Positions 1 to 64,000 of a stretch of 64,000 nucleotides of DNA are shown here, piece by piece. The stretch's first letter is position 1. Each line of letters starts with the position of its first letter. The position numbers and the translations under genes are program-made. Below the pieces are notes generated by a model. It had not been told where the DNA came from and did no database searches. It saw only the letters and a program-made list of their open reading frames with translations. Location: assembly GCF_036170895.1 (NCBI RefSeq), contig NZ_CP108036.1:4467501-4531500 (forward strand). Reading direction: 5' to 3'. This stretch comes from Streptomyces erythrochromogenes. Its GTDB lineage: Bacteria; Actinomycetota; Actinomycetes; Streptomycetales; Streptomycetaceae.

Positions 1-2648
<2,648 letters not shown>

Positions 2649-2723
2649 CAGTTGCTCGCGTCCACTGTGTTAGTTCTGAAATAACGAACAGCTGTGATTA
2701 TGCCAGCGTTCAAATTTCATAGT

Positions 2724-2842
2724 GTTTCGGTGGTCATAGCGTTAGGGAAACGCCCGGTTACATTCCGAACCCGGAAGCTAAGCCTTTCAGCGCCGATGGT
2801 ACTGCAGGGGGGACCCTGTGGGAGAGTAGGACGCCGCCGAAC
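2724..2842 (+). rRNA. rrf: 5S ribosomal RNA
   Basis: A 119-nucleotide 5S rRNA begins gtttcggtggtcatagcg and ends acgccgccgaac, with the conserved cgaacccggaagctaagc segment in the middle. It follows the 23S gene after a 75-base spacer, the usual actinobacterial 16S-23S-5S order. No tRNA gene is seen in the spacer or downstream. The ends are by comparison with known Streptomyces 5S molecules. Confidence 0.96.
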
Positions 2843-2854
2843 AATCATTGTGGG

Positions 2855-2886
2855 AAAGCCCCGCACCCTCTGGGTGCGGGGCTTTT
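2855..2886 (+). terminator. rRNA operon terminator
   Basis: Twelve bases after the 5S gene there is a perfect hairpin, aaagccccgcaccc / ggtgcggggcttt with a 4-base loop, running into cttttc. This is a classic intrinsic terminator closing the rRNA operon. It also shields the convergent DUF3626 gene whose stop codon is at 2893. Confidence 0.93.
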
Positions 2887-2892
2887 CTGCGT

Positions 2893-3720
2893 TTACGGGT
2901 GTTGTTGCATGCCGAAGCGGGCCAGGTAGTGCCAGACCCGCTTCAGAGCCTGTTCGTCGTACCGGCCCGTACGGGCTGCCTCGCCGAGGATGTGGGGGGT
3001 CAGCCGGCCTGCGACGGCGATTTCAGTGCCGAGTTCGACGTACTCCTGGCCCCGGTATTCGGGATGGCGGCGGAGCTCGTCGACCGTGAGCCGGAAGCCC
3101 GGGTGCCATTCGGTCGGGCAGGGGAGCCGGGCGGCCGCGGCCTCGACCGGTGTGCCGCGGTAGCTGGGGTCCAGTACGAGAGCGGCGACATCGCGTTCCA
3201 GCAGGACCGGTGTGTGCACCTGGGCCTCGATGTAGTCGTCGAGGGCGTCCTGGTCGTCGGCCTCGGCCAGGGCGATCAGGGACATGCGGTCCGCGACGCC
3301 GAAGGATTCCGGTTCGAGGTAGCTGTCCGGGTAGCAGAAGGTGGTCCGCGGCAGAGTCGCCGGCGTGAGGCGGAAATGGGCCGAGCCGAAGCGGGGGGCG
3401 GCGCCGACCGGGTTGTTGCGGAAGTTCAAGGCGCCGTACACCGGGCGGGCTTCGGGTGGGGCGTCGTCGTACGCCCCGCCGAATATGCGGCTCTCCCACA
3501 GCCAGCGGGCGCCGCCCGGATGGGCGGTGAGGCCGCCGTTTCCGGTGCCGGTGACGAACTGGGAGCGGTACACGCCCGCCTCGGCCAGGGAGGCGAGGAT
3601 CGGGCGGTCGCCGGACCAGCGGTCGGGGTGGAAGTTCAGGGTCACCGCGACGGCCGGGTCCAGGGGGCTGCCGAAGGACCGGGCGGTGACGTGCTCGATG
3701 GCTCTGACGTGCGGAATCAT
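2893..3720 (-). CDS. DUF3626 domain protein
   Basis: A 275-residue cytoplasmic protein with no signal peptide or membrane segment. Recognisable family blocks are NFHPDRWSGDRPILASLAE near residue 29, GVYRSQFVTGTGNGGLTAHPGG, the RIFGGAYDDAPPEARPVYGAL block, FGSAHFRLTP, and TTFCYPDS. This pattern matches the DUF3626 family as I remember it; the function of that family is not known to me. The conserved His, Asp and Arg residues in these blocks could be an active site, but that is inference. The gene converges on the rRNA operon and is divergent from a GNAT gene, with only 39 bases between the two start codons, so their promoters must overlap. Confidence 0.8.
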   Translation of the reverse strand: MIPHVRAIEHVTARSFGSPLDPAVAVTLNFHPDRWSGDRPILASLAEAGVYRSQFVTGTGNGGLTAHPGGARWLWESRIFGGAYDDAPPEARPVYGALNFRNNPVGAAPRFGSAHFRLTPATLPRTTFCYPDSYLEPESFGVADRMSLIALAEADDQDALDDYIEAQVHTPVLLERDVAALVLDPSYRGTPVEAAAARLPCPTEWHPGFRLTVDELRRHPEYRGQEYVELGTEIAVAGRLTPHILGEAARTGRYDEQALKRVWHYLARFGMQQHP

Positions 3721-3759
3721 GAGTGAAGTCTGGCGGATGGGTGGTTAGGATCTCCGCTC

Positions 3760-4329
3760 ATGAACGAAGCCCAGTACGTGATACGTCCGGTGCGCGCCGA
3801 CGAGTGGGAGAAGGTCAAGGAGCTGCGGATCGCCGGGCTCAAGGACCCGGCGGCTCCGGTCGCCTTCCTGGAGACGGTGGAGCAGGCAGAGGGACACCCC
3901 GACGAGTTCTGGCAGGGGCGGGCCGAGGGCGCGTCGCACGGCCGGGCCGCCCGGCAGTTCGTCGCGGAGGCCCCCGACGGGTGCTGGGTCGGTACGGTGT
4001 CCGTGCTCGTCGAGGAGGGCGGGACCGTCGACTTCTTCGACCAGGCCGTCGAGCGGACGCAGGGACACCTGGTCGGGGTGTTCGTACGGGCCGCTCACCG
4101 CGGGACCGGGCTGACCGAGGCCCTGTTCTCGGCCGCGTTGGAGTGGGCCTGGGGGCTGGAGGAGCCGGTCCTGGAACGCGTACGGCTCTTCGTGCACGAG
4201 GACAACGCGCGGGCCGGCGCCTTCTACCGGAAGTACGGGTTCGAGGCGACCGGCACCGTCGTGCCGGTGCCCGGGAACCCGTCCGCCAAGGAGCTGGAGT
4301 ACGCGCTCCAGCGGCCCGCCACCTCCTAG
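3760..4329 (+). CDS. GNAT family N-acetyltransferase
   Basis: A 189-residue acetyltransferase of the GNAT fold. The acetyl-CoA binding motif A is visible as VGVFVRAAHRGTGLTEALF (R/Q-x-x-G-x-G/A type), followed by the motif B region LFVHEDNARAGAFYRKYGF that is typical of the family. The substrate cannot be told. The ATG start at 3760 follows an AGGA-type ribosome site at 3746-3749. The stop codon overlaps the cmdA stop on the other strand: the shared ctag at 4326-4329 ends both genes, so the two are convergent with no terminator between them. Confidence 0.88.
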   Translation: MNEAQYVIRPVRADEWEKVKELRIAGLKDPAAPVAFLETVEQAEGHPDEFWQGRAEGASHGRAARQFVAEAPDGCWVGTVSVLVEEGGTVDFFDQAVERTQGHLVGVFVRAAHRGTGLTEALFSAALEWAWGLEEPVLERVRLFVHEDNARAGAFYRKYGFEATGTVVPVPGNPSAKELEYALQRPATS

Positions 4330-5834
4330 AGGCCGGCTCCGGGCCAGCGGGAGCGAGCCTGTTCGCGGCTGCGGCACAGGGCGAGGAGGGGAAGCGTGTC
4401 CCCGGTCAGCAGCTCCGGGAGCTGGGGGATCGGGGCCACGGCCGCCACGTCGTCCAGCACGAGGGAGAGTGGTGGGTCGAGCCGACCGTGGGATGACCGT
4501 GCGGCCATGCGGCGGCCGTGCTCGACCACGTGAGAGGCGAGTGCGGTCAGCAACGGCATCGCACCCGGGTGGGTGCGAGGGTCCTCCAGAGCTTCACCCA
4601 CCACATACAGGGTGCCCCCTTCGGCCAGGAACGAAGCCAGGGTGAGCGAATCCGTTCGGTTCGTGTTGCAGGCCTCGCGGATGTGGATCGAGGTCAGGCA
4701 GGACAGGGCACGGGCCGTCAGGTTCTGGGCGAGCTCGCGGCGTTCGGGGTGCGCGGTGAGGGCGCTCTCCAGTTCGCCGGCCGCGCCCGCGGCGGCCTGG
4801 GGGTGGGTGCGCAGGATGCGTACCGGGTCCTGGGCGCTGTTGCCCTGGGACCAGCGGTGGAGCTGCTTGAACGGGCGGTCGTCGAGGGCGGCGGCCTGGA
4901 GCCAGCTGCGCAGGAGCGTTTCGGCGGTGTCGGCCACCGCTTCGTCCATCCGGGCCTGCGGGCGTACGGGGGCCAGCAGGGCGACGGCGCGGGCGGCGGC
5001 GGTGTCGCGGTCGGCGCAGCCCTCGGCGGGGTTCCAGTGCATGCGGGCCGGGGTGTCGCACAGGTGGGAGGGGTCGTAGAGGAGGACCGGGCCGAGTTTG
5101 GCGCGGGCGTCCTTGGTTTCGGCCCACAGGGTGGGGGAGGAGGTCACGACCAGGGCGGCTCCCTCCGTCTCGCCGATGCGGGTTGCCGCGGCGCGCAGGC
5201 GGTCGTTCGGGCCGCCGTACGTGATCCCTTGCGGGGCGGGGGTGGTGGTCGCTGCTGCCGCGGGGCGGGGCGCGTAGCCGAAACCGTAGCGGTAGGCCTC
5301 GTCGTTCGGGCTGGTGTGGGTGGCGGGGGCGCTGCCCCCGGGCCCCCGCGCCGCAAACGCCGGCGAGGCTGCATCGGGCGGGGCCGGAGCGACAGGGGCC
5401 GGGGCGGGGACGGGCGTCGGGACGGAGGCGGGCTCGTGCGGTACGGGGTCTGCGGCGGGGTTTTTGGCCAGGGCGCGGCGGGCCTTGGTGCGGGCCACGA
5501 CGCCGATGACGAAGACCGTCAGGACGAAGAGGATCAGCAGCTGGCTGACGAACAGGCCCCAGAAGAGGCCCCAGCCGGAGAGGGCTGCGGGGTCGGTGTC
5601 GGGCCAGGCGGCCGGGATGTCGCGCGGTTGCGCTATCAGGGCGCGGACGGCCGTCGGGGTCCGGGTGAAGGTGACGGTGTCGGGCCAGGAGCCCTTGGCG
5701 GAGAGGGCGGCCAGGCCGGTGGCCGTCCAGACGAGGACGGCCAGGCCGAGGAGGAAGGCCAGCAGGGCGACCAGCAGGCCGTCCGGGATTCCGCCGCCGC
5801 GCGCGGGGGGCTCCGTACGTCGTGCGTCGTGCAT
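4326..5834 (-). CDS. cmdA: VirD4/T4CP-like membrane protein without Walker A (CmdA-like)
   Basis: A 502-residue protein with two N-terminal membrane helices (about residues 18-46 and 88-114), a Pro/Ala-rich linker, and a C-terminal part resembling the ATPase domain of type IV coupling proteins. The block LVVTSSPTLWAETKDAR, then GPVLLYDPSHL and MHWNPAEGCADRDTAAARA, matches the segment that follows the Walker A loop in actinobacterial TraG/VirD4 proteins, but no G-x-x-x-x-G-K-S/T loop exists. A Walker B-like strand, SLVLDDVAAVAPIPQLPELL, is present. The protein ends soon after, so the usual C-terminus is missing too. It is last in a six-gene operon, 2 bases after cmdB. The linker contains a Streptomyces palindromic repeat. 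The symbol follows S. coelicolor SCO4126 by gene order from memory. Confidence 0.82.
   Translation of the reverse strand: MHDARRTEPPARGGGIPDGLLVALLAFLLGLAVLVWTATGLAALSAKGSWPDTVTFTRTPTAVRALIAQPRDIPAAWPDTDPAALSGWGLFWGLFVSQLLILFVLTVFVIGVVARTKARRALAKNPAADPVPHEPASVPTPVPAPAPVAPAPPDAASPAFAARGPGGSAPATHTSPNDEAYRYGFGYAPRPAAAATTTPAPQGITYGGPNDRLRAAATRIGETEGAALVVTSSPTLWAETKDARAKLGPVLLYDPSHLCDTPARMHWNPAEGCADRDTAAARAVALLAPVRPQARMDEAVADTAETLLRSWLQAAALDDRPFKQLHRWSQGNSAQDPVRILRTHPQAAAGAAGELESALTAHPERRELAQNLTARALSCLTSIHIREACNTNRTDSLTLASFLAEGGTLYVVGEALEDPRTHPGAMPLLTALASHVVEHGRRMAARSSHGRLDPPLSLVLDDVAAVAPIPQLPELLTGDTLPLLALCRSREQARSRWPGAGL
5320..5373. repeat. Streptomyces palindromic interspersed repeat inside cmdA
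   Basis: The sequence gtggcgggggcgctgccccc followed by gggcccccgcgcc and gcaaacgccggcgaggctgc matches an abundant intergenic Streptomyces repeat whose consensus I recall as GC-rich palindrome plus a 'tcaaacgccggcggggctga' tail. Here it lies within coding sequence, in frame, in the Ala/Pro-rich linker of cmdA. A second copy is at 15803-15864. Confidence 0.7.
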
Positions 5835-5836
5835 GG

Positions 5837-7258
5837 TCAGGCCACCGTGGTCGCGGATCCGGGGCTGCCGCTGCCGCGGCTGCGTTCGATGGACAGGGCG
5901 CGTTCCTCCGCTTCCAGTTCGGCGGCGAGGAGGTCCGCGGGGAGGCGGGCCGGGGTGGAGGACTCGGTCATGGCGCGGTCGGTGAAGACCAGGGGGCGTT
6001 CGGCTTCGGTGATCAGGTGTTTGACGACCTGGACGTTGCCGTTGACGTCCCAGACGGCGATGCCGGGGGTGAGGGTCGGGATGATCTCGACGGCCCAGCG
6101 GGGCAGGCCCAGTACCCGGCCCGTGGCGCGGGCCTCGTCGGCTTTCTGGGCGTAGATGGTGCGGGTGGAGGCCATCTTGAGGATGGCCGCGGCTTCGCGG
6201 GCCGCGGCGCCGTCGACGACGTCGGAAAGGTGGTGGACGACGGCGACGAAGGACAGGCCGAGTCGGCGGCCGAACTTCAGGAGGCGCTGGAACAGCTGGG
6301 CGACGAAGGGGCTGTTGATGATGTGCCAGGCCTCTTCGACGAGGAAGATGCGCTTCTTGCGGTCGGGCCGGATCCAGGTGTGCTCCAGCCACACGCCGAC
6401 GATCGCCATGAGGATGGGCATGGCGATGGAGTTGCGGTCGATGTGGGAGAGGTCGAAGACGATCAGGGGGGCGTCGAGGTCGATGCCGACGGTCGTGGGG
6501 CCGTCGAACATGCCGCGCAGGTCGCCGTCGACGAGGCGGTCGAGGACGAGCGCCACGTCGAGGCCCCAGGCCCGGACATCGTCTATGTCGACGTTCATGG
6601 CGAGCGCGGACTCGGCTTCGGGGTGGCGCAGTTGTTCCACGATGTCGGTGAGGACGGGCTGGCGGTCCCGGATGGTGTCGACGACGTAGGCGTGGGCGAC
6701 CTTGAGGGCGAAGCCGGCGCGCTCGTCGAGGCCGTGGCCCATGGCCACTTCGATGATGGTCCGGAGCAGCGCGAGCTGGCCGGTCGTGGTGATGGCCGGG
6801 TCGAGGGGGTTGAGGCGGATCCCGGAGTCGTTGGCGGCGATCGGGTCCAGGCGGATGGGGGTTATTCCCAGCTGCTGGGCGATCAGGTTCCATTCGCCGA
6901 CGCCGTCCTCGCCCTGGGCGTCGAGGACGACGACCTGGCGGTCCTTGAAGCGGAGCTGGCGCAGGACGTAGGTCTTCTCCAGGGCGGACTTGCCGTTGCC
7001 GGATTCGCCGAGGACCAGCCAGTGGGGGGCCGGGAGCTGCTGGCCGTACAGCTGGAAGGGGTCGTAGATGTAGCCCTTGCCGCTGTAGACCTCGCGGCCG
7101 ATGATGACGCCGGAGTCGCCGAGGCCGGGGGCCGCGGTGGGCAGGTAGACGGCTTGCGCCTGCCCGGTGGAGGTGCGTACGGGCAGGCGCGTGGTTTCGA
7201 CTTTGCCGAAGAGGAAGCTGGTGAAGGCGTCCGTCAGCGCTGTCATGGGATCTCGCAT
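5837..7258 (-). CDS. cmdB: VirB4-type secretion ATPase, C-terminal module (CmdB-like)
   Basis: A 473-residue ATPase. Walker A is GESGNGKS at residues 84-91 and Walker B with the catalytic glutamate is RIFLVEEAWH at about 303-312; the LVEEAW form is diagnostic of VirB4/TrbE ATPases. Later blocks (FVAVVHHLSD, ILKMASTRTIYAQKADEARATGRVLGL) also fit VirB4. The protein starts almost directly at the ATPase module, so the roughly 300-residue N-terminal domain of ordinary VirB4 is absent and is probably supplied by the next gene upstream. The start ATG at 7258 has an in-frame alternative at 7246. In S. coelicolor the equivalent, cmdB (SCO4127), is reported to affect differentiation, antibiotic production and chromosome segregation (from memory). 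Confidence 0.9.
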   Translation of the reverse strand: MRDPMTALTDAFTSFLFGKVETTRLPVRTSTGQAQAVYLPTAAPGLGDSGVIIGREVYSGKGYIYDPFQLYGQQLPAPHWLVLGESGNGKSALEKTYVLRQLRFKDRQVVVLDAQGEDGVGEWNLIAQQLGITPIRLDPIAANDSGIRLNPLDPAITTTGQLALLRTIIEVAMGHGLDERAGFALKVAHAYVVDTIRDRQPVLTDIVEQLRHPEAESALAMNVDIDDVRAWGLDVALVLDRLVDGDLRGMFDGPTTVGIDLDAPLIVFDLSHIDRNSIAMPILMAIVGVWLEHTWIRPDRKKRIFLVEEAWHIINSPFVAQLFQRLLKFGRRLGLSFVAVVHHLSDVVDGAAAREAAAILKMASTRTIYAQKADEARATGRVLGLPRWAVEIIPTLTPGIAVWDVNGNVQVVKHLITEAERPLVFTDRAMTESSTPARLPADLLAAELEAEERALSIERSRGSGSPGSATTVA

Positions 7259-7276
7259 GGGCGGCTTTCCCTCCAG

Positions 7277-8839
7277 CTAGCGTCGGATGCCGGTGGCGAA
7301 CGGCAGGGTGTTGACGAAGGCGCGGTGGTGCTCGCGGTCGCACCACTCCAGCTTCAGGTAGGACTTGCCGGCCGAGGCGCGGATGGTTCGCTTGTCGCGG
7401 GCGAGGGCCTCCGGTGAACGCGAGGACACCGTGATGTACCCGACCAGGTTGACTCCGGCAGCGCCGCTGGCGAGATCTTCACCCCTCTGGTCGAGCCGGC
7501 CGTGGGCGGCGATGTCGCGGGGGTCGACGGTGCGGTTCATCTTGGCGGCGCGGGAGGCGTCGGCCTCGTCGTTGGTCTTCTCGGTGAGCATGCGCTCGAT
7601 GGCCACCTCGGTGGGCTCCAGGTCCATGGTGACGGCGACGGTGCGGATGACGTCGGGGGTGTGGACGAGGAGGGGGGCGAGGAAGTTCACGCCGACGGGG
7701 GTCATGGGCCATTCCTTGACCCAGGCGGTGGCGTGGCACCAGGGGGCGCGGGTGGAGGACTCGCGGGTCTTGGCCTGGAGGAAGGTGGGTTCCACCGCGT
7801 CGAGTTCGGCGGGCCAGGCGTTGCGCTTGGTCATGGCCTGGATGTGGTCGATGGGGTGGTCCGGGTCGTACATGGAGTGCACGAGGGAGGCGAGGCGGCC
7901 TTGGCCGAGGGGCTGGCGGACGCGGATGTCGGCTTCGGCGAGGCGGGCGCAGATGTCGGTGAGCTCGCGGGCCATGACGATGGCGAGGCCGGAGTCGCGG
8001 TCGAGCTTGCGGCCCTTGTGGGGGGTGGAGGCGCGGGCGATGGTGACGGCTTCGGCGGCCAGGTCGCGGGTGTAGTGCATGCAGGCGACGAGGTAGGCGC
8101 GGTGCTGCTCGGAGGAGGTGGACACCATCGACTGGAGCTGGTCGTAGGAGTCGCGCAGCCAGACGGGGGCCCGGGTGTCGCCGCGCTGGGCGACGTCCTT
8201 GGCGTGGGCGTCGGGGTCGGCGGGCAGGGTGCGGGCGAGCATCTGGAGGCGGGTGACGAAGCCGTCGCCGTTGGCCACGTGCTTGAGGAGGGTGCCGAAG
8301 CGGTCGACGAGGGCTTCCTGGTCCTCGCTGTCGCGCAGGCCGACGCCGGGGCCCTCGATCTCGATGGCGGCGGTGACGGTGCGGCGGTCCGCGTGGAGGA
8401 GTACGGCGATCTCGTCGGGGCCGAAGGGGGCGGCGAGCCAGTTGATGCGGCCGATGCCGGGGGGTGGGCCGACCTCGACCTCGCGGCCGTCGGCGGCGCG
8501 GATGCCGGCTTCCATGGCGCCGGAGCGGTAGGTGGTGCCGCGGCGCAGGGTGCGCTTGTAGCTGCGGCTGATCTCGAACCAGCGGTAGAAGGTGCGGCCC
8601 TTGTACGGGACGTACACGGCGGCGAGCGCGAGCATGGGGAAGCCGACGAGGCTGACGATGCGCAGGGTGAGGTCGGGGACGAGCAGTCCGCTCATCATGC
8701 CGAAGAACGCCCCGGTGATGATGAGGGCGATCTCGCCGGTCTCGCGGTTCTTGCCGACGATCGCGTTCGGCCGGGCGCGGCCGATGAGATACGTACGGCG
8801 GGGCGCGACCGGGTGCAGCTGGTGGGACTGGGTCGTCAA
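7277..8839 (-). CDS. cmdC: SCO6880-family membrane protein, VirB3/PrgI plus VirB4-N-like (CmdC-like)
   Basis: A 520-residue protein of the SCO6880 family. Two membrane helices near residues 37-55 and 60-78, with a short turn between, look like PrgI/VirB3 pilus-assembly proteins. The following 430 residues are soluble and have the size and position expected of the N-terminal domain missing from the neighbouring VirB4-like ATPase. The start codon is TTG at 8837-8839, overlapping the cmdD stop in a TTGA arrangement, which implies translational coupling. It is separated from cmdB by 18 bases. That it forms a split VirB3-VirB4 unit with CmdB is inference from architecture; the family assignment is firmer. 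Confidence 0.87.
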   Translation of the reverse strand: MTTQSHQLHPVAPRRTYLIGRARPNAIVGKNRETGEIALIITGAFFGMMSGLLVPDLTLRIVSLVGFPMLALAAVYVPYKGRTFYRWFEISRSYKRTLRRGTTYRSGAMEAGIRAADGREVEVGPPPGIGRINWLAAPFGPDEIAVLLHADRRTVTAAIEIEGPGVGLRDSEDQEALVDRFGTLLKHVANGDGFVTRLQMLARTLPADPDAHAKDVAQRGDTRAPVWLRDSYDQLQSMVSTSSEQHRAYLVACMHYTRDLAAEAVTIARASTPHKGRKLDRDSGLAIVMARELTDICARLAEADIRVRQPLGQGRLASLVHSMYDPDHPIDHIQAMTKRNAWPAELDAVEPTFLQAKTRESSTRAPWCHATAWVKEWPMTPVGVNFLAPLLVHTPDVIRTVAVTMDLEPTEVAIERMLTEKTNDEADASRAAKMNRTVDPRDIAAHGRLDQRGEDLASGAAGVNLVGYITVSSRSPEALARDKRTIRASAGKSYLKLEWCDREHHRAFVNTLPFATGIRR

Positions 8840-10149
8840 CGCCCGTCACCTCCTGTGTTCCTCGTGCTCGAGCTCGTGCGGGGCGGGGGTGCGGCGGAGG
8901 GGACAGATCCGCCGCCGGCCCCGCCGCCGGAGGTGGGGCGGCTGCTGTGGGCGGCCACGCCTCCGGAGAGGGGGTTGGCGGGGCGGGGCGCGCTGCCGCC
9001 GCCGTCGCCACCGCGGTGGGCGCCGCGGCTGCTGTGGGTCTTGATGCCCTGGGAGACGAGGGAGGCCGGGGAGCTGATGACGGCGGCTGCCTGGGCTCCG
9101 TCGGTGGCCTTGCTGCGGCCCGCGCGGGCGGAGGCGATCTCGTCGCCGAAGCCGGGGACGAAGCGGTAGATCATCGCCGAGGCGAAGATCGCCAGGAGGA
9201 TGATGGAGAGGCCGGTGACTACGGCGGAGAAGGCGCCCGGGCCTTGTTCGCCGGTGAGGGCGCCGGCGAGGCCGAGGACTATCACGATGACCGGCTTCAC
9301 GAGGATGACGGCGATCATGATGCCGGCCCAGCGGCGGACGTGGCCCCAGAGGTTGCGGTCGACGAGCCCGGAGTAGACGACGACGCCGAGGAGGGCGCCG
9401 ACGTAGAGGAGGGCGGCGCGGATGAAGAGCTCGAGGAAGAGGATGCCGGCGGCGAGGACGGTGACGAGGGCGACGACGATCAGCATGATGGGGCCGCCGC
9501 CGATGTCGTCGCCCTTCTTGAGGGCCTCGGAGAAGGAGCCGAAGAAGACGTCGGTCTGGCCGCCGGTGGCGGAGGCGATGACCTCGGTGACGCCGTCGGT
9601 CGCGGAGACGACGGTGTAGAGGATCAGGGGGGTGAAGGCGGAGGCCAGGACGGTGAGCCAGAGGAAGCCGATGGCTTCGGAGATGGCGGTGGTGAGGGGG
9701 ACGCCGCGGACGGCTCGCTTGGCGACGGCGAAGAGCCACAGGACGAGCGTGAGGATGGTGGAGGCGGCGAAGACGACGGCGTACTGCTTGAGGAAGGTGG
9801 CGTTGGTGAAGTCGACGTTGGCGCTGCCGTTGACCGCTTCGCTGAGCTTGGTGACGATCCAGGCGGCGGCGTCGGCGCAGCCCTTGGCGAGGGAGGCGAG
9901 GGGGTTGAGGGCGTCGGCCGGGTCGCTGGGGGCCAGGCCGGTGCGGGGGGCTCCGCTTTCGCCGCGTTCGCAGTACTCCCTGGCCGGACCGGCGATCAGC
10001 GAGCACGGGTCCTTGCTCGCGCTCGGCGAGGGCGTGGGTGTCGGGTCCGGCGCGGCCATCGCCCGCGCCGCGAGGAGAACGACCGCAGTCTGGATGGCCG
10101 CGGTGATCGCGCCGATCCTTCGGAGCGAGGGCCGGTTGCTACCGGGCAT
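8836..10149 (-). CDS. cmdD: VirB6/TrbL-like polytopic membrane protein (CmdD-like)
   Basis: A 437-residue protein with an N-terminal signal-like segment (residues 13-33, ending AARAMAAPD), a Pro/Ser-rich extracellular stretch containing paired cysteines at 49 and 60, and six predicted helices at about 123-143, 160-183, 220-240, 243-262, 274-297 and 308-328. The C-terminus is a roughly 100-residue Gly/Ser/Ala/Pro-rich cytoplasmic or external tail. This is the organisation of VirB6/TrbL inner-membrane channel components. Its start overlaps the end of cmdE by 11 bases and its end overlaps cmdC, so the three are tightly coupled. The identity as a channel is inferred from topology and from its ATPase neighbours. 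Confidence 0.85.
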   Translation of the reverse strand: MPGSNRPSLRRIGAITAAIQTAVVLLAARAMAAPDPTPTPSPSASKDPCSLIAGPAREYCERGESGAPRTGLAPSDPADALNPLASLAKGCADAAAWIVTKLSEAVNGSANVDFTNATFLKQYAVVFAASTILTLVLWLFAVAKRAVRGVPLTTAISEAIGFLWLTVLASAFTPLILYTVVSATDGVTEVIASATGGQTDVFFGSFSEALKKGDDIGGGPIMLIVVALVTVLAAGILFLELFIRAALLYVGALLGVVVYSGLVDRNLWGHVRRWAGIMIAVILVKPVIVIVLGLAGALTGEQGPGAFSAVVTGLSIILLAIFASAMIYRFVPGFGDEIASARAGRSKATDGAQAAAVISSPASLVSQGIKTHSSRGAHRGGDGGGSAPRPANPLSGGVAAHSSRPTSGGGAGGGSVPSAAPPPRTSSSTRNTGGDGR

Positions 10150-10969
10150 AGGTGAACCCTCCGAATTCGGTGACCGCGCTGCCGATCTCGTCGGAGGTGG
10201 AGACGGGGACGTCGCCGGTGACCGGCGTGGGGCCGTCCTTCTGTGAGGTTTCGACCACCTTCCAGTCCGAGCCGTTCCACTTGAGAGTCATCGAGATCGT
10301 GAACCAGCTGCTGGTGACGGGGCGCGTGGATTTGTCGCCGGTCAGGCCGAACATGCCGATGCACCACACATCGACCGATGCGGATCCGGCGGAGAAGTTT
10401 TTGACCTTGGCGCCAGCCGGGATGGTGCGGTTGACGAAGGTAGAACCAGTCGGGGCCAAGCCGTCCTTGGTGAGACCGATCTGGGCGAGCAGGCCCGCCG
10501 AATAGTCGGCATCGAAAGCGGCCTGGAGTCTCGTGCGGCTGCTCTCCTCCGCCATGGCGTCCACGATCGAGTGGCGCCGCGCCGGGTTGAACATGGCGTC
10601 GGAGCCCAGGGCCACCGCGAAGTTGGCGGCTGCCGACTGGGCTCCCTGCTGGTCCTGGGCGAAGCCGGAGGGCAGGCCACCCTGCTTGCCGGTGACCGGG
10701 TCCGTGCCCGTGGCGGTTGTGGAGGTGGCGGCCGGGGCGTCGTCCGCGGGGCGGTCGTCGGGGGTGTCCGGGGCCTGGTTGGCGAAGGCGATGGCGGCGA
10801 TCAGGAGGACCACCACGCCGACCACGGTGACCAGGCTGCGGGGGGCGCGGGAGGTGCGGCGGGCGGGGCCGTACGGGTCGGCGGGGGCTTCCGGGAGGCG
10901 GGTACGGGTCTGGCCCGTGCCGCCGACCTCGCCGTAGCCGGCGCCGCCGTACTGGTCGTCGTTGCTCAT
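10139..10969 (-). CDS. cmdE: TcpC/VirB8-like bitopic protein (CmdE-like)
   Basis: A 276-residue protein with a 44-residue Gly/Pro-rich cytoplasmic N-terminus, one membrane helix at about 45-64, an Ala/Asp/Thr-rich linker and a globular extracytoplasmic domain of about 170 residues. The last part (TSSWFTISMTLKWNGSDWKVVE) is the characteristic end of an NTF2-like fold, as in TcpC/VirB8 proteins of Gram-positive conjugation systems. It is second in the operon, 103 bases after cmdF. Start ATG 10969. The match is by fold pattern and context; sequence identity to characterised TcpC would need a profile search. Confidence 0.82.
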   Translation of the reverse strand: MSNDDQYGGAGYGEVGGTGQTRTRLPEAPADPYGPARRTSRAPRSLVTVVGVVVLLIAAIAFANQAPDTPDDRPADDAPAATSTTATGTDPVTGKQGGLPSGFAQDQQGAQSAAANFAVALGSDAMFNPARRHSIVDAMAEESSRTRLQAAFDADYSAGLLAQIGLTKDGLAPTGSTFVNRTIPAGAKVKNFSAGSASVDVWCIGMFGLTGDKSTRPVTSSWFTISMTLKWNGSDWKVVETSQKDGPTPVTGDVPVSTSDEIGSAVTEFGGFTYAR

Positions 10970-11072
10970 TCCGTTTCCGCCCCCTCCGCGTCGTACGACG
11001 GTAGCGCTGGTTCCCGCGTGGATGCGGTGTGGTGAGTCCTCATCAGGTCGGGGCCACCGGTGGTCGGTCGGG

Positions 11073-11381
11073 CTAGACGGCCATTCCGTAGACGATCGTG
11101 AAGAGCGTGCCGAGGGAGCCGATGATGAAGACGCCCGTGAGGCCGGCCACGATCAGGCCCTTGCCCTGTTCCGCGCTGAACGTGTCGCGCAGGGCGGTCG
11201 CGCCGATGCGCTGTTTGGCCGCGCCCCAGATGGCGATGCCGAGGCAGAGGAGGATCGCCACGGCCATGACCACCTCGATCATGACCTTCGCTTCGTTGCC
11301 GAGACTGCCGAACGGCCCCCAGTTCGGGGCGATTCCGCCGATGATGGTGGTGATGTCGCCCTTTTCGGCTGCCAGGATCAT
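11073..11381 (-). CDS. cmdF: small two-helix VirB2-like membrane protein (CmdF-like)
   Basis: A 102-residue protein with a short N-terminus (MILAAEKGDITTIIGGIAPN), two hydrophobic helices at about 33-54 and 74-98, and a polar loop between them (KQRIGATALRDTFSAEQGKG). Size and topology fit VirB2/pilin-like subunits of type IV secretion systems. I chose ATG 11381 because a GGTGAG site lies just upstream; an in-frame ATG at 11441 would add 20 residues that show no family-like features. It is the first gene of the operon and the promoter should lie in the 11382-11784 gap. Symbol by gene order with SCO4131. Confidence 0.78.
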   Translation of the reverse strand: MILAAEKGDITTIIGGIAPNWGPFGSLGNEAKVMIEVVMAVAILLCLGIAIWGAAKQRIGATALRDTFSAEQGKGLIVAGLTGVFIIGSLGTLFTIVYGMAV

Positions 11382-11784
11382 GTAACTCACCGCCCCTGTA
11401 TGGGTAGTTCCGGATGCCCGCTGCCCGACGGCAGGGGTCACGCACTATCTTCGCTGATGAAACCGCCGCCGTCGTCGACTTGTCGGCTCTCTTTACCCGA
11501 TCTCGCGGCCCGCGACCGGCTTCCGCGCTCTGACCTGGGCCGGGCTGTCGTCCGTGCGCAAGAACGTGCGGTCACTCTGTGTATCACGGAGGGTGACGCC
11601 GGGCAATGATTGTCCTCTCGGCGTACGGGGGGTGGGGCGAGGGGCCGCCGTTCGGAGCAGCGGGGTCGCGTGTCGTTGGGCCGACTCACTGACATATGTC
11701 CGACATTCCGTCAGTAATCCATCCGTACGCGGGATCGTGGGTGAAGCTCCACGTCGTCAGGTAGGGCGACGCAGGGAGTGAAGG
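11382..11784. other. divergent intergenic region, 403 bp
   Basis: No gene is seen. The stretch separates the minus-strand cmd operon from a plus-strand secreted-protein gene and must hold both promoters. A perfect 10-base palindrome, gacatatgtc at 11691-11700, lies within a longer imperfect dyad (ctgacatatgtccgac then attccgtcag) and could be an operator for the plus-strand gene. No clear -35/-10 pair can be assigned by eye. Confidence 0.5.
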
Positions 11785-12377
11785 ATGGGTTCCGTCCTCA
11801 GGGCGGGCCGGCGCTCGTGGTCGGCCGGGCGACTGGCCGTGCCGCTGGTGCTGGTGCTCGGGGGTGTTTCGGCGCCCGTGGCGGCCGCGGACGCCGCCGT
11901 CGTGCAGGAGTCAGCGGTGGCCGGGGCGTGCGGGAAGAAGACCGTGTCCGCCGCCGCGAAGGGGAAGCCGAAGGGGCGGCCGGCGCCCGCGGTACGGCCT
12001 GTCCTGCGCGGCGCGGGGGGACGAAACCCAAGGCCGAGCGGGGTCCGGCGGGGCCGCAGGGGCCTCCGGGGCCGTGCGTGGACATCGACACGGTCGGGGT
12101 GCCGGGGTCGATGTCGGGTGCCGAGTACAGCGCGGCGCTGATCCGGGGCAGGACGTACGTCGGCTACCGGAGCGCGCCGACCGGTGCCTACGCGTGGAAG
12201 GACCTGACCAACTACCGGCAGACGCCGGGGTATCCGCGCAACGCCTGCGGGGTGTTCGTCAAGGATGCCGACCGGGTCTACGTGAAGGTCCTCACCACCG
12301 CCGGGGCCGTCTTCGAGACCTCGTGCACGCTGACGCTGACCTGCACCCTGGGCTGGGCCGCGGTCATCGATCCCTGA
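11785..12377 (+). pseudogene. secreted collagen-like protein, frameshifted
   Basis: Two reading frames together encode one plausible protein. The first (ATG 11785, ribosome site GGGAG at 11774-11778) gives a clear signal peptide, AGRLAVPLVLVLGGVSAPVAA, and a Lys/Ala-rich linker. The second, entered near 12015-12021, gives a collagen-like RGPAGPQGPPGP stretch and a compact domain with three cysteines up to the stop at 12375-12377. The join falls on a run of six G at 12015-12020; one more G would fuse the frames. Either the gene is broken, or a base was lost in the homopolymer during sequencing, or there is slippage. I do not recognise the C-terminal domain. Confidence 0.65.
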
Positions 12378-12423
12378 TCCTCGTGGCCGCCGCGTTGTCA
12401 GTGGGGTGCGGCAGGCTGGAGGG

Positions 12424-13599
12424 ATGACGACTACCTGGACTCTTGCGGATCTCGAGGCGGCCATTCGGGCGGGTTGGTCCGCCGAGACCACCGAGCCGGC
12501 GGACATCAGCCGGGTGCCCTGGACTCCGGAGAATCCGGCCTGGGGGCAATGTGACATCACTGCCCTGGTCGTGCAGGACCTCGTGGGTGGGGACCTGGTG
12601 CTGGGTGAGGTGTTCCACGACGGCCGGCAGGAGGGCTACCACTGGTGGAACGTGCTGCCCGGTGGCATCCGCATCGATCTGACGCGGGAGCAGTTCCGTC
12701 GGGGTGAGACGGTCACGCCCGGGCGTGTGGTGAAGCGTCCGGGCGGGCGGCTGAACCGGCGCTGGGAGGAGTACCAGCTGCTGCGCCAGCGCGTCATCGA
12801 CAAGCTGGGGCCGCTGCCGGGGGTGATGGTGGCGCAGGACGGGCGGCGCCTGGCCTACACGGACTTCGGCGGTCCGGGGGCGCCGCTGCTGGCGCTGCAC
12901 GGGCACTTCGGGTCGGGGGCCGCCTTCGAGCGGCTGGCCCGGGAGGTGGGTCCGGCGTGGCGGGTGATCGCCCTGGACCAGCGGGGGCACGGGGATTCCG
13001 ACCGGGCGGGGGAGTACACGCGGGAGGGGTACGTCGCGGACGCGGCCGCCCTGCTGGAGCACGTGGGGCTGGGTCCGGCGGTGGTACTGGGGCATTCGCT
13101 GGGCGGGGTCAACGCGTACCAGCTGGCCGCGCGGCGGCCGGATCTCGTGCGGGCGGTGGTGGTCGAGGACATCGGGGCGGTGGTCGACGGCGACCTGTCG
13201 TTCGCGCGGGCCTGGCCGCGGCGGGCCGAGACCCGGGCCGGGTTCCTGGCGGGGGTGGGCAGCTCGGCGCCGTATCTGGGCGGGTCGGTACGGGAGCATC
13301 CGGACGGGTGGGGGACCGCGTTCGAGGTGGAGGACATGGTGGCGTCCCAGCAGGAGCTGAACGGGGACCACTGGGAGGACTGGCTGCGGGTGCCGAGGCC
13401 GACGCTGCTGGTGCGGGGGGACCGGAGCGGGGTGCTGTCGGCGGAGCACGCGCGGGAGATGACGGTACGGAGGGCGGGGGTGCGGCTGGTTGAGCTGCCG
13501 GCGGGGCACACGGTGCGGGAGGGGGACCCGGAGGGGTACTTCGCCGCGGTGCGGGGCTTCCTGGCGCGTGTCGGCCGGGGGGACGCCGCGGCTGCGTGA
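12424..13599 (+). CDS. YunG-domain / alpha/beta-hydrolase fusion protein
   Basis: A 391-residue two-domain protein. Residues 1 to about 125 match the YunG family as I know it (WTLADLEAAIRAGWSAET, WGQCDITALVVQDL, GYHWWNVLPGG..IDLT). Residues 130-391 are an alpha/beta hydrolase with oxyanion motif LHGHFG, GHSLGG nucleophile Ser225, and a late histidine in ELPAGHTVRE. The hydrolase half is close to the stand-alone hydrolase at 37926-38708 (shared RVIALDQRGHGDSDRA..YTREGYVADA pattern). ATG 12424 is preceded by GGAGG at 12418-12422; a GTG at 12406 would add six residues. The substrate is unknown. The fusion suggests that YunG senses or binds a ligand for the hydrolase, which is inference. Confidence 0.82.
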   Translation: MTTTWTLADLEAAIRAGWSAETTEPADISRVPWTPENPAWGQCDITALVVQDLVGGDLVLGEVFHDGRQEGYHWWNVLPGGIRIDLTREQFRRGETVTPGRVVKRPGGRLNRRWEEYQLLRQRVIDKLGPLPGVMVAQDGRRLAYTDFGGPGAPLLALHGHFGSGAAFERLAREVGPAWRVIALDQRGHGDSDRAGEYTREGYVADAAALLEHVGLGPAVVLGHSLGGVNAYQLAARRPDLVRAVVVEDIGAVVDGDLSFARAWPRRAETRAGFLAGVGSSAPYLGGSVREHPDGWGTAFEVEDMVASQQELNGDHWEDWLRVPRPTLLVRGDRSGVLSAEHAREMTVRRAGVRLVELPAGHTVREGDPEGYFAAVRGFLARVGRGDAAAA

Positions 13600-13987
13600 T
13601 CGCCGGGCCGGTCGGCCGGCCAGCCGGGGTGGCCGGATGGCCGGGGTGGCAGGGCTGCCAGGTTGGTTGTGCCGCCGCGGCGGCCGTGCGCCGGGTCGGT
13701 CGGGTCGGAGAGCCGCCGGGCCGGCGTGGCGCCGGGTGGTCCGGGCCGCTGCCTGATCGTCGGATCTGCCGAGGCGGCGCGGGACGGGCCGGGTCGTCGG
13801 GTGTCGGGGCGTTCCAGGTTCGCGGTGCCGTCGGTTCGGGCGGCGCCGTGTGTCTCCTGCCGGGGCGGCCCGTCGTCGGGCGGGCGGTGAGCGGTCCGTA
13901 GGGTGCTCCTGCGCTGCACGCCGGTGTGACGCAGGTCATGGGAACTCCGTGGCGGGTGCCGGACAGCCGACAGGAGTGACCACAGAG
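13600..13987. other. intergenic region before the sigma factor gene, 388 bp
   Basis: No convincing gene. The first 250 bases are extremely GC-rich and repetitive (runs built from ggccgg and ccggg), a composition that opens every frame by chance. The last 100 bases should hold the promoter of the downstream ECF sigma factor gene; no consensus was identified by eye. Confidence 0.5.
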
Positions 13988-14614
13988 ATGCGAACTCGGG
14001 TGCGGTCCGGGGATCCGGACGCCTATGCGGAGCTGTTCGACAGCTACTCCCGCACCCTCTACAACCATGCCTTCCGGATGACCGGGGACTGGGCCGTCGC
14101 GGAGGACGTCATGTCGGCGGCCTTCATGGAGGCGTGGCGGCTGCGCGGCACGGTCGATCCCGAGGGCGGCTCCCTCCGGCCCTGGCTGCTGGGGATCACC
14201 ACCAACATCGCCCGCAACCACTGCCGCAGCAACCGCCGCTTCCGGGCCGCCGCCGCCGCGGCCGCAGCGGCGGCGGGTGCCGCGTCCGTGCCCGACCACG
14301 CAGAAGAGGTGGCCGGCCGGATGGACGACCGGCAGCACATCGCGGCCACGCTGGCGCAGTTGAGTGCGCTGCGCGGACCCGAGCGCGAGGTCCTCCTGCT
14401 GTGCCTGTGCGAGGGCCTGGAGTACGCCGAGGCCGCGCGGGTCCTCGGCATCCCCGTCGGAACCGTGCGCTCCCGGCTGTCCCGGGCCCGTACGAAGCTG
14501 CGCAAACTCGCCGACGCGGAACTGAAGAAGAACAGACGGGAACTCGCGGCTCGGGCCCGACAGACATATGACGACCGCGCGAAGACGGTCCGGTCCGCAC
14601 AGGAGGGAATCTGA
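13988..14614 (+). CDS. ECF-type RNA polymerase sigma factor
   Basis: A 208-residue extracytoplasmic-function sigma factor. Region 2 is DPDAYAELFDSYSRTLYNHAFRMTGDWAVAEDVMSAAFMEAW, region 4 is LSALRGPEREVLLLCLCEGLEYAEAARVLGIPVGTVRSRLSRAR, a complete helix-turn-helix for -35 recognition. The two are joined by an Ala-rich linker. ATG 13988 is used with AGGAG at 13972-13976; a GTG at 13976 overlaps that site. The gene overlaps its downstream partner by one base (TGATG), so the pair is co-translated. The partner is a CU044_5270-type protein rather than a classical zinc anti-sigma factor. Confidence 0.92.
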   Translation: MRTRVRSGDPDAYAELFDSYSRTLYNHAFRMTGDWAVAEDVMSAAFMEAWRLRGTVDPEGGSLRPWLLGITTNIARNHCRSNRRFRAAAAAAAAAAGAASVPDHAEEVAGRMDDRQHIAATLAQLSALRGPEREVLLLCLCEGLEYAEAARVLGIPVGTVRSRLSRARTKLRKLADAELKKNRRELAARARQTYDDRAKTVRSAQEGI

Positions 14615-15738
14615 TGAACGCCGACCTTTCCCGGCGCCACCCGGCCGGCCGGGAGGAGGACTCCCTCCCCCTGCCGTTCGCCGAACGGGAACTGCCTGCG
14701 GGCCGCCACCAGTTCCACAAGGAGCGACTGATGGCCCAGATCCACGAAGACCTCCGAGCCGCCGACGCCGGCGGCACCACCGGCACGGTCAGGCCCGTTC
14801 GCAAGGCGAGGCGCAGGCCCTTCCTGAACCGTGCGTTCCTCGTGCCCGCCGCGGCCTTCGCCCTGGCCGGAGCGCTCGCCGCCGGTTTCCTCACCTACGT
14901 GGACCAGGGCGGGGCGGACGGAACCGGCTCCACGATCGCCACGGGTCCGGCGATGACCACCCGCATCGGCGCCGCCGACGACGGCAAGGGAACGCCGCAG
15001 CTCCTGGACCGCATCTCCCTGGCGGCCGCCTCGGTCGGCGGTGGGTCGAAGGTGCGCGCGGACCAGTTCATCTACATCGGGAGCAAGACGGCCACCACCT
15101 ACGTGAAGAGTTCCGGGAACAAGAACACCCTGGTCAGCGAAGAGCTGCACATGCGCCACCAGTGGAACTCCCCGGACGGCCTCGACGGCTGGCTGATCGA
15201 GCCCGGCAACACCGGTCCGAAGGGCGTGACGCTGGGGGGGAAGAACGAGAAGGGCGAGACCCCGACTCCGTACCTCAACGCGCCGTCCTACAACTACCTC
15301 GCCGGGCTGCCCACCGATCCCGACGTGCTGCTGAAGAAGATCTACGAGGAGACCCGGGGGATGGGCCGCGGGCCCGACCAGGAAGCCTTCACCACCATCG
15401 GCGACCTGCTGCGCTCCAGCCTTCCGCCGGCCGAGCTCACCGTCGCGCTCTACAAGGCCGCGGCGAAGATCCCCGGTGTGGTGGTCGTGGACGACGCGGT
15501 CGACGCCGCGGGGCGCCACGGGCTCGCGGTCGCCCGGCTCGACGAGCAGAGCGGGCAGCGGGAGGAGTGGATCTTCGATCGGCAGACGCTCACCTACCTC
15601 GGTGAGCGGACCGTCCAGGTGCGGGGTGAGGCCGGCGAGGGGGGACTGATCAAGCCGGGCACGGTCGTGTTCACCACCGCAGTGATGACCCGGACCGTCG
15701 TCGACCGGATGAAGGAGATTCCGGCTTCGGCCGGCTGA
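14614..15738 (+). CDS. CU044_5270-family membrane-anchored protein, sigma factor partner
   Basis: A 374-residue protein with a cytoplasmic N-terminus of about 70 residues (HQFHKERLMAQIHEDL), a single helix near 87-107 (FLVPAAAFALAGALAAGFLTY) and a large extracytoplasmic domain. The sequence fits the CU044_5270 family, which is regularly encoded next to ECF sigma factors in actinobacteria. It probably acts as the membrane-bound regulator of the sigma factor: the N-terminus would hold the sigma factor and the outer domain would sense. That role is inferred from topology and the one-base overlap of the genes. No HxxxCxxC zinc motif is present. Confidence 0.83.
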   Translation: MNADLSRRHPAGREEDSLPLPFAERELPAGRHQFHKERLMAQIHEDLRAADAGGTTGTVRPVRKARRRPFLNRAFLVPAAAFALAGALAAGFLTYVDQGGADGTGSTIATGPAMTTRIGAADDGKGTPQLLDRISLAAASVGGGSKVRADQFIYIGSKTATTYVKSSGNKNTLVSEELHMRHQWNSPDGLDGWLIEPGNTGPKGVTLGGKNEKGETPTPYLNAPSYNYLAGLPTDPDVLLKKIYEETRGMGRGPDQEAFTTIGDLLRSSLPPAELTVALYKAAAKIPGVVVVDDAVDAAGRHGLAVARLDEQSGQREEWIFDRQTLTYLGERTVQVRGEAGEGGLIKPGTVVFTTAVMTRTVVDRMKEIPASAG

Positions 15739-15802
15739 CCCTTCGCCTGCCGCGGGCTTGGCGGATCCGGGGGCCTTCCGTTGCGTTGCCGGGTGCGGCG
15801 CC

Positions 15803-15864
15803 GTGGCGGGGGCGCTGCCCCCGGGCCCCCGGGCCCCCGCGCCTCGATCGCAGGCGGGGCTGAA
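15803..15864. repeat. Streptomyces palindromic interspersed repeat, intergenic copy
   Basis: Between the sigma-partner gene and the pentapeptide gene lies gtggcgggggcgctgccccc, an extended ggg/ccc palindrome, and the tail gcctcgatcgcaggcggggc then tgaa. It is the same element as in cmdA at 5320-5373 but with one extra ggcccccg unit. The two convergent genes end on either side, so it could act as a bidirectional terminator; that is inference. Confidence 0.7.
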
Positions 15865-15898
15865 GGACCGGGGCTCCGCGTGCCGAGTGCAGGCCGGG

Positions 15899-16714
15899 TC
15901 AGGTCCAGTGGGTGGGGCGGGTGAGGGTGGCGGGGATGTGGGTCTTCGGGTCGCCGTGGGCCGCGTTCAGTTGGGGCTGGGTGAGGAAGACGGCGTCGCG
16001 GAGGTCCGCGCCGCGCAGGTCGGCGTCGCGGAGGTCTGCGCCGATCAGGTCGGCGGTGCGGAGGTCGGCGCGGGAGAGGTCGGCGGCGATCAGGTAGGCG
16101 CCGCGGAGGTTCGCCCCGCGCAGGTTGGCCCCGGAGAGGCGGGCGCCCATCAGGTCGGCGCCGCGGTGGTTCTTCTTGCGGCCCGGCACCTTGGCCCGTA
16201 CGAGCTCGCTGGTTTCGAGCAGCAGGGTGTTGACCCGGCCGCGCAGGGCCGCGACGTCCAGGGCGGCGAGGGCCGCGGCGTCGGCGCGCGTCCACTGCTC
16301 CGTCTCGGCGAGCACGCGGCGCAGGCCGGGGTGGACCGGGGCCGCGTCGGGCAGGCCCAGGGCCTGGTCCACGTAGAAGAGCAGTTCGTGCAGCTGCCGC
16401 ATCACCGGGAAGGCGTCGAACATCTCCGCCCGGGTCTCGGGGTGGGTGCGCCAGTCGCGGCCGCCGAAGGTGACCTGGGAGATCTGCTGGCCCGCGCCGA
16501 AGCAGTCGAAGACGGTGCAGCCCTGGAAGCCCTGGTCGCGCAGCCGGGTGTGGATGCCGCAGCGGAAGTCCTCCCGGAGGTTCTTGCAGGGGGTTCCGGC
16601 GGCCTTGTTCACGGCGAAGTCGTTGGACTTGGCGAACGGCAGGGCGACGCAGCAGAGCGCGAAGCAGTTCGCGCAGTCGGCTTGCAGGAGGGGGAGGGGA
16701 AGGCTCTGGGGCAC
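15899..16714 (-). CDS. pentapeptide-repeat protein with N-terminal cysteine cluster
   Basis: A 271-residue protein. The N-terminus has a cysteine pattern C14-x2-C17-x3-C21-C22, then C43, C52, C66 and C71, reminiscent of the YkgJ/CxxCxxCC metal-binding proteins. Residues 180-250 are about 14 pentapeptide repeats of the A(D/N)LxG/R type ([20 protein letters not shown]), which fold as a right-handed quadrilateral beta helix. The start is GTG 16712-16714; upstream in the mRNA is GAGGAC, very close to the start codon. Stop at 15899. The function is unknown; pentapeptide helices sometimes mimic DNA, and the cysteine cluster suggests a bound metal. Both are inference. Confidence 0.82.
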
Positions 16715-16718
16715 GTCC

Positions 16719-17219
16719 TCATTGTCGCCGGTCGGAGGCGGTCAGGCGCATCCGGTGGACGCTCCAGGGCATGCCGTCGACCGTCTCGACCGCTTCGAGG
16801 GTCTCCGTCGTGCGGAAGCCGAGCTTCTCGTATACGCGCAGCGCCGCCGTGTTGTGGGTCCAGACGCCCAGGGCGATCTCCGGGAGGGCCAGCTCGTCGA
16901 AGCCGAGGGAGACGGCGAGTGAGACGAGCCTCTCGCCCAGGCCCCGGCCGCGGGCCTCGGGCGCGATCAGGACGCGGCCCAGGCGGCCGTCGACGAGGGA
17001 GATGTGCCCGACCGGGGCGGCGTCCGGGGAGACGGCGGTCCACGTGCGGCGGCCGGGCTCGGCGGCGTACGCGGCGAGCTGGGCGTCGTCCAGGGGCCAG
17101 GTGAAGTGGGGGCCGGCCCAGGTCATGAGCTCGACGGGGCCGGGTACCCAGCTGCGCAGGGCGGGGGCGTCGTCGGCCGGGCGGAAGGGGCGCAGGACGA
17201 GCGGCTGCGAAGGGTTCAT
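16719..17219 (-). CDS. GNAT family N-acetyltransferase
   Basis: A 166-residue acetyltransferase. The CoA-binding loop is [20 protein letters not shown], and the C-terminal motif B is [23 protein letters not shown]. The start is ATG at 17217-17219 ([14 protein letters not shown]). Its stop is 4 bases before the start of the pentapeptide gene on the same strand, so the two form an operon. It is divergent from the LysE exporter gene 63 bases away. The substrate is not predictable. Confidence 0.87.
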
Positions 17220-17282
17220 ACGCCAAGTGTGCTCTGTGGAACAAGGGTTGATCGAGAGGAGAGGGGCGGCGAGCATCGCCGT

Positions 17283-17891
17283 ATGACAGAAGTGATCGCA
17301 GTCGCCGTCATCACCCTGCTCGCCGTGATCAGTCCCGGCGCCGATTTCGCCATGGTGGTCCGCAACAGCTACCTCTACGGGCGGCCCACCGGGCTGTTCG
17401 CCGCCGCCGGGGTCGCGGCCGGCGTGCTGGTCCACGTCTCGTACACGATGCTCGGGGTCGGTCTGCTGATCGCCTCCTCCACCGCGCTGTTCACCGTGAT
17501 CAAGCTGGCGGGTGCGGCCTACCTGGTGTGGATCGGGATACGGACCTTCCGGGCGCGGGCGGAGGTGACCGTGGACCTGGAGTCGAAGCCGCAGCTGACC
17601 CGGCTGGGGGCGATGCGGTCGGGGTTCCTGACCAATGTGCTGAATCCGAAGACGACGCTGTTCGTGGTGTCGACCTTCACGCAGGTGGTCGATCCGGGTA
17701 CGCCGCTGTGGCAGCAGGCCGGCTACGGGCTGTTCATGTCGGCGGCGCACCTGGGGTGGTTCGGGGCGGTGGCGGTGTTCTTCTCCGTCTCCAGCCTGCG
17801 CGAGCGGATGCTGAAGGCGCAGAAGACGCTGAACCGGGCCATCGGGTCGGTGCTGGTGGGGCTGGGGGTGGGTTTGGGGTTCGCCCGTTGA
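17283..17891 (+). CDS. LysE/RhtB family amino-acid exporter
   Basis: A 202-residue membrane protein with five to six hydrophobic helices. The N-terminal signature VAVITLLAVISPGADFAMVVRNSYLYGR is diagnostic of the LysE/RhtB translocator family, which exports amino acids or homoserine-type metabolites. The helix-3 region LIKLAGAAYLVWIGIRTFRA and the FLTNVLNPKTTLFVVS block also fit. ATG 17283 is chosen because it starts exactly at the family N-terminus; longer in-frame readings upstream are shadows of the divergent gene. Exported compound unknown. Confidence 0.9.
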   Translation: MTEVIAVAVITLLAVISPGADFAMVVRNSYLYGRPTGLFAAAGVAAGVLVHVSYTMLGVGLLIASSTALFTVIKLAGAAYLVWIGIRTFRARAEVTVDLESKPQLTRLGAMRSGFLTNVLNPKTTLFVVSTFTQVVDPGTPLWQQAGYGLFMSAAHLGWFGAVAVFFSVSSLRERMLKAQKTLNRAIGSVLVGLGVGLGFAR

Positions 17892-17942
17892 GGGGCGGAT
17901 CGGGGCTGGTGCCGCTGGTTACCTGTCGGTAGCGTGCAGGGC

Positions 17943-18734
17943 ATGGGCACTGGCGAGGGGTTCTTCGAACGACGTGACGCCGGGCGGTTCACCGCCACCG
18001 AGTACACGCGCGGGCCGTGGGACGCGGGCTCGCAGCACGCCGGTCCGCCGGCCGCCCTGCTGGGGCGGGCCGTCGAGGAGCGGCCGGGTGCGCGCGCGGA
18101 CATGCGGATCGCCCGGATCACGTACGAGATCCTGCGCCCGGTGCCGATCGGCGAGCTGGAGGTCACCACCAGCGTGCTGCGCTCCGGTCGCAGCACCGAG
18201 GTCGTCGAGGCCGCCGTCGCCCCGGTGGGTGCCGCGCCCGTGATGCTGGCCCGGGCCCTGCGGATCCGGGTCGCCGAGGAGTGCGTACCGGCCGTGGTGA
18301 GCGGGCCGCAGCTGCCGACGCCGGGGGAGGTGGAGGTGACGCCGTTCTTCCCGGTGCCGTGGGAGACCGGCTACCACTCGGCCATGGAGACCCGGTTCAC
18401 CGAGGGCGCCTTCGTCGAACCGGGACCCGGAACCTGCTGGATGCGGATGAAGGTGCCGCTGATCGCCGGGGAGGAGACCAGGCCGCTGGACCGGGTGCTG
18501 ATCGCCGCCGACTCGGGCAACGGGATCAGCGCGGTGATGGACTTCGGGGCCTATGTCTTCATCAACAGCGACCTGACCGTCCACCTGCACCGCCATCCGG
18601 TGGGCGAGTGGGCGTGCGTGGAGGCCCGTACGAGCGTGGACGCGGCCGGCATCGGCCTGGCGGACGCGCAGCTCCACGACGAGAAGGGCCCGATCGGGCG
18701 GAGCGCGCAGAGCCTGTACGTCGCGCCGCGCTGA
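17943..18734 (+). CDS. thioesterase family protein (double hot-dog)
   Basis: A 263-residue soluble protein with the pattern of actinobacterial TesB-like acyl-CoA thioesterases: the N-terminal strand FTATEYTRGPWDAGSQHAGPPAALLGRAVEE, then ARITYEILRPVPIGELEVTTSVLRSGRS, and a second half ending GVADAQLHDEKGPIGRSAQSLYV-like (here GLADAQLHDEKGP). It would hydrolyse acyl-CoA thioesters, substrate unknown. The start is ATG 17943. It follows the exporter gene by 51 bases on the same strand and may be co-transcribed. Confidence 0.85.
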   Translation: MGTGEGFFERRDAGRFTATEYTRGPWDAGSQHAGPPAALLGRAVEERPGARADMRIARITYEILRPVPIGELEVTTSVLRSGRSTEVVEAAVAPVGAAPVMLARALRIRVAEECVPAVVSGPQLPTPGEVEVTPFFPVPWETGYHSAMETRFTEGAFVEPGPGTCWMRMKVPLIAGEETRPLDRVLIAADSGNGISAVMDFGAYVFINSDLTVHLHRHPVGEWACVEARTSVDAAGIGLADAQLHDEKGPIGRSAQSLYVAPR

Positions 18735-18795
18735 AACGGTGCCCGGGGCCAACCCCGTTGCGGTGCGGCGGAGTCGGTGTGGCAGCCTCGTGTGG

Positions 18796-20487
18796 ATGGA
18801 CGCACTGAGGGGGACCGACCCGGCCCGTATCGGGGAGCACACGCTGCTGGCCAGGCTCGGGGCCGGGGGCATGGGGCAGGTGTACCTCGGGCGTTCGCCC
18901 GGCGGGCGGCTGGTCGCGGTCAAGGTGATCCGGGACGAGATCACCGGGCACCCGGAGGCGCTGGCACGGTTCCGGCGGGAGGCCGAGACGGTGCGGGCGG
19001 TCAGGTCGGCCTACACGGCGAACCTGATCGACGCCTCGCTCGCGTCCGCGCCGTACTGGCTGGCCACGGAGTACGTGGCCGGGCCCACGCTGGCCCGGGC
19101 GGTCGCGGCCCGCGGGGCCCTGCCGGTGGGCACCTGCCTGCGGCTGTTCGCGGCCCTTGCGGAGGGGCTGGCGAGCGTCCACGCGTACGGGGTGACGCAC
19201 CGGGACCTGAAGCCGCAGAACGTCATCCTGGGCGTGCAGGGCCCGCAGCTGATCGACTTCGGCATCGCCAAGGGGGTCGGGGCCACCGCGCTCACCCAGG
19301 ACGGGCAGGCCCCGGGCACGCCCGGGTTCACGGCGCCGGAGGTGCTCGTCGGCGGTGGGACCGGGGACGGCGGGGCGGACGTCTTCGCCCTGGGCGCGAC
19401 GATGGCCTACGCGGCGACCGGGCGCCCGCCGTACGGGACGGGCGACGCGGCGACGGTGAGCTACCGGGCCGTGCACGAGCCGGTGGACGTGGCCGGGGTG
19501 GAGCCGGGCCTGGCGGCACTGATCGGGGCCTGCGTGGCGAAGGACCCGGCGGCGCGGCCCGGCCTGCCGGAGGTCATCGCCCGGTGCGGGGTGCGGGACG
19601 CGCTGGTGGACGATCCGGTGTACCTCGGCTTCGGCGAGCTGGGCGAGGCCGTACCGGTGCACGAGATGCGGACGCAGGGGCCGGGTCTCCCGTACGGCTA
19701 CACGCCGACCGACCACGCGGCCCCGGCCGCGGCCGCGGCCCCGGCGGGGCGTGGGCGGGCGGGCGTGTGGGTGGCGGCCGTGGCGGTGGCCGCGGCCCTG
19801 TCGCTGGCCGCCTGGAAGCTGGTCCCGTTGGGCGGGGAGGACGGTGAGGCGGGCCGGGGCGAGGACACCTCGGCGGGTGCCGCGGGCACCCCCGCCAGGA
19901 TCCCGGGCGCGGGGGGCGTCGGCGCCGCGCCTTCCGCGTCCGGGGGCGCCGCCGTCAAGCCGCCGGCCGAGTACATCGAGGGCAACCGGATCTCGCGCTA
20001 CTTCTGGCTGCCTTCCACCGACCCGGAGCGCGCGGCGCACGGCACCGGCGCGTGCAACCTGGGGCCGGAGCAGAAGCCGCCGGGTGCGGACTTCCAGGCG
20101 GGCGCCGAGGTCTCGGGCAAGTCCGTGAAGATCAGCATGCGGGTCAAGTACGCCGAGAGCAGCCCGACCAAACCCGATCCGTACTACGTGTCGGTGGCGG
20201 TCAGGGCCCCGCACGACCTCGACCCGCAGACCGGACAGCCGTTCCCGATGGACAACCGGGCCGTGGGCTTCACCAGCAAGCCCGTCGACGTCTACGGCAA
20301 GTGGAAGACGGGCGAGTACCTGACGCTCACGTATCCGGACGACTTCGCGGAGCACGTGAACGGCAAGACGTACCCCGGCGTGCCCCTGGCCAATGACCCG
20401 GGGGACTGGACGCTGGTCTTCTACCACGTCGAGGATGACCCTACGAAGTACGCGAGCATCCACTGCACGGGTTTCCGAGTGAAGTAA
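18796..20487 (+). CDS. transmembrane serine/threonine protein kinase
   Basis: A 563-residue PknB-type kinase. Kinase domain residues 12-275: glycine loop LGAGGMGQVYLG (21-32), ATP lysine K43 in VAVKVI, catalytic loop HRDLKPQN with D137, DFG at 154-156 and APE at 179-181. A Tyr/Pro/Ala-rich linker leads to one helix at about 323-343 and an extracytoplasmic domain of 220 residues with no PASTA repeats; it carries two cysteines (CNLGPEQK and SIHCTGF) that could be disulfide-bonded. ATG 18796 is used; GTG 18790 is an alternative. The outer domain presumably senses a ligand. It precedes a peptidoglycan hydrolase gene by 70 bases, suggesting a link to cell-wall control. Confidence 0.92.
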   Translation: MDALRGTDPARIGEHTLLARLGAGGMGQVYLGRSPGGRLVAVKVIRDEITGHPEALARFRREAETVRAVRSAYTANLIDASLASAPYWLATEYVAGPTLARAVAARGALPVGTCLRLFAALAEGLASVHAYGVTHRDLKPQNVILGVQGPQLIDFGIAKGVGATALTQDGQAPGTPGFTAPEVLVGGGTGDGGADVFALGATMAYAATGRPPYGTGDAATVSYRAVHEPVDVAGVEPGLAALIGACVAKDPAARPGLPEVIARCGVRDALVDDPVYLGFGELGEAVPVHEMRTQGPGLPYGYTPTDHAAPAAAAAPAGRGRAGVWVAAVAVAAALSLAAWKLVPLGGEDGEAGRGEDTSAGAAGTPARIPGAGGVGAAPSASGGAAVKPPAEYIEGNRISRYFWLPSTDPERAAHGTGACNLGPEQKPPGADFQAGAEVSGKSVKISMRVKYAESSPTKPDPYYVSVAVRAPHDLDPQTGQPFPMDNRAVGFTSKPVDVYGKWKTGEYLTLTYPDDFAEHVNGKTYPGVPLANDPGDWTLVFYHVEDDPTKYASIHCTGFRVK

Positions 20488-20557
20488 GTGGAGTAGCGGA
20501 TCCGGCGACACGGGCGATTCGCACGTGAAAGCGACGGGCATGGGGGAGGGTTGACGG

Positions 20558-21580
20558 GTGCGCAGATTCTGGATGGCCGGCGGGATCGGGATCGGGCTGT
20601 GTCTGACCTTCGTGGCGCTCCTCGTGGTGGGGACCTACTCGGCGGCGGCGGGGCTCGTGGGATCGGGTGCCGGCGGCCGTGCCGTGGGCCTGACGAAGGG
20701 GGCCGTGCCCGCGAAGTACCAGGCCCTGGTGGAGAAGTGGGGCAACCTCTGCCCGGCCATCAGTCCGCCGCTGCTCGCCGCGCAGCTGTACTCCGAGAGC
20801 GGCTGGAACCCGAGCGCCGTCAGCCCGGCGGACGCGCGGGGCATCGCGCAGTTCATCCCGGGCACCTGGGCGGGCCACGGCATCGACGGGGACGGGGACG
20901 GGGACCGGGACATCTGGGACCCGAACGACGCGATCCCCTCGGCCGCTTCGTACGACTGCGAGCTGGCCCAGGACGTGCGGAGCGTGCCGGGTGACGCGAC
21001 GTCGAACATGCTGGCCGCCTACAACGCCGGCGCCTACGCGGTCATCAAGTACGGGGGAGTGCCGCCGTACAAGGAGACCCAGGGGTACGTGAAGGCCATC
21101 ACCACCCTGGCCAAGAGCTTCGCGCGGCCCGTGGGCCGGGTGGCGCCCTCGCAACAGGCCGCCGGGGCGATCTACTTCGCGCAGAAGCAGCTGGGCACGC
21201 CGTACCTGTGGGGCGGCAACGGTACGCCCGACCAGGGCGGGCGGTTCGACTGCTCGGGGCTGACCAAGGCCGCGTACGAGACGGTCGGGATCGAGCTGCC
21301 GCGTGTGGCCAACGACCAGTACAACGCCGGCCCGCACCCCTCGCGCGACGAACTCCTCCCCGGGGACCTGGTGTTCTTCTCCGATGATCTGACGAACTCC
21401 CGGGAGATCCGGCACGTCGGGCTCTACGTGGGCGGCGGATACATGATCAACGCCCCGTTCACCGGAGCGGTCATCCGCTTCGACAAGATCGACACTCCCG
21501 ACTACTTCGGAGCGACCCGCGTGACGAAGGACGGGGCGGAATCCCTTCCGGTCCGGTCCGGCACCGGCCGGCCGTCCTAG
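20558..21580 (+). CDS. lytic transglycosylase / NlpC-P60 peptidase
   Basis: A 340-residue cell-wall hydrolase. An N-terminal membrane anchor or signal (residues 5-30) is followed by a Slt-type lysozyme-like domain with catalytic Glu80 in YSESGWNPSAVS, and an NlpC/P60 domain with Cys232 in GGRFDCSGL and His286 in REIRHVGLYVG. The first domain cuts glycan strands and the second cuts stem peptides. An Asp-rich loop (GIDGDGDGDRDIWDPNDA) looks like a calcium site. The start is GTG 20558 with GGGAGGG a few bases upstream. In S. coelicolor the equivalent lies next to the cmd genes; here it is about 9 kb away. Confidence 0.92.
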   Translation: MRRFWMAGGIGIGLCLTFVALLVVGTYSAAAGLVGSGAGGRAVGLTKGAVPAKYQALVEKWGNLCPAISPPLLAAQLYSESGWNPSAVSPADARGIAQFIPGTWAGHGIDGDGDGDRDIWDPNDAIPSAASYDCELAQDVRSVPGDATSNMLAAYNAGAYAVIKYGGVPPYKETQGYVKAITTLAKSFARPVGRVAPSQQAAGAIYFAQKQLGTPYLWGGNGTPDQGGRFDCSGLTKAAYETVGIELPRVANDQYNAGPHPSRDELLPGDLVFFSDDLTNSREIRHVGLYVGGGYMINAPFTGAVIRFDKIDTPDYFGATRVTKDGAESLPVRSGTGRPS

Positions 21581-21784
21581 CAACTCTCCGTAATGCAAAG
21601 GCCGTGAGCTGCGACGACCAGTCACTCTTCGATAACGTTGCCGTGATCATTCGGTGGAGAGTGGAACCCGGTCGTCAGAACGGGCGTTCCATGAACGCGG
21701 GGGTTGATCAAGTGGGTGTCGAAGGGGCGCGCACCCGGGTGCGCCCGCAGGGGAACCACGGCAAGAGCAAGGGGCCGCGTCACC

Positions 21785-22513
21785 ATGGCTGGACTCACAA
21801 CAGGTGGGCCGAACGTGGATGTCAGCCTGCTGTACGAGGTCAACGGAGCGGCCCGGCGGGCCCCCGCGTGGCTGGACAGCGCCGTGAGCCTGGCCGGTGA
21901 GTACGGGATCCTGCTGGCCCTGGTGCTGCTGGTCCTGTGGTGCTGGCGCGGCGCCCGCCGACAGGACGAGTCCGCCGCCGCCGAATCCTTCACCGCGCTG
22001 GTGTGGGCCCCCCTCGCCGCCGGCCTGGCCCTGCTCGTGAACGTTCCGCTGCGTGAACTCGTCGGCCGGCAGCGACCGTTCCGCCAGCACGAGGGGCTGC
22101 AGGTCCTCGACCCCGGCTGGGGCGCGGGACTGGGGAACACCGAGTTCTCGTTCGTCAGCGGCCACACCACCGTCGCGATGGCCCTGGGCGTGGGCCTGTT
22201 CGTGGCCAACCGCAAGCTCGGGACCCTGGGGATCGGGCTGGCCCTCGTCGAGGGCCTCTGCCGCGTCTACATGGGTGTGAACTACCCGACCGACGTGATC
22301 GGCGGGCTCGCGCTCGGCACGGCCGTGGTCCTCGTGCTCGCTCCGCTCGCGCTGGCCCTGCTGAACCCGGTGGTCCGGGCGGTGGCCGGCTCCCGGCGCT
22401 TCGGACGGCTCGTACGGGCCGGTGACCGGGCGCGGCCCCTGCCGGTCGACCTCGCGCAGCCCCGGACCCCGCCCGCGGGCCGGTGCCCGCAGGACAAGGA
22501 CCTCGCCGCCTGA
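21785..22513 (+). CDS. PAP2 (phosphatidic acid phosphatase type 2) family protein with altered motif 3
   Basis: A 242-residue membrane protein with five or six helices. PAP2 motif 1 is present in shortened form (RELVGRQRPF), motif 2 is SFVSGHTT with His127, and motif 3 is CRVYMGVNYPTD. In motif 3, SRx5Hx3D, the usual nucleophilic histidine is replaced by Asn166. Activity as a lipid phosphatase is therefore doubtful, or another residue serves. ATG 21785 is preferred; an earlier in-frame TTG at 21704 would add 27 residues with no membrane features. A near-perfect GC palindrome (gggcgcgcacccgggtgcgccc) lies at 21725-21746 in the upstream region. Confidence 0.85.
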   Translation: MAGLTTGGPNVDVSLLYEVNGAARRAPAWLDSAVSLAGEYGILLALVLLVLWCWRGARRQDESAAAESFTALVWAPLAAGLALLVNVPLRELVGRQRPFRQHEGLQVLDPGWGAGLGNTEFSFVSGHTTVAMALGVGLFVANRKLGTLGIGLALVEGLCRVYMGVNYPTDVIGGLALGTAVVLVLAPLALALLNPVVRAVAGSRRFGRLVRAGDRARPLPVDLAQPRTPPAGRCPQDKDLAA

Positions 22514-22550
22514 CGAAGGCCCGGCCGGACGCGGCCGGAGGCTCGGCCCG

Positions 22551-22661
22551 TCAGCCCGTCCCGTACGAATCCCATACGGCGAGCAGCGCGGCCGTCAGCA
22601 GGCACAGCGCGGCCACCCCGAAGCACACCCGGACCGCCCGCGGCCGGGGCCGGGGCGTCAC
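22551..22661 (-). CDS. 36-residue single-pass membrane protein
   Basis: A very short gene whose GTG start (22659-22661) overlaps the stop of the preceding 72-codon gene in a GTGA arrangement. The product begins with a basic segment, MTPRPRPRAVRV, and continues as one hydrophobic helix, CFGVAALCLLTAALLAVW, ending DSYGTG. The tight overlap and the positive-inside helix support a real gene. No function can be assigned. Confidence 0.65.
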   Translation of the reverse strand: MTPRPRPRAVRVCFGVAALCLLTAALLAVWDSYGTG

Positions 22662-22876
22662 TGGTCACCCGCGTCGGTGTCGCCCTCGCGGCGGTAGCGG
22701 GAGCGCAGCCAGAGCCCGGTGGCCAGGGCGGCGGCGGAGGTGAGCCCGACGGCCAGGGCCACGTCGGCCGGGCTGTCCGCCGAGCCCACGGGTCTGGCCC
22801 ACGCCGCGGCGGCCGGGGCGAACGCGAGGAGCAGGGCCCAGAGAAGGGCCGCGAGGCGGGCTGCGGAACCTGGCAT
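22658..22876 (-). CDS. 72-residue two-helix membrane protein
   Basis: A small membrane protein with hydrophobic segments at about residues 6-27 (LAALLWALLLAFAPAAAAWA) and 37-57 (VALAVGLTSAAALATGLWL), then a short basic/acidic tail. It is translated into the 36-codon gene by a GTGA overlap. The start is ATG 22876. Its neighbours do not suggest a role. I do not recognise a family. Confidence 0.6.
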   Translation of the reverse strand: MPGSAARLAALLWALLLAFAPAAAAWARPVGSADSPADVALAVGLTSAAALATGLWLRSRYRREGDTDAGDQ

Positions 22877-22939
22877 GAGTCAAGGGCATCCGCTGCGGCG
22901 CGCCCCGGCCAGCCGGGCCGTCCGAACGGGCGAGAGCCG

Positions 22940-23164
22940 TCAGGCGGTGTCCGTGGCCTCGTGGGCGGCGGCGTCCTTGCGGGCCAGGTCGCGGGAGCGG
23001 CGGGCCGGCCCCTTCCAGCCGCAGGAGCAGACGGCCAGGCAGAACGATCCGCGGTCGGCGGTGGAGGTGGTGTGGACGGTCGGAGTCCGGGGCTGCGACT
23101 GCGGCCACGGGGGCGGTACGGAGTCGAGCGCAGGGACCGGTGTCGCGTCGATGTGCGGTTCCAC
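22940..23164 (-). CDS. small zinc-ribbon-like protein
   Basis: A 74-residue protein with a Pro-rich N-terminus and a compact C-terminal core SFCLAVCSCGWKGPARRSRDLARKDAAAH. The C-x3-C-x-CGW arrangement with basic residues after it recurs in small actinobacterial proteins and looks like half of a zinc ribbon. The function is not known. The gene stands alone on the minus strand, divergent from a lipoprotein gene; start ATG 23164. Confidence 0.65.
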   Translation of the reverse strand: MEPHIDATPVPALDSVPPPWPQSQPRTPTVHTTSTADRGSFCLAVCSCGWKGPARRSRDLARKDAAAHEATDTA

Positions 23165-23294
23165 TTCTCCACGGTACCCGGGGCGGGCGGGGGCGGGGGA
23201 GGGCGCCCCCGTGACGGGAGACCCGGGGCCTCGTTAAGCGGAGCGGGTGGGGACCTCGGGCAAGCAGCGGTCATGCGTTGGGGGTTGGCAGGCG

Positions 23295-24128
23295 ATGGTG
23301 GTTCACCGGCACAAGAGGCTGCGCGGGCGCGCGGCCGAGGTGGTGCTCGCCGCCGGAGTCACCCTGGCGGTCACGGCGACGAGCGGGTGCGCCGGAGGCG
23401 GCACAAGCGACGACCGGTCCCCGGCGGAAGCGGCCTCGGTGGTCCGCGGGGCCGCCGACGCCCTGGCGCGTACGGGCAGCGCCCGGGCCCGTACGGCCAT
23501 GGAGATGGCCACGGGCGGGACCCGGGTCACCATCCGCGGTGAGGGCGGCGTCGACTTCAAGAGGCGGATGGGGCAGCTCCTTGTGCTGCTCCCGGCCGAT
23601 GTGAAGGGCGAGGACGAGCACCGGCCCATCACCGAGCTCCTCGTGCCGGGTGCGCTCTACATGAAGAACCGCGGCGCGGGCGTCCCCGCCGACAAGTGGG
23701 TGCGCGTGGACACGACGACCCTCGCCGACGGGAACCTGGTCACCGGTGGGGCCACCGACCCGCTGATCGCGGCCGAGCTGCTGCGGGCCGCGCAGGAGGT
23801 GACGTACGTGGGGGAGACCGAGGTGGCGGGGACCAAGGTGCGGCACTACCGGGGGACCACCGACATCGGGCGGGCCGCGGTGAGCGCGTCGGCGGAGATG
23901 CGCGGGGCGCTGGCGGCAGCGGCGAAAGGGTTCAGCAAGGACACGGTGCCCTTCGACGCGTACCTGGACGAGGAGGGGCGGCTGCGGAAGGTCCGGCACC
24001 GCTTCACCTATGTCAACAATGGCGTGATCGATGTGTCATCGACCACGCTGCTGTACGGATTCGGAACGCCGGTGACCGTCGTATTGCCCGCGAGCAGGGA
24101 CATTTATGCCGGAAAGATCGCCGACTAG
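23295..24128 (+). CDS. LppX/LprG-like lipoprotein
   Basis: A 277-residue lipoprotein. The signal peptide ends in the lipobox TATSGCAGG with acylated Cys32. The mature part, with segments such as TAMEMATGGTRVTIRGEGGVDF, LLVPGALYMKN and FDAYLDEEGRLRKVRHRFTY, fits the beta-rich fold of the LppX/LprA/F/G family, which bind lipids in a hydrophobic cavity in mycobacteria. ATG 23295 is used, giving a normal-length basic n-region; an upstream ATG at 23247 would make it too long. The ligand is unknown. Confidence 0.82.
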   Translation: MVVHRHKRLRGRAAEVVLAAGVTLAVTATSGCAGGGTSDDRSPAEAASVVRGAADALARTGSARARTAMEMATGGTRVTIRGEGGVDFKRRMGQLLVLLPADVKGEDEHRPITELLVPGALYMKNRGAGVPADKWVRVDTTTLADGNLVTGGATDPLIAAELLRAAQEVTYVGETEVAGTKVRHYRGTTDIGRAAVSASAEMRGALAAAAKGFSKDTVPFDAYLDEEGRLRKVRHRFTYVNNGVIDVSSTTLLYGFGTPVTVVLPASRDIYAGKIAD

Positions 24129-24303
24129 TGGGGCGGGCGGTCCGGGAGCGGCGCGATCGGGCCATGGCCGGGTATCCGGAAATGGTCCATCCGTGTCATG
24201 CGGGGGGATGGGCGTCCTCCCTACGCTGAGAAGCCGGGCGCCGGCACGTGGTGCGGCATGACCGATGACGGCCGGTGGCCGGTGGCAGATTGAGGTGACA
24301 CGC

Positions 24304-24450
24304 GTGACTCCCGCAGGCGGTTCGACGGTGCAGGACCACGTGGCGCTCGCCGAGATCGAACTGTGCGGTGAGCTGATCATCGCCGCGTCCGCGGCCGCCG
24401 AGGACCGGCTGAGCCTGGACCGCATCGACGAGGTCCTGCTGGGCCGCTAG
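24304..24450 (+). CDS. small conserved actinobacterial protein (48 residues)
   Basis: A 48-residue acidic protein: MTPAGGSTVQDHVALAEIE followed by LCGELIIAASAAAEDRLS and LDRIDEVLLGR. The segment ALAEIELCGELIIAASAAAEDRLS is highly conserved in Streptomyces as I recall. GTG 24304 is chosen because GAGG at 24290-24293 is well placed; the longer reading begins in a region without family features. Helical, no membrane segment. Function unknown. Confidence 0.72.
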   Translation: MTPAGGSTVQDHVALAEIELCGELIIAASAAAEDRLSLDRIDEVLLGR

Positions 24451-24521
24451 TGCTGTGGCCGCACACGGGGTGCCGCTCAGGCCCCGCACCGCGACCTCCG
24501 GCGGCGGGGCCGGGGCACGGC

Positions 24522-24926
24522 TCAGGTGCGCAGGAGCCGCGCGATGGCCTTGGTGGCCTCCTCGACCTTGGCGTCGATCTCGGCGCCGCCCTTGACCGCG
24601 GCGTCGGCGACGCAGTGGCGCAGGTGTTCCTCCAGCAGCTGGAGCGCGAAGGACTGGAGCGCCTTCGTGCTGGCCGAGACCTGGGTGAGTATGTCGATGC
24701 AGTAGACGTCCTCGTCGACGAGCCGCTGGAGGCCGCGGATCTGCCCCTCGATCCGGCGCAGTCGCTTGAGGTGCTCGTCCTTCTGGTGGTGGTAGCCGTG
24801 GACGGCCCCGGCCCCGGCCCCGGCCCCGGCCCCGGCCCCGGCCCCGGCCCCGGCGTCGTGGGAGGTGCCCGGGGTGGCCGCCGTACCGGACGCGTCTCCG
24901 GGGCCCTCCGCCTCGATGGTCGTCAT
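24522..24926 (-). CDS. csoR: copper-sensing repressor CsoR
   Basis: A 134-residue CsoR/RcnR-family regulator. The Cu(I) ligands are in the expected spacing: Cys76, His101 and Cys105 (Cys-x24-His-x3-Cys), within HLKRLRRIEGQIRGLQRLVDEDVYC and LEEHLRHC. The N-terminus carries a long Ala-Gly dipeptide run (residues 25-41) followed by His residues. Apo-CsoR binds DNA and represses copper efflux genes; Cu(I) releases it. The S. lividans protein at this locus (SCO4136 equivalent) is the characterised CsoR. No copper ATPase or chaperone gene is adjacent. An ATACCC-N5-GGGTAT operator lies 33 bases upstream of the start, so it is likely autoregulated. Confidence 0.92.
   Translation of the reverse strand: MTTIEAEGPGDASGTAATPGTSHDAGAGAGAGAGAGAGAGAVHGYHHQKDEHLKRLRRIEGQIRGLQRLVDEDVYCIDILTQVSASTKALQSFALQLLEEHLRHCVADAAVKGGAEIDAKVEEATKAIARLLRT
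24804..24854. repeat. GGCCCC hexanucleotide repeat, 8.5 copies, inside csoR
   Basis: An uninterrupted ggcccc tandem array of 51 bases encodes the (Ala-Gly)8.5 run of CsoR on the minus strand. The unit is two codons long, so copy-number changes keep the frame and only change linker length. Confidence 0.95.
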
Positions 24927-24959
24927 AGGTCCTCCCGTGGTCCGGAACGAGGGGGATGG

Positions 24960-24976
24960 ATACCCCTCATGGGTAT
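24960..24976. promoter_or_regulatory. probable CsoR operator
   Basis: ATACCCCTCATGGGTAT is a perfect 6+6 inverted repeat with 5-base spacer, followed by a further half-site-like ggatacc at 24978-24984. The G-tract dyad TACCC..GGGTA is the known shape of CsoR operators. It sits just upstream of csoR and also faces the divergent DUF47-pit operon. Confidence 0.75.
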
Positions 24977-25122
24977 AGGATACCGGGCTCGCGCCCGCCG
25001 GGCAGGGGCCCGTGGTCCTCACTCTGCCTGATGGAGGACACTGGGGAACGGCCGGTTAGCCGTGGCCGGGGGATGCGCCTAGCATCAGCCTGACCGAATC
25101 CGATGCACCCCGAGGACCTCAC

Positions 25123-25743
25123 GTGCGATTTCGTCTGACCCCCAGGGAGACGAGCTTCTACGACATGTTCGCCGCATCCGCGGACAACATCGTCACGGGC
25201 TCCAAGCTCCTGATGGAACTGCTCGGAGCGGACACCTCCGCCCGGGCCGAGATCGCGGAACGGATGCGGGCGGCGGAGCACGCGGGGGACGACGCGACCC
25301 ACGCGATCTTCCACCAGCTGAACTCCTCCTTCATCACGCCGTTCGACCGCGAGGACATCTACTCCCTGGCGTCGTCGCTCGACGACATCATGGACTTCAT
25401 GGAGGAGGCCGTCGACCTCGTCGTCCTCTACAACGTCGAAGAGCTTCCCAAGGGCGTAGAGCAGCAGATCGAGGTCCTGGCGCGGGCGGCCGAGCTGACC
25501 GCCGAGGCCATGCCGCACCTGCGGACGATGGACAACCTCACCGAGTACTGGATCGAGGTCAACCGGCTGGAGAACCAGGCCGACCAGATCCACCGCAAGC
25601 TGCTCGCGCACCTCTTCAACGGCAAGTACGACGCCATCGAGGTGCTGAAGCTCAAGCAGATCGTCGACGTGCTCGAAGAGGCGGCCGACGCGTTCGAGCA
25701 CGTCGCGAACACGGTGGAGACCATCGCGGTCAAGGAGTCCTGA
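25123..25743 (+). CDS. DUF47/PhoU-like Pit accessory protein
   Basis: A 206-residue all-helical protein of the DUF47 family. It shows the family's two PhoU-like metal-binding motif helices: E-x3-D patterns in ERMRAAEHAGDDATH and FDREDIYSLASSLDDIMDFMEEAVD, and the second-half equivalents ENQADQIHRK and EVLKLKQIVDVLEEAADAFEHVANTVE. Such proteins are encoded with Pit transporters and are thought to control their activity. The GTG start at 25123 is followed 5 bases after its stop by the pit gene, so both form one operon. No clear PHO box is seen upstream. Confidence 0.93.
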   Translation: MRFRLTPRETSFYDMFAASADNIVTGSKLLMELLGADTSARAEIAERMRAAEHAGDDATHAIFHQLNSSFITPFDREDIYSLASSLDDIMDFMEEAVDLVVLYNVEELPKGVEQQIEVLARAAELTAEAMPHLRTMDNLTEYWIEVNRLENQADQIHRKLLAHLFNGKYDAIEVLKLKQIVDVLEEAADAFEHVANTVETIAVKES

Positions 25744-25748
25744 ACCTC

Positions 25749-26747
25749 GTGGACACCTTCGCTCTGGTCGTGACCATCGGTGTCGCGCTCGGTTTCACAT
25801 ATACGAACGGTTTCCACGACTCGGCGAACGCGATCGCGACCTCGGTCTCGACGCGTGCCCTGACCCCGCGCGCCGCCCTCGCGATGGCCGCGGTGATGAA
25901 CCTCGCCGGCGCCTTCCTGGGCAGCGGCGTGGCCAAGACGGTCAGCCAGGGTCTGATCGAGACGCCGCACGGCTCCACGGGCATGTGGATCCTCTTCGCG
26001 GCGCTGGTCGGCGCGATCGTCTGGAACCTGATCACCTGGTACTTCGGCCTGCCCTCGTCCTCCTCGCACGCCCTCTTCGGCGGCATGGTGGGTGCGGCCC
26101 TGGCCGGCGGCACGGAGGTGATCTGGTCGGGCGTGGTCGACAAGGTCGTCATCCCGATGTTCGTCTCGCCGGTCGTCGGCCTGGTCGTCGGCTACCTGGT
26201 GATGGTGGTCATCCTGTGGATGTTCCGCCGGTCCAACCCGCACAAGGCCAAGCACGGCTTCCGTATCGCACAGACGGTGTCGGCGGCCGCGATGGCGCTC
26301 GGCCACGGTCTGCAGGACGCGCAGAAGACGATGGGCATCGTCGTGATGGCCCTGGTCATCGCCGACGTGCAGACCTCCGACGCGCCGATCCCGGTGTGGG
26401 TCAAGGTCGCGTGTGCCGTGATGCTGTCGCTGGGTACGTACGCGGGTGGCTGGCGCATCATGCGTACGCTCGGCCGCAAGATCATCGAGCTGGACCCGCC
26501 GCAGGGCTTCGCGGCGGAGACCACCGGCGCCTCGATCATGTTCGGCTCGGCCTACCTCTTCCACGCGCCGATCTCCACCACCCACGTGATCACCTCGGCG
26601 ATCATGGGTGTGGGTGCGACGAAGCGCGTCAACGCGGTGCGCTGGGGCGTCGCCAAGAACATCATCCTGGGCTGGTTCATCACGATGCCGGCCGCGGCCC
26701 TGGTCGCGGCGATCAGCTTCTGGATCGTGAACCTGGCCTTCGGCTAG
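25749..26747 (+). CDS. pit: low-affinity inorganic phosphate transporter Pit
   Basis: A 332-residue phosphate permease of the PiT family. The duplicated PiT signature is present in both halves: GFHDSANAIATSVSTRAL near residue 21 and the later GHGLQDAQKTMGIV; the SSSSHALFGG and ISTTHVITSAIMGVGATKR blocks also belong to the family. Ten or so helices span the length. It imports phosphate coupled to cations. GTG start at 25749. Downstream, at 26802-26870, is a near-exact second copy of the last 69 bases of this gene including its stop codon. Confidence 0.95.
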   Translation: MDTFALVVTIGVALGFTYTNGFHDSANAIATSVSTRALTPRAALAMAAVMNLAGAFLGSGVAKTVSQGLIETPHGSTGMWILFAALVGAIVWNLITWYFGLPSSSSHALFGGMVGAALAGGTEVIWSGVVDKVVIPMFVSPVVGLVVGYLVMVVILWMFRRSNPHKAKHGFRIAQTVSAAAMALGHGLQDAQKTMGIVVMALVIADVQTSDAPIPVWVKVACAVMLSLGTYAGGWRIMRTLGRKIIELDPPQGFAAETTGASIMFGSAYLFHAPISTTHVITSAIMGVGATKRVNAVRWGVAKNIILGWFITMPAAALVAAISFWIVNLAFG

Positions 26748-26801
26748 CGGCGCTGCCGCCCCCTGCTGGGGGTCCGGGGGTGATCCCCCGGGGGATGCAG
26801 T

Positions 26802-26870
26802 ATCACGATGCCGGCCGCGGCCCTGGTCGCGGCGATCAGCTTCTGGATCGTGAACCTGGCCTTCAGCTAG
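26802..26870 (+). pseudogene. duplicated 3' end of pit (69 bp)
   Basis: These 69 bases repeat 26679-26747, the last 22 codons and stop of pit, with a single difference (cagctag in place of cggctag, Gly to Ser). The offset is 123 bases. There is no start codon or ribosome site giving a separate protein, so it is a fragment. It can come from a deleted tandem second pit gene, or from a short local duplication. Confidence 0.9.
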
Positions 26871-26893
26871 TTCCGGTCGTACGGACACGAAAG

Positions 26894-26940
26894 CGGGCCG
26901 GCTCCCCCCACCCAGGGGGAGCCGGCCCTCTTTCTTTCTT
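26894..26940. terminator. terminator between pit and pstB
   Basis: A strong hairpin, gggccggctccccc / gggggagccggccc with a short loop, is followed by tctttctttctt. The T-rich side is on the plus strand, so it ends the pit operon, although the stem can serve both converging operons. Confidence 0.88.
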
Positions 26941-26995
26941 CCGCCCTTGCGGTGGCACCGCCATGCAGCACCGCAGGACGCTCTCACATCTCGCT

Positions 26996-27772
26996 CTAGC
27001 CGAAGCGGCCCGAGATGTAGTCCTCGGTCGCCTGCACGGACGGGTTCGAGAAGATCCGGTCCGTGTCGTCGATCTCGATGAGCTTGCCGGGCTGGCCGAC
27101 CGCCGCGAGGTTGAAGAAGGCGGTGCGGTCGGAGACGCGGGCGGCCTGCTGCATGTTGTGCGTCACGATGACGATCGTGAAGCGCTCCTTGAGCTCGCCG
27201 ATCAGGTCCTCGATCGCCAGGGTGGAGATCGGGTCGAGGGCCGAGCAGGGCTCGTCCATCAGCAGGACCTCGGGCTCGACCGCGATGGCGCGGGCGATGC
27301 ACAGACGCTGCTGCTGGCCGCCGGAGAGGCCCGAGCCGGGCTTGTTCAGGCGGTCCTTGACCTCGTTCCAGAGGTTGGCGCCCTTGAGGGAGCGCTCCAC
27401 GATGTCGTTCAGCTCGGACTTCTTGAAGCTGCCGTTCAGCCGCAGGCCCGCCGCCACGTTGTCGAAGATCGACATGGTGGGGAAGGGGTTCGGGCGCTGG
27501 AAGACCATGCCGACCGTGCGGCGGACCGCTACGGGGTCCACGCCGGCGCCGTACAGGTTCTCGTCGTCCAGCATCACCTTGCCCTCGACGCGGCCGCCGG
27601 GGGTGACCTCGTGCATGCGGTTGAGGGTGCGCAGGAAGGTGGACTTGCCGCAGCCGGAGGGGCCGATGAAGGCCGTCACCGAGCGGGGTTCAACGGTCAT
27701 CGAGATGTCGTCGATGGCCTTGTGGGTGCCGTAGAAGGCGGACAGTCCGCTGACGTCGATTCGCTTCGCCAT
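26996..27772 (-). CDS. pstB: phosphate ABC transporter ATP-binding protein PstB
   Basis: A 258-residue ABC ATPase. Walker [10 protein letters not shown] at residues 37-45, Q-loop [11 protein letters not shown], signature [14 protein letters not shown], Walker [14 protein letters not shown], and H-loop IVIVTHNM are all intact. QRPNPFP is the PstB hallmark. It powers the high-affinity phosphate importer PstSCAB at the membrane. It follows pstA by 30 bases. Confidence 0.97.
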
Positions 27773-27802
27773 GAGGGGTCACTTCGCTTTCATACAGTCG
27801 CG

Positions 27803-28885
27803 TCAGCGACCGGTCTTCGGGGCCTTCCAGCGGGCGATGCCGCGGGCCACCAGATTGAGGATCATGACGAAGGCGATCAGGACGAGCGCTGCGGCCCATG
27901 CCCGGTCGTAGGAGGCGTCACTGCCGACCTTGTACTGCTCCCAAATGTAGAGCGGGAGCGAGGACTGGGCGCCTTCGAAGGGGTTGCCGTTGATCAGCTG
28001 GGTGCCGAAGACCAGCAGCATGATCGGGGCGGTCTCACCGGCGATGCGGGCGACGGCCAGCATCAGACCGGTGGCGATGCCGCCGATGGCCGTGGGGAGG
28101 ACGACCTTGAGGATCACGCGCCACTTCGGCACACCGAGGGCCAGGGCGGCCTCGCGCAGCTCGTTCGGGACGAGCTTGAGCATCTCTTCGGTGGAGCGGA
28201 CCACGACGGGCATCATCAGGATCGACAGGGCCATCGCGCCGGCGAAGCCGGAGGGCCCGAAGCCGAGTGCCAGGTTCCAGGTCGTCAGGATGAACAGGCC
28301 CGCGACGATGGAGGGGATGCCGGTCATGACGTCGACGAAGAAGGTCACGGCCTTGGCGAGCGTGCCCTTGCCGTACTCGACGAGGTAGACGGCGGTCAGC
28401 AGGCCGATCGGCGCCGCGATCAGGGTGGCGAGGGCGATCTGCTCGATGGTGCCGAGCAGCGCGTGGTAGACGCCGCCGCCCTCCTCGAAGCTGGTCACGC
28501 CGTTCATCGAGTGCGTCAGGAAGTCGGCGCTGAAGACCTCGATGCCGCGGCTGATCGTGGTCCAGATCAGCGAGAGCAGCGGGATGACGGCGAGGACGAA
28601 GGAGACCCACACGACGGAGGTCGCGATGCGGTCCTTGGCCTGGCGGCGGTTCTCGATCACCGCGCTGGCGGTGTACGTGATCGCGAGGAACAGGATGGCC
28701 GCGATCAGACCCCACTGGATCTTGCTGTCGAGGCCGAAGAGGACGCCGGTGCCGCAGCCGAGGGCGATCGAGAGGACCGCGATGCCGGCCGGGGCCCAGC
28801 GGGGCAGGCCGCCTCGGGTGAGGCCGGCGGGTGCGGCGGACCGGGGGGCCCTGGAGGGCCGCTGGTCCTGGAGTGCGTGGCTCAT
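27803..28885 (-). CDS. pstA: phosphate ABC transporter permease PstA
   Basis: A 360-residue permease with a longer than usual N-terminus (a cytoplasmic 30 residues plus two extra helices, as commonly seen in actinobacteria) and six core helices. The permease EAA loop is EMLKLVPNELREAALALGVPKWRVILKVVLPTAIGGI. The ATG overlaps the pstC stop by one base (TGATG). Partner of PstC in the phosphate channel. Confidence 0.96.
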   Translation of the reverse strand: MSHALQDQRPSRAPRSAAPAGLTRGGLPRWAPAGIAVLSIALGCGTGVLFGLDSKIQWGLIAAILFLAITYTASAVIENRRQAKDRIATSVVWVSFVLAVIPLLSLIWTTISRGIEVFSADFLTHSMNGVTSFEEGGGVYHALLGTIEQIALATLIAAPIGLLTAVYLVEYGKGTLAKAVTFFVDVMTGIPSIVAGLFILTTWNLALGFGPSGFAGAMALSILMMPVVVRSTEEMLKLVPNELREAALALGVPKWRVILKVVLPTAIGGIATGLMLAVARIAGETAPIMLLVFGTQLINGNPFEGAQSSLPLYIWEQYKVGSDASYDRAWAAALVLIAFVMILNLVARGIARWKAPKTGR

Positions 28886-29874
28886 CAGGCGTTCGCCCCC
28901 GAGAAGTCCTTGCGGCGAGCGATGATCAGGCGAGCTGCACCGTTGACCAGCAGGGTGAGCAGGAAGAGGACCAGACCGGAGGCGATCAGCGCGTCCCGGC
29001 CGAACTCGTTGGCCTCGTCGAACTTCGCGGCGATGTTCTGCGCGAACGTGCCGCCGCCCGGGTCGAGGATGTGGCCGGAGATCAGGAAGCTCGGCGAGAG
29101 GACGGTGGCGACGGCCATGGTCTCGCCGAGCGCGCGGCCGAGGCCGAGCATCGAGGCGGAGATGACGCCGGAGCGGCCGAAGGGCAGCACCGACATCCGG
29201 ATGACCTCCCAGCGGGTCGCGCCGAGGGCCAGGGCGGCCTCCTCGTTCATGCGCGGGACCTGGAGGAAGACCTCGCGGCTGACGCTGGTCACGATCGGCA
29301 GGATCATGATCGCGAGCAGGATGCCGACGGTGAAGAGCGAGCGCGCGACGCCGACCTGGGTCTTGTCGAAGACGTAGGTCCAGCCCAGGTACTCGTCGAG
29401 CCAGAGGTTCAGGCCTGCCAGCTGCGGGACGAGGAAGAGGGCGCCCCAGATGCCGTAGATGATCGACGGCACGGCGGCCAGCAGGTCGACCACGTAGGCG
29501 ATCGGCGCGGCGAGCCTGCGCGGCGCGTAGTGCGAGATGAAGAGGGCGATGCCGACGGCGATCGGAACCGCGATGACCATCGCGATGATCGAGCTGACGA
29601 CGGTGCCGAAGAGCAGGACGGCGATGCCGAAGACGGGCGGGTTGGCCGACGCGTTCCAGTCGAAGGTGGTGAGGAAGTTCCCCTCGTTCTTCGACAGTGC
29701 GATCGAGGCGCGGTAGGTGAGGAAGACGGCGATCGACGCCATGATCACCAGGAGCAGGATGCCGGAGCCCTTGGAGAGCCCGGCGAAGATCTTGTCACCG
29801 GCGCGGCCGGTGGGCCTCTTGCTCGTGGAGACAGGCGGAGCCGTGTCTATCTGGGTGGGTGTGGTGGAAGCCAT
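28885..29874 (-). CDS. pstC: phosphate ABC transporter permease PstC
   Basis: A 329-residue permease with six helices. The EAA loop is VPRMNEEAALALGATRWEVIRMSVLPFGRSGVISA. The N-terminus is Thr/Pro-rich and cytoplasmic. It is followed by a stem-loop-containing gap from pstS and overlaps pstA. The order pstS-pstC-pstA-pstB is standard. Confidence 0.96.
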   Translation of the reverse strand: MASTTPTQIDTAPPVSTSKRPTGRAGDKIFAGLSKGSGILLLVIMASIAVFLTYRASIALSKNEGNFLTTFDWNASANPPVFGIAVLLFGTVVSSIIAMVIAVPIAVGIALFISHYAPRRLAAPIAYVVDLLAAVPSIIYGIWGALFLVPQLAGLNLWLDEYLGWTYVFDKTQVGVARSLFTVGILLAIMILPIVTSVSREVFLQVPRMNEEAALALGATRWEVIRMSVLPFGRSGVISASMLGLGRALGETMAVATVLSPSFLISGHILDPGGGTFAQNIAAKFDEANEFGRDALIASGLVLFLLTLLVNGAARLIIARRKDFSGANA

Positions 29875-29950
29875 GGTCTTTCCGGTCTGTGTGGGGGGCA
29901 GGCCCCCTGGCGGCGGTGCACCGGATTTCCCCCGGGTGGAGGGGAAGGGG

Positions 29951-30009
29951 CTCCGGGGCCGGTCCGCCCGGTCCCCGGACGGGGGGAGGGGACGGACCGG
30001 GCCTCGGAG
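29951..30009 (-). promoter_or_regulatory. pstS-pstC intergenic hairpin
   Basis: The 142-base gap between pstS and pstC holds an inverted repeat: ctccggggccggtccg (29951-29966) pairs with cggaccgggcctcggag (29993-30009), with a one-base bulge and a 26-base loop. There is no T-run. Such structures commonly stop most readthrough or protect upstream RNA, so that the binding protein is made in excess over the permease. Confidence 0.65.
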
Positions 30010-30016
30010 CTGAGGA

Positions 30017-31153
30017 CTAGCTGAGCGAGTTGATGACCTCGCGGACCTTGGCGTTGATCTCGGCCGGGATCGGCGCGTAGCCGTTCTCGAGGAGGATCTT
30101 CTGGCCCGCGTCGGACGCGGTGTAGTTCAGGAAGGACTTGACGGTCGGCAGGGTCTCCGGCTTGTTGCCCTTGTCGCAGACGACCTCGTAGGTGACCAGG
30201 ACGATCGGGTACGCGCCCTCGGCCTTGGTGGTGTAGTCGAGCTTGAGCGCCAGGTCCGAGCCGGTGCCGGCGATCTTGGCGGCGGCGATGGCCTTGGAGG
30301 CGTTCTCGCCGGTGGCCTTGACCGGGGCGGCGGCGCCCGTGTTCAGGTCGACCGTCTTGATGCCCTGGGCGCTGGCGTAGGAGAGCTCGAAGTAGCCGAT
30401 GGCACCGTCGACCTGCTTGACCTGGGTCGCGACACCGGAGGAGCCGGAGGCGCCGAGGCCGCCCGGGGCCGGCCACTTCTTCGCGGCCTCGTACGGCCAT
30501 GCGTCACCGGCGGTGGCCTTGAGGTACTTGCCGAGGTTCTCGGTGGTGCCCGAGTCCTCGGAGCGGTGGAAGTGCTGGATGGCGGTGGAGGGAAGCGTGA
30601 CGCCGGGGTTCAGCTTCTTGATCGCCTCGTCGTCCCACTTCTTGATCTTGTCGTTGAAGATGTTGGCGATCGTGGCGGCGTCAAGGTTCAGCTTGTCCAC
30701 GCCCGCGACGTTGAAACCGAGGGCGATCGGGCCGCCGACCATCGGCAGGTCGATGCCCTGGCCGCCGGTGCAGATCTTCTTCGACTCCTCGACCTGCTCC
30801 GGCTTCAGCGCCGAGTCGGAGCCGGCGAAACCGACGGTGCCCTGGTTGAAGGCGACGATGCCCTCACCGGAGGAGGAGGACTTGTAGTTCACCTCGACGC
30901 CGGAGCAGGCGGCCATGTAGTTCTTCACCCACAGGTCGACCGCGTTCTTCTGCGCGGAGGAGCCGGAGGCGAGCAGCTTGCCCTTGGCGCCCTCGCACTT
31001 GATGTCGCCCGCGGCCGGAGCGGCGGCCTTGGACGCGCCGTCGCCGGTCTTGGTGTTGTCGTCCGAGCCGCACGCCGTGAGGACCAGGGCGCCTGACACG
31101 ACAAGCGCACCGAGGGCGGAGGCACGAAGCATGTTCTTGCGCTGAAGCTTCAC
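30017..31153 (-). CDS. pstS: phosphate-binding lipoprotein PstS
   Basis: A 378-residue periplasmic-type binding protein anchored as a lipoprotein: signal peptide with lipobox LTACGS, acylated Cys28. Phosphate-binding blocks LLASGSSAQKNAVDLW, FAGSDSALKPEQ, and FHRSEDSGTTENLGKYL are intact (Ser, Asp and Arg ligands). It captures phosphate for PstCAB. A PHO box lies 160-185 bases upstream. In Streptomyces PstS is among the most abundant exported proteins under phosphate limitation. Confidence 0.97.
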   Translation of the reverse strand: MKLQRKNMLRASALGALVVSGALVLTACGSDDNTKTGDGASKAAAPAAGDIKCEGAKGKLLASGSSAQKNAVDLWVKNYMAACSGVEVNYKSSSSGEGIVAFNQGTVGFAGSDSALKPEQVEESKKICTGGQGIDLPMVGGPIALGFNVAGVDKLNLDAATIANIFNDKIKKWDDEAIKKLNPGVTLPSTAIQHFHRSEDSGTTENLGKYLKATAGDAWPYEAAKKWPAPGGLGASGSSGVATQVKQVDGAIGYFELSYASAQGIKTVDLNTGAAAPVKATGENASKAIAAAKIAGTGSDLALKLDYTTKAEGAYPIVLVTYEVVCDKGNKPETLPTVKSFLNYTASDAGQKILLENGYAPIPAEINAKVREVINSLS

Positions 31154-31315
31154 TTTCGGGTGTTCCTTCCAGAAGCCGCCGGCCGCTTTCCGTTCGTGCC
31201 GGGCGGCGTGCGAAGAGGACTACTACGTCGGGTGCCCGGGTCGGCCGCTCCGTCTGCGGGCCACCGTCTCCGTGCACGACCGAAATTAGGCAGAACAGGT
31301 GAAGCAGCCGACCGG

Positions 31316-31337
31316 CCCGAGTGAACGGACGGTGAAC
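31316..31337 (-). promoter_or_regulatory. PHO box (PhoP-binding direct repeats) upstream of pstS
   Basis: On the minus strand the sequence reads GTTCACCGTCC GTTCACTCGGG, two adjacent 11-base direct repeat units that match the Streptomyces PhoP consensus (G-T/G-TCACC-type). A third, weaker unit, gcttcacctgt, lies 12-13 bases further towards pstS. PhoP binding here would activate pstSCAB when phosphate is low. Confidence 0.85.
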
Positions 31338-31392
31338 CGTGGCGGACGACCCGGTGCGTTCCGGGGCGTCCGCGCACAGTCGCCATCATCCG

Positions 31393-32382
31393 TTATCCCG
31401 CCGTTACCGCGGTGTGACCCGCGGGCTCCCTCAGCCAGAGGTGCTGGAAGTCGGCCCGGGCCGCCTCGACCTCGTGGCGCTGGTCGGCGTGCAGGACGCC
31501 CAGGGCGTAGGCCGTCGCCGGGGCGATGCGCGGGGTGCGGGCCGCCGTGGCGGAGGCGGCGGCGGCCTCGGCGGCGTCACGGTGGCGGTTCAGGGCCTCG
31601 CCCGCGGCCGCCGGCCGGGTCACGTCCTCGCCGAGGACCTCCCGCGCGTAGCGGTGGACCCGCAGGAGGCGGCGCACCTCGTGCCAGAGGCCGTCGTGGT
31701 CCGCGTTGTACGGGCTCGGCGCCGCCTCGCAGCCGCTGATCGGCGGCAGTGCCGAGACCGCGGCCGACAGGCGGGTTTCGGCCACGGCCGCGAGCGGTAC
31801 CAGGACCTCTGCGACCGGTCCGCGGGCCGCGACGGCGTCGAGCGGGACCTCGGAGGCCAGCACGGCCACCGCGTCCGCCACGGCGTGGAAGCGTGACGAG
31901 CCGAGCGCCTGGAGGGTGGCAGAGTGGGCGCGCGTCCGGGCCAGGGTCAGCTGGCGTTCCAGCAGTGCGCCCGCGCGCGCCGAGCCCACCGTCAGCGCGC
32001 CCGCCGAGCCGCGCGGGGCGGGGAGCTCCGGGGACCCCGACAGCCGGTGCAGTGCGTCCATGAGCCGGGCCAGCCGGGCGGCGTACGCGTGCTCGTCGGC
32101 CAGGGTCGAGGACAGCCACACCAGCTCGGCGCGCAGTCCGTCGGCCCAGGACGACTCGGTCACCACCCGGAACGTGGCCAGTGATCCGCTGATGCGGCGC
32201 GCGGCCCCCCGCAGGCTGCGCGCCGCGTCGCTGCTCTCCGCGGCGTCGGCCCCGCTCGCAGCGCTCGGACTGTACTGGCGCATCCCCCTGAGGAAAGCCG
32301 TGGCCTGGGAGCGCAGGTACGTGCCGAGCACGTCACCTGCGCATGGCCCCCAAGTCGACGGGTTACGGTTTTGCTGAGCCAC
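31393..32382 (-). CDS. CHAD domain protein (polyphosphate-associated)
   Basis: A 329-residue helical protein with the CHAD pattern: repeated conserved histidines and basic residues in [47 protein letters not shown], and [24 protein letters not shown] domains bind polyphosphate. The GTG start (32380-32382) overlaps the end of ppk by 20 bases, so it is made together with polyphosphate kinase. Its likely role is binding polyphosphate or localising the granule; that is inferred from the family and the partner gene. Confidence 0.88.
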
Positions 32383-34666
32383 GCCGGCGCCTCCGGGCGT
32401 CTATGAGCGTCTCCTGTACGTGCCGCAGCGGCTGGCCGTCCGCGTCCGTGCTGTGCCGTGTCCACTCGCCGTCCGGGCCCAGGTGCCAGGAGGAGGTGGT
32501 GTCGGACATGCCGGTTTCCAGCATCCGGTCCAGTGCCGCGCGGTGGGCCGGGTCGGCGACCCTGACCAGTGCCTCGATACGGCGGTCGAGGTTGCGGTGC
32601 ATCATGTCGGCGCTGCCGATCCACACCTCGGGCTCGCCGCCGTTGCCGAAGGCGAAGACCCGGGAGTGTTCGAGGAAGCGGCCGAGGATCGAGCGGACCC
32701 GGATGTTGTCCGAGAGTCCGGGGACGCCGGGGCGCACGGCGCAGATGCCGCGCACCCAGATGTCGACGGGCACTCCTGCCTGGGAGGCCCGGTAGAGCGA
32801 GTCGATGAGGGCCTCGTCGACGATCGAGTTCATCTTGAGGCGCACGTACGCGGGGCGGCCGGCCCTGTGGTGGGCGGCCTCCTTGTCGATCCGTGCGATC
32901 AGTCCGTCGCGCAGCGAGCGGGGCGCGACCATCAGCCGGCGGTAGGTCTCGCGGCGCGAGTAGCCGGACAGCCGGTTGAACAGGTCGGAGAGGTCCGCGC
33001 CGACCTGCGGGTCGGCGGTGAGCAGGCCGAGGTCCTCGTAGAGCCGGGCGGTCTTGGGGTGGTAGTTGCCGGTGCCGACGTGGGCGTAGCGGCGCAGCTG
33101 GTCGCCCTCCTGCCGGACGACGAGCGACAGCTTGCAGTGGGTCTTGAGGCCGACGAGCCCGTAGACGACGTGGCAGCCGGACTCCTCCAGCTTGCGCGCC
33201 CACTTGATGTTGGCCTGCTCGTCGAAGCGGGCCTTGATCTCGACGAGGACGAGGACCTGCTTGCCGGATTCGGCGGCGTCGATCAGGGCGTCCACGATCG
33301 GGGAGTCGCCGGAGGTGCGGTAGAGCGTCTGCTTGATCGCGAGGACGTCCGGGTCGGCGGCGGCCTGCTCCAGGAAGGCCTGCACCGAGGTGGAGAACGA
33401 GTCGTACGGGTGGTGCAGCAGGACGTCCCGCTCGCGCAGGGCGGCGAAGATGTCGGGCGCGTGCGCGGACTCGACCTCGGCGAGGTCCCGGTGGGTGCCG
33501 GCGACGAACTTCGGGTACTTGAGCTCGGGCCGGTCCAGGGAGGCGATCCCGAAGAGGGCGGTCAGGTCGAGGGGCCCGGGCAGCGGGTACACCTCGGAGG
33601 CGTTGACGTTCAGCTCCTGCACGAGGAGGTCCAGGACGCCGGGGTCGATGGACTCCTCGACCTCCAGGCGCACGGGCGGGCCGAAGCGGCGCCGCATGAG
33701 CTCCTTCTCCAGTGCCTGGAGCAGGTTCTCGGCGTCGTCCTCCTCCACCTCCAGGTCCTCGTTGCGGGTCACGCGGAACATGTGGTGCGCGAGCACCTCC
33801 ATGCCCGGGAACAGCTCCTCCAGGTGCGCGGCGATGACGTCCTCCAGCGGGACGTAGCGCTGCGGGGAGGCCTCCAGGAAGCGGGAGAGGATCGGCGGGA
33901 CCTTGACCCGGGCGAAGTGGCGGTGGCCGCTGACGGGGTTGCGCACGACCACGGCCAGGTTCAGGGAGAGGCCGGAGATGTACGGGAAGGGGTGCGCGGG
34001 GTCCACGGCCAGCGGGATGAGCACCGGGAAGATCTGGTTCCGGAACAGCGTGAAGAGGCGGGCCTGCTCCTTCTCGGTGAGGTCGGGCCAGCGGATGAGG
34101 TGGACGCCCTCCTCGGCCAGCGCCGGGGAGATGTCCTGCTGGAAGCAGGCGGCGTGGCGGGCCATGAGCTCGCGCGAGCGCGTCCAGATGAGGTCCAGCA
34201 CCTCGCGGGGCTGCAGGCCGGAGGCCGATCGGGTGGCGACGCCCGTCGCGATACGCCGTTTGAGGCCGGCCACGCGGACCATGAAGAACTCGTCGAGGTT
34301 GCTCGCGAAGATCGCCAGGAAGTTCGCGCGCTCCAGGAGCGGGGTCGTCGGGTCCTCGGCGAGCTCCAGCACCCGCTCGTTGAAGGCGAGCCAGCTGCGC
34401 TCCCGGTCGAGGAAGCGGTCCGGGGGGAGCTCCCCGCCGTCCTTGTCGTCGTAGGCGTCCAGGTCGGCGTCGAGATCGGGGTCGAGGCCGATGTGCGGGC
34501 GGTGCGCGGCGATGGAGCCTATGCGGGCGTGGGCCGCGGCGCCGGTGGCCGGGGTGGCGGCCTTGCCTGTCGCCTTGCCGGTCGCCTTGTCGGCGGCGGA
34601 GGCGGACGTGTGAGACGGGTGCTGGGCGGGGACCTCGGTGGGACCGGCGCTGGGCTTGTGACTCAT
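32363..34666 (-). CDS. ppk: polyphosphate kinase 1
   Basis: A 767-residue Ppk1, which reversibly makes polyphosphate from ATP. The core starts near residue 80 ([25 protein letters not shown]). The autophosphorylated histidine lies in [25 protein letters not shown]; other family blocks are [37 protein letters not shown] and the [12 protein letters not shown] region near the end. The first 80 residues are low-complexity (Ala/Thr/Lys, then an Asp-rich stretch). ATG 34666 is used. It is followed by the overlapping CHAD gene. Phosphate starvation control is expected but no convincing PHO box was seen. Confidence 0.95.
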
Positions 34667-34911
34667 GACTCCATTCTTCCGCGCAAGCGGCAGGACAGGC
34701 GCGTCGGACGGGTCTGCCGTCAGTCGGAGTCGGGGCTGCATTGGGGGAGAGTCGCAAGCGCTTCTGAATGCCCGGTTAATGGCGCATGGCTTCCCGGCTC
34801 CGGCTGGTGCACGAGTCCTTCCCGGGGCGCGGGTGGGGCGCGGTTGCCGGGGGCGCCGTCCCCGGACCCCCCGCGCCCCTTGCGCCGGCCGGCGCAGGGC
34901 CCGCCGACGGG

Positions 34912-35838
34912 TCAGCTCTCCGTGCGGTACATCAGGTCGACCTCGTGGGTGGTGAAGCCGAGGCCCTCGTAGACGGCGAGGGCCGCCGGGTTGTCGGCGT
35001 CGACGTAGAGCATGGCCGTCGGCAGGCCCTGGGCCGCCAGGTGCTGGAGGCCGATCGCGGTCAGGGCCTTGCCGAGGCCGCCGCCCTGGGCGCCGGGGAG
35101 GACGCCGACCACGTAGACCTCGCCCAGCTGCTGCGCCGCGTGGACCTTCGTCCAGTGGAAGCCGACGAGCTCGCCGTCGCGCTCGGCGAGGAAGAAGCCC
35201 TTGGCGTCGAACCAGGGCTGCGCGATCCGGTCGTCGAGGTCGCGCTGGGTGAGCGAGCCCTGCTCGGGGTGGTGGGCGAAGGCGGCCGCGTTCGCCGCGA
35301 GCCAGGCCGCGTCGTCGGTGCCGGGCAGGAAGGTCCGTACGGTCACGCCGGGCGGGAGCACCGGATCCGGCAGCGGGGCCCCTTCGGCCAGGGGCCGGCG
35401 CAGCTGGCGCAGCTCGCGGAAGAGGGTCAGGCCGAGCACCTGGGCGAGGTGCCGGGCGGCGGACTTGCCGCCGTGGGCCCACACCCGCAGCCGTTTGCCG
35501 GAGGCGGCCAGCAGGGCCATGCCCATCGCCCGGCCGTGGCCGCGGCCGCGCAGCGCCGGGTGGACCACGAGTTCGGCGGCCGGGGCCTCCACCGGGTCGG
35601 TGTCCTCCAGTTGCCCGTACGCGGCGAGCCGGCCGCCGTCGGTGAGCAGGAAGTGCCGGATCCCCGCGCGCGGCCCTCCGCGCAGCTGGAGCCTTCCCTG
35701 TTCGGACACGGCGGTGGTGCCGTCCGTACGCGCCGCGTCCTCGATCAGGTCGAGGACGGCGTCGGCCTGTTCCCCCGTCAGCTCGTCGAGGGTCTGAATC
35801 TGCCGTCCCGGCTCCAGGGCCGCTGCTGCGTCAGTCAT
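34912..35838 (-). CDS. mshD: mycothiol synthase MshD
   Basis: A 308-residue tandem GNAT protein. The N-terminal GNAT half has [18 protein letters not shown] and the C-terminal half has [27 protein letters not shown] with [19 protein letters not shown]. This duplicated layout and the GFHWTKVH segment identify MshD, which acetylates Cys-GlcN-Ins with acetyl-CoA in the last step of mycothiol synthesis. Start ATG 35838. The gene is monocistronic and divergent from the 5'-nucleotidase gene. Confidence 0.95.
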
Positions 35839-36008
35839 GGAACGAGCCTACGACCGTCCGGGCCGCCGAGCGGAGTACGGGCACGGGGTCGGGCCTTCTT
35901 CTGCGTGTAACCAACGCGATACCCGTTACCCCCTGGTAGAGCTACGCGCGTTGACCATAGGCTTCGGCGGACCTCCCGAGCAGTATCGCTGTCCACAAAG
36001 GGGACTAA

Positions 36009-37826
36009 ATGTCAGCGACGCCACAACGGCACCGCCGAACCCGCCGGTTGACCTTCACCGCCCTCGCCGTCACGGCCGGGGCCGGGGCGATGGTCGCCGC
36101 CGCACTGCCGGCCGGAGCCGCGAGTGGTGGCGGTACGGCCAAGAGCCGGACCGTCGATGTGCAGATGCTGTCGTTCAACGACTTCCACGGCACCCTGGAG
36201 CCCCCGCAGGGCTCCTCCGGCACCGTGACCGAACGTCAGGCCGACGGCACCACCAAGGCCATACCCGCGGGCGGGGTCGAGTACCTCGCGACCGCCCTGC
36301 GCGAGGCCCGCAAGGGCCACGAGTACTCCGTCACCGCAGCGGCCGGCGACATGATCGGCGGCAGCCCGATGCTGTCCGGGCTCTTCCACGACGAGCCGAG
36401 CATCGAGGCGCTGAACAAGCTGGGGCTGAACGTCTCCAGCGTCGGCAACCACGAGTTCGACGAGGGCAAGACCGAGCTGCGCCGCATGGCGTACGGCGGC
36501 TGCCACCCGGTCGAGGGCTGCTACGAGTTCGGCAAGGAGTTCACGGGCTCCACCTTCCAGTACCTCGCCGCGAACGTCACGGACGAGAAGACCAAGCGCC
36601 CCCTGATGTCGCCCACCTACGTGTGGAAGAAGGGCGACGTGAAGATCGGCTTCATCGGCGTCACCCTGGAGGGCACTCCGGACGTCGTGACCGCCGAGGG
36701 CGTCAAGGGCCTCAAGTTCGGCGACGAGATCGAGACGATCAACAAGTACGCCGCCGAGCTGAACAAGCAGGGCGTGAAGTCGATCGTCGCGCTGATCCAC
36801 GAGGGCGGTCTGCCCGCGAACGGCGCGTACAACTACGACTGCGACGCCCCGGGCGCCGGCGCCGGCATCTCGGGCGCGATCGTGGACATCGCCAAGAACG
36901 TCGACGCCAAGGTCGACGCGCTGGTCACCGGCCACACGCACCAGGCGTACGCCTGCAACATCCCCGACCCGGCGGGCAACCCGCGCGCGGTGACCTCGGC
37001 GGCCTCCATCGGCCGTCTGTTCACGGACACCACGCTCACCTACGACCGGCAGACCAAGGACATCGTCCGTACGCCGATCAGCTCGCCCAAGCCGGTCAAC
37101 AAGGTCGTCCACCGCGACCAGCCCAAGGCTGCGGACATGACCGAGCTGATCGGTCGCTGGAACGCCCTGGCGGCCCCGATCGCCAACCGTCCGCAGGGCT
37201 TCATCTCGGCGGACATCCCGGGCCGCGGCTCGGCGGAGCCCGAGAAGCCGCTCGGCGACCTGATCGCCGACGCCCAGCTCGAGGCGCTCGCCCCGGCGGA
37301 CAAGGGCGGCGCTCAGCTGGCCCTGATGAACCCGGGCGGCATCCGCTCGGACCTCGCGTACAAGGCCTCGGGGGCCGAGGGCGACGGCGTCGTGACCTAC
37401 GGCGAGTCCTTCACGGTCCAGCCGTTCAACAACATGATGAACGTCGTGGACCTGAGCGGCGTGCAGCTGATCACCGCGCTCCAGCAGCAGGTAAGCGGCC
37501 CGGTCAACGGGGCCAGCCCGAAGATCTTGCAGGTGTCGAAGGGCTTCACCTACACCCTCGACATGACGAAGGCCGGTGCCGACCGCATCGTCGTGGACTC
37601 GGTCAAGCTGAACGGTGCCGCGATCGACCCCGCCAAGACCTACCGGGTCGCGATGAACGAGTTCCTCGCGGGCGGCGGTGACGGCTTCACCGTCCTGAAG
37701 GAGCACAAGAACAAGCTCGTGGGCGCGTCCGACCTGGACTGCTTCAACGCCTACCTGACGAACAACTCCTCGGCGTCCGCGCCGATCGCCCCGCCGGCGG
37801 CGAACCGGATCACCGTCGTCAAGTAA
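36009..37826 (+). CDS. secreted 5'-nucleotidase / metallophosphatase
   Basis: A 605-residue exported enzyme. The signal peptide carries a twin-arginine motif (RRLTFTALAV) and ends near AGAAS. Metallophosphatase motifs are complete: LSFNDFHG, AGDMIGGSP, GNHEFDEG, LIHEGG and GHTHQ. The C-terminal nucleotidase domain has MNPGGIRSDL and the substrate-stacking region GFTYTLD / GGGDGFTVLK. It releases phosphate from extracellular nucleotides, fitting the phosphate theme nearby. ATG 36009 follows a GGGG site. The equivalent in S. coelicolor is SCO4152. Confidence 0.95.
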   Translation: MSATPQRHRRTRRLTFTALAVTAGAGAMVAAALPAGAASGGGTAKSRTVDVQMLSFNDFHGTLEPPQGSSGTVTERQADGTTKAIPAGGVEYLATALREARKGHEYSVTAAAGDMIGGSPMLSGLFHDEPSIEALNKLGLNVSSVGNHEFDEGKTELRRMAYGGCHPVEGCYEFGKEFTGSTFQYLAANVTDEKTKRPLMSPTYVWKKGDVKIGFIGVTLEGTPDVVTAEGVKGLKFGDEIETINKYAAELNKQGVKSIVALIHEGGLPANGAYNYDCDAPGAGAGISGAIVDIAKNVDAKVDALVTGHTHQAYACNIPDPAGNPRAVTSAASIGRLFTDTTLTYDRQTKDIVRTPISSPKPVNKVVHRDQPKAADMTELIGRWNALAAPIANRPQGFISADIPGRGSAEPEKPLGDLIADAQLEALAPADKGGAQLALMNPGGIRSDLAYKASGAEGDGVVTYGESFTVQPFNNMMNVVDLSGVQLITALQQQVSGPVNGASPKILQVSKGFTYTLDMTKAGADRIVVDSVKLNGAAIDPAKTYRVAMNEFLAGGGDGFTVLKEHKNKLVGASDLDCFNAYLTNNSSASAPIAPPAANRITVVK

Positions 37827-37844
37827 CACCCGCGCACAGCGTGC

Positions 37845-37892
37845 CCGAAGGGGCGGCGGGCCGACAGGCCCGCCGCCCCTTCGGCGTTTCCC
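37845..37892 (+). terminator. terminator after 5'-nucleotidase gene
   Basis: A near-perfect hairpin, ccgaaggggcggcgggcc / ggcccgccgccccttcgg with a 4-base loop, is followed by cgtttcccc. It separates two converging genes. Confidence 0.88.
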
Positions 37893-37925
37893 CGCGCACC
37901 CCCGTGGCGCGGGGACCGGCGGGGA

Positions 37926-38708
37926 TCAGAGGGCCGCGAGGAACGCCCCGACGGCCCGGTGGAAGCCGTCGGGGTCCGTGAACGGCACGAAGTGGTCGCC
38001 GTCGAGGGGCGCGTACGAGGTCCTCGGGCGCCGGGCGACCATCGCGTCGGCGACGGACTGTGTGAGCGCCTGGCTGCCGGTGCCGTGGATCAGCAGGGCC
38101 GGGCAGGTGCTCGTGAGCCAGGTGTCCCAGTGGTCGCCGGCGCAGGCGTGGATGGAGTCGAGCATGTCCTGCGGGTGGTACGCCAGGCGCCAGCCGGTGC
38201 CGTCCGGGAGGGGGCGCAGCCCGTCGGCGACGAAGGGCGCGGCCGGTCCGGCGGCGGCGAGGAGTTCCTCGCGGGTGGCGGCGGTGTGGGGGAGGCCGCC
38301 GAGGAAGTCGAACCAGTTCGGCCCGTCGGGGATGCGGATCTCGACGGTGGCGTCGACGCCGATGAGCGCGGAGATCCGGTCCGGGTGGGCGGCGGCCAGG
38401 TGGTAGGCGTTGAGCCCGCCGAGGGAGTAGCCGAGGAGCGGCACGGGGGTGCCCTGGCCCAGGTGGTCGAGGAGGGCGACGGCGTCGGCGACGTAGCCCT
38501 CGCGGCGGTAGTGGGGCGCCCGGTCGGATGCGCCGTGGCCGCGCTGGTCGGGGGCGATGACCCGCCAGGTGTCGCCGAGGGCGGCGGCGAGCCCGGTGAA
38601 GGCGAGGGCTTCGGACATGCCGCCGTGCAGGGCGAGGAGCGGCCGGCCGGTGCCGCCGAAGTCCAGGTAGGAGAGGGTCCGGTCGTCGATCTTCAGCTCG
38701 TGGCGCAT
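37926..38708 (-). CDS. alpha/beta hydrolase
   Basis: A 260-residue alpha/beta hydrolase: oxyanion LALHGGMSE, APDQRGHGASDRA, nucleophile Ser95 in LLGYSLGG, and late catalytic His in LDGDHFVPF. It resembles the hydrolase half of the YunG fusion at 12424-13599. The start is ATG 38706-38708. It is divergent from a TetR gene across a 17+17-base inverted repeat, so it is probably the target of that repressor. The substrate is unknown. Confidence 0.88.
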   Translation of the reverse strand: MRHELKIDDRTLSYLDFGGTGRPLLALHGGMSEALAFTGLAAALGDTWRVIAPDQRGHGASDRAPHYRREGYVADAVALLDHLGQGTPVPLLGYSLGGLNAYHLAAAHPDRISALIGVDATVEIRIPDGPNWFDFLGGLPHTAATREELLAAAGPAAPFVADGLRPLPDGTGWRLAYHPQDMLDSIHACAGDHWDTWLTSTCPALLIHGTGSQALTQSVADAMVARRPRTSYAPLDGDHFVPFTDPDGFHRAVGAFLAAL

Positions 38709-38762
38709 GTTCCTGCCTCCCGTGGGCCTGTGGATCTTGTCGATGGCTTCACCCTGCCAGCG

Positions 38763-38806
38763 TTTGGGCAAGCGCGCAATACGCATGTCTTGCGCGCTTG
38801 CCCAAA
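38763..38806. promoter_or_regulatory. large inverted repeat, probable TetR operator
   Basis: TTTGGGCAAGCGCGCAA, a 10-base spacer, then TTGCGCGCTTGCCCAAA: a perfect 17+17 dyad midway between the divergent hydrolase and TetR genes. Each arm is itself a TTG..CAA half-dyad, so two repressor dimers could bind. No T-run follows, and a terminator makes no sense between divergent genes. Confidence 0.85.
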
Positions 38807-38838
38807 TCCTGTCGCGGAGTCGTGGATACGATCCGGGC

Positions 38839-39408
38839 ATGGGAAATCGCGAGGACCTGCTGGCCGGAGCCCGGCGCTGCCTGGAGGAGAAGGGCTACCT
38901 GCGCACGACCGTGCGCGACATCGCCACGGCCTCGGGGGTGAGCATGGCGGCGATCGGCTACCACTTCGGGTCCCGGGAGGCCCTCCTCAACCAGGCCCTG
39001 TTCGCCGCCATGGAGGAGTGGGCCGCGGGATCCGGCCGCCTCGCGGGCGAGGGCGGGACCGCGGGGGAGCGCTACGCCGACACCTGGGACCGCAAGATCC
39101 GCGACTTCGGCGAGATGCGCTGGCTCTGGCTGGCCTCCGTCGAGGCGTTCGTCCACGCGCAGTCCTCGCCCGAGCTGCTCGCGATCCTCGCCGAGGGGCA
39201 GCGCCGCAACCGGCGGACGGTGGCCGCGGCCCTGCGCGGGGTGCCGCCGGAAGAGGTCTCCGATGAGGACGTGCGGGCCCTCGGCTCGATGCACATCGCG
39301 CTGCTCAGCGGCGTGATGGTGCAGACCCTGACCGACCCGGAGCAGGCGCCGGACGGCCGTGAACTCCTCCAGGGGCTGCGCTCCATGGTCGAGTTGCTCG
39401 GAAGCTGA
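38839..39408 (+). CDS. TetR family transcriptional regulator
   Basis: A 189-residue TetR repressor. The N-terminal helix-turn-helix is LLAGARRCLEEKGYLRTTVRDIATASGVSMAAIGYHFGSREALLNQAL. The C-terminal ligand domain is unassigned. It starts 33 bases after the large inverted repeat and should repress itself and the divergent hydrolase, being released by a hydrolase substrate or similar inducer; that is inference. Confidence 0.9.
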   Translation: MGNREDLLAGARRCLEEKGYLRTTVRDIATASGVSMAAIGYHFGSREALLNQALFAAMEEWAAGSGRLAGEGGTAGERYADTWDRKIRDFGEMRWLWLASVEAFVHAQSSPELLAILAEGQRRNRRTVAAALRGVPPEEVSDEDVRALGSMHIALLSGVMVQTLTDPEQAPDGRELLQGLRSMVELLGS

Positions 39409-39483
39409 CCGCTACCGACGGGTAGCAAGTATGACGTGTGCACGCCATAATCCGGCCATCACCGGGTCGGCAAAGGGGCGGGC

Positions 39484-40440
39484 ATGGGCATCGGCATGGG
39501 CACGGGCACGGGCACCGGAACGCGCACGGGCGCGGTCGCGGGTGCGGTCACCGGAACGGGCGGGGTCACCGCACCGGCATGGGGCCGGCGGACGTTCCTG
39601 GCCGGAGCACTGGCCCTGGGAGCGGCCGTCGGCCTGGGAGCCGCACCCGCCTCGGCGGCCGCACTCGGCACCCAGGACTGGATGGCCGGCCTCGGCGACT
39701 CCACCGCCCTCCAGCGGATGACCATCCCCGGCACCCACGACTCCGGCGCCACCAAGGGCGGGCTCTACGTCGCCTGCCAGAACACCTCGATCGCCCAGCA
39801 GCTCGACTCCGGCATCCGCTTCCTCGACGTCCGCTGCCGGGTCACCGGCGGCTCCTTCGCCATCCACCACGCGGCGTTCTTCCAGGACCTGATGTTCGGG
39901 GACGTCCTCGTCGCCTGCGCGAACTTCCTCGCCGCCCACCCCTCCGAGACCGTCCTGATGCGCGTGAAGCAGGAGTACTCCGGGGAGAGCGACGCCACCT
40001 TCCGCGCCGTCTTCGACGACTACCTGGACAACCGCGGCTGGCGTTCCCTGTTCCGGATCGCCGACACCCTGCCCACGCTCGGACAGGCCCGCGGCAAGGT
40101 GGTCCTGCTCGCCGACAACGGCGGCCTGCCGGGCCTGCGCTACGGCGACGGCAACGTCTACGACATCCAGGACGACTACAACACCGAGCCCTTCGCCAAG
40201 CGAGGCCGGATCGAGAACCACTTCCGCAAGGCCGTGCAGCAGCCCGGCAAGCTCTTCGTCAACTACGTCAGCACCGCGGCGTACATGCCGCCGCGCTGGA
40301 ACTCCGACCGCCTCAACCCGCAGGTCCACGGCTTCGTCGACGGCGGGGAGATGGCCGGCCGGACCGGGCTCGGGATCGTCCCGATGGACTTCCCGAACAC
40401 CCGCTCCGGCCTGGTCGCCTCACTGATCCGGCACAACTGA
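39484..40440 (+). CDS. secreted phosphatidylinositol-specific phospholipase C
   Basis: A 318-residue exported PI-PLC. A 30-residue N-terminus of Gly-Thr repeats (MGIGMGTGTGTGTRTGA) precedes a twin-arginine signal, WGRRTFLAGALALGAAVGLG, cut near ASAAA. The catalytic general acid/base histidines are His85 in TIPGTHDSGA and His128 or 129 in FAIHHAAF; Asp115 and Arg117 lie in FLDVRCR. The start could instead be the in-frame ATG at 39496, or later, since the repeat region is unusual. The last 21 bases overlap tail-to-tail with the histidine kinase gene. A TAT-exported lipase fits the soil lifestyle and phosphate scavenging. Confidence 0.92.
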   Translation: MGIGMGTGTGTGTRTGAVAGAVTGTGGVTAPAWGRRTFLAGALALGAAVGLGAAPASAAALGTQDWMAGLGDSTALQRMTIPGTHDSGATKGGLYVACQNTSIAQQLDSGIRFLDVRCRVTGGSFAIHHAAFFQDLMFGDVLVACANFLAAHPSETVLMRVKQEYSGESDATFRAVFDDYLDNRGWRSLFRIADTLPTLGQARGKVVLLADNGGLPGLRYGDGNVYDIQDDYNTEPFAKRGRIENHFRKAVQQPGKLFVNYVSTAAYMPPRWNSDRLNPQVHGFVDGGEMAGRTGLGIVPMDFPNTRSGLVASLIRHN

Positions 40441-41862
40441 CGGCTCGGAGGGCGGCGGGGTCGGCGCCCCGGGGATGCGGAGCACCGCCTCCGTGCCCGC
40501 ACCGCCGTCCGCCGCCGCCCGCAGCTCGGCGCTGCCGCCCGCGCGGGCCGCCGTACGGGCCACGATCGACAGGCCCAGCCCGCTGCCGGGCAGGGCGCGG
40601 GCCGACTCGGACCGCCAGAACCGCTCGAAGACGTGCGGGAGGTCCGCCGCCGGGATGCCGGGCCCGTGGTCCCGTACGGTCAGCTCGCCCGCCCTCAGCG
40701 TCACCTCGACCGAGCCGCCCGGCGGGCTGAACTTCACGGCGTTGTCCAGGACGTTGACCACCGCCCGCTCCAGCGCCGCCGCCTCGCCCCGGACGTACCA
40801 GGGCTCCAGGTCCGACGCGAAGGCCAGCTCCGGACCGCGCAGCCGGGCCCGGGACAGCGCCGCCGCGGCGATCTCGTGCAGGGCGACCACCCCGAGCGGG
40901 CCGGGCGAGGCCGCATCCGGCCGGGACAGCTCCTGCAGGTCCCCGATCAGCGAGGCCAGTTCCGTCATCTGCGCCTTGACCGAGGCCAGCAGCTCCCGCC
41001 GGTCGTCGGGCGGGATGGCCCGGCCGGTCTCCTCACTGCGCGCGAGGAGCTCGATGTTGGTGCGCAGCGAGGTCAGCGGGGTGCGCAGCTCGTGCCCGGC
41101 GTCCGCGATCAGCTGGGACTGCCGGTCCTGGGAGGAGGCCAGGGCCGCGGTCATCGAGTTGAAGGACCGCGACAGGCGGGCGATCTCGTCGTCGCCCTCG
41201 TCGGGGATCCGCACCGTCAGGTCCTCGGTGCGGGCGATGTGCTCGACGGCGTCGGTCAGCTCGTCGACGGGCCGCAGCCCCGTACGGGCCACCCACAGGC
41301 CGGCCGCGCCGGCGCCGGCGATCCCCAGGGCGGAGACGAGCAGCAGCACCCAGGCCAGGGTGGACAGCGGCTTGTCGATGTCGGAGAGCGGCCGTGCCAC
41401 CGAGACCGCGAAGATCGGCGCGCCGGGCGTGGTCTGTGCGGCGAAGGTGTAGACGCGCATCCGCACGCCGTTGTCCGTGGTCGCGTCGTGCAGGGCCTTG
41501 TTCTTGCGGCCCGTCGCGACCTCCCTGTCCAGGGCGATGACCGGCAGGTCGGTCTGGCCGCTCACCCAGCAGTGGTTGCCGTCCGCCGTGACGATCTGGA
41601 CGGTCGCGTTCAGTTTCTCGGCGATGTCCTGCTGGGGCTGGGCCGGCGGGCGGGCCGGGCAGCCGCTGCGCAGCCGGTCCAGCACCTGGCTGGTCGGGTT
41701 GGTGGCCATCAGGGACTGGTTCAGCTGGTTGTCGAGCTGGGCCCGCACCACCACCCAGGACACCCCGGCGACGGTGGCCACGGCCACGGCCACGGCGGTG
41801 GTGACCAGCAGGGCCAGCCGGGAGCGCAGCGGCAGCGCGCGGAAGCGGGCGGCCGGGCTCAC
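40420..41862 (-). CDS. MprB-like sensor histidine kinase
   Basis: A 480-residue membrane kinase. Helix 1 is at about residues 17-40, an extracytoplasmic domain follows to about 168, and helix 2 is at 168-190. HAMP linker, then the H-box [24 protein letters not shown] with the phospho-accepting His, the N-box [14 protein letters not shown], and the G-boxes DHGPGIP and GSGLGLSIV. The GTG start overlaps the response regulator stop by 4 bases (GTGA). It pairs with the OmpR-type regulator and lies beside an HtrA protease gene, the layout of mycobacterial mprAB-pepD. Confidence 0.93.
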
Positions 41863-42590
41863 TCGGGCCCGCCATCGCCCGCGCGCAGTACGTAGCCCAC
41901 CCCGCGCACCGTGTGGACCAGGCGCGGCTCCCCGCCCGCCTCGGTCTTGCGGCGCAGGTACATCACGTACACGTCCAGGGAGTTGGAGCTGGGCTCGAAG
42001 TCGAAGCCCCAGACGGTCTTGAGGATCTGCTCGCGGGTCAGGACCTGGCGCGGGTGCGCGAGGAACATCTCCAGCAGCGTGAACTCGGTACGGGTCAGCT
42101 CCACCGGGCGCCCGGCCCGGGTGACCTCGCGGGTCGCGAGGTCCATGCGCAGGTCGCCGAAGGTCAGGGCGTCCTCGTGGGGGCCGGCGCCGGCCTGTGC
42201 GGCGGCGTAGGAGCTGCGGCGCAGCAGGGCGCGCACGCGGGCGAAGAGCTCGTCGAGCTCGAACGGCTTGACTAGGTAGTCGTCGGCGCCCGCGTCGAGG
42301 CCGGTGACGCGGTCGCCGACGGTGTCGCGGGCGGTCAGCATCAGGATCGGGGTGACGCTGCCGGAGGCGCGCAGCCGGCGGGCGGCCGTGAGCCCGTCCA
42401 TCCGCGGCATCTGGATGTCCAGCACGATCAGGCCGGGGGCGTACGAGGCCGCCTTGTCGAGGGCGTCGAGCCCGTCGACGGCGGTCTGCACGGCGTAGCC
42501 CTCGAAGGCGAGGCTGCGGCGCAGGGCCTCGCGTACGGCCGGTTCGTCGTCGACGACGAGGATCCGCGCTTCGCCTTCGGCGGGGTTCAT
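41859..42590 (-). CDS. MprA-like OmpR-family response regulator
   Basis: A 243-residue regulator. The receiver domain has phospho-acceptor Asp58 in [13 protein letters not shown] and acidic pair VVDDE; Lys in LVKPFE. The C-terminal winged helix ends [42 protein letters not shown]. It binds DNA under control of the kinase encoded next. In S. coelicolor the pair is SCO4156/4155. Likely targets include the protease gene 210 bases upstream. Confidence 0.93.
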
Positions 42591-42800
42591 GGATGGGTCT
42601 CCCAGGTGTGGTGGCCGGCAGTGGGGTCCGACGGGTGACGGCGCCTCCAGCCTCGCACGGCAGGCTGGTGCTGTGACCGGAAAGGTCCACCGGGTCACGG
42701 CACCCGGTACGGCACCTCGCCGCGTTGTCGGACCACGCAAGCCTGGGCAGACCCCATGGCACCGGACGACGCAACCCGGCAGACCTGCCCGGCCGCAGCC

Positions 42801-44030
42801 CTAGAAGGACGTGCCGAAGCCGTTGGCGAAGGAGTCGCCGCCGGAGGTGCCGGAGGTGCCGGCGGATTCCTTGCCTCCGGGGCCGCCCTTGCGGAGGGAG
42901 TCCAGGTCGGCCTTGATCGTGTCGACGGGGATGGCGAAGCCGAGGCCGACGCTGCCGGCGGCGGAGTTGCCGGTCGAGGGCGAGTAGATCGCGGAGGGCA
43001 TGCCCACGATCTCGCCCTTCATGTTGACCAGGGCGCCGCCGGAGTTGCCCGGGTTGAGGGAGGCGTCCGTCTGGAGGGCCTTGTACGAGGTGGTGTTCGA
43101 GCCGGTGTCCCCGTTGAACTGGCGGCCGCCGAAGGAGAAGGGCCAGCTGTCCTCGCCCTGCTGGCGGCCCCGCGGGGAGCTCTGCTCCGACTTGGGCACC
43201 TTCACCTCGCGGTTCAGGGCCGAGACGATGCCGCTGGTCACGGTGCCGGTGAGGCCGTCGGGGGAGCCGATGGCGACGACCTGGTCGCCGACCTTGACGC
43301 TGCCGGAGTCGCCGAGCTCGGCGGGCTTGAGGCCGCTCGCGCCGTCGAGCTTGATCAGGGCCAGGTCCTTGTCGGGGTCGGTGCCGACGATCTTGGCGGT
43401 GTGCTTCTTGCCGTCGCTCGTCGTCACCTGGATCTGGGTGGCGCCGTCCACGACGTGGTTGTTGGTGGCGATCTCGCCGTCGGCGGTGAGCACGAAGCCG
43501 GAGCCGGTGCCCTGGCCGGAGCCGGTGCGGGTGTCGATGCGGACGACCGAGGGGCTGACCTGCTCGGCGATCCCGGCGACGGTGCCGGTGCTGGACTGCG
43601 AGACGTTCGTGCCGCTGACCCCGCCGGTGGTGCCGGCCTGCCGGTCCATCAGCTGCTGGACGGCGGCTGCGGTGCCGCCGCCGACCAGGGCCGCGGCGAG
43701 CGCGACGGCGGCCAGCAGGGCGACGGGCTTCTTCGCGCGCCGGGCGGGCGCGGCGTGGGCGGGACCCTGCGGGAGGCCGGCGCCGGCTTCGCCGCCGTCC
43801 GCCGGGGCCGGGACCGTCTCGCCCCGGATGACCGGCGGCTGGTGCGCCTCGTGCCAGCCGGGCGCGGCCGGCGGGTAGGCGGGCGGCGGCGGATACGCCC
43901 CGGCTCCGGTCCCGACTCCGGCCTCGTGCGCCAGCCGGTCGCGTCCGCGCTGCCAGTCCTCGCCGAACGGCGCGTGCTGGGGGCGGTGTTCCTGCGGGTA
44001 CTCGCCTTCGCGGCGGAAGCTCTCGGTCAT
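42801..44030 (-). CDS. HtrA/PepD-like trypsin-type serine protease without PDZ domain
   Basis: A 409-residue membrane-anchored protease. A Pro/Gly-rich cytoplasmic part (1-102) is followed by one helix at 103-124 and an outer protease domain with the triad His192 (ATNNHVVDG), Asp222 (DKDLALIKL) and Ser330 (NPGNSGGAL). HtrA proteins normally carry a PDZ domain after this; here the chain ends with a Gly/Ser/Thr tail. The ATG at 44030 is chosen because the product then matches the usual family N-terminus. Degrades damaged exported proteins under envelope stress, probably controlled by the adjacent two-component pair. Confidence 0.92.
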   Translation of the reverse strand: MTESFRREGEYPQEHRPQHAPFGEDWQRGRDRLAHEAGVGTGAGAYPPPPAYPPAAPGWHEAHQPPVIRGETVPAPADGGEAGAGLPQGPAHAAPARRAKKPVALLAAVALAAALVGGGTAAAVQQLMDRQAGTTGGVSGTNVSQSSTGTVAGIAEQVSPSVVRIDTRTGSGQGTGSGFVLTADGEIATNNHVVDGATQIQVTTSDGKKHTAKIVGTDPDKDLALIKLDGASGLKPAELGDSGSVKVGDQVVAIGSPDGLTGTVTSGIVSALNREVKVPKSEQSSPRGRQQGEDSWPFSFGGRQFNGDTGSNTTSYKALQTDASLNPGNSGGALVNMKGEIVGMPSAIYSPSTGNSAAGSVGLGFAIPVDTIKADLDSLRKGGPGGKESAGTSGTSGGDSFANGFGTSF

Positions 44031-44144
44031 GACACGACTCTCCCCGCCGTTGATGAGAGCTTCCTGAGTCCGGCCTGAGAAGCCCGACAGAACCGCGTAT
44101 GCCCGATGTAAAGACACTTCCCGGCGCCTCCCCCTTCCGCTATC

Positions 44145-44171
44145 TTGAACGCGTTCAAGTGAACGAGTTCA
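44145..44171. promoter_or_regulatory. tandem TTGAAC palindromes
   Basis: A perfect 14-base palindrome, TTGAACGCGTTCAA (44145-44158), is followed after one base by a second, TGAACGAGTTCA (44160-44171). The pair lies 20 bases upstream of a small membrane protein start. Such TTGAAC dyads are typical operators of TetR-type regulators, but no such regulator gene is adjacent; the nearest regulator is of LacI type. Confidence 0.75.
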
Positions 44172-44190
44172 AATACCGATCGGGGGGATC

Positions 44191-44592
44191 GTGGACGAGG
44201 TCGTGCGGCGGAGGGTGTCCCGCTTGCCGTGGAGGCTGGCCGTGACCGCGGCGGCGGTGACGGCCGGTACGACGGTGTGGTCGGCGACCGTGGCGACGGA
44301 GGGTGTGCCGGCCCGCGGCTTCCTGCTGATCCTGTTCGTCGCCGGTCTGCCGCTCCTGGCGCGCGACGCGCCGACGGCCTTCACCTGCGTCTGCCTGCTC
44401 ACCGGGATGGTCCTGCTGTGGGTGTCGCTGCTCGGGGCCGCAGTCGGGCTCGGGCCGGTCGTCGCTGCGTCGCTCGCGCTGCTGGCCGCGTCCGTCGCCG
44501 ATCCCGACGCCCCACCGGGCGGCTGTTCGGTGGCGCTCGCCGGGGCGCTGCTGCTGGTGATCCTGCCGGTGTGCTTCTGCTGGTTCTCCTGA
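44191..44592 (+). CDS. four-helix membrane protein
   Basis: A 133-residue hydrophobic protein with about four helices (residues 14-33, 43-58, 62-82, 85-102 and a short C-terminal one ending LLLVILPVCFCWFS). The GTG start follows a GGGGGGATC ribosome site. I do not recognise a family. The tandem TTGAAC operator upstream says its expression is switched; the cue is unknown. It converges on the LacI gene with 19 bases between stops. Confidence 0.72.
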   Translation: MDEVVRRRVSRLPWRLAVTAAAVTAGTTVWSATVATEGVPARGFLLILFVAGLPLLARDAPTAFTCVCLLTGMVLLWVSLLGAAVGLGPVVAASLALLAASVADPDAPPGGCSVALAGALLLVILPVCFCWFS

Positions 44593-44611
44593 ACCGGAGC
44601 GACCCCTGCGG

Positions 44612-45634
44612 CTACCGGCAGCCGCAGGAGCGGCGGACCACCAGCGCCGACGGGAACTGCTTGAGGCGCTCACGGCGCGAGCCGGCCACGCGCAGGCCGT
44701 CGTCCAGGACCAGGTCCACCGCCGCGCGGGCCATCGCCGGGCGGTCCGAGGCGATCGTGGTCAGCGGCGGGTCCGTGAGGGCCGCCTCCTTCACGTCGTC
44801 GAAGCCGGCCACGGCCAGTTCCCCGGGCACGTCGATGCGCAGCTCGCGCGCGGCGCGCAGCACGCCGATCGCCTGGTCGTCCGTGGCGCAGAAGATGGCC
44901 GTCGGCCGGTCCGGCCGCGCCAGGACCTCCAGGGCGACCGTGTACGCGTCGTAGCGGTTGTACGGCGCCTCGATGAGCCGGCCCTCGATGGAGCGGCCGG
45001 CCTCCAGCATGGCCCGCCGCCAGCCCTCGACGTGGTCGGCGACCGGGTCGCCGACCGACGGGGTGTTCTCGATGCCGCCGATGCAGGCCACGTACTCGTG
45101 CCCGTGCTCCAGCAGGTGCCGGGTGGCGAGCTGGGCGCCGCCGATGTCGTCCGTGACGACCGCGACGTCGTCGATCGCCTCCGGGCGCTCGTGCAGCAGC
45201 ACCACGCGGGCGTCCCAGGCCTCGATCTCGCTGGCCGCCTGCTCGCTCATGCCCTGGCTGACCAGGATCAGGCCGGAGACCCGCATCCCGAGGAAGGCCC
45301 GCAGGTAGTGGACCTCGCGCTCGGTGCGGTAGTCGGAGTTGCCGACCAGGACCATCTTTCCGCGCTCGGCGGCGGCCTGCTCGACCGCGTGCGCCATCTC
45401 CGCGAAGAACGGCTGGCGGGCATCGGGGACGATCATGCCTATGAGGTCGGTGCGCCGCGACGCCATCGCCTGGGCGACCCGGTCCGGGCGGTAGCCCAGA
45501 TCCTTGATCGCGGCGAGGACACGCTCGCGCGTGGCCGGGGCAACCGGCCGGGGTCCGTTGTTGATGACGTAGCTCACGACGGCGGTAGAAGTACCCGCAA
45601 GTCGCGCTACGTCATCCCGCGTCACCTTGGCCAC
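44612..45634 (-). CDS. LacI family transcriptional regulator
   Basis: A 340-residue LacI/GalR repressor. The N-terminal helix-turn-helix and hinge are [40 protein letters not shown]; the periplasmic-binding-type core follows, with VAVAGFDD-like [14 protein letters not shown] and [12 protein letters not shown] near the C-terminus. It begins with GTG 70 bases downstream of glnR on the same strand and may be co-transcribed with it. No sugar operon is adjacent, so the effector is unknown. Confidence 0.93.
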
Positions 45635-45704
45635 GCGCGGCAGTCTACGCGGGGTGACCTACCTCTGGGCAGGGCGTCCTGAAGACCGGACGATCATCCG
45701 GCCC

Positions 45705-46487
45705 TTAGGCCGACCGGGTGGTCGCCCCGGACGCCCGGGCAGGCCCCTCCGCGGCCGCCTCCGCGGCGACCTGGGCCGCCGCCTGGGCCGCGGCCTCCGC
45801 CGCCGCCCGCTCGACCTTCTCCGGCGTGACGAAGCGGTAGCCGACGTTGCGGACCGTGCCGATCAGCGACTCGTGCTCGGGGCCGAGTTTCGCCCGCAGC
45901 CGCCGTACGTGCACGTCGACCGTCCGGGTGCCTCCGAAGTAGTCGTAGCCCCAGACCTCCTGCAGCAGCTGCGCGCGGGTGAAGACCCGGCCCGGATGCT
46001 GCGCGAGGTACTTGAGGAGCTCGAACTCCTTGAAGGTGAGGTCCAGCACCCGCCCCTTGAGCTTGGCGGAGTACGTGGCCTCGTCCACCGACAGGTCGCC
46101 GTTGCGGATCTCCATGGGGGAGTCGTCCGAGCCGAGCTGCTGGCGGCCCGTGGCCAGCCGCAGGCGTGCCTCGACCTCGGCGGGGCCGGCGGTGTCCAGG
46201 AGTACGTCGTCGATGCCCCAGTCGGCGGTGACGGCCGCCAGGCCGCCCTCGGTGACGACGAGGATCAGCGGACAGCCGGGGCCGGTGGAGCGCAGCAGCT
46301 GGCACAGCGACCGGACCTGCGGCAGGTCGCGGCGGCCGTCGACGAGGATGACGTCGGCGCCCGGGGTGTCCACGAGGGCCGGGCCCTCGGCCGGCGCCAC
46401 CCGGACGTTGTGCAGCAGCAGGCCGAGTGCGGGCAGCACTTCGGTGGACGGCTGCAGCGCGTTGGTGAGCAGCAGGAGCGAGCTCAT
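45705..46487 (-). CDS. glnR: global nitrogen regulator GlnR
   Basis: A 260-residue OmpR-type protein, near identical to remembered Streptomyces Gln[21 protein letters not shown], then the winged-helix [49 protein letters not shown]. It is an orphan regulator with an atypical receiver and no paired kinase gene. It activates nitrogen assimilation genes (glnA, amtB, nir) in nitrogen limitation. The C-terminus ends in an Ala/Glu-rich extension. ATG 46487 is used, and readings further upstream do not fit the family. Confidence 0.95.
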
Positions 46488-46957
46488 GACCGACCACCTG
46501 CCCGGGCCGGACGGTGGTGCACGGTTCGCTGGTCCATCACGTCGGTTCCTCCTCGGTCCCGTCGAGGACGTGCGCGGTACTGCTTCGTACGTGTCGCCTG
46601 GTGCCCTCACGGCCCCGCGCCCTGGGGATCCGCCCGGTCACCACTGTTCTCGGTTCGTTCAACGTGCTGAAAGCACAAAAGGACCCGGGGGCCACATTGC
46701 CCGGATCCTCTCGCCAGCAGAATAGCCCACCCGCCGTTTCCCGTCCGAGGCTCTCCTCCTTCCTCTTCTGTGGTTCATGCCACGCTCCTGCCACGTTCCG
46801 CCCTGCGTATGCACCGTTTTTCACCGGAACGGAGGCATGCGGGGCGGCGGGGCCGGGCCGGCCCGGCGCACACACGGCGCGTCGGGGCACGCCGGGGGCG
46901 GCGGCCGGAGGGGCCATCATGGAGGCCGACGGTAGAGAGCCGACGATAGGAGCTGCA
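46488..46957. other. divergent intergenic region of glnR, 470 bp
   Basis: No gene is seen. It holds the divergent promoters of glnR and of the MoaD-like gene. The part at 46640-46830 is less GC-rich than its surroundings, with short A/T stretches such as gcacaaaagg and cgtttttcacc, as expected of promoter DNA. A tattct sequence on the minus strand near 46720-46725 could be a -10 for glnR. Confidence 0.5.
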
Positions 46958-47212
46958 GTGGCAACCGGAACCATCCGCTACTGGGCGGCGGCCAAGGCCG
47001 CGGCCGGGACTGCGGAGGAGCCGTACTCGGCCAGGACCCTGGCCGAGGCGCTCGAGGGCGTGCGGGAACGCCACCCAGGGGAGCTGACCCGGGTCCTGCT
47101 GCGCTGCTCCTTCCTCGTGAACGAAGAACCTGTGGGCAAGCGCCCGCACGATTCCGTACCGCTGACCGAGGGGGGCACCGTCGAGGTGCTCCCGCCGTTC
47201 GCGGGCGGGTGA
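46958..47212 (+). CDS. MoaD/ThiS family sulfur carrier protein
   Basis: An 84-residue ubiquitin-like protein ending in the diagnostic Gly-Gly (VEVLPPFAGG). The fold pattern is TIRYWAAAKAAAGTAEEPY, LLRCSFLVNEEPV and TVEVLPPFAGG, matching MoaD/ThiS carriers. The terminal glycine would be thiocarboxylated and donate sulfur. GTG 46958 is chosen with AGGAG at 46950-46954-type spacing. An upstream ATG at 46918 in frame is possible. No moaE, thiG or activating enzyme is adjacent, so the pathway is not clear. Confidence 0.85.
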   Translation: MATGTIRYWAAAKAAAGTAEEPYSARTLAEALEGVRERHPGELTRVLLRCSFLVNEEPVGKRPHDSVPLTEGGTVEVLPPFAGG

Positions 47213-47222
47213 GCGGGAGCCG

Positions 47223-48980
47223 ATGAGCACGCCTGAGGAACAGCAGCAGCAACAGCAGTCGCAGCAGCAGCAGCCGCACGACCCGTACGGGACCCAGACC
47301 TGGCAGGCCGACACCTGGGACACCGGATACCAGCCGGTGCATCCGCCGCTGGGCGCGGTGCCCGGGCAGCCGGTCGCGCCCGAGGGCTGGTTCCGCGACG
47401 AGGCCGCCGCGCCGGGTGCGGGGGCCGTGCCCGGCCAGGCCTCCGCCTACCCGTCGTACCAGGGCCAGGGCCAGGGCCAGGGCCATGTCCAGGCTCCGGC
47501 CGAGGGGCAGGCGGCCTGGGGCGCGCCGGGCACCGGCCAGGAGCCACAGGCCGTGGCTCCGGAGGGCTGGTTCCGGGACGAGGCTCCGGCGGCCCCGGTG
47601 CAGGACTGGTCGCAGGGTGGCGGCCTGGGCGCGGGTGCGCCCGCTGCCGCTGCCGAGACGGCGTATCTGCCGCCCTATCCGGGTCCCGGGCAGGAGCAGG
47701 GCGCCGCCGCGGAGCAGACCGCCTACCTGCCGCCCTACCCCGGGCCCGAGCAGCAGCAGGCCGTGGCTCCGGAGGGCTGGTTCCGGGACGAGGCTCCGGC
47801 CGCTCCGGCGCAGGACTGGTCGCAGGGCGGCGGCCTGGGCGCGCCGGGTGCTCCCGCGTCCGCTGCCGCGGAGCAGACCGCGTATCTGCCGCCGTACCCG
47901 GGTCCCGGGCAGGAACAGGGCGCCGCCGCGGAGCAGACCGCCTATCTGCCGCCCTACCCCGGGCCCGAGCAGCAGCAGGGCGCCGCCGCGGAGCAGACCG
48001 CCTACCTTCCGCCTTTCCCCGGCCCCGAGCAGCAGCAGGAGCCCCACGTGTCCGGCGCCGAGCAGACGGGCCCGGGGTACCGCCCAGCGGCAGCCGGGGG
48101 ACTGCCGCCCCAGGCGGCCGCCCACCCGGCACCGGCCGCGGTAGCGGCCCCGGCCGGGAGCGCCGCCGAGGCGCCGGAGGCCACCGACTGGTCCCCGCCC
48201 ACCCTCGCCGGGAACACCGTGCGCGCCGTCGACCCGGCCCAGGCCCGCGCCGAAGGCCGGTCGCCGATCATCGACCCCGGCCCGCAGCCGGCCATACTGA
48301 CCGCCGCCCTCGGGCTGCTGCTCGCCGCGGCCGCCGCCCTCGGGCAGTACGCCCTGCTCGTGCCGCTGATCGCCCTCCAGGGCCTCACCGCGGCCGGCTG
48401 GTTCCGGCTGAACGGCATGTGGCCGGCCCGGCAGGGCATCGCCCTCGCCTTCGCCGGCGCCCTGGCCGCCGACGCGGCCGTGCTCGCGGTGGAGGAGGCG
48501 CACGGCGCCGGCGCGATCGTCGGCACCCTCGGCGCCTGGGTGCTGCTCACCCTCGTGCTCCAGCTGCGCAGCCAGGCCGATCCCGACGAGCGGATGTACG
48601 GGCTGATGGCCTCGGTGGCCTCGGCCGCCCTCGCCGTCATCTGCGCCGGCTACCTGGCCGCCGACACCGCCGCCGTCACGGTCGGCGCGGCCGCCGTGGC
48701 CGTCGCCGTCTTCGTCCGCGCGCTGCCGCTGCCCACCGCCACGTCCGTCGGCGTCTCGCTGGCCTCGGCCGCCGGCGCGGGCGTCGCGGTCGGCGGGATC
48801 ACCTCCGTCGGTGTCGGCGGGGCGCTGCTCGGCCTGGTCGCCGGGGTGTGCGCGCTGGTCGGGCTGCGCGTGGCGGCGTACGACTACCCGTCGAAGTTCG
48901 TGCACATGACGGCCGGTGTCGCGCTGCCGCTCGCGGCCGCCGCCCCCGCCGTGTACCTGATCGGACGGGTGGTGGGCTGA
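47223..48980 (+). CDS. membrane protein with tandemly repeated Pro/Gln-rich N-terminus
   Basis: A 585-residue protein. The first 330 residues are low-complexity: a Gln run (EEQQQQQQSQQQQ), three copies of APEGWFRDEA, and five copies of the TAYLPPYPGP-type unit with Glu/Gln spacers. The C-terminal 230 residues contain about eight helices (ILTAALGLLLAAAAALGQYALLV and on). A 70-codon block is duplicated at exactly 210 bp (47551 and 47761). It starts 10 bases after the MoaD-like gene. Repeats with W/Y/P residues are typical of flexible cytoplasmic tails; the function is unknown. Confidence 0.85.
   Translation: MSTPEEQQQQQQSQQQQPHDPYGTQTWQADTWDTGYQPVHPPLGAVPGQPVAPEGWFRDEAAAPGAGAVPGQASAYPSYQGQGQGQGHVQAPAEGQAAWGAPGTGQEPQAVAPEGWFRDEAPAAPVQDWSQGGGLGAGAPAAAAETAYLPPYPGPGQEQGAAAEQTAYLPPYPGPEQQQAVAPEGWFRDEAPAAPAQDWSQGGGLGAPGAPASAAAEQTAYLPPYPGPGQEQGAAAEQTAYLPPYPGPEQQQGAAAEQTAYLPPFPGPEQQQEPHVSGAEQTGPGYRPAAAGGLPPQAAAHPAPAAVAAPAGSAAEAPEATDWSPPTLAGNTVRAVDPAQARAEGRSPIIDPGPQPAILTAALGLLLAAAAALGQYALLVPLIALQGLTAAGWFRLNGMWPARQGIALAFAGALAADAAVLAVEEAHGAGAIVGTLGAWVLLTLVLQLRSQADPDERMYGLMASVASAALAVICAGYLAADTAAVTVGAAAVAVAVFVRALPLPTATSVGVSLASAAGAGVAVGGITSVGVGGALLGLVAGVCALVGLRVAAYDYPSKFVHMTAGVALPLAAAAPAVYLIGRVVG
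47551..47970 (+). repeat. 210-bp in-frame tandem duplication
   Basis: ccgtggctccggagggctgg occurs at 47551 and again at 47761, and the sequence downstream continues in parallel: a second APEGWFRDEAPAAP.QDWSQGGGLGA block and pairs of the AYLPPYPGP units. The period is 210 bases (70 codons), with a few differences between copies and an added TAYLPPFPGP unit at the end. Confidence 0.85.
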
Positions 48981-49068
48981 CCTGCGCCGTCACACCACCG
49001 CTGACGGTCTCCTGACGGCCGGACATGGTCAACTAGACCGCACGTACCGATAAGTAGGGGGAGGGCAC

Positions 49069-49794
49069 GTGCGTATCCTGCGCGTCGTTGTGATCATCGG
49101 AGTGGTGCTCGGAGCCTTGTTCGTGGGCGCGGACCGCTGGGCGGTCGGCTACGCCGAGAACCAGCTGGCCGACCGAATACAGGCCCGGCAGGGCCTGGCC
49201 GGCAGCACGGAGGTGGAGATCCACGGGTTCCCCTTCCTGACCCAGGCCCTCAGCCACGACCTGGACCGGGTCGACCTGAAGCTCAAGGGCGTCGAGGTCG
49301 CCGCCGAGGGCCGCAAGACGCGGCTCTCGGAGCTCGACGCGAGCTTCCGCGGCGTGCGGCTCAACGGTGACTACAGCGGCGGCACGGCCGAGCGCGCCGA
49401 GGGCACCGCGCTCATCACGTACGCCGACCTGACCGCGGCCTCCCAGACCGGCGCGACCCTGTCCTACGGCGGGGCTCCCGGCAAGGTGAAGGTCACCGCG
49501 TCGGTGGACATCGCCGGCCGGAAGCTGTCGCGCAGCGTGATCTCGACGATCACGCTCGTCGACGCGCCGGACGCCAAGGGCGGCAAGGGCGGCAAGATCG
49601 TCCGGGTGCACGCCGAAGAGGTGCCGGGCGAGGGCATCCCCGGCCTGGAGCGGCTCGTACGGCGGCAGACCGACTTCGACCGCAACATCGAGGGCGGCCT
49701 CCCGGCGGGCCTCCAGCTCTCGGCACTGACCTCGGACGAAGCCGGCGTGCACCTCACCCTGGGCGGCTCGAACGTGGCGATGGCCGGATCGTGA
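49069..49794 (+). CDS. DUF2993 (LmeA-like) exported lipid-binding-type protein
   Basis: A 241-residue protein with an N-terminal signal-anchor (RILRVVVIIGVVLGALFVGADRW) and an extracytoplasmic domain. The blocks VEIHGFPFLTQALSHDLDRVDLKLKGVEVAA, ITYADLTAASQ and ALTSDEAGVHLTLGG fit DUF2993, the family of mycobacterial LmeA. LmeA binds phosphoinositides. The GTG start at 49069 follows GGGGGAGGG. No operon partners; role in the cell envelope is inferred from the family. Confidence 0.88.
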   Translation: MRILRVVVIIGVVLGALFVGADRWAVGYAENQLADRIQARQGLAGSTEVEIHGFPFLTQALSHDLDRVDLKLKGVEVAAEGRKTRLSELDASFRGVRLNGDYSGGTAERAEGTALITYADLTAASQTGATLSYGGAPGKVKVTASVDIAGRKLSRSVISTITLVDAPDAKGGKGGKIVRVHAEEVPGEGIPGLERLVRRQTDFDRNIEGGLPAGLQLSALTSDEAGVHLTLGGSNVAMAGS

Positions 49795-49918
49795 GACAGG
49801 GCGGTCCGATCCGCAGAAGGGCGGGCCGCGCGGCGGGCCCCGGGGGCGCCGGGGCGCCCCGGAAAAGGTGTTCTCATCCCACCATTCGGACGATCCTGTC
49901 TCGGAATATGACACACCG

Positions 49919-49948
49919 GTGACAGGGCGGCTGATTCGTCCCTACGAT
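49919..49948 (+). promoter_or_regulatory. promoter of the cysteine leader peptide and sulfurtransferase genes
   Basis: A -35 GTGACA at 49919-49924 and a -10 TACGAT at 49943-49948, with an 18-base spacer, form a good housekeeping promoter. Transcription should start near 49955-49957, exactly at the leader ATG, so the leader mRNA would lack a ribosome-binding site. Confidence 0.7.
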
Positions 49949-49956
49949 CCATGGCT

Positions 49957-50040
49957 ATGAAGCATCAGCAGGCGGACCTCACGAAGCGACGGGCAGTAGA
50001 CCTGTGTCGCGTCGCCGCCATGCTCTGTCGATCCATGTGA
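49957..50040 (+). CDS. cysteine-containing leader peptide (27 residues)
   Basis: A very short gene encodes MKHQQADLTKRRAVDLC followed by RVAAMLCRSM. Both cysteines are specified by TGT, which is rare here, where TGC dominates. Small peptides of this DLCRVAAMLCR type precede sulfur genes in many actinobacteria and are thought to sense cysteinyl-tRNA by attenuation. There is an in-frame ATG at 49951, but the promoter position favours a leaderless start at 49957. It lies 177 bases upstream of the sulfurtransferase gene. A gagcg-catc-cgctc hairpin follows at 50046-50059. Confidence 0.8.
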   Translation: MKHQQADLTKRRAVDLCRVAAMLCRSM

Positions 50041-50217
50041 CGTGTGAGCGCATCCGCTCCATCAGCCGGACGACGGCCCGACAGGCCCATCCCCGCGTGA
50101 CCGCACCTGCCTCCTGACCCCTGACGCCTCCCCGCGCAGGAAATCGAGCGCACCCGCAGGCACGCAGCACAGCGCACCCGCACCGCCCCGCCGCACACTG
50201 CCCCGGAGGAGATCACC

Positions 50218-51063
50218 ATGAGCCGCAGCGACGTCCTCGTAGACGCCGACTGGGTCGAGGCCCACCTGAACGACGCCGACGTCGTCATCGTCGAGGTGGA
50301 CGAGGACACGTCCGCCTACGACAAGAACCACATCACCAACGCCGTCCGGATCGACTGGAAGAGCGACCTCCAGGACCCGGTCCGCCGCGACTTCGTGGAC
50401 CAGGAGGGCTTCGAGAAGCTCCTCTCCGCCAAGGGCATCTCCAACGACGACACCGTCGTCCTCTACGGCGGCAACAACAACTGGTTCGCCTCCTACGCCT
50501 ACTGGTACTTCAAGCTCTACGGCCACCAGGACGTCAAGCTCCTCGACGGCGGCCGCAAGAAGTGGGAGCTCGACTCCCGCGACCTGGTCGACGGCAAGGA
50601 CGTCCCGAACCGCCCGGCCACCCAGTACAAGGCCAAGCCCCAGGACACCTCGATCCGCGCCTTCCGCGACGACGTCGTGGCCGCGATCGGCTCCCTGAAC
50701 CTGGTCGACGTCCGCTCCCCCGACGAGTTCTCGGGCAAGCTGCTCGCCCCGGCGCACCTCCCGCAGGAGCAGTCGCAGCGCCCCGGCCACGTGCCGAGCG
50801 CCCGCAACATCCCGTGGTCGAAGAACGCCAACGACGACGGCACCTTCAAGTCGGACGACGAGCTGACCGCCCTCTACCAGGCCGAGCAGGTCGATCTGGC
50901 GAAGGACACCATCGCCTACTGCCGCATCGGTGAGCGCTCCGCGCTCACGTGGTTCGTGCTGCACGAGCTCCTGGGCCAGGAGAACGTCAAGAACTACGAC
51001 GGCTCGTGGACCGAGTACGGCTCGCTGGTCGGCGTGCCGATCGAGCTCGGCCCCAACAAGTAA
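50218..51063 (+). CDS. thiosulfate / mercaptopyruvate sulfurtransferase (rhodanese)
   Basis: A 281-residue two-domain rhodanese. The N-terminal inactive domain carries DKNHITNAVRIDW; the C-terminal domain has LVDVRSPDEFSG and the active-site loop IAYCRIGERSA with Cys235, which forms the persulfide. It transfers sulfane sulfur from thiosulfate or mercaptopyruvate to acceptors. The same pair, sulfurtransferase plus SseC, occurs as cysA2-sseC2 in mycobacteria. The mRNA has a long leader with the cysteine leader peptide. Start ATG 50218 with GGAG at 50203-50206 or so. Confidence 0.95.
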   Translation: MSRSDVLVDADWVEAHLNDADVVIVEVDEDTSAYDKNHITNAVRIDWKSDLQDPVRRDFVDQEGFEKLLSAKGISNDDTVVLYGGNNNWFASYAYWYFKLYGHQDVKLLDGGRKKWELDSRDLVDGKDVPNRPATQYKAKPQDTSIRAFRDDVVAAIGSLNLVDVRSPDEFSGKLLAPAHLPQEQSQRPGHVPSARNIPWSKNANDDGTFKSDDELTALYQAEQVDLAKDTIAYCRIGERSALTWFVLHELLGQENVKNYDGSWTEYGSLVGVPIELGPNK

Positions 51064-51117
51064 TCCCGGGCACGCGACGCCCTCGTAGTACAACCCCTCC
51101 AGGACAGGACAGAGAAC

Positions 51118-51408
51118 ATGTGTGGAGCACAGATCGGCGGGCCCGACCTCGCGACCCTCAAGCCCGGTGAGACCGCGATCCAGGGCCAGGTGACCAAGGA
51201 CGGCGAGCCCGTCAGCGGCTACGTGCGGCTGCTGGACTCGACCGGCGAGTTCACCGCCGAGGTCCCGACCTCGGCCACCGGCCAGTTCCGCTTCTACGCC
51301 GCCACCGGCTCCTGGACGCTGCGCGCGCTCGTCCCGGGTGCCCAGGCGGACCGTGCCGTCGTGGTCGCCGAAGCCGGCGGCGTGACGGACGTGGCGATCG
51401 CGGTCTGA
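51118..51408 (+). CDS. SseC/DUF1416 family protein
   Basis: A 96-residue beta-rich protein: MCGAQIGGPDLATLKPGE, then TAIQGQVTKDGEPVSGYVRLLD and a repeat-like TAEVPTSATGQFRFYAATGSWTLRALVPG. The MCGAQ N-terminus and transthyretin-like fold are typical of the DUF1416 family (SseC). It lies 54 bases downstream of the sulfurtransferase gene and is probably co-transcribed. The role, likely in sulfur transfer, is inferred from the conserved pairing. Confidence 0.93.
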   Translation: MCGAQIGGPDLATLKPGETAIQGQVTKDGEPVSGYVRLLDSTGEFTAEVPTSATGQFRFYAATGSWTLRALVPGAQADRAVVVAEAGGVTDVAIAV

Positions 51409-51440
51409 GCGCCGCACATGTGATCGCCTGATTGATCGGC

Positions 51441-51495
51441 CGAAGGGCCGCACCCCCGGGGGTTGGACGCCACTGGAACGGGGTGCGGCCCTTCG
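51441..51495 (+). terminator. terminator after the sulfurtransferase operon
   Basis: A 16-bp stem, cgaagggccgcacccc (51441-51456) with ggggtgcggcccttcg (51480-51495), has a 23-base loop. No long T-run follows, as is common in Streptomyces. It lies in the gap between the DUF1416 gene and the DUF3099 gene. Confidence 0.8.
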
Positions 51496-51536
51496 CGCCG
51501 TTCCCTGCCCGGACGGGCCGTCCTACCCTTGGAGGC

Positions 51537-51800
51537 ATGTACGCCCGGCGCCGACGCGCCTACTTCCTGCTGATGGGCGGATGCCTGGTCCTCTTCGTCT
51601 CCGCCTGGTCCTTCGTGCGCCTGTGGTCGGTCGAGGCCGCCGTGGCCATGTGCGTCGTCGCCATGGTGATCCCGCCCGTCGCCGCGATGATCGCGAACCG
51701 GCGCGGGCCGGACGACCGCTGGTGGGACGACCCCTCGGGCGATCCGAAGTCCGACGAATGGTGGGACGAACTGGACGGAAAACGGCGCCGCGAGGACTGA
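51537..51800 (+). CDS. DUF3099 membrane protein
   Basis: An 87-residue protein with two helices (about residues 9-27 and 33-51) and an acidic, Trp/Asp-rich tail, DDRWWDDPSGDPKSDEWWDE. The composition and the WWDD tail fit DUF3099. ATG 51537 is the only credible start, with GGAGG unusually close (one base). Function unknown. Confidence 0.82.
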   Translation: MYARRRRAYFLLMGGCLVLFVSAWSFVRLWSVEAAVAMCVVAMVIPPVAAMIANRRGPDDRWWDDPSGDPKSDEWWDELDGKRRRED

Positions 51801-51914
51801 AGCGCACACGAGACAAGAACGTGATCAGGCTTCGTACAACTGCTCTGCCGCACTGTGGGTCATGGGGTACGCGCGGGTAACCAGCCCGCGCTTCCGGTTT
51901 TGTGGGGGACCCCG

Positions 51915-52724
51915 TTGGAACACGAACAGACCATCCCTGAGCAGCGGAAAGAGGGGGAGAGCGCACCGGAGCCGGACACTTCGGCCACTTCGGCCGCTTC
52001 GGCCCCGCGCCGACGCCGCGCGGGGCGCACCACGCTCCTGATCGCGGGCGCCGCCGTGCTCGGTGTCCTCGCCGGCACCGTCACCGGCTACGCGGTCCAG
52101 TACCACCGCGAGCCCACCCCGCTGCCGCCGCTGGCCCAGCAGAAGATTGACGGGCCGAAGCCGGCCGCCATGAACGACGCGACGAGCCGGCGCTCGATCA
52201 ACGCCACCCGCTGGCACAAGGCGGACGAGGACCTGGCCAAGAAGCTGCTGGACGTCCCCGGCGGTGTGCAGGACAGCTTCTCGGGACCCGTCTCCACGGA
52301 CGCGTTCTCGGCGGACTACTTCCTCGAGCCGTCCCAGGCGGTCGGCTCGCTCATCAGGGATGCCAAGCGGCTCGCCACAGCCCGGTGGGCCGAGAACGAC
52401 CGGAACTTCATCGAGATCAACCTGCTCCAGTTCCGCGACCGCGCGGGCGCCGACGACTTCTACACGGAGATCGTCCAGTACATGCCCGACAAGGACCACG
52501 CGGGCAACACGGGCAAGGACCTCCCGGGCGCTCCGGCGGACTTCGGCCACATGTGGATCGACTCCAAGGCGCACCAGGAGCCCGGTTACCACCCGATCCG
52601 GCAGGGCCGCGCCGTGGTCCGGCGCGGCGACATCGTGATGAGCATCGAGTACACGAACAACCGCGGCGACGTCGACGAGAAGGCCCTGGTCGAGCTGGCC
52701 AAGCGACAGATGGAGCGGCTGTGA
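51915..52724 (+). CDS. membrane-anchored protein, first of three overlapping genes
   Basis: A 269-residue protein with a Glu/Ser/Ala-rich cytoplasmic part, an Arg-rich stop (PRRRRAGRTT), one helix at about 39-59 and an outer domain of 200 residues. The start is TTG 51915 with GGGGGA upstream; an earlier GTG or ATG is possible but gives non-typical sequence. Its GTGA overlap with the next gene links translation. I do not recognise a family; the outer domain contains FIEINLLQFRDRAGADDFYTEIVQY, which resembles extracellular substrate-binding-like domains of Streptomyces only loosely. Confidence 0.75.
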   Translation: MEHEQTIPEQRKEGESAPEPDTSATSAASAPRRRRAGRTTLLIAGAAVLGVLAGTVTGYAVQYHREPTPLPPLAQQKIDGPKPAAMNDATSRRSINATRWHKADEDLAKKLLDVPGGVQDSFSGPVSTDAFSADYFLEPSQAVGSLIRDAKRLATARWAENDRNFIEINLLQFRDRAGADDFYTEIVQYMPDKDHAGNTGKDLPGAPADFGHMWIDSKAHQEPGYHPIRQGRAVVRRGDIVMSIEYTNNRGDVDEKALVELAKRQMERL

Positions 52725-53590
52725 GCGAGCAGCAGAACGCAACCGGGCCCGAGTCGGCGCCCGCACCCGTAGCGGCGGCCGAGGCCGAGCCCGTACCCGC
52801 AGTGGCGGCCGAGCCCGCGGCCGAGCCCGCCGCCGCGCCCGTGCGCAAGAAGAACCGCAGGACGCTCGCGCTGGTCTCGGCGGCCGTGGGCGTCGTCGTC
52901 CTCGCGGGCGGCGGTGTCGCCGCCGCGGCCGCGCTCGCGGACGCCGACCGGACCTCGCCGACGCGGTACTGGGTGGCCGAGGACCACACGACCGGCGGCA
53001 CGGCGGCCCCGGTCCCGTCCGTGCCGCCCAACGAGCTGACGGGCAAGCTGATGCCGCTGCCCGCCAACTACTGGCCCGGTCCCGACCTCGACCCCGAGGG
53101 CAACTACTACTACCTCCCGAGCGACAAGGCGCTGCAGAGCTTCAAGGACGCCCGTACGGGCCTCTCCAGCAGTGAGCGGGCCGAACGGGACAAGTTGCTG
53201 GCCGATCTGAAGCTCAAGGGCATGGCCGGGCGCAGCTACGGCCGCGGCGAGGGCTACGGAGGCGCGGTCGCCGAGATCCGGCTCATCCAGGCCGATCCGC
53301 AGCAGCTGGCCAAGTTCGCCGAGTTCACCAAGAAGCTCATCGAGCTCACCGCCGCCGGCGGGGCGCCCCAGGTGGAGGGCTACCCGCAGGCCAAGTGCGG
53401 GCTGGACGACTCGCTCAAGGGCGGGAAGGACGGCAAGGAGAAGATCGACGCCCTCGACTGCGTGGCCGTCGAGGGGGACGTCCTCGTGACCTTCCGCATG
53501 TACGGGAGCAAGGGATTCGCGGTGAAGGACGCCGCGGGCCTCTTCAAGCAGCAACTCGACCACCTCAAGTCCCCCGGAGAGTCCGCGTGA
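52721..53590 (+). CDS. membrane-anchored protein, second of three overlapping genes
   Basis: A 289-residue protein with the same architecture: Pro/Ala/Glu-rich cytoplasmic N-terminus (1-47, with PAPVAAAEAEPVPAVAAEP), one helix at about 48-70, and an outer domain with two cysteines (KCGLDD, LDCVAVEG). GTG 52721 overlaps the first gene by four bases (GTGA), and the stop overlaps the third gene the same way. The outer domain shares size and pattern with its neighbours, LQSFKDARTGLSSSERAERD and VAEIRLIQADPQQLAKFAEF. Function unknown. Confidence 0.8.
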   Translation: MSEQQNATGPESAPAPVAAAEAEPVPAVAAEPAAEPAAAPVRKKNRRTLALVSAAVGVVVLAGGGVAAAAALADADRTSPTRYWVAEDHTTGGTAAPVPSVPPNELTGKLMPLPANYWPGPDLDPEGNYYYLPSDKALQSFKDARTGLSSSERAERDKLLADLKLKGMAGRSYGRGEGYGGAVAEIRLIQADPQQLAKFAEFTKKLIELTAAGGAPQVEGYPQAKCGLDDSLKGGKDGKEKIDALDCVAVEGDVLVTFRMYGSKGFAVKDAAGLFKQQLDHLKSPGESA

Positions 53591-54669
53591 GCAGCGAGCA
53601 GACCACCACCGGCCCCGAGGCGGAGCCCACGCCCTCGTCCGAGCCCACGCCGGCCGCCGAGGCCGTGGCCGAGCCGGCGCCGGCCGCCGAGCCCGCGCCC
53701 GCCGCTGAGGCCGTGACCGAGCCAGCGCCCTCGCCCGAGCCCGCGCCCTCGCCCGAGCCCGCGCCCTCGCCCGATGTCGCTCCGGAGCCCGTGCCCGTGC
53801 CCGAGACCGTGCCGGTGCCCGCCGCCGCGCCCTCGTCCGAGGCCTCCCCCTGGGCGGCCCCGCCCGCACCGCCGAAGGACCGGCGGGCGCTGCGCGCCGC
53901 CCTGCGCTGGACCGCCGCCGTCGCCGTCTTCGCCGCGGTCGGCGCCGGGGTCGCGTACGGGATCACCGTGCCGGAGCGCACCGACATCCCCGGCCTGTCC
54001 ACCGAGGGCGACGGCCGCTGGACGTTCCCGCAGCTCTCCCAGCCCGCGCTGCCCGCCGGCGCCCCCCTGCCCCAGGGCCCGGACAACAAGGACGGGACGC
54101 ACTACGCCCAGCTCACCGGCCTGCTCCTGCCCGCTCCCCAGGGCGCCAAGGCCGACGACGCGGTCAAGGCCGACAAGGACGGCACGGTGCCGGTCGACTC
54201 CTTCCTGGAGGAGTACGCGCCCGAAGCCCGCGAGAAGCTCAAGACGTCCCTCGAATGGGACGGGCTCCGGCAGATCGTCGGCCGGGGCTGGACGGCGCCG
54301 GACGGCACGCGCACGCACGTCTACCTGCTGCGCTTCCACTCGTCGGGCTTCGTGGACGCCTTCAAGGGCTGCGACACCAACGCGCAGCTGAACGGCGTCT
54401 CGGCCCTGGACCTGGACGACGTCTGGAGCAAGGCCAAGAACACCCAGATGAACAGCACCACGCTGGACTTCCCCGGGGCCGCCAACTTCGACGGCACCGA
54501 CCTCAGCGTGTACCAGGAGATGAAGCCCGTCACCGGCGAGGAGCAGACCAAGGTCGGCTGCCTCCGGACGGGTGACGTCCTGGGCATGGTCATCCAGTCC
54601 CGCAAGGGAGACGTGGCCCCCGTCCCCTTCCACCAGACGGTGATCCTGCAGAGCCAGCTGCTGGGCTGA
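53587..54669 (+). CDS. membrane-anchored protein, third of three overlapping genes
   Basis: A 360-residue protein with an exceptionally long Pro/Glu/Ala-rich N-terminus (residues 10-100, repeating EPAPSPEPAPSP), one helix at about 106-125 and an outer domain with cysteines in FKGCDTNAQ and KVGCLRTGD. GTG 53587 overlaps the second gene by four bases. The three genes share topology and probably arose by duplication. The outer domain has LRFHSSGFVDAFKGCD, parallel to the LLQFRDRAGADDFYTEI region of the first. A role in sensing or cell-surface organisation is guesswork. Confidence 0.8.
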   Translation: MSSEQTTTGPEAEPTPSSEPTPAAEAVAEPAPAAEPAPAAEAVTEPAPSPEPAPSPEPAPSPDVAPEPVPVPETVPVPAAAPSSEASPWAAPPAPPKDRRALRAALRWTAAVAVFAAVGAGVAYGITVPERTDIPGLSTEGDGRWTFPQLSQPALPAGAPLPQGPDNKDGTHYAQLTGLLLPAPQGAKADDAVKADKDGTVPVDSFLEEYAPEAREKLKTSLEWDGLRQIVGRGWTAPDGTRTHVYLLRFHSSGFVDAFKGCDTNAQLNGVSALDLDDVWSKAKNTQMNSTTLDFPGAANFDGTDLSVYQEMKPVTGEEQTKVGCLRTGDVLGMVIQSRKGDVAPVPFHQTVILQSQLLG

Positions 54670-54779
54670 CCGCCGGGGGCCGACCGGTACGGCCCACCTC
54701 ACACCGTGCGCCGGTCCCCGGGCCAGTAGGCTTGGGGACCGGCCCCGTACAGCCCCGAAACGATTCCGAGGAGCACCCC

Positions 54780-54881
54780 GTGCTTGAGGCAGTCTTCACC
54801 TCCCTGCTGGTCCTGGTCTGCGTCGGCGTCATGGCCTTCACCGGCCTGGCCGTCAAGAAGCTGTACCAGGGTCAGCGCTGA
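54780..54881 (+). CDS. 33-residue conserved membrane peptide
   Basis: A very short gene encodes MLEAVFTSLLVLVCVGVMA followed by FTGLAVKKLYQGQR: one hydrophobic helix with a positively charged C-terminus. The GTG start follows GAGGAGC with normal spacing, and codon third positions are G/C throughout. Streptomyces genomes carry this type of small membrane peptide in the same context as I recall. Function unknown. Confidence 0.75.
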   Translation: MLEAVFTSLLVLVCVGVMAFTGLAVKKLYQGQR

Positions 54882-54939
54882 GCACCGGCTCAGCTGACCG
54901 CCCCGGAACCCCTCCCACAGATCGCCTGAGCAGCCACAC

Positions 54940-55512
54940 ATGATCCAGATCCCGTCCGACCTGAACCCGGGCCTCGTCCCCCTCGCCTTCCTCCTCGGCA
55001 ACTGGGAGGGTGCGGGAGTCTTCGACTTCCCCGGCGAGGAGAAGTGCAACTTCGGCCAGGAAGTCGTCTTCAGCCACGACGGCCGGGACTTCCTGGAGTA
55101 CACCTCCCACACCTGGGTCCTCGACGCCGAGGGCAACAAGGTGCGGCCCCTGGAGTCCGAGTCGGGTTACTGGCGCATCGACAAGGACCGCAAGGTCGAG
55201 ATCGTCATGGTCCGCGACCAGGGCGTCGTCGAGGTCTGGTACGGCGAGCTCGCCGACCAGAAGCCCCAGATCGACCTGGTCACGGACGCGGTCGCCCGTA
55301 CCGCGGCCTCCGGCCCGTACAGCGGCGGCAAGCGGCTCTACGGCTACGTGAAGAGCGACCTCATGTGGGTCGGCGAGAAGGCCACCCCGGACGTCGAACT
55401 GCGCCCGTACATGTCGGCCCAGCTCAAGAAGGTCGTCACGCCCGAGGAGGTCGCCGAGATGGCGCGCAACCTCCCGGACATGCCGGACGACGGCATCGCC
55501 TTCTTCCGCTGA
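54940..55512 (+). CDS. nitrobindin/FABP-like beta-barrel protein
   Basis: A 190-residue protein of the nitrobindin-like family (DUF1794). The N-terminal signature FLLGNWEGAGVFDFPG is present and the chain reads as ten strands. In heme-binding members a C-terminal histidine ligates iron; the equivalent region here (PDVELRPYMSAQLKKV) has no histidine, so it is a non-heme subfamily. The ligand may be a small hydrophobic molecule. Start ATG 54940. It precedes nur by 79 bases, separated by a hairpin. Confidence 0.88.
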   Translation: MIQIPSDLNPGLVPLAFLLGNWEGAGVFDFPGEEKCNFGQEVVFSHDGRDFLEYTSHTWVLDAEGNKVRPLESESGYWRIDKDRKVEIVMVRDQGVVEVWYGELADQKPQIDLVTDAVARTAASGPYSGGKRLYGYVKSDLMWVGEKATPDVELRPYMSAQLKKVVTPEEVAEMARNLPDMPDDGIAFFR

Positions 55513-55537
55513 GCGGAAACCTCCCCAGGCTGTGCAC

Positions 55538-55573
55538 GAAAGGGGACCGCGGGCTCGACCGCGGTCCCCTTCG
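55538..55573 (+). terminator. hairpin between nitrobindin-like gene and nur
   Basis: gaaaggggaccgcgg and ccgcggtccccttcg form a nearly perfect stem with a 6-base loop. It would end the upstream gene; the nur start codon follows within 20 bases, so the nur promoter must lie in or before this hairpin. Confidence 0.75.
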
Positions 55574-55591
55574 CACACATACACTGACGGG

Positions 55592-56074
55592 GTGGTGAGC
55601 ACCGAGAGCACCGAGAACGCCGTCGGCACCGAGGGAACCCCGGGCGCGGACTGGAAGACCGACCTGCGGCGGCGCGGCTACCGGCTGACCCCGCAGCGCC
55701 AGCTCGTCCTGGAAGCCGTGGACGCGCTGGAGCACGCCACCCCGGACGAGATCCTGGCGGAAGTGCGCAAGACGGCCTCCGGGGTCAACATCTCCACCGT
55801 CTACCGGACGCTGGAGCTCCTGGAGGAGCTCGGCCTGGTCTCGCACGCCCACCTCGGGCACGGGGCCCCCACCTACCACCTGGCCGACCGCCACCACCAC
55901 ATCCACCTGGTCTGCCGGGACTGCGCCGACGTGATCGAGGCGGACCTCGACATCGCCGCAGAGTTCACCGCGAAGCTCCGTACGACCTTCGGGTTCGAGA
56001 CGGACATGAAGCACTTCGCGATCTTCGGACTGTGCAAGAAGTGCGCCGCCAAGCAGCGTGCCGCCCACGCGTAG
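55592..56074 (+). CDS. nur: nickel-responsive Fur-family regulator Nur
   Basis: A 160-residue Fur-family repressor. The DNA-binding part is LRRRGYRLTPQRQLVLEAVDALEHATPDEILAEVRKTASGVNISTVYRTLELLEELGLV. The metal region HHHIHLVCRDCADVIEAD includes the Zn and metal site histidines; the dimer-zinc motif at the end is GLCKKCAAK. The sequence is nearly that of S. coelicolor Nur (SCO4179), which controls nickel uptake and the Fe/Ni superoxide dismutase switch. GTG 55592 is used, with GTG 55595 possible. Confidence 0.9.
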   Translation: MVSTESTENAVGTEGTPGADWKTDLRRRGYRLTPQRQLVLEAVDALEHATPDEILAEVRKTASGVNISTVYRTLELLEELGLVSHAHLGHGAPTYHLADRHHHIHLVCRDCADVIEADLDIAAEFTAKLRTTFGFETDMKHFAIFGLCKKCAAKQRAAHA

Positions 56075-56095
56075 CAGGGTCGTAGGCTTGGTCGC

Positions 56096-57064
56096 ATGAC
56101 CAGCAGCCCCTTGCTCCATCTTCCCGGCGCCGTCCAGGCCGAAGGCCGCGACGAGGGCGTCGCCGCCCACTACGGCGAGCTCTACGGCGAACAGCGCGCC
56201 CTCGCCGGAGGCCGCGGCTTCGTCGACCTCTCACACCGCGGGGTCGTCGCCGTCACCGGACCGGAGCGGCTGAGCTGGCTGCACCTGCTGATCACCCAGC
56301 ACGTCACCGAGCTCCCGGCCGGGCAGGCCACCGAGGCACTGATCCTCTCCGCCAACGGCCACATCGAGCACGCGCTCTACCTCGTCGACGACGGCGAGAC
56401 GACGTGGGCGCACGTGGAGCCCGGCACCCAGGGCGAGCTGATCGCCTACCTGGAGTCGATGAAGTTCTTCTACCGCGTCGAAGTCGCCGACCGCACCGAG
56501 GAGTTCGCGGTCGTGCACCTGCCGGCCGGCTCCATCGCCGAGGTCGCCAAGGACCTCGCCGTACGCGAGACCGCGTACGGCCGGGACGTCTTCCTGCCCC
56601 GCGCCGAGCTGGAGTCCTTCGCCGCCGCGCACGGACCGGCCGCCGGCCTCCTCGCCTACGAGGCCCTGCGCGTCGAGGGACACCGGCCGCGGGTCGGCCT
56701 GGAGACCGACCACCGCACCATCCCGCACGAGCTGGGCTGGATCGGCACCGCCGTGCACCTGCAGAAGGGCTGCTACCGCGGCCAGGAGACGGTCGCCCGC
56801 GTCCACAACCTGGGCAAGCCCCCGCGCCGCCTGGTCTTCCTGCACCTGGACGGCTCCGAGGTGGTCCTCCCGGCCCACGGCGCCCCGGTCCGGCTCGCCG
56901 CCGACGGCGAGGAGGGCCGCCAGCTGGGCTTCGTGACCACCGCCGTCCGCCACCACGAGCTGGGCCCGATCGCCCTCGCCCTGGTCAAGCGGAACGTCCC
57001 GGTCGACGCCCCGCTGCTGGTGGGCGGCACGGCCGCCGCCCAGGAGGTCGTCGTAGCCCCCTGA
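56096..57064 (+). CDS. ygfZ: folate-binding YgfZ/GcvT-like protein
   Basis: A 322-residue protein of the YgfZ family. The folate-binding GcvT-like fold is present and the diagnostic motif is KGCYRGQETVARV, including the conserved Cys of K-G-C-Y-x-G-Q-E. It assists Fe-S cluster assembly or repair. The gene starts with ATG 21 bases after nur and is probably co-transcribed. It converges on dtd, whose stop is 9 bases away. Confidence 0.93.
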   Translation: MTSSPLLHLPGAVQAEGRDEGVAAHYGELYGEQRALAGGRGFVDLSHRGVVAVTGPERLSWLHLLITQHVTELPAGQATEALILSANGHIEHALYLVDDGETTWAHVEPGTQGELIAYLESMKFFYRVEVADRTEEFAVVHLPAGSIAEVAKDLAVRETAYGRDVFLPRAELESFAAAHGPAAGLLAYEALRVEGHRPRVGLETDHRTIPHELGWIGTAVHLQKGCYRGQETVARVHNLGKPPRRLVFLHLDGSEVVLPAHGAPVRLAADGEEGRQLGFVTTAVRHHELGPIALALVKRNVPVDAPLLVGGTAAAQEVVVAP

Positions 57065-57073
57065 CGCCCGGGC

Positions 57074-57499
57074 CTATACGTCGACGACGATGGTGAACGG
57101 GCCGTGGTTGGTCAGCGACACCCGCATGTCGGCCCCGAACCGGCCCGTCGCCACCGTCGCGCCGAGCGCGCGCAGCTGCGCCACGACCTCGTCGACCAGC
57201 GGCTCGGCGACCGGCCCGGGCGCCGCCGCGTTCCACGTGGGTCGCCGCCCCTTGCGGGCGTCGCCGTAGAGCGTGAACTGGGAGATCACCAGCAGCGGCG
57301 CCCCGTTGTCGCTGCAGGACTTCTCGCCCTCCAGGATCCGCACGGACCACAGCTTGCGCGCCAGCAGCGCCGCCTTCTCCGGCGTGTCGTCGTGGGTCAC
57401 CCCCACCAGCACGCACAGCCCCTCGCCGACGATCTCGCCCACGGTCTCGCCGCCCACGACGACGCTCGCGCCGTCCACCCTCTGCACCACAGCTCGCAT
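57074..57499 (-). CDS. dtd: D-aminoacyl-tRNA deacylase
   Basis: A 141-residue Dtd. The two active motifs are SQFTLYGD (residues 76-83 or so) and [11 protein letters not shown] at the C-terminus, which corresponds to the Gly-cisPro motif. The N-terminal [15 protein letters not shown] is typical. It removes D-amino acids mischarged on tRNA. ATG 57499 is used, which is the family N-terminus. Confidence 0.95.
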
Positions 57500-57635
57500 A
57501 CCACCTGTGTACCAGCCGTGCACCCGTCCGGGGCCGATCGGGTGGAGTGGGACTGCACCGGGGCCACGGAGAGTGGCACGATGCACGCAGGCGGTGCGGG
57601 TGCGCCGCACCGGTCGAGGGGACGGACCCGTTCGT

Positions 57636-58217
57636 ATGAATACTTCTGGTACCTCCGTACCTGCATCACCCGCTTCCGTCGCAGCTGCCGCGGTACGACC
57701 GCCCGCGCAGCGCACGGCCGAGACGCAGGAGCAGGGGCCCGCGGCCCCGGCCACCGCGCTCGGGCTGCCCGAACTGCGCGCGCTGCGCCGGGACGCGCAG
57801 CGCGACGAGGCCGATCTGAGCTACGTGCGCAGACTGCTCCAGGGCCGTATCGACATCCTGCGCGCCGAGCTCGCCCGGCGGACCGATCCCGAGGCGCCGG
57901 TGGTGGACCGGCTCTCGGTGATCCTGGCCGACGCTCCCTCCAGCCGCAGCGCCTCAGCCCGGCACGTCACGCTCGGCACCCCGCACAGCGAGGAGTACCG
58001 GGTGCTGGCGGCGGAGATGCTCGCCGACGTGGAGCTGTCGGACCTGGAGGCCCGCACCGACGGCGAACTGCACGACGGGATGGGGCAGCTGGTGCGCTAC
58101 GAGCAGCAGGTCTCGTGGCGCCGACAGCAGCTCCAGCGCACGGTGGACGAGTGCAGTGCGGAGATCACCCGCCGGTACCGGGAGGGAGAAGCGCAGGTGG
58201 ACGACCTGCTCGCGTAG
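57636..58217 (+). CDS. rsiG: RsiG, c-di-GMP-binding anti-sigma factor for WhiG
   Basis: A 193-residue protein with a low-complexity N-terminus and two long helices. Two copies of the c-di-GMP-binding motif E-x3-S-x2-R-x3-Q-x3-D are exact: Glu58-Ser62-Arg65-Gln69-Asp73 and Glu156-Ser160-Arg163-Gln167-Asp171. This is the hallmark of RsiG, which with c-di-GMP sequesters the sporulation sigma factor WhiG. ATG 57636 begins [11 protein letters not shown]. The gene is divergent from dtd with a 136-base gap and stands alone. Confidence 0.93.
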
Positions 58218-58263
58218 GAAATTCGGGCGACCCGCGCCGGTCGGGCGATTAGCGTGGGCCGCT

Positions 58264-59508
58264 ATGAGTGCTGACGTCCGGCCGATCGCCGAATCCGAAC
58301 TCCACGACTGGGTGCGCGCCGTCCACACCGGTTTCCTGACCGCGACCCGGGTCACCGACTCCGATCTCGCCCAGCGCGCCAAGTACAACGATCTCGCCCG
58401 CGTCCAGGGCGCGTTCGACCCCGGCACCGGCCGCTGCGTGGGGGCCTTCCGGTCCTTCGCGCAGGAGTTGACGGTGCCCGGCGGGGCCGCCGTCCCCGTC
58501 TCCGCGGTCTCCAACGTGGGCGTGCTGCCCACCCACCGCCGCCAAGGCCTGCTGACCCGGATGATGGCCGCCGAGTTCGCCGCGGCCGCGGAGCGCGGCG
58601 ACGCCCTGGCGACGCTGATCGCCGCCGAGTACCCGATCTACGGGCGGTACGGGTTCGGGCCCGCCACCGCCCTCACGGAATGGGAGATCGACGTACCGCG
58701 CACCGGGCTGGACCGGAGGTGGTCGGCGCCCGCGGACGGGGGGCGGATCGACCTGGTGGACGCCGCCGAGTTCCGGCGGTTCGGCCCCGGGCTGCACGAC
58801 AAGGTGCGGGCGGCCGTGCCGGGGGCCGTGAACCGGGACGAGCGCTGGTGGAACCTGGCGACCGGGGTGGAGGAGATGTCGCACCGGCCCTACAAGGAGA
58901 AGTTCCACGCCGTGTACCGGACGGCGGAGGGCGAGGTGGCCGGCGTGGCCGTCTACACCGCCGACGACCACTGGACGGACGCGAAGGTCCCGCAGAACAC
59001 CGTGCAGGTGCAGGACCTGCTGGCGCTCACCCCGCAGGCGGAGCGGGCGCTGTGGCACTTCCTGTGCTCCATCGACTGGGTGCTGAAGGTCCGCACCGGC
59101 TACCGGGCCCCCGACGACCTCCTCCCGCACCTGCTGCCCGACCCGCGTTCGGCCCGCGTCGTCACCTCCGCCGACTTCCTGTGGGTGCGGGTCCTGGATG
59201 TCGTACGGGCGCTGGGCGCGCGGACGTACGAGGTGCCCGGGGTCCTCGTACTGGAGGTCACGGACGAGGCCGGCCCGGCGGCCGGCCGCTACCGGCTGGA
59301 TGCGGGGGCGGGCGTGTGCGAGCGCACGCAGGAGGCGGCCGACCTGCGGCTGGACGTGTCCGCGCTGGGATCCTTGTACCTCGGTGAGGCGTCCGCGGTG
59401 CGGCTGGCCGCGCTCGGGCAGGTGGCCGAGGAGCGGCCGGGCGCGGTCGCGCTGGCGGACGCGGTGTTCCGTACCGCGCGCCGTCCGTGGTGTCCGGACG
59501 TCTTCTGA
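58264..59508 (+). CDS. Eis-like GNAT acetyltransferase
   Basis: A 414-residue protein with the three-part layout of Eis/EF_1021: N-terminal GNAT with CoA site [17 protein letters not shown], second GNAT-like domain, and a C-terminal sterol-carrier-like domain ([27 protein letters not shown]). The C-terminal Phe carboxylate acts as a base in Eis family enzymes and is retained (CPDVF). Eis enzymes acetylate amines, including aminoglycosides, at several positions; resistance here is only a possibility. It follows rsiG by 46 bases. Confidence 0.92.
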
Positions 59509-59537
59509 AATCGCGGACGGCGGACGGCGGACGGCGG

Positions 59538-60329
59538 ATGACGGATACGGATCGAAGGGCTGAGGTTGTGACGTCACTTGTGGAGTCCCTGCGCGCGGCC
59601 GGCTGCGTCTTCGCGGAGGAGGAGGCGGAGTTGCTGAGCGGCGCCGCCCGGGACGACGCGCACCTGGCGCAGCTGCTGGCCCGCCGGGTGGGCGGTGAGC
59701 CGCTCGAACACGTAGTGGGCTGGGCGGAGTTCTGCGGGCTGCGCGTGCAGGTGGGCGCGGGGGCCTTCGTACCGCGCCGACGCACCGAGTTCCTGGTGGA
59801 GGAGGCGGTGGCGCTGACCCGGCCGGGTGCCGTGGTGCTGGACCTGTGCTGCGGGGTCGGCGCGCTGGGTGCGGCGGTGGCGGCGCAGTCACCGGGCGGG
59901 GTGGAGCTGCACGTCGCCGACATCGACCCGGCGGCGCTGGCGTACGCGCGGCGCAACGTGGCCCCGTACGGCGGCCGGGTGTGGGAGGGCGACCTGTACG
60001 CCGCGCTCCCGCCGGAGCTGCGCGGGCGGGTGGACGTTCTGGTGGTCAACGCCCCGTACGTGCCCACGGAGGAGATCGGGCTGATGCCGTCGGAGGCGCG
60101 CGACCACGAGCCGCTGGTCTCGCTGGACGGCGGGGCCGACGGGCTGGACATCCACCGCCGGGTCGCGGCGGGGGCCCCGGCCTGGCTGGCCCCGGGAGGG
60201 CGCCTGCTGATCGAGACGAGCGCCCGGCAGGCCCCGTCGACGGCGTCGGCGCTGACCTCGGCCGGTCTGTCGGTCCGGGCGGTCAGTTCGCAGGAGCTGT
60301 ACGCGACGGTGGTGATCGGCACGTCCTGA
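59538..60329 (+). CDS. PrmC-related protein N5-glutamine methyltransferase
   Basis: A 263-residue SAM-dependent methyltransferase. The SAM motif is VLDLCCGVGALGAAVA and the catalytic motif is VNAPYVP, a variant of the NPPY of PrmC. This NAPY form marks a PrmC-like family of unknown substrate. The start is uncertain: ATG 59538 or GTG 59568. A 7-bp tandem repeat (gcggacg three times) lies directly upstream at about 59514-59535 and covers the ribosome-site position. The stop lies 34 bases from a converging gene. Confidence 0.85.
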   Translation: MTDTDRRAEVVTSLVESLRAAGCVFAEEEAELLSGAARDDAHLAQLLARRVGGEPLEHVVGWAEFCGLRVQVGAGAFVPRRRTEFLVEEAVALTRPGAVVLDLCCGVGALGAAVAAQSPGGVELHVADIDPAALAYARRNVAPYGGRVWEGDLYAALPPELRGRVDVLVVNAPYVPTEEIGLMPSEARDHEPLVSLDGGADGLDIHRRVAAGAPAWLAPGGRLLIETSARQAPSTASALTSAGLSVRAVSSQELYATVVIGTS

Positions 60330-60363
60330 GCGGGGCCCGCGGCCGGGGCCGGGGGCAGTGTGC

Positions 60364-60678
60364 CTACCGGGTGGCGAGCGCTCGGGAGGCCGGTACCCCG
60401 GTGCGCCGGGCGTACGCGAGCCGCTCGCGCACCTCGCGCAGGCTCCGCGGCCGGTAGCCGGGTCCGCAGCCGCAGCACTCCTGCCGGAAGTCGAGCCCGG
60501 CGTGCAGGAGCACGGACAGGACCCGCCAGGCGTCCCGGTCCCGCCGCGGCGGCGCCTCGAAGGCGTCGCCGGCGAGGAGGAGGGCCCGGCGGCACCGGGG
60601 GCAGCGGTACTCGCGGTACGCGGAGTGCTTGAAGGACACCCGGCAGTCGAGGCAGACGTAGGCGGAGCGGCGCGGCAT
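60364..60678 (-). CDS. zinc-ribbon protein
   Basis: A 104-residue basic protein. The N-terminus has a CLDC...CPRC zinc ribbon ([27 protein letters not shown]); a second cysteine group, ECCGCGPGYRPR, is near residue 70. It is well conserved in Streptomyces as I recall, but no function is known. ATG 60678. Confidence 0.75.
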   Translation of the reverse strand: MPRRSAYVCLDCRVSFKHSAYREYRCPRCRRALLLAGDAFEAPPRRDRDAWRVLSVLLHAGLDFRQECCGCGPGYRPRSLREVRERLAYARRTGVPASRALATR

Positions 60679-60812
60679 GCGGCCAGTCTCCGTCGGCGGA
60701 ACGCCTTCCCGCCACCGGATTCGGGGTGCGGGGCAGGAGTTCGGATCCGCCAGACAGGCGGGAGTCCTGACCGGCGCGGTCCGCGCGGGCGTCCGCCTGG
60801 GGGGAGTGCCGG

Positions 60813-61050
60813 ATGTCCACGACGGCTGTTGTCTTCGCTCTGGTCGGTGCAGTACGGGGTCCCGCGGGCCTGGTGGGTGTGGCTGGGAGTCGCGAAGGCG
60901 GCGGGTGTGTTCGCGGCCGTCGGGGTCGCGGCGTACTTCGCGGGGGCGGTGGTCACCGTGGTCCGGGCCCGGGCGTACGCGCACGTGCCGTTCCCGGTGG
61001 TCTATGCGGCGCCGGCGGTGGTCGCCCTGGCCCTCGGCTTCGGCGGCTGA
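60813..61050 (+). pseudogene. DoxX-like membrane protein remnant
   Basis: A good start (GGGAG at 60801-60805, ATG 60813) encodes MSTTAVVFALVGAV, the usual N-terminus of small DoxX-like proteins. The match then moves to the +1 frame: YGVPRAWWVWLGVAKAAG and later VGVAAYFAGAVVTVVRARAYAHVPFPVVYAAPAVVALALG, the C-terminal half of such proteins. The middle third (about 35-40 residues) and the frame are lost. No single frame gives a normal DoxX. An alternative reading is a 67-residue protein from GTG 60847. Confidence 0.65.
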
Positions 61051-61074
61051 TCACATCAAGACGACGGTGAGGCG

Positions 61075-61488
61075 ATGAACATGGCGACGACGACCCCGCC
61101 GGTGGAGGGCGCGGATCGGTGGATCCTGAACCTGCGGGGCCTGGCCGTCACCCGGATCGGCATCGACTTCCGGCTGACGCTGGTCCTCGACGGCGGCTGG
61201 GAGGTCGTCCTGGAGGCGCCGGCCCGGCTCTCGGTCGGGGCGCTCGGTTCCCGCCGAGCGGTGATACCGGAGATCCAGGACGTGGCTGCGGCCCTGCCGC
61301 TGTTCGGGGCCGAGGTGGCGTCCGCGGTCGCGTTCAAGTCCGGCAGCCTGCGGATGGTGTTCGACAGCGGCCTGCACCTGGTCTGCCCGGCCGTCGCGTC
61401 GTTCGAGGCCTGGCAGGTCACAGGGCCGCAGGGCCGGCGCTTCGTCTCGCTGCCGGGCGGTGGGCTCGCCACGTGGGGGACGCGTTGA
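61075..61488 (+). CDS. DUF6188-like protein
   Basis: A 137-residue protein with the pattern DRWILNLRGLAVTRIGIDFRLTLVLDGGWEVVLEAPA, FKSGSLRMVFDSGLHLVCPAVASFEAWQVTGPQGRRFVSLPGGGLATW. The ending fits DUF6188 as I know it. These proteins are often encoded in variable regions with immunity-like genes, but the function is not known. ATG 61075. The stop overlaps the next gene by TTGA. Confidence 0.72.
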   Translation: MNMATTTPPVEGADRWILNLRGLAVTRIGIDFRLTLVLDGGWEVVLEAPARLSVGALGSRRAVIPEIQDVAAALPLFGAEVASAVAFKSGSLRMVFDSGLHLVCPAVASFEAWQVTGPQGRRFVSLPGGGLATWGTR

Positions 61489-62071
61489 TCACGGAATACC
61501 AGCAGCGGCTGCGCGAGCGCTACCTCGCCGCCACCGTCATGCCGGCGCCGGAGCCGTGGCGGCCGGTATTGGACCGCCGGACTCCCGTCGGGGGGCTGCT
61601 CGGCATCGGCTTCGCCGTCGATCCCGACAGCGGGCACGACCTCGTCATGGTCGTGTCCCGCGACGGCCATGGCCTCTTCGACGCGGTCACCGGCGAGAAG
61701 GTCGCCCGCGACCGGGACCCGGACCCCGACACCAGCACTCCGGACGCGTCGCCGGAGCTCACCTGTCCCGGGCTCGGTCCGATCGAGGGCACGCCGGTGC
61801 GCATCGCAGGGCTCTTCGGCGGCGGCCTGCACAGCACCACACCGGACGGTTGGACCCTGGACGTCGTCAGCCCCGAGTGGCCCACGACCGCGTCCTCCTC
61901 TCCGCCGACGGCGGGGCCCGCAAGGGCCCGGCGGGAGGGACGTGGTGGCACGTCTTCCACTCCGAGCACTCGGAACTCCGTGCGGCCGGGTTCTCTCCCT
62001 CCGGCCTGACCCTGGCGGTCGCCACCAGCAGCGACCTCACCCTCTGGACCCGGCCCGGGCTCCGCTTCTGA
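61485..62071 (+). pseudogene. hypothetical gene with a frameshift
   Basis: The TTG start overlaps the DUF6188-like gene (TTGA). The first frame runs to near 61880 (ITEYQQRLRERYLAATV and later TPDGWTLDVVSPEWP). Beyond this the same-family sequence continues in another frame, DRVLLSADGGARKGPAGG and GLTLAVATSSDLTLWTRPG, ending at 62071. The first frame alone turns into an Arg/Ser/Pro-rich tail and stops at 62009. A one-base deletion or sequencing indel at about 61880-61895 explains it. The C-terminal part looks like a beta-propeller blade. Confidence 0.65.
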
Positions 62072-62410
62072 GACTTAGCACGATAGGTGTTGTCATCCTT
62101 CCGTCCCGACCTGCCCTTTTGCGAAGCTCTGAGCGCGACATCTGTCGCCGAATTCGCATCCTTCCTGACGTGATCCGCACTCTTCGCAGGCAAGTTGTCG
62201 TCCGGACCGTGCTGCCGGTAGGCGACGCCCACGCCGTGCGCGGACACGGCGCGGGGTCGGCGCGTTCTCGTACGACGACGGGGTGGGCGTGGGGGAGCTG
62301 GACGGTGCGTTCGTGATCGGGTCCTGGTGTGGGAGAAAGGAGCGTGGGGCGGGTTCTTCTCGTTGTGGCGGGCGGCGTTCTCGGCGTCCGGCAGGGCCGT
62401 TGCCCTGGGT
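62072..62410. other. gene-free, decayed region, 339 bp
   Basis: No intact gene is seen. The first 150 bases are less GC-rich than the surrounding DNA (ttagcacgataggtgttgtc and on). A short stretch at about 62260-62310 reads AFSYDDGVGVGELDGAFVIG in one frame and looks like a piece of a protein, with no start or continuation. This could be a remnant of a degraded gene. Confidence 0.5.
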
Positions 62411-63415
62411 TCACGTCATGGAGACGACGACCTTGCCGGCCTTCGCGCGGCCTTTCTCGACGTACTCCATGGCCTGAAGGGTCTCGTCGAAGGGGAAGAC
62501 CTGGTCGACGACGGGGCGGATCTTCCCGGCGTCGATGAGGGGGGTGAGTTCGCGCAGCTGGTCGCCACTGGCCTTCATGAACAGGAAGGAGTACGTGACA
62601 CCGAGACGCTTGGCCTGGCGCCGGATCTTGGCGCTGAGCGCGGCGATGCCCAGGCGGAGCACCAGGTTCGAGCCGAGTTCGCGGGCGGTGGCCGTGTCGG
62701 GCGGGCCCGCGACGGAGATGGCCAGGCCGCCGGGCTTGAGGATGCGCAGGGACTTGGCGAGGTTCTCGCCGCCGAGGGAGTCCAGGACGAGGTCGTAGCC
62801 GGTGAGGAGTTCGGAGAAGTCCTGGGTGCGGTAGTCGATGACCTCGTCCGCGCCGAGGTCCTTGACGAGGTCGATCTTGGCGGTGCTCGCGGTGGCGGCG
62901 ACGTGCGCGCCCAGTGCCTTGGCCAGTTGGATGGTGATGGATCCCAGGCCGCCGGCGCCCGCGTGGATGAGGACCTTCTGGCCCGGCTGGACGTTCGCCC
63001 GCTCGACCAGGGCCTGCCAGGCGGTCAGCGCGACCAGGGGGAGGGAGGCGGCCTCGGTCATGGTGAGCGTAGCGGGCTTGGCAGCCAGGTCGTCCTGGTG
63101 GACGGCGAGGAGTTCGGCGAAGGTGCCGATGCGGTCCTTGTCGGGCCGCGCCCAGACCTCGTCTCCCACCGCGAAGCGGGTGACGGACGATCCGACGCGG
63201 ACGACGGTCCCGGCGAGGTCGTTGCCCAGGACGAGCGGGAGACGGTAGGGCAGGATCGACTTGAGGTCACCGTCGCGGATCTTCATGTCCAGTGGGTTGA
63301 CACTCGCCGCGTCGATCCTGACCAGGACGTCGTCGGCGCCCACCTGGGGGTCGGCTATCTCGGTGGCACGCATGTTGGACGCGTCACCGTACTTCTCGAC
63401 CCTGAAGGCCTTCAT
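62411..63415 (-). CDS. NADPH-dependent medium-chain oxidoreductase
   Basis: A 334-residue quinone-reductase/enone-type MDR enzyme without catalytic zinc. N-terminal GroES-like domain with ASVNPLDMKIRDG and LGNDLAGTVVRVG; nucleotide motif IHAGAGGLGSITIQLAKALGA; the C-terminal signature FPFDETLQAMEYVEKGRAKAGKVVV. It reduces quinones or conjugated carbonyls with NADPH. ATG 63415 has GGAG 6 bases upstream; ATG 63421 is also in frame but too close to that site. Confidence 0.92.
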   Translation of the reverse strand: MKAFRVEKYGDASNMRATEIADPQVGADDVLVRIDAASVNPLDMKIRDGDLKSILPYRLPLVLGNDLAGTVVRVGSSVTRFAVGDEVWARPDKDRIGTFAELLAVHQDDLAAKPATLTMTEAASLPLVALTAWQALVERANVQPGQKVLIHAGAGGLGSITIQLAKALGAHVAATASTAKIDLVKDLGADEVIDYRTQDFSELLTGYDLVLDSLGGENLAKSLRILKPGGLAISVAGPPDTATARELGSNLVLRLGIAALSAKIRRQAKRLGVTYSFLFMKASGDQLRELTPLIDAGKIRPVVDQVFPFDETLQAMEYVEKGRAKAGKVVVSMT

Positions 63416-63586
63416 CGTCATCTCCGTTCGTGTGGTCTCCCGTTCAAGCGGGAGGGGTGTTCTGTCTGTGAGGGGTTTGTCTCTTTACGAGGCAGTCTGT
63501 GGTGTCTTCTGGTCCGCGCGCTCCGCGTCGGCACGGCAGTGGCCAGTCCCTGCGCGGAGAGCCCTGCGGCGGCCGTGTTTCCGGGC

Positions 63587-63925
63587 TCAGGCAACCGGCA
63601 CGACCGGGGCGATGACGCTGCTCCCGTCGCCGCCCTGGAGGAGTCCCAGCGAGCCCGCGACGCCCTCGTGCGGTACGCCGAGCGGCATGGCGCCGACCTT
63701 GCCGAGGCGCGCGTACTGCTCGTCGGTGAGCTGGACGTCGAGGGCTGCGAGGTAGCTGTCGGCGCTGTCGAGGAAGGTGCCGCCGGCCTCGGCGAACCGG
63801 TCGAAGATCCGGCGGGCCTCGTCGGGCTCGGCGCCGGTGCCCCAGCCCGTGCCGAAGTTCGCGGTGCCGAGCGCGCACTCGGAGACGCGCAGTCCGGCCC
63901 TGTGGCCGAAGGCCGTGTAACGCAT
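63587..63925 (-). pseudogene. aldo/keto reductase with internal deletion
   Basis: A 112-codon frame whose first 50 residues are the N-terminus of an aldo/keto reductase (RYTAFGHRAGLRVSECALGT, ..EARRIFDRFAEAGGTFLDSADSY) and whose last 60 are a C-terminus (LAALDVQLTDEQYARLGKVG, ..QGGDGSSVIAPVVPVA). The 200 or so residues between, with catalytic Lys and His, are missing. The Asp/Tyr site DSADSY remains. The join is between Tyr and Leu, in frame. An internally deleted pseudogene is likely; the upstream region reaches the window end. Confidence 0.8.
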
Positions 63926-64000
63926 GAGAAGTCCTTGCGCAAGGGGGCCTGGAAGGCCGTCGTGCCGTGGTGGAGGGGTGAGCGTCAGCCCGCGTTCGGC

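Follow-up and report, generated by a model that had tools for sequence, protein, structure and literature searches.

The six genes of the cmd cluster in the analysed window, i.e. the whole stretch of 64,000 nucleotides, are best read, with about an even chance of being right, as encoding the greater part of a domesticated, non-conjugative type IV secretion system (T4SS) of the Gram-positive type, which would perform VirB4-driven export through the cell envelope and may be distributed over up to three loci. Since a T4SS-like channel was already proposed for cmd in 2009 by Xie and colleagues (PMC2782261), the core of this idea is not new; added here are the VirB8 fold of CmdE, the decay of CmdA, the linked gene tgdA, the probable involvement of SCO5677, the conservation of the cluster and a BldD-type box. 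The initial annotation of the window likewise proposed a domesticated T4SS, and its relations to VirB4, VirB8 and VirD4 stand, whereas those to VirB2, VirB3 and VirB6 are weak and the N-terminal half of VirB4 found no match. The features concerned are:

11073-11381, minus strand: cmdF, 102 aa; two hydrophobic stretches, in the VirB2 position
10139-10969, minus strand: cmdE, 276 aa; bitopic and VirB8-like, with a transmembrane (TM) segment at 45-63 and a single NTF2-like external domain at 104-247
8836-10149, minus strand: cmdD, 437 aa; polytopic, in the VirB6 position, with relatives in the SCO6881 family
7277-8839, minus strand: cmdC, 520 aa; SCO6880 family, with a TM pair at 37-75 followed by a long soluble part
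5837-7258, minus strand: cmdB, 473 aa; VirB4-type ATPase, C-terminal half only
4326-5834, minus strand: cmdA, 502 aa; VirD4-like coupling protein, decayed
20558-21580, plus strand: tgdA (SCO4132 counterpart); VirB1-like hydrolase with SLT and NlpC/P60 domains and one TM stretch
11584-11596, minus strand: BldD-type box TNAC(N)5GTNA upstream of cmdF, overlapping a conserved stretch at 11571-11587

The packed arrangement of the six genes at 4326-11381 (spacings of successive pairs from cmdF to cmdA: 103, -11, -4, 18 and 2 bp) and the neighbouring rRNA operon (5S and 23S at 1-2842, the latter truncated by the window edge) agree with the initial annotation, the boundaries of which, however, missed the VirB1-like hydrolase of the system at 20558-21580. 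No tRNA genes were found in the window, and the G+C content of the cluster (71.3%) is close to that of the window beyond base 2900 (71.9%).

CmdB is a VirB4-family ATPase with an intact P-loop. It matches Pfam AAA_10 (7e-12) and P-loop_TraG (2e-7) as well as the NCBIfam VirB4/TraC models, the latter over their C-terminal half only, and its Walker A motif, GESGNGKS, is intact in all 35 Streptomycetales-type (non-Frankia) loci. Residue 90 in the window is the P-loop lysine, and K90 is reported to be required (PMC2782261). As the models matched are of the VirB4/TraG type, an FtsK/TraB-type motor was rejected. Fold comparison likewise upholds the proposed TcpC/VirB8-like role of CmdE and assigns it a VirB8 fold: all 25 top-ranking rows of the VIA-align comparison are VirB8-type, and the best matches include PrgL, pIP501 TraM and 3ub1. 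In the order of Foldseek E-values, plastid ARC6 ranks first (1.4e-4), and an IcmL-like T4SS protein from Legionella ranks fourth (7e-4).

VirB2, VirB3 and VirB6 roles are weakly indicated for CmdF, CmdC and CmdD, respectively. CmdF has the size, the two hydrophobic stretches and the position of a VirB2-like protein, but profile searches gave no match, and alignment with its plasmid and Frankia counterparts, outside the order-type loci, yields 17–39% identity. CmdD is polytopic, as expected of the VirB6-like channel it was taken for (six hydrophobic stretches by TM count), yet its profile matches a VirB6-like protein weakly (72% over 28 columns only) and nothing relevant in the PDB; a Frankia relative matches NF047967 at 8.6e-12, under the cut-off. 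CmdC, annotated as a fusion of a VirB3-like part and the VirB4 N-terminal half, matches NCBIfam NF042935 (4e-54), and 5 of 17 family members give a weak hint of the VirB3-like part in the form of a PrgI match (best E 0.006, under the cut-off). A single comparison with the VirB4 N-terminal half gave no match, so that this role of CmdC can be inferred only; its profile found nothing relevant in the PDB, and its AF2 model (pLDDT 37.6) was unusable. EccE matches in 7 of the 17 family members hint at a link between T4SSs and the T7SS protein EccE. A PHROGs search returned nothing useful.

Pfam matches of TgdA above the cut-offs (NLPC_P60, 2e-24; SLT, 1e-14) identify an SLT lytic transglycosylase joined to an NlpC/P60 peptidase, which makes the protein a VirB1-like peptidoglycan hydrolase. 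The gene was reportedly described in 2013 by the group behind the 2009 cmd paper. Of 33 loci, 16 have it directly divergent from cmdF and 5 more have it linked (21/33 in total), while it was not found within the stretch covered at 11 others.

CmdA, as judged from its sequence, is a decayed VirD4. The VirD4 relation initially annotated is strong (hhalign E 2e-53 over 525 columns, 15 CmdA versus 5 VirD4-like proteins) and the protein possesses two TM stretches and a proline-rich linker, but the loss of its P-loop had been overlooked: none of 28 CmdA proteins, six of which are fragments short of the site, exhibits a canonical one, Walker B ends in DD rather than DE, and the C-terminal motor part is gone. 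An active VirD4 coupling ATPase is thus lacking within the cluster. A second VirD4-like protein is encoded 1.9 Mb from cmd and was assigned as the SCO5677 counterpart by gene order only. It is related to VirD4 (hhalign 96.6%, E 5e-10, 360 columns), and among 22 aligned relatives 16 keep the P-loop and 6 have lost it; profile relation and P-loop together support membership in the T4CP family. Two relatives (L217, L220) pass the Pfam cut-offs of TraG-D_C and TrwB_AAD_bind, while the protein of genome G000 matched no T4CP model, and a PDB search with the family profile did not turn up any T4CP.

It is quite possible, though below an even chance, that this protein is a separate VirD4-like relic, with the coupling role being absent or supplied by mobile elements. 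The gene is unlinked to cmd and its P-loop is not always kept; it is absent from G262 and G423, which carry cmd, and from 7/7 Frankiaceae; and other VirD4-like genes occur in cmd-bearing genomes. On the other hand, it is present in 23/23 Streptomycetaceae and 5/6 other order genomes tested (28/29 in the order), compared with 0/7 Frankiaceae, 0/1 for G423 and 2/31 other genomes of the class; its co-occurrence with cmd is nested within one lineage. Moreover, S. coelicolor mutants in tgdA, cmdBCDEF and SCO5677 are described as overproducing ACT equally, and RED too (PMC6585502). Such a shared phenotype is no proof of one complex: further ACT downmodulators are named in the same source (PMC6585502), and the 2009 cmdC and cmdF deletions are given as lacking ACT overproduction (PMC2782261), in contrast to the later insertions (PMC6585502).

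In the domesticated T4SS that we favour, CmdF, CmdE, CmdD and CmdC would constitute the membrane translocon, CmdB its one invariantly intact motor, and TgdA would open the wall. CmdA would be a former coupling protein in decay, with SCO5677 probably keeping what remains of the coupling role; cmdA deletion is reported to leave sporulation normal (PMC2782261), in keeping with this reading. Against it stands the absence of any substrate among the genes linked to cmd. We infer that the Cmd proteins and TgdA form one complex, of which SCO5677 may be part, and that a protein or envelope factor is exported in early aerial growth, after BldD repression ends. The segregation and septation faults of cmd mutants would then be a consequence of disturbed envelope growth.

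As for BldD, a perfect match to its published consensus, TNAC(N)5GTNA (PMC4151990), lies upstream of cmdF in 22 of 33 loci (17/20 in Streptomyces) versus 21 of 333 other upstream regions, a comparison whose Fisher p-value we do not treat as a probability, given the relatedness of the loci. No box precedes tgdA in the window, nor does one precede the SCO5677-like gene, whereas 8 of 27 tgdA-like genes have it upstream. A first scan, with a longer consensus that was later replaced by the published one, gave 6 window matches at one mismatch (4.6 expected); best matches were distributed as 20/10/3 at 1/2/3 mismatches among the 33 cmdF upstream regions, and as 3/18/88/193/31 at 0–4 mismatches among the 333 controls. 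The cmdB transcript is reported to rise at aerial growth (PMC2782261).

We regard it as unlikely that Cmd moves DNA within the mycelium as a VirB4/VirD4-type pump, carrying chromosomes across sporulation septa to clear or segregate them, following the channel idea of 2009. The phenotypes named in the initial annotation (differentiation, antibiotics, segregation) are indeed in print, and deletion of cmd results in uneven nucleoids and 6–8% anucleate spores versus 0.1%, while SLP2 homologues of cmd genes are reported as necessary for plasmid transfer (PMC2782261). Relaxase and integrase domains are, as had been claimed, absent from the 37 Pfam-scanned genes among the 63 called in the window. However, the two nearest linear-plasmid relatives examined are themselves typed non-mobilizable and possess no recognised relaxase; the lack of one is thus no bar to DNA transport and weaker evidence than it had been taken for, which makes the pump more probable, and the favoured reading less so, than they would otherwise be. 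Against the pump are the decay of P-loops in CmdA (28/28, six being fragments) and SCO5677-like proteins (6/22), as well as the reports that the aerial growth delay of the mutants precedes septation and that the cluster mutant transfers an SLP2-derived plasmid normally (PMC2782261). Movement of DNA between compartments, which had also been suggested, gained no direct support from our analysis.

Slightly less probable is that the proteins transport nothing but build, in the membrane of hyphal tips or septa, a scaffold or sensor whose assembly or signalling is driven by ATP use of CmdB. We recognised no substrate gene with a conserved linkage to cmd, the coupling proteins are decaying, and early actII-orf4 transcription is altered in cmd mutants (PMC2782261), all of which would suit such a device. 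Against it stand the retained VirB8-type domain and VirB4 motor, and a VirB1-like wall hydrolase that is linked in 21/33 loci and whose mutants behave alike (PMC6585502). ICE surveys count a T4SS locus as defective if it is devoid of integrase, relaxase or coupling protein; one such locus, possibly cmd itself, lies near mid-chromosome in every strain of a Streptomyces population (PMC9513070), but a functionless remnant of this kind is highly improbable and was rejected, given deletion phenotypes in three species (PMC2782261) and core presence throughout the order in place of the patchy presence and variable sites expected of an ICE or plasmid.

This core chromosomal status, as first annotated, is evident from cmdC, which was matched in 149/150 genomes of the genus, 121/121 of the family and 197/197 of the order (15 of the last outside the family), with full-length best matches within the genus being 82–100% identical among the matches listed; the cluster is hence more than chance. 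In the CmdC tree, 35 chromosomal rows group together (support 85/82), a distant cmdC relative is present in 31/35 Frankiaceae, and none of the viral contigs searched encodes CmdC.

T4SSs are known to serve conjugation, the delivery of effectors into other cells, and DNA release or uptake. We propose tentatively, and as rather improbable in its full extent, that in sporulating filamentous actinomycetes a conjugation T4SS has become a lasting organelle of development, encoded in Streptomycetales by the cmd, tgdA and SCO5677 loci, which would be gated by BldD, export a morphogen or wall factor and, because the coupling ATPases are being lost, be driven by VirB4 alone. As a distant sister machine is near-core in Frankiaceae, domestication may have occurred twice or be very old. 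If correct, a core T4SS serving the cell's own development would represent a different use of these systems, the long-known cmd, tgdA and SCO5677 mutants would have one cause, and actinobacteria would offer an example of coupling ATPases that decay while the VirB4 motor persists.

The closest known system is S. coelicolor cmdABCDEF (SCO4126-4131), whose six genes correspond to those of the window in identity, order and chromosomal setting; that CmdB is VirB4-like and that the genes resemble SLP2 transfer genes was already noted there, while VirB8, VirD4 decay, VirB1 and a second VirD4 are not named in the portion of that report examined (PMC2782261). SLP2-type linear plasmids (NZ_CP109145, NZ_CP108821) carry CmdF-, CmdD-, CmdC- and CmdB-like genes in cmd order (CmdC-like protein ∼40% identical) with a hydrolase nearby, but their T4SS genes are accessory rather than core and, unlike cmd, include a full-length VirD4/TraM-type protein (P-loop APPREGKT) adjoining the VirB4 gene. 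MOBF circular plasmids (pMDJK44.2 and an S. malaysiensis plasmid) share CmdC-, CmdB- and CmdD-like genes, in pMDJK44.2 with an SLT/C40 hydrolase within the same block, and carry a relaxase, whereas none was found among the window genes scanned. The pCF10, pIP501 and TcpC systems likewise combine a VirB8-type domain with a two-domain VirB1-like hydrolase; compared with such minimal Gram-positive conjugation T4SSs, cmd has no transfer function, its VirB4 is presumably split between CmdC and CmdB, and its cluster is devoid of an active coupling protein. Frankia possesses a single conserved VirB4-like locus (PMC2266912), which, like cmd, is chromosomal and near-core, encodes an SCO6880-family CmdC together with CmdB, CmdD, CmdE and a VirB2-like gene, and has an SLT/NlpC hydrolase a few kb off, but differs in its ∼28% identity, an additional ParA/BcsQ-like gene, an altered P-loop (GAVGSRKS) and the absence of CmdA and the SCO5677-like protein. 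Finally, TraB/FtsK-type transfer of double-stranded DNA in Streptomyces has a membrane ATPase and the mycelial setting in common with cmd, although CmdB matches VirB4 models and not FtsK.

The six tightly packed genes adjoining the 23S and 5S rRNA genes are cmdABCDEF, and both their coordinates and their order are correctly given in the initial annotation. According to Xie and colleagues (PMC2782261), the cmd genes are co-transcribed and resemble the transfer genes of SLP2, CmdB is membrane-bound with K90 being required, and cmd mutants (i) show late aerial growth, aberrant branches, and septation and segregation faults, (ii) form 6-8% anucleate spores versus 0.1%, and (iii) overproduce ACT. 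The effects on differentiation, antibiotic levels and segregation named in the annotation match these phenotypes. Since the same authors proposed a type IV-like channel for Cmd, the central idea of the annotation, a machine resembling a type IV secretion system (T4SS), was already in print in 2009. Its inventory of six genes holds, but a VirB1-like hydrolase was overlooked:

window 4326-11381, minus strand: cmdF to cmdA
window 20558-21580: tgdA counterpart with SLT and NlpC/P60 domains, 9.2 kb from cmdF

From its position and type, this gene corresponds to SCO4132, i.e., tgdA. In 16 of 33 loci, a gene of the same domain composition lies next to cmdF in divergent orientation, and in another 5 it is a few genes away. 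None turned up in the stretch examined for the remaining 12, among them the window, whose gene set in this count stopped at 20 kb. Between cmdF and tgdA, a secreted-protein-like reading frame on the plus strand (window 11785-12377) exhibits an apparent frame change at ~12040, and is possibly a pseudogene or a sequence error.

Judged from its sequence, CmdA is a coupling protein in decay. An alignment of 15 CmdA proteins with five VirD4-like proteins spans 525 columns (E 2e-53), and the same five-protein set matches TrwB in the PDB at 3e-17. The canonical P-loop is absent from all 28 CmdA proteins, six of which are fragments not covering the site, and the sole pattern match (L044) falls in a linker, while the conserved Walker B motif terminates in DD, not DE. 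At two loci (L154, L159) CmdA is reduced to its N-terminal part, and at the cmd loci L142-L145 and L160 it was not found; the least decayed representative (L141, genome G262) retains GPARSGKA and a longer C-terminus. Such decay agrees with the finding that a cmdA deletion sporulates without fault (PMC2782261), and with a later insertion list comprising cmdBCDEF without cmdA (PMC6585502).

Insertions in tgdA, cmdBCDEF and SCO5677, the last probably encoding a second VirD4-like protein, result in equal levels of ACT overproduction as well as in RED overproduction (PMC6585502). PMC8998196 describes SCO5676 as homologous to GabT, and SCO5679 as a semialdehyde dehydrogenase; by gene order we assign the SCO5677 counterpart on the chromosome (C1) of the source genome (G000) as:

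G000:C1:2591205-2593097: SCO5677-like membrane ATPase gene, divergent from gabT

A single regulator-like gene separates it from an aldehyde dehydrogenase gene. The family aligns with VirD4-like proteins in a profile comparison (96.6%, 360 columns), and two relatives exceed the Pfam T4CP cut-offs, which the G000 protein on its own does not. Among the genomes tested, the protein is present in 23/23 Streptomycetaceae, 5/6 others of the order, 0/7 Frankiaceae, 0/1 (G423) and 2/31 others of the class. Its P-loop is missing in 6 of 22 aligned proteins (G047, G105, G150, G153, G163, G166); in these six genomes the CmdA P-loop was not found either, and that of CmdB is intact. Because further VirD4-like genes occur in some of them, coupling may be supplied from elsewhere.

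A perfect match to the BldD consensus, TNAC(N)5GTNA (PMC4151990), is located upstream of cmdF in 22 of 33 related, and thus not independent, loci (17 of 20 Streptomyces rows), compared with 21 of 333 other upstream regions; its half-sites are conserved and its spacer is variable. Taken together with the published increase of the cmdB transcript at aerial growth (PMC2782261), this suggests that cmd may be freed from BldD at that stage.

We think that Cmd is an export machine which would span the envelope, be powered by CmdB, and rely on TgdA for opening the cell wall; an export substrate was not found in this analysis. Cmd may instead be a scaffold without transport. Movement of DNA is less likely: it would fit the published segregation faults and the nearest linear-plasmid relatives, in which no relaxase is recognised, but the P-loops of the coupling proteins decay and aerial growth is already affected early. 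A paper uniting cmd, tgdA and SCO5677 in a single T4SS was not found in a literature search mostly outside subscription journals. Among the matches listed for either SCO5677 or tgdA, SCO5677 is named in PMC6585502 alone, and cmd is absent from the nine passages of a 2025 T4SS review that mention Streptomyces, Frankia, sporulation or Actinomycet-/Actinobacteri-.

The chromosome that bears cmd carries a second, separate T4SS-like cluster (L194:12043-19942 and L190:319-10720; G000:C1, about 3.950-3.969 Mb) with a VirB4-like ATPase, a TcpC-type VirB8 (Pfam TpcC 6e-24), a VirD4 with P-loop and an SLT plus M23 hydrolase. Its two ends hold toxin/immunity-looking gene pairs (without Pfam support), and inspection by eye revealed no relaxase. 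The 100 kb contig C2 (L186), likely a plasmid, has its own CmdB-, CmdC- and CmdD-like genes and a VirD4-like gene. EccE of the ESX/T7SS is encoded at L185:4656-6625 (G000:C1, about 2.557-2.559 Mb). The EccE and CmdC (SCO6880) families cross-match (Frankia CmdC to the EccE model, 1e-12; Streptomyces EccE to SCO6880, 5e-10), and the gene following this EccE is similar to the C-terminal end of CmdB (36% over 75 aa), which suggests possible kinship of T4SS and T7SS.

Matches to cmdC were obtained in 149/150 genomes of the genus, 121/121 of the family (17 genera), 197/197 of the order (only 15 outside the family) and 64/196 of the class, and outside the order identity exceeds 36% only in G423 (71%). 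A 'defective ICE' near mid-chromosome, present throughout the strains of one Streptomyces population (PMC9513070), may be the cmd locus. Plasmid relatives of CmdC reach ~40% identity (98 records, of which 51 are typed as non-mobilizable, 40 as mobilizable and 7 as conjugative). In the CmdC tree, which has some long branches, 35 chromosomal rows group together (support 85/82), with pMDJK44.2 and linear plasmids next.

Of 35 Frankiaceae genomes, 32 carry a distant relative (~28% identical), 31 of these at no less than 83% to each other's type; it also occurs at 24 loci of named Frankia, Parafrankia, Pseudofrankia and Protofrankia. One conserved VirB4 near the Frankia origin was noted in 2008 (PMC2266912). 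The Frankia CmdC gene is broken into two parts in Candidatus Frankia californiensis, in Candidatus Frankia meridionalis and in two same-type genomes (L183, L184; G606, G555), possibly reflecting decay in host-bound lineages. The Frankiaceae locus comprises CmdB-, CmdC-, CmdD- and CmdE-like genes, a VirB2-like gene, a ParA/BcsQ-like gene and, nearby, a hydrolase of the same type as TgdA. A hydrolase of the tgdA type is likewise part of the transfer block of plasmid pMDJK44.2.
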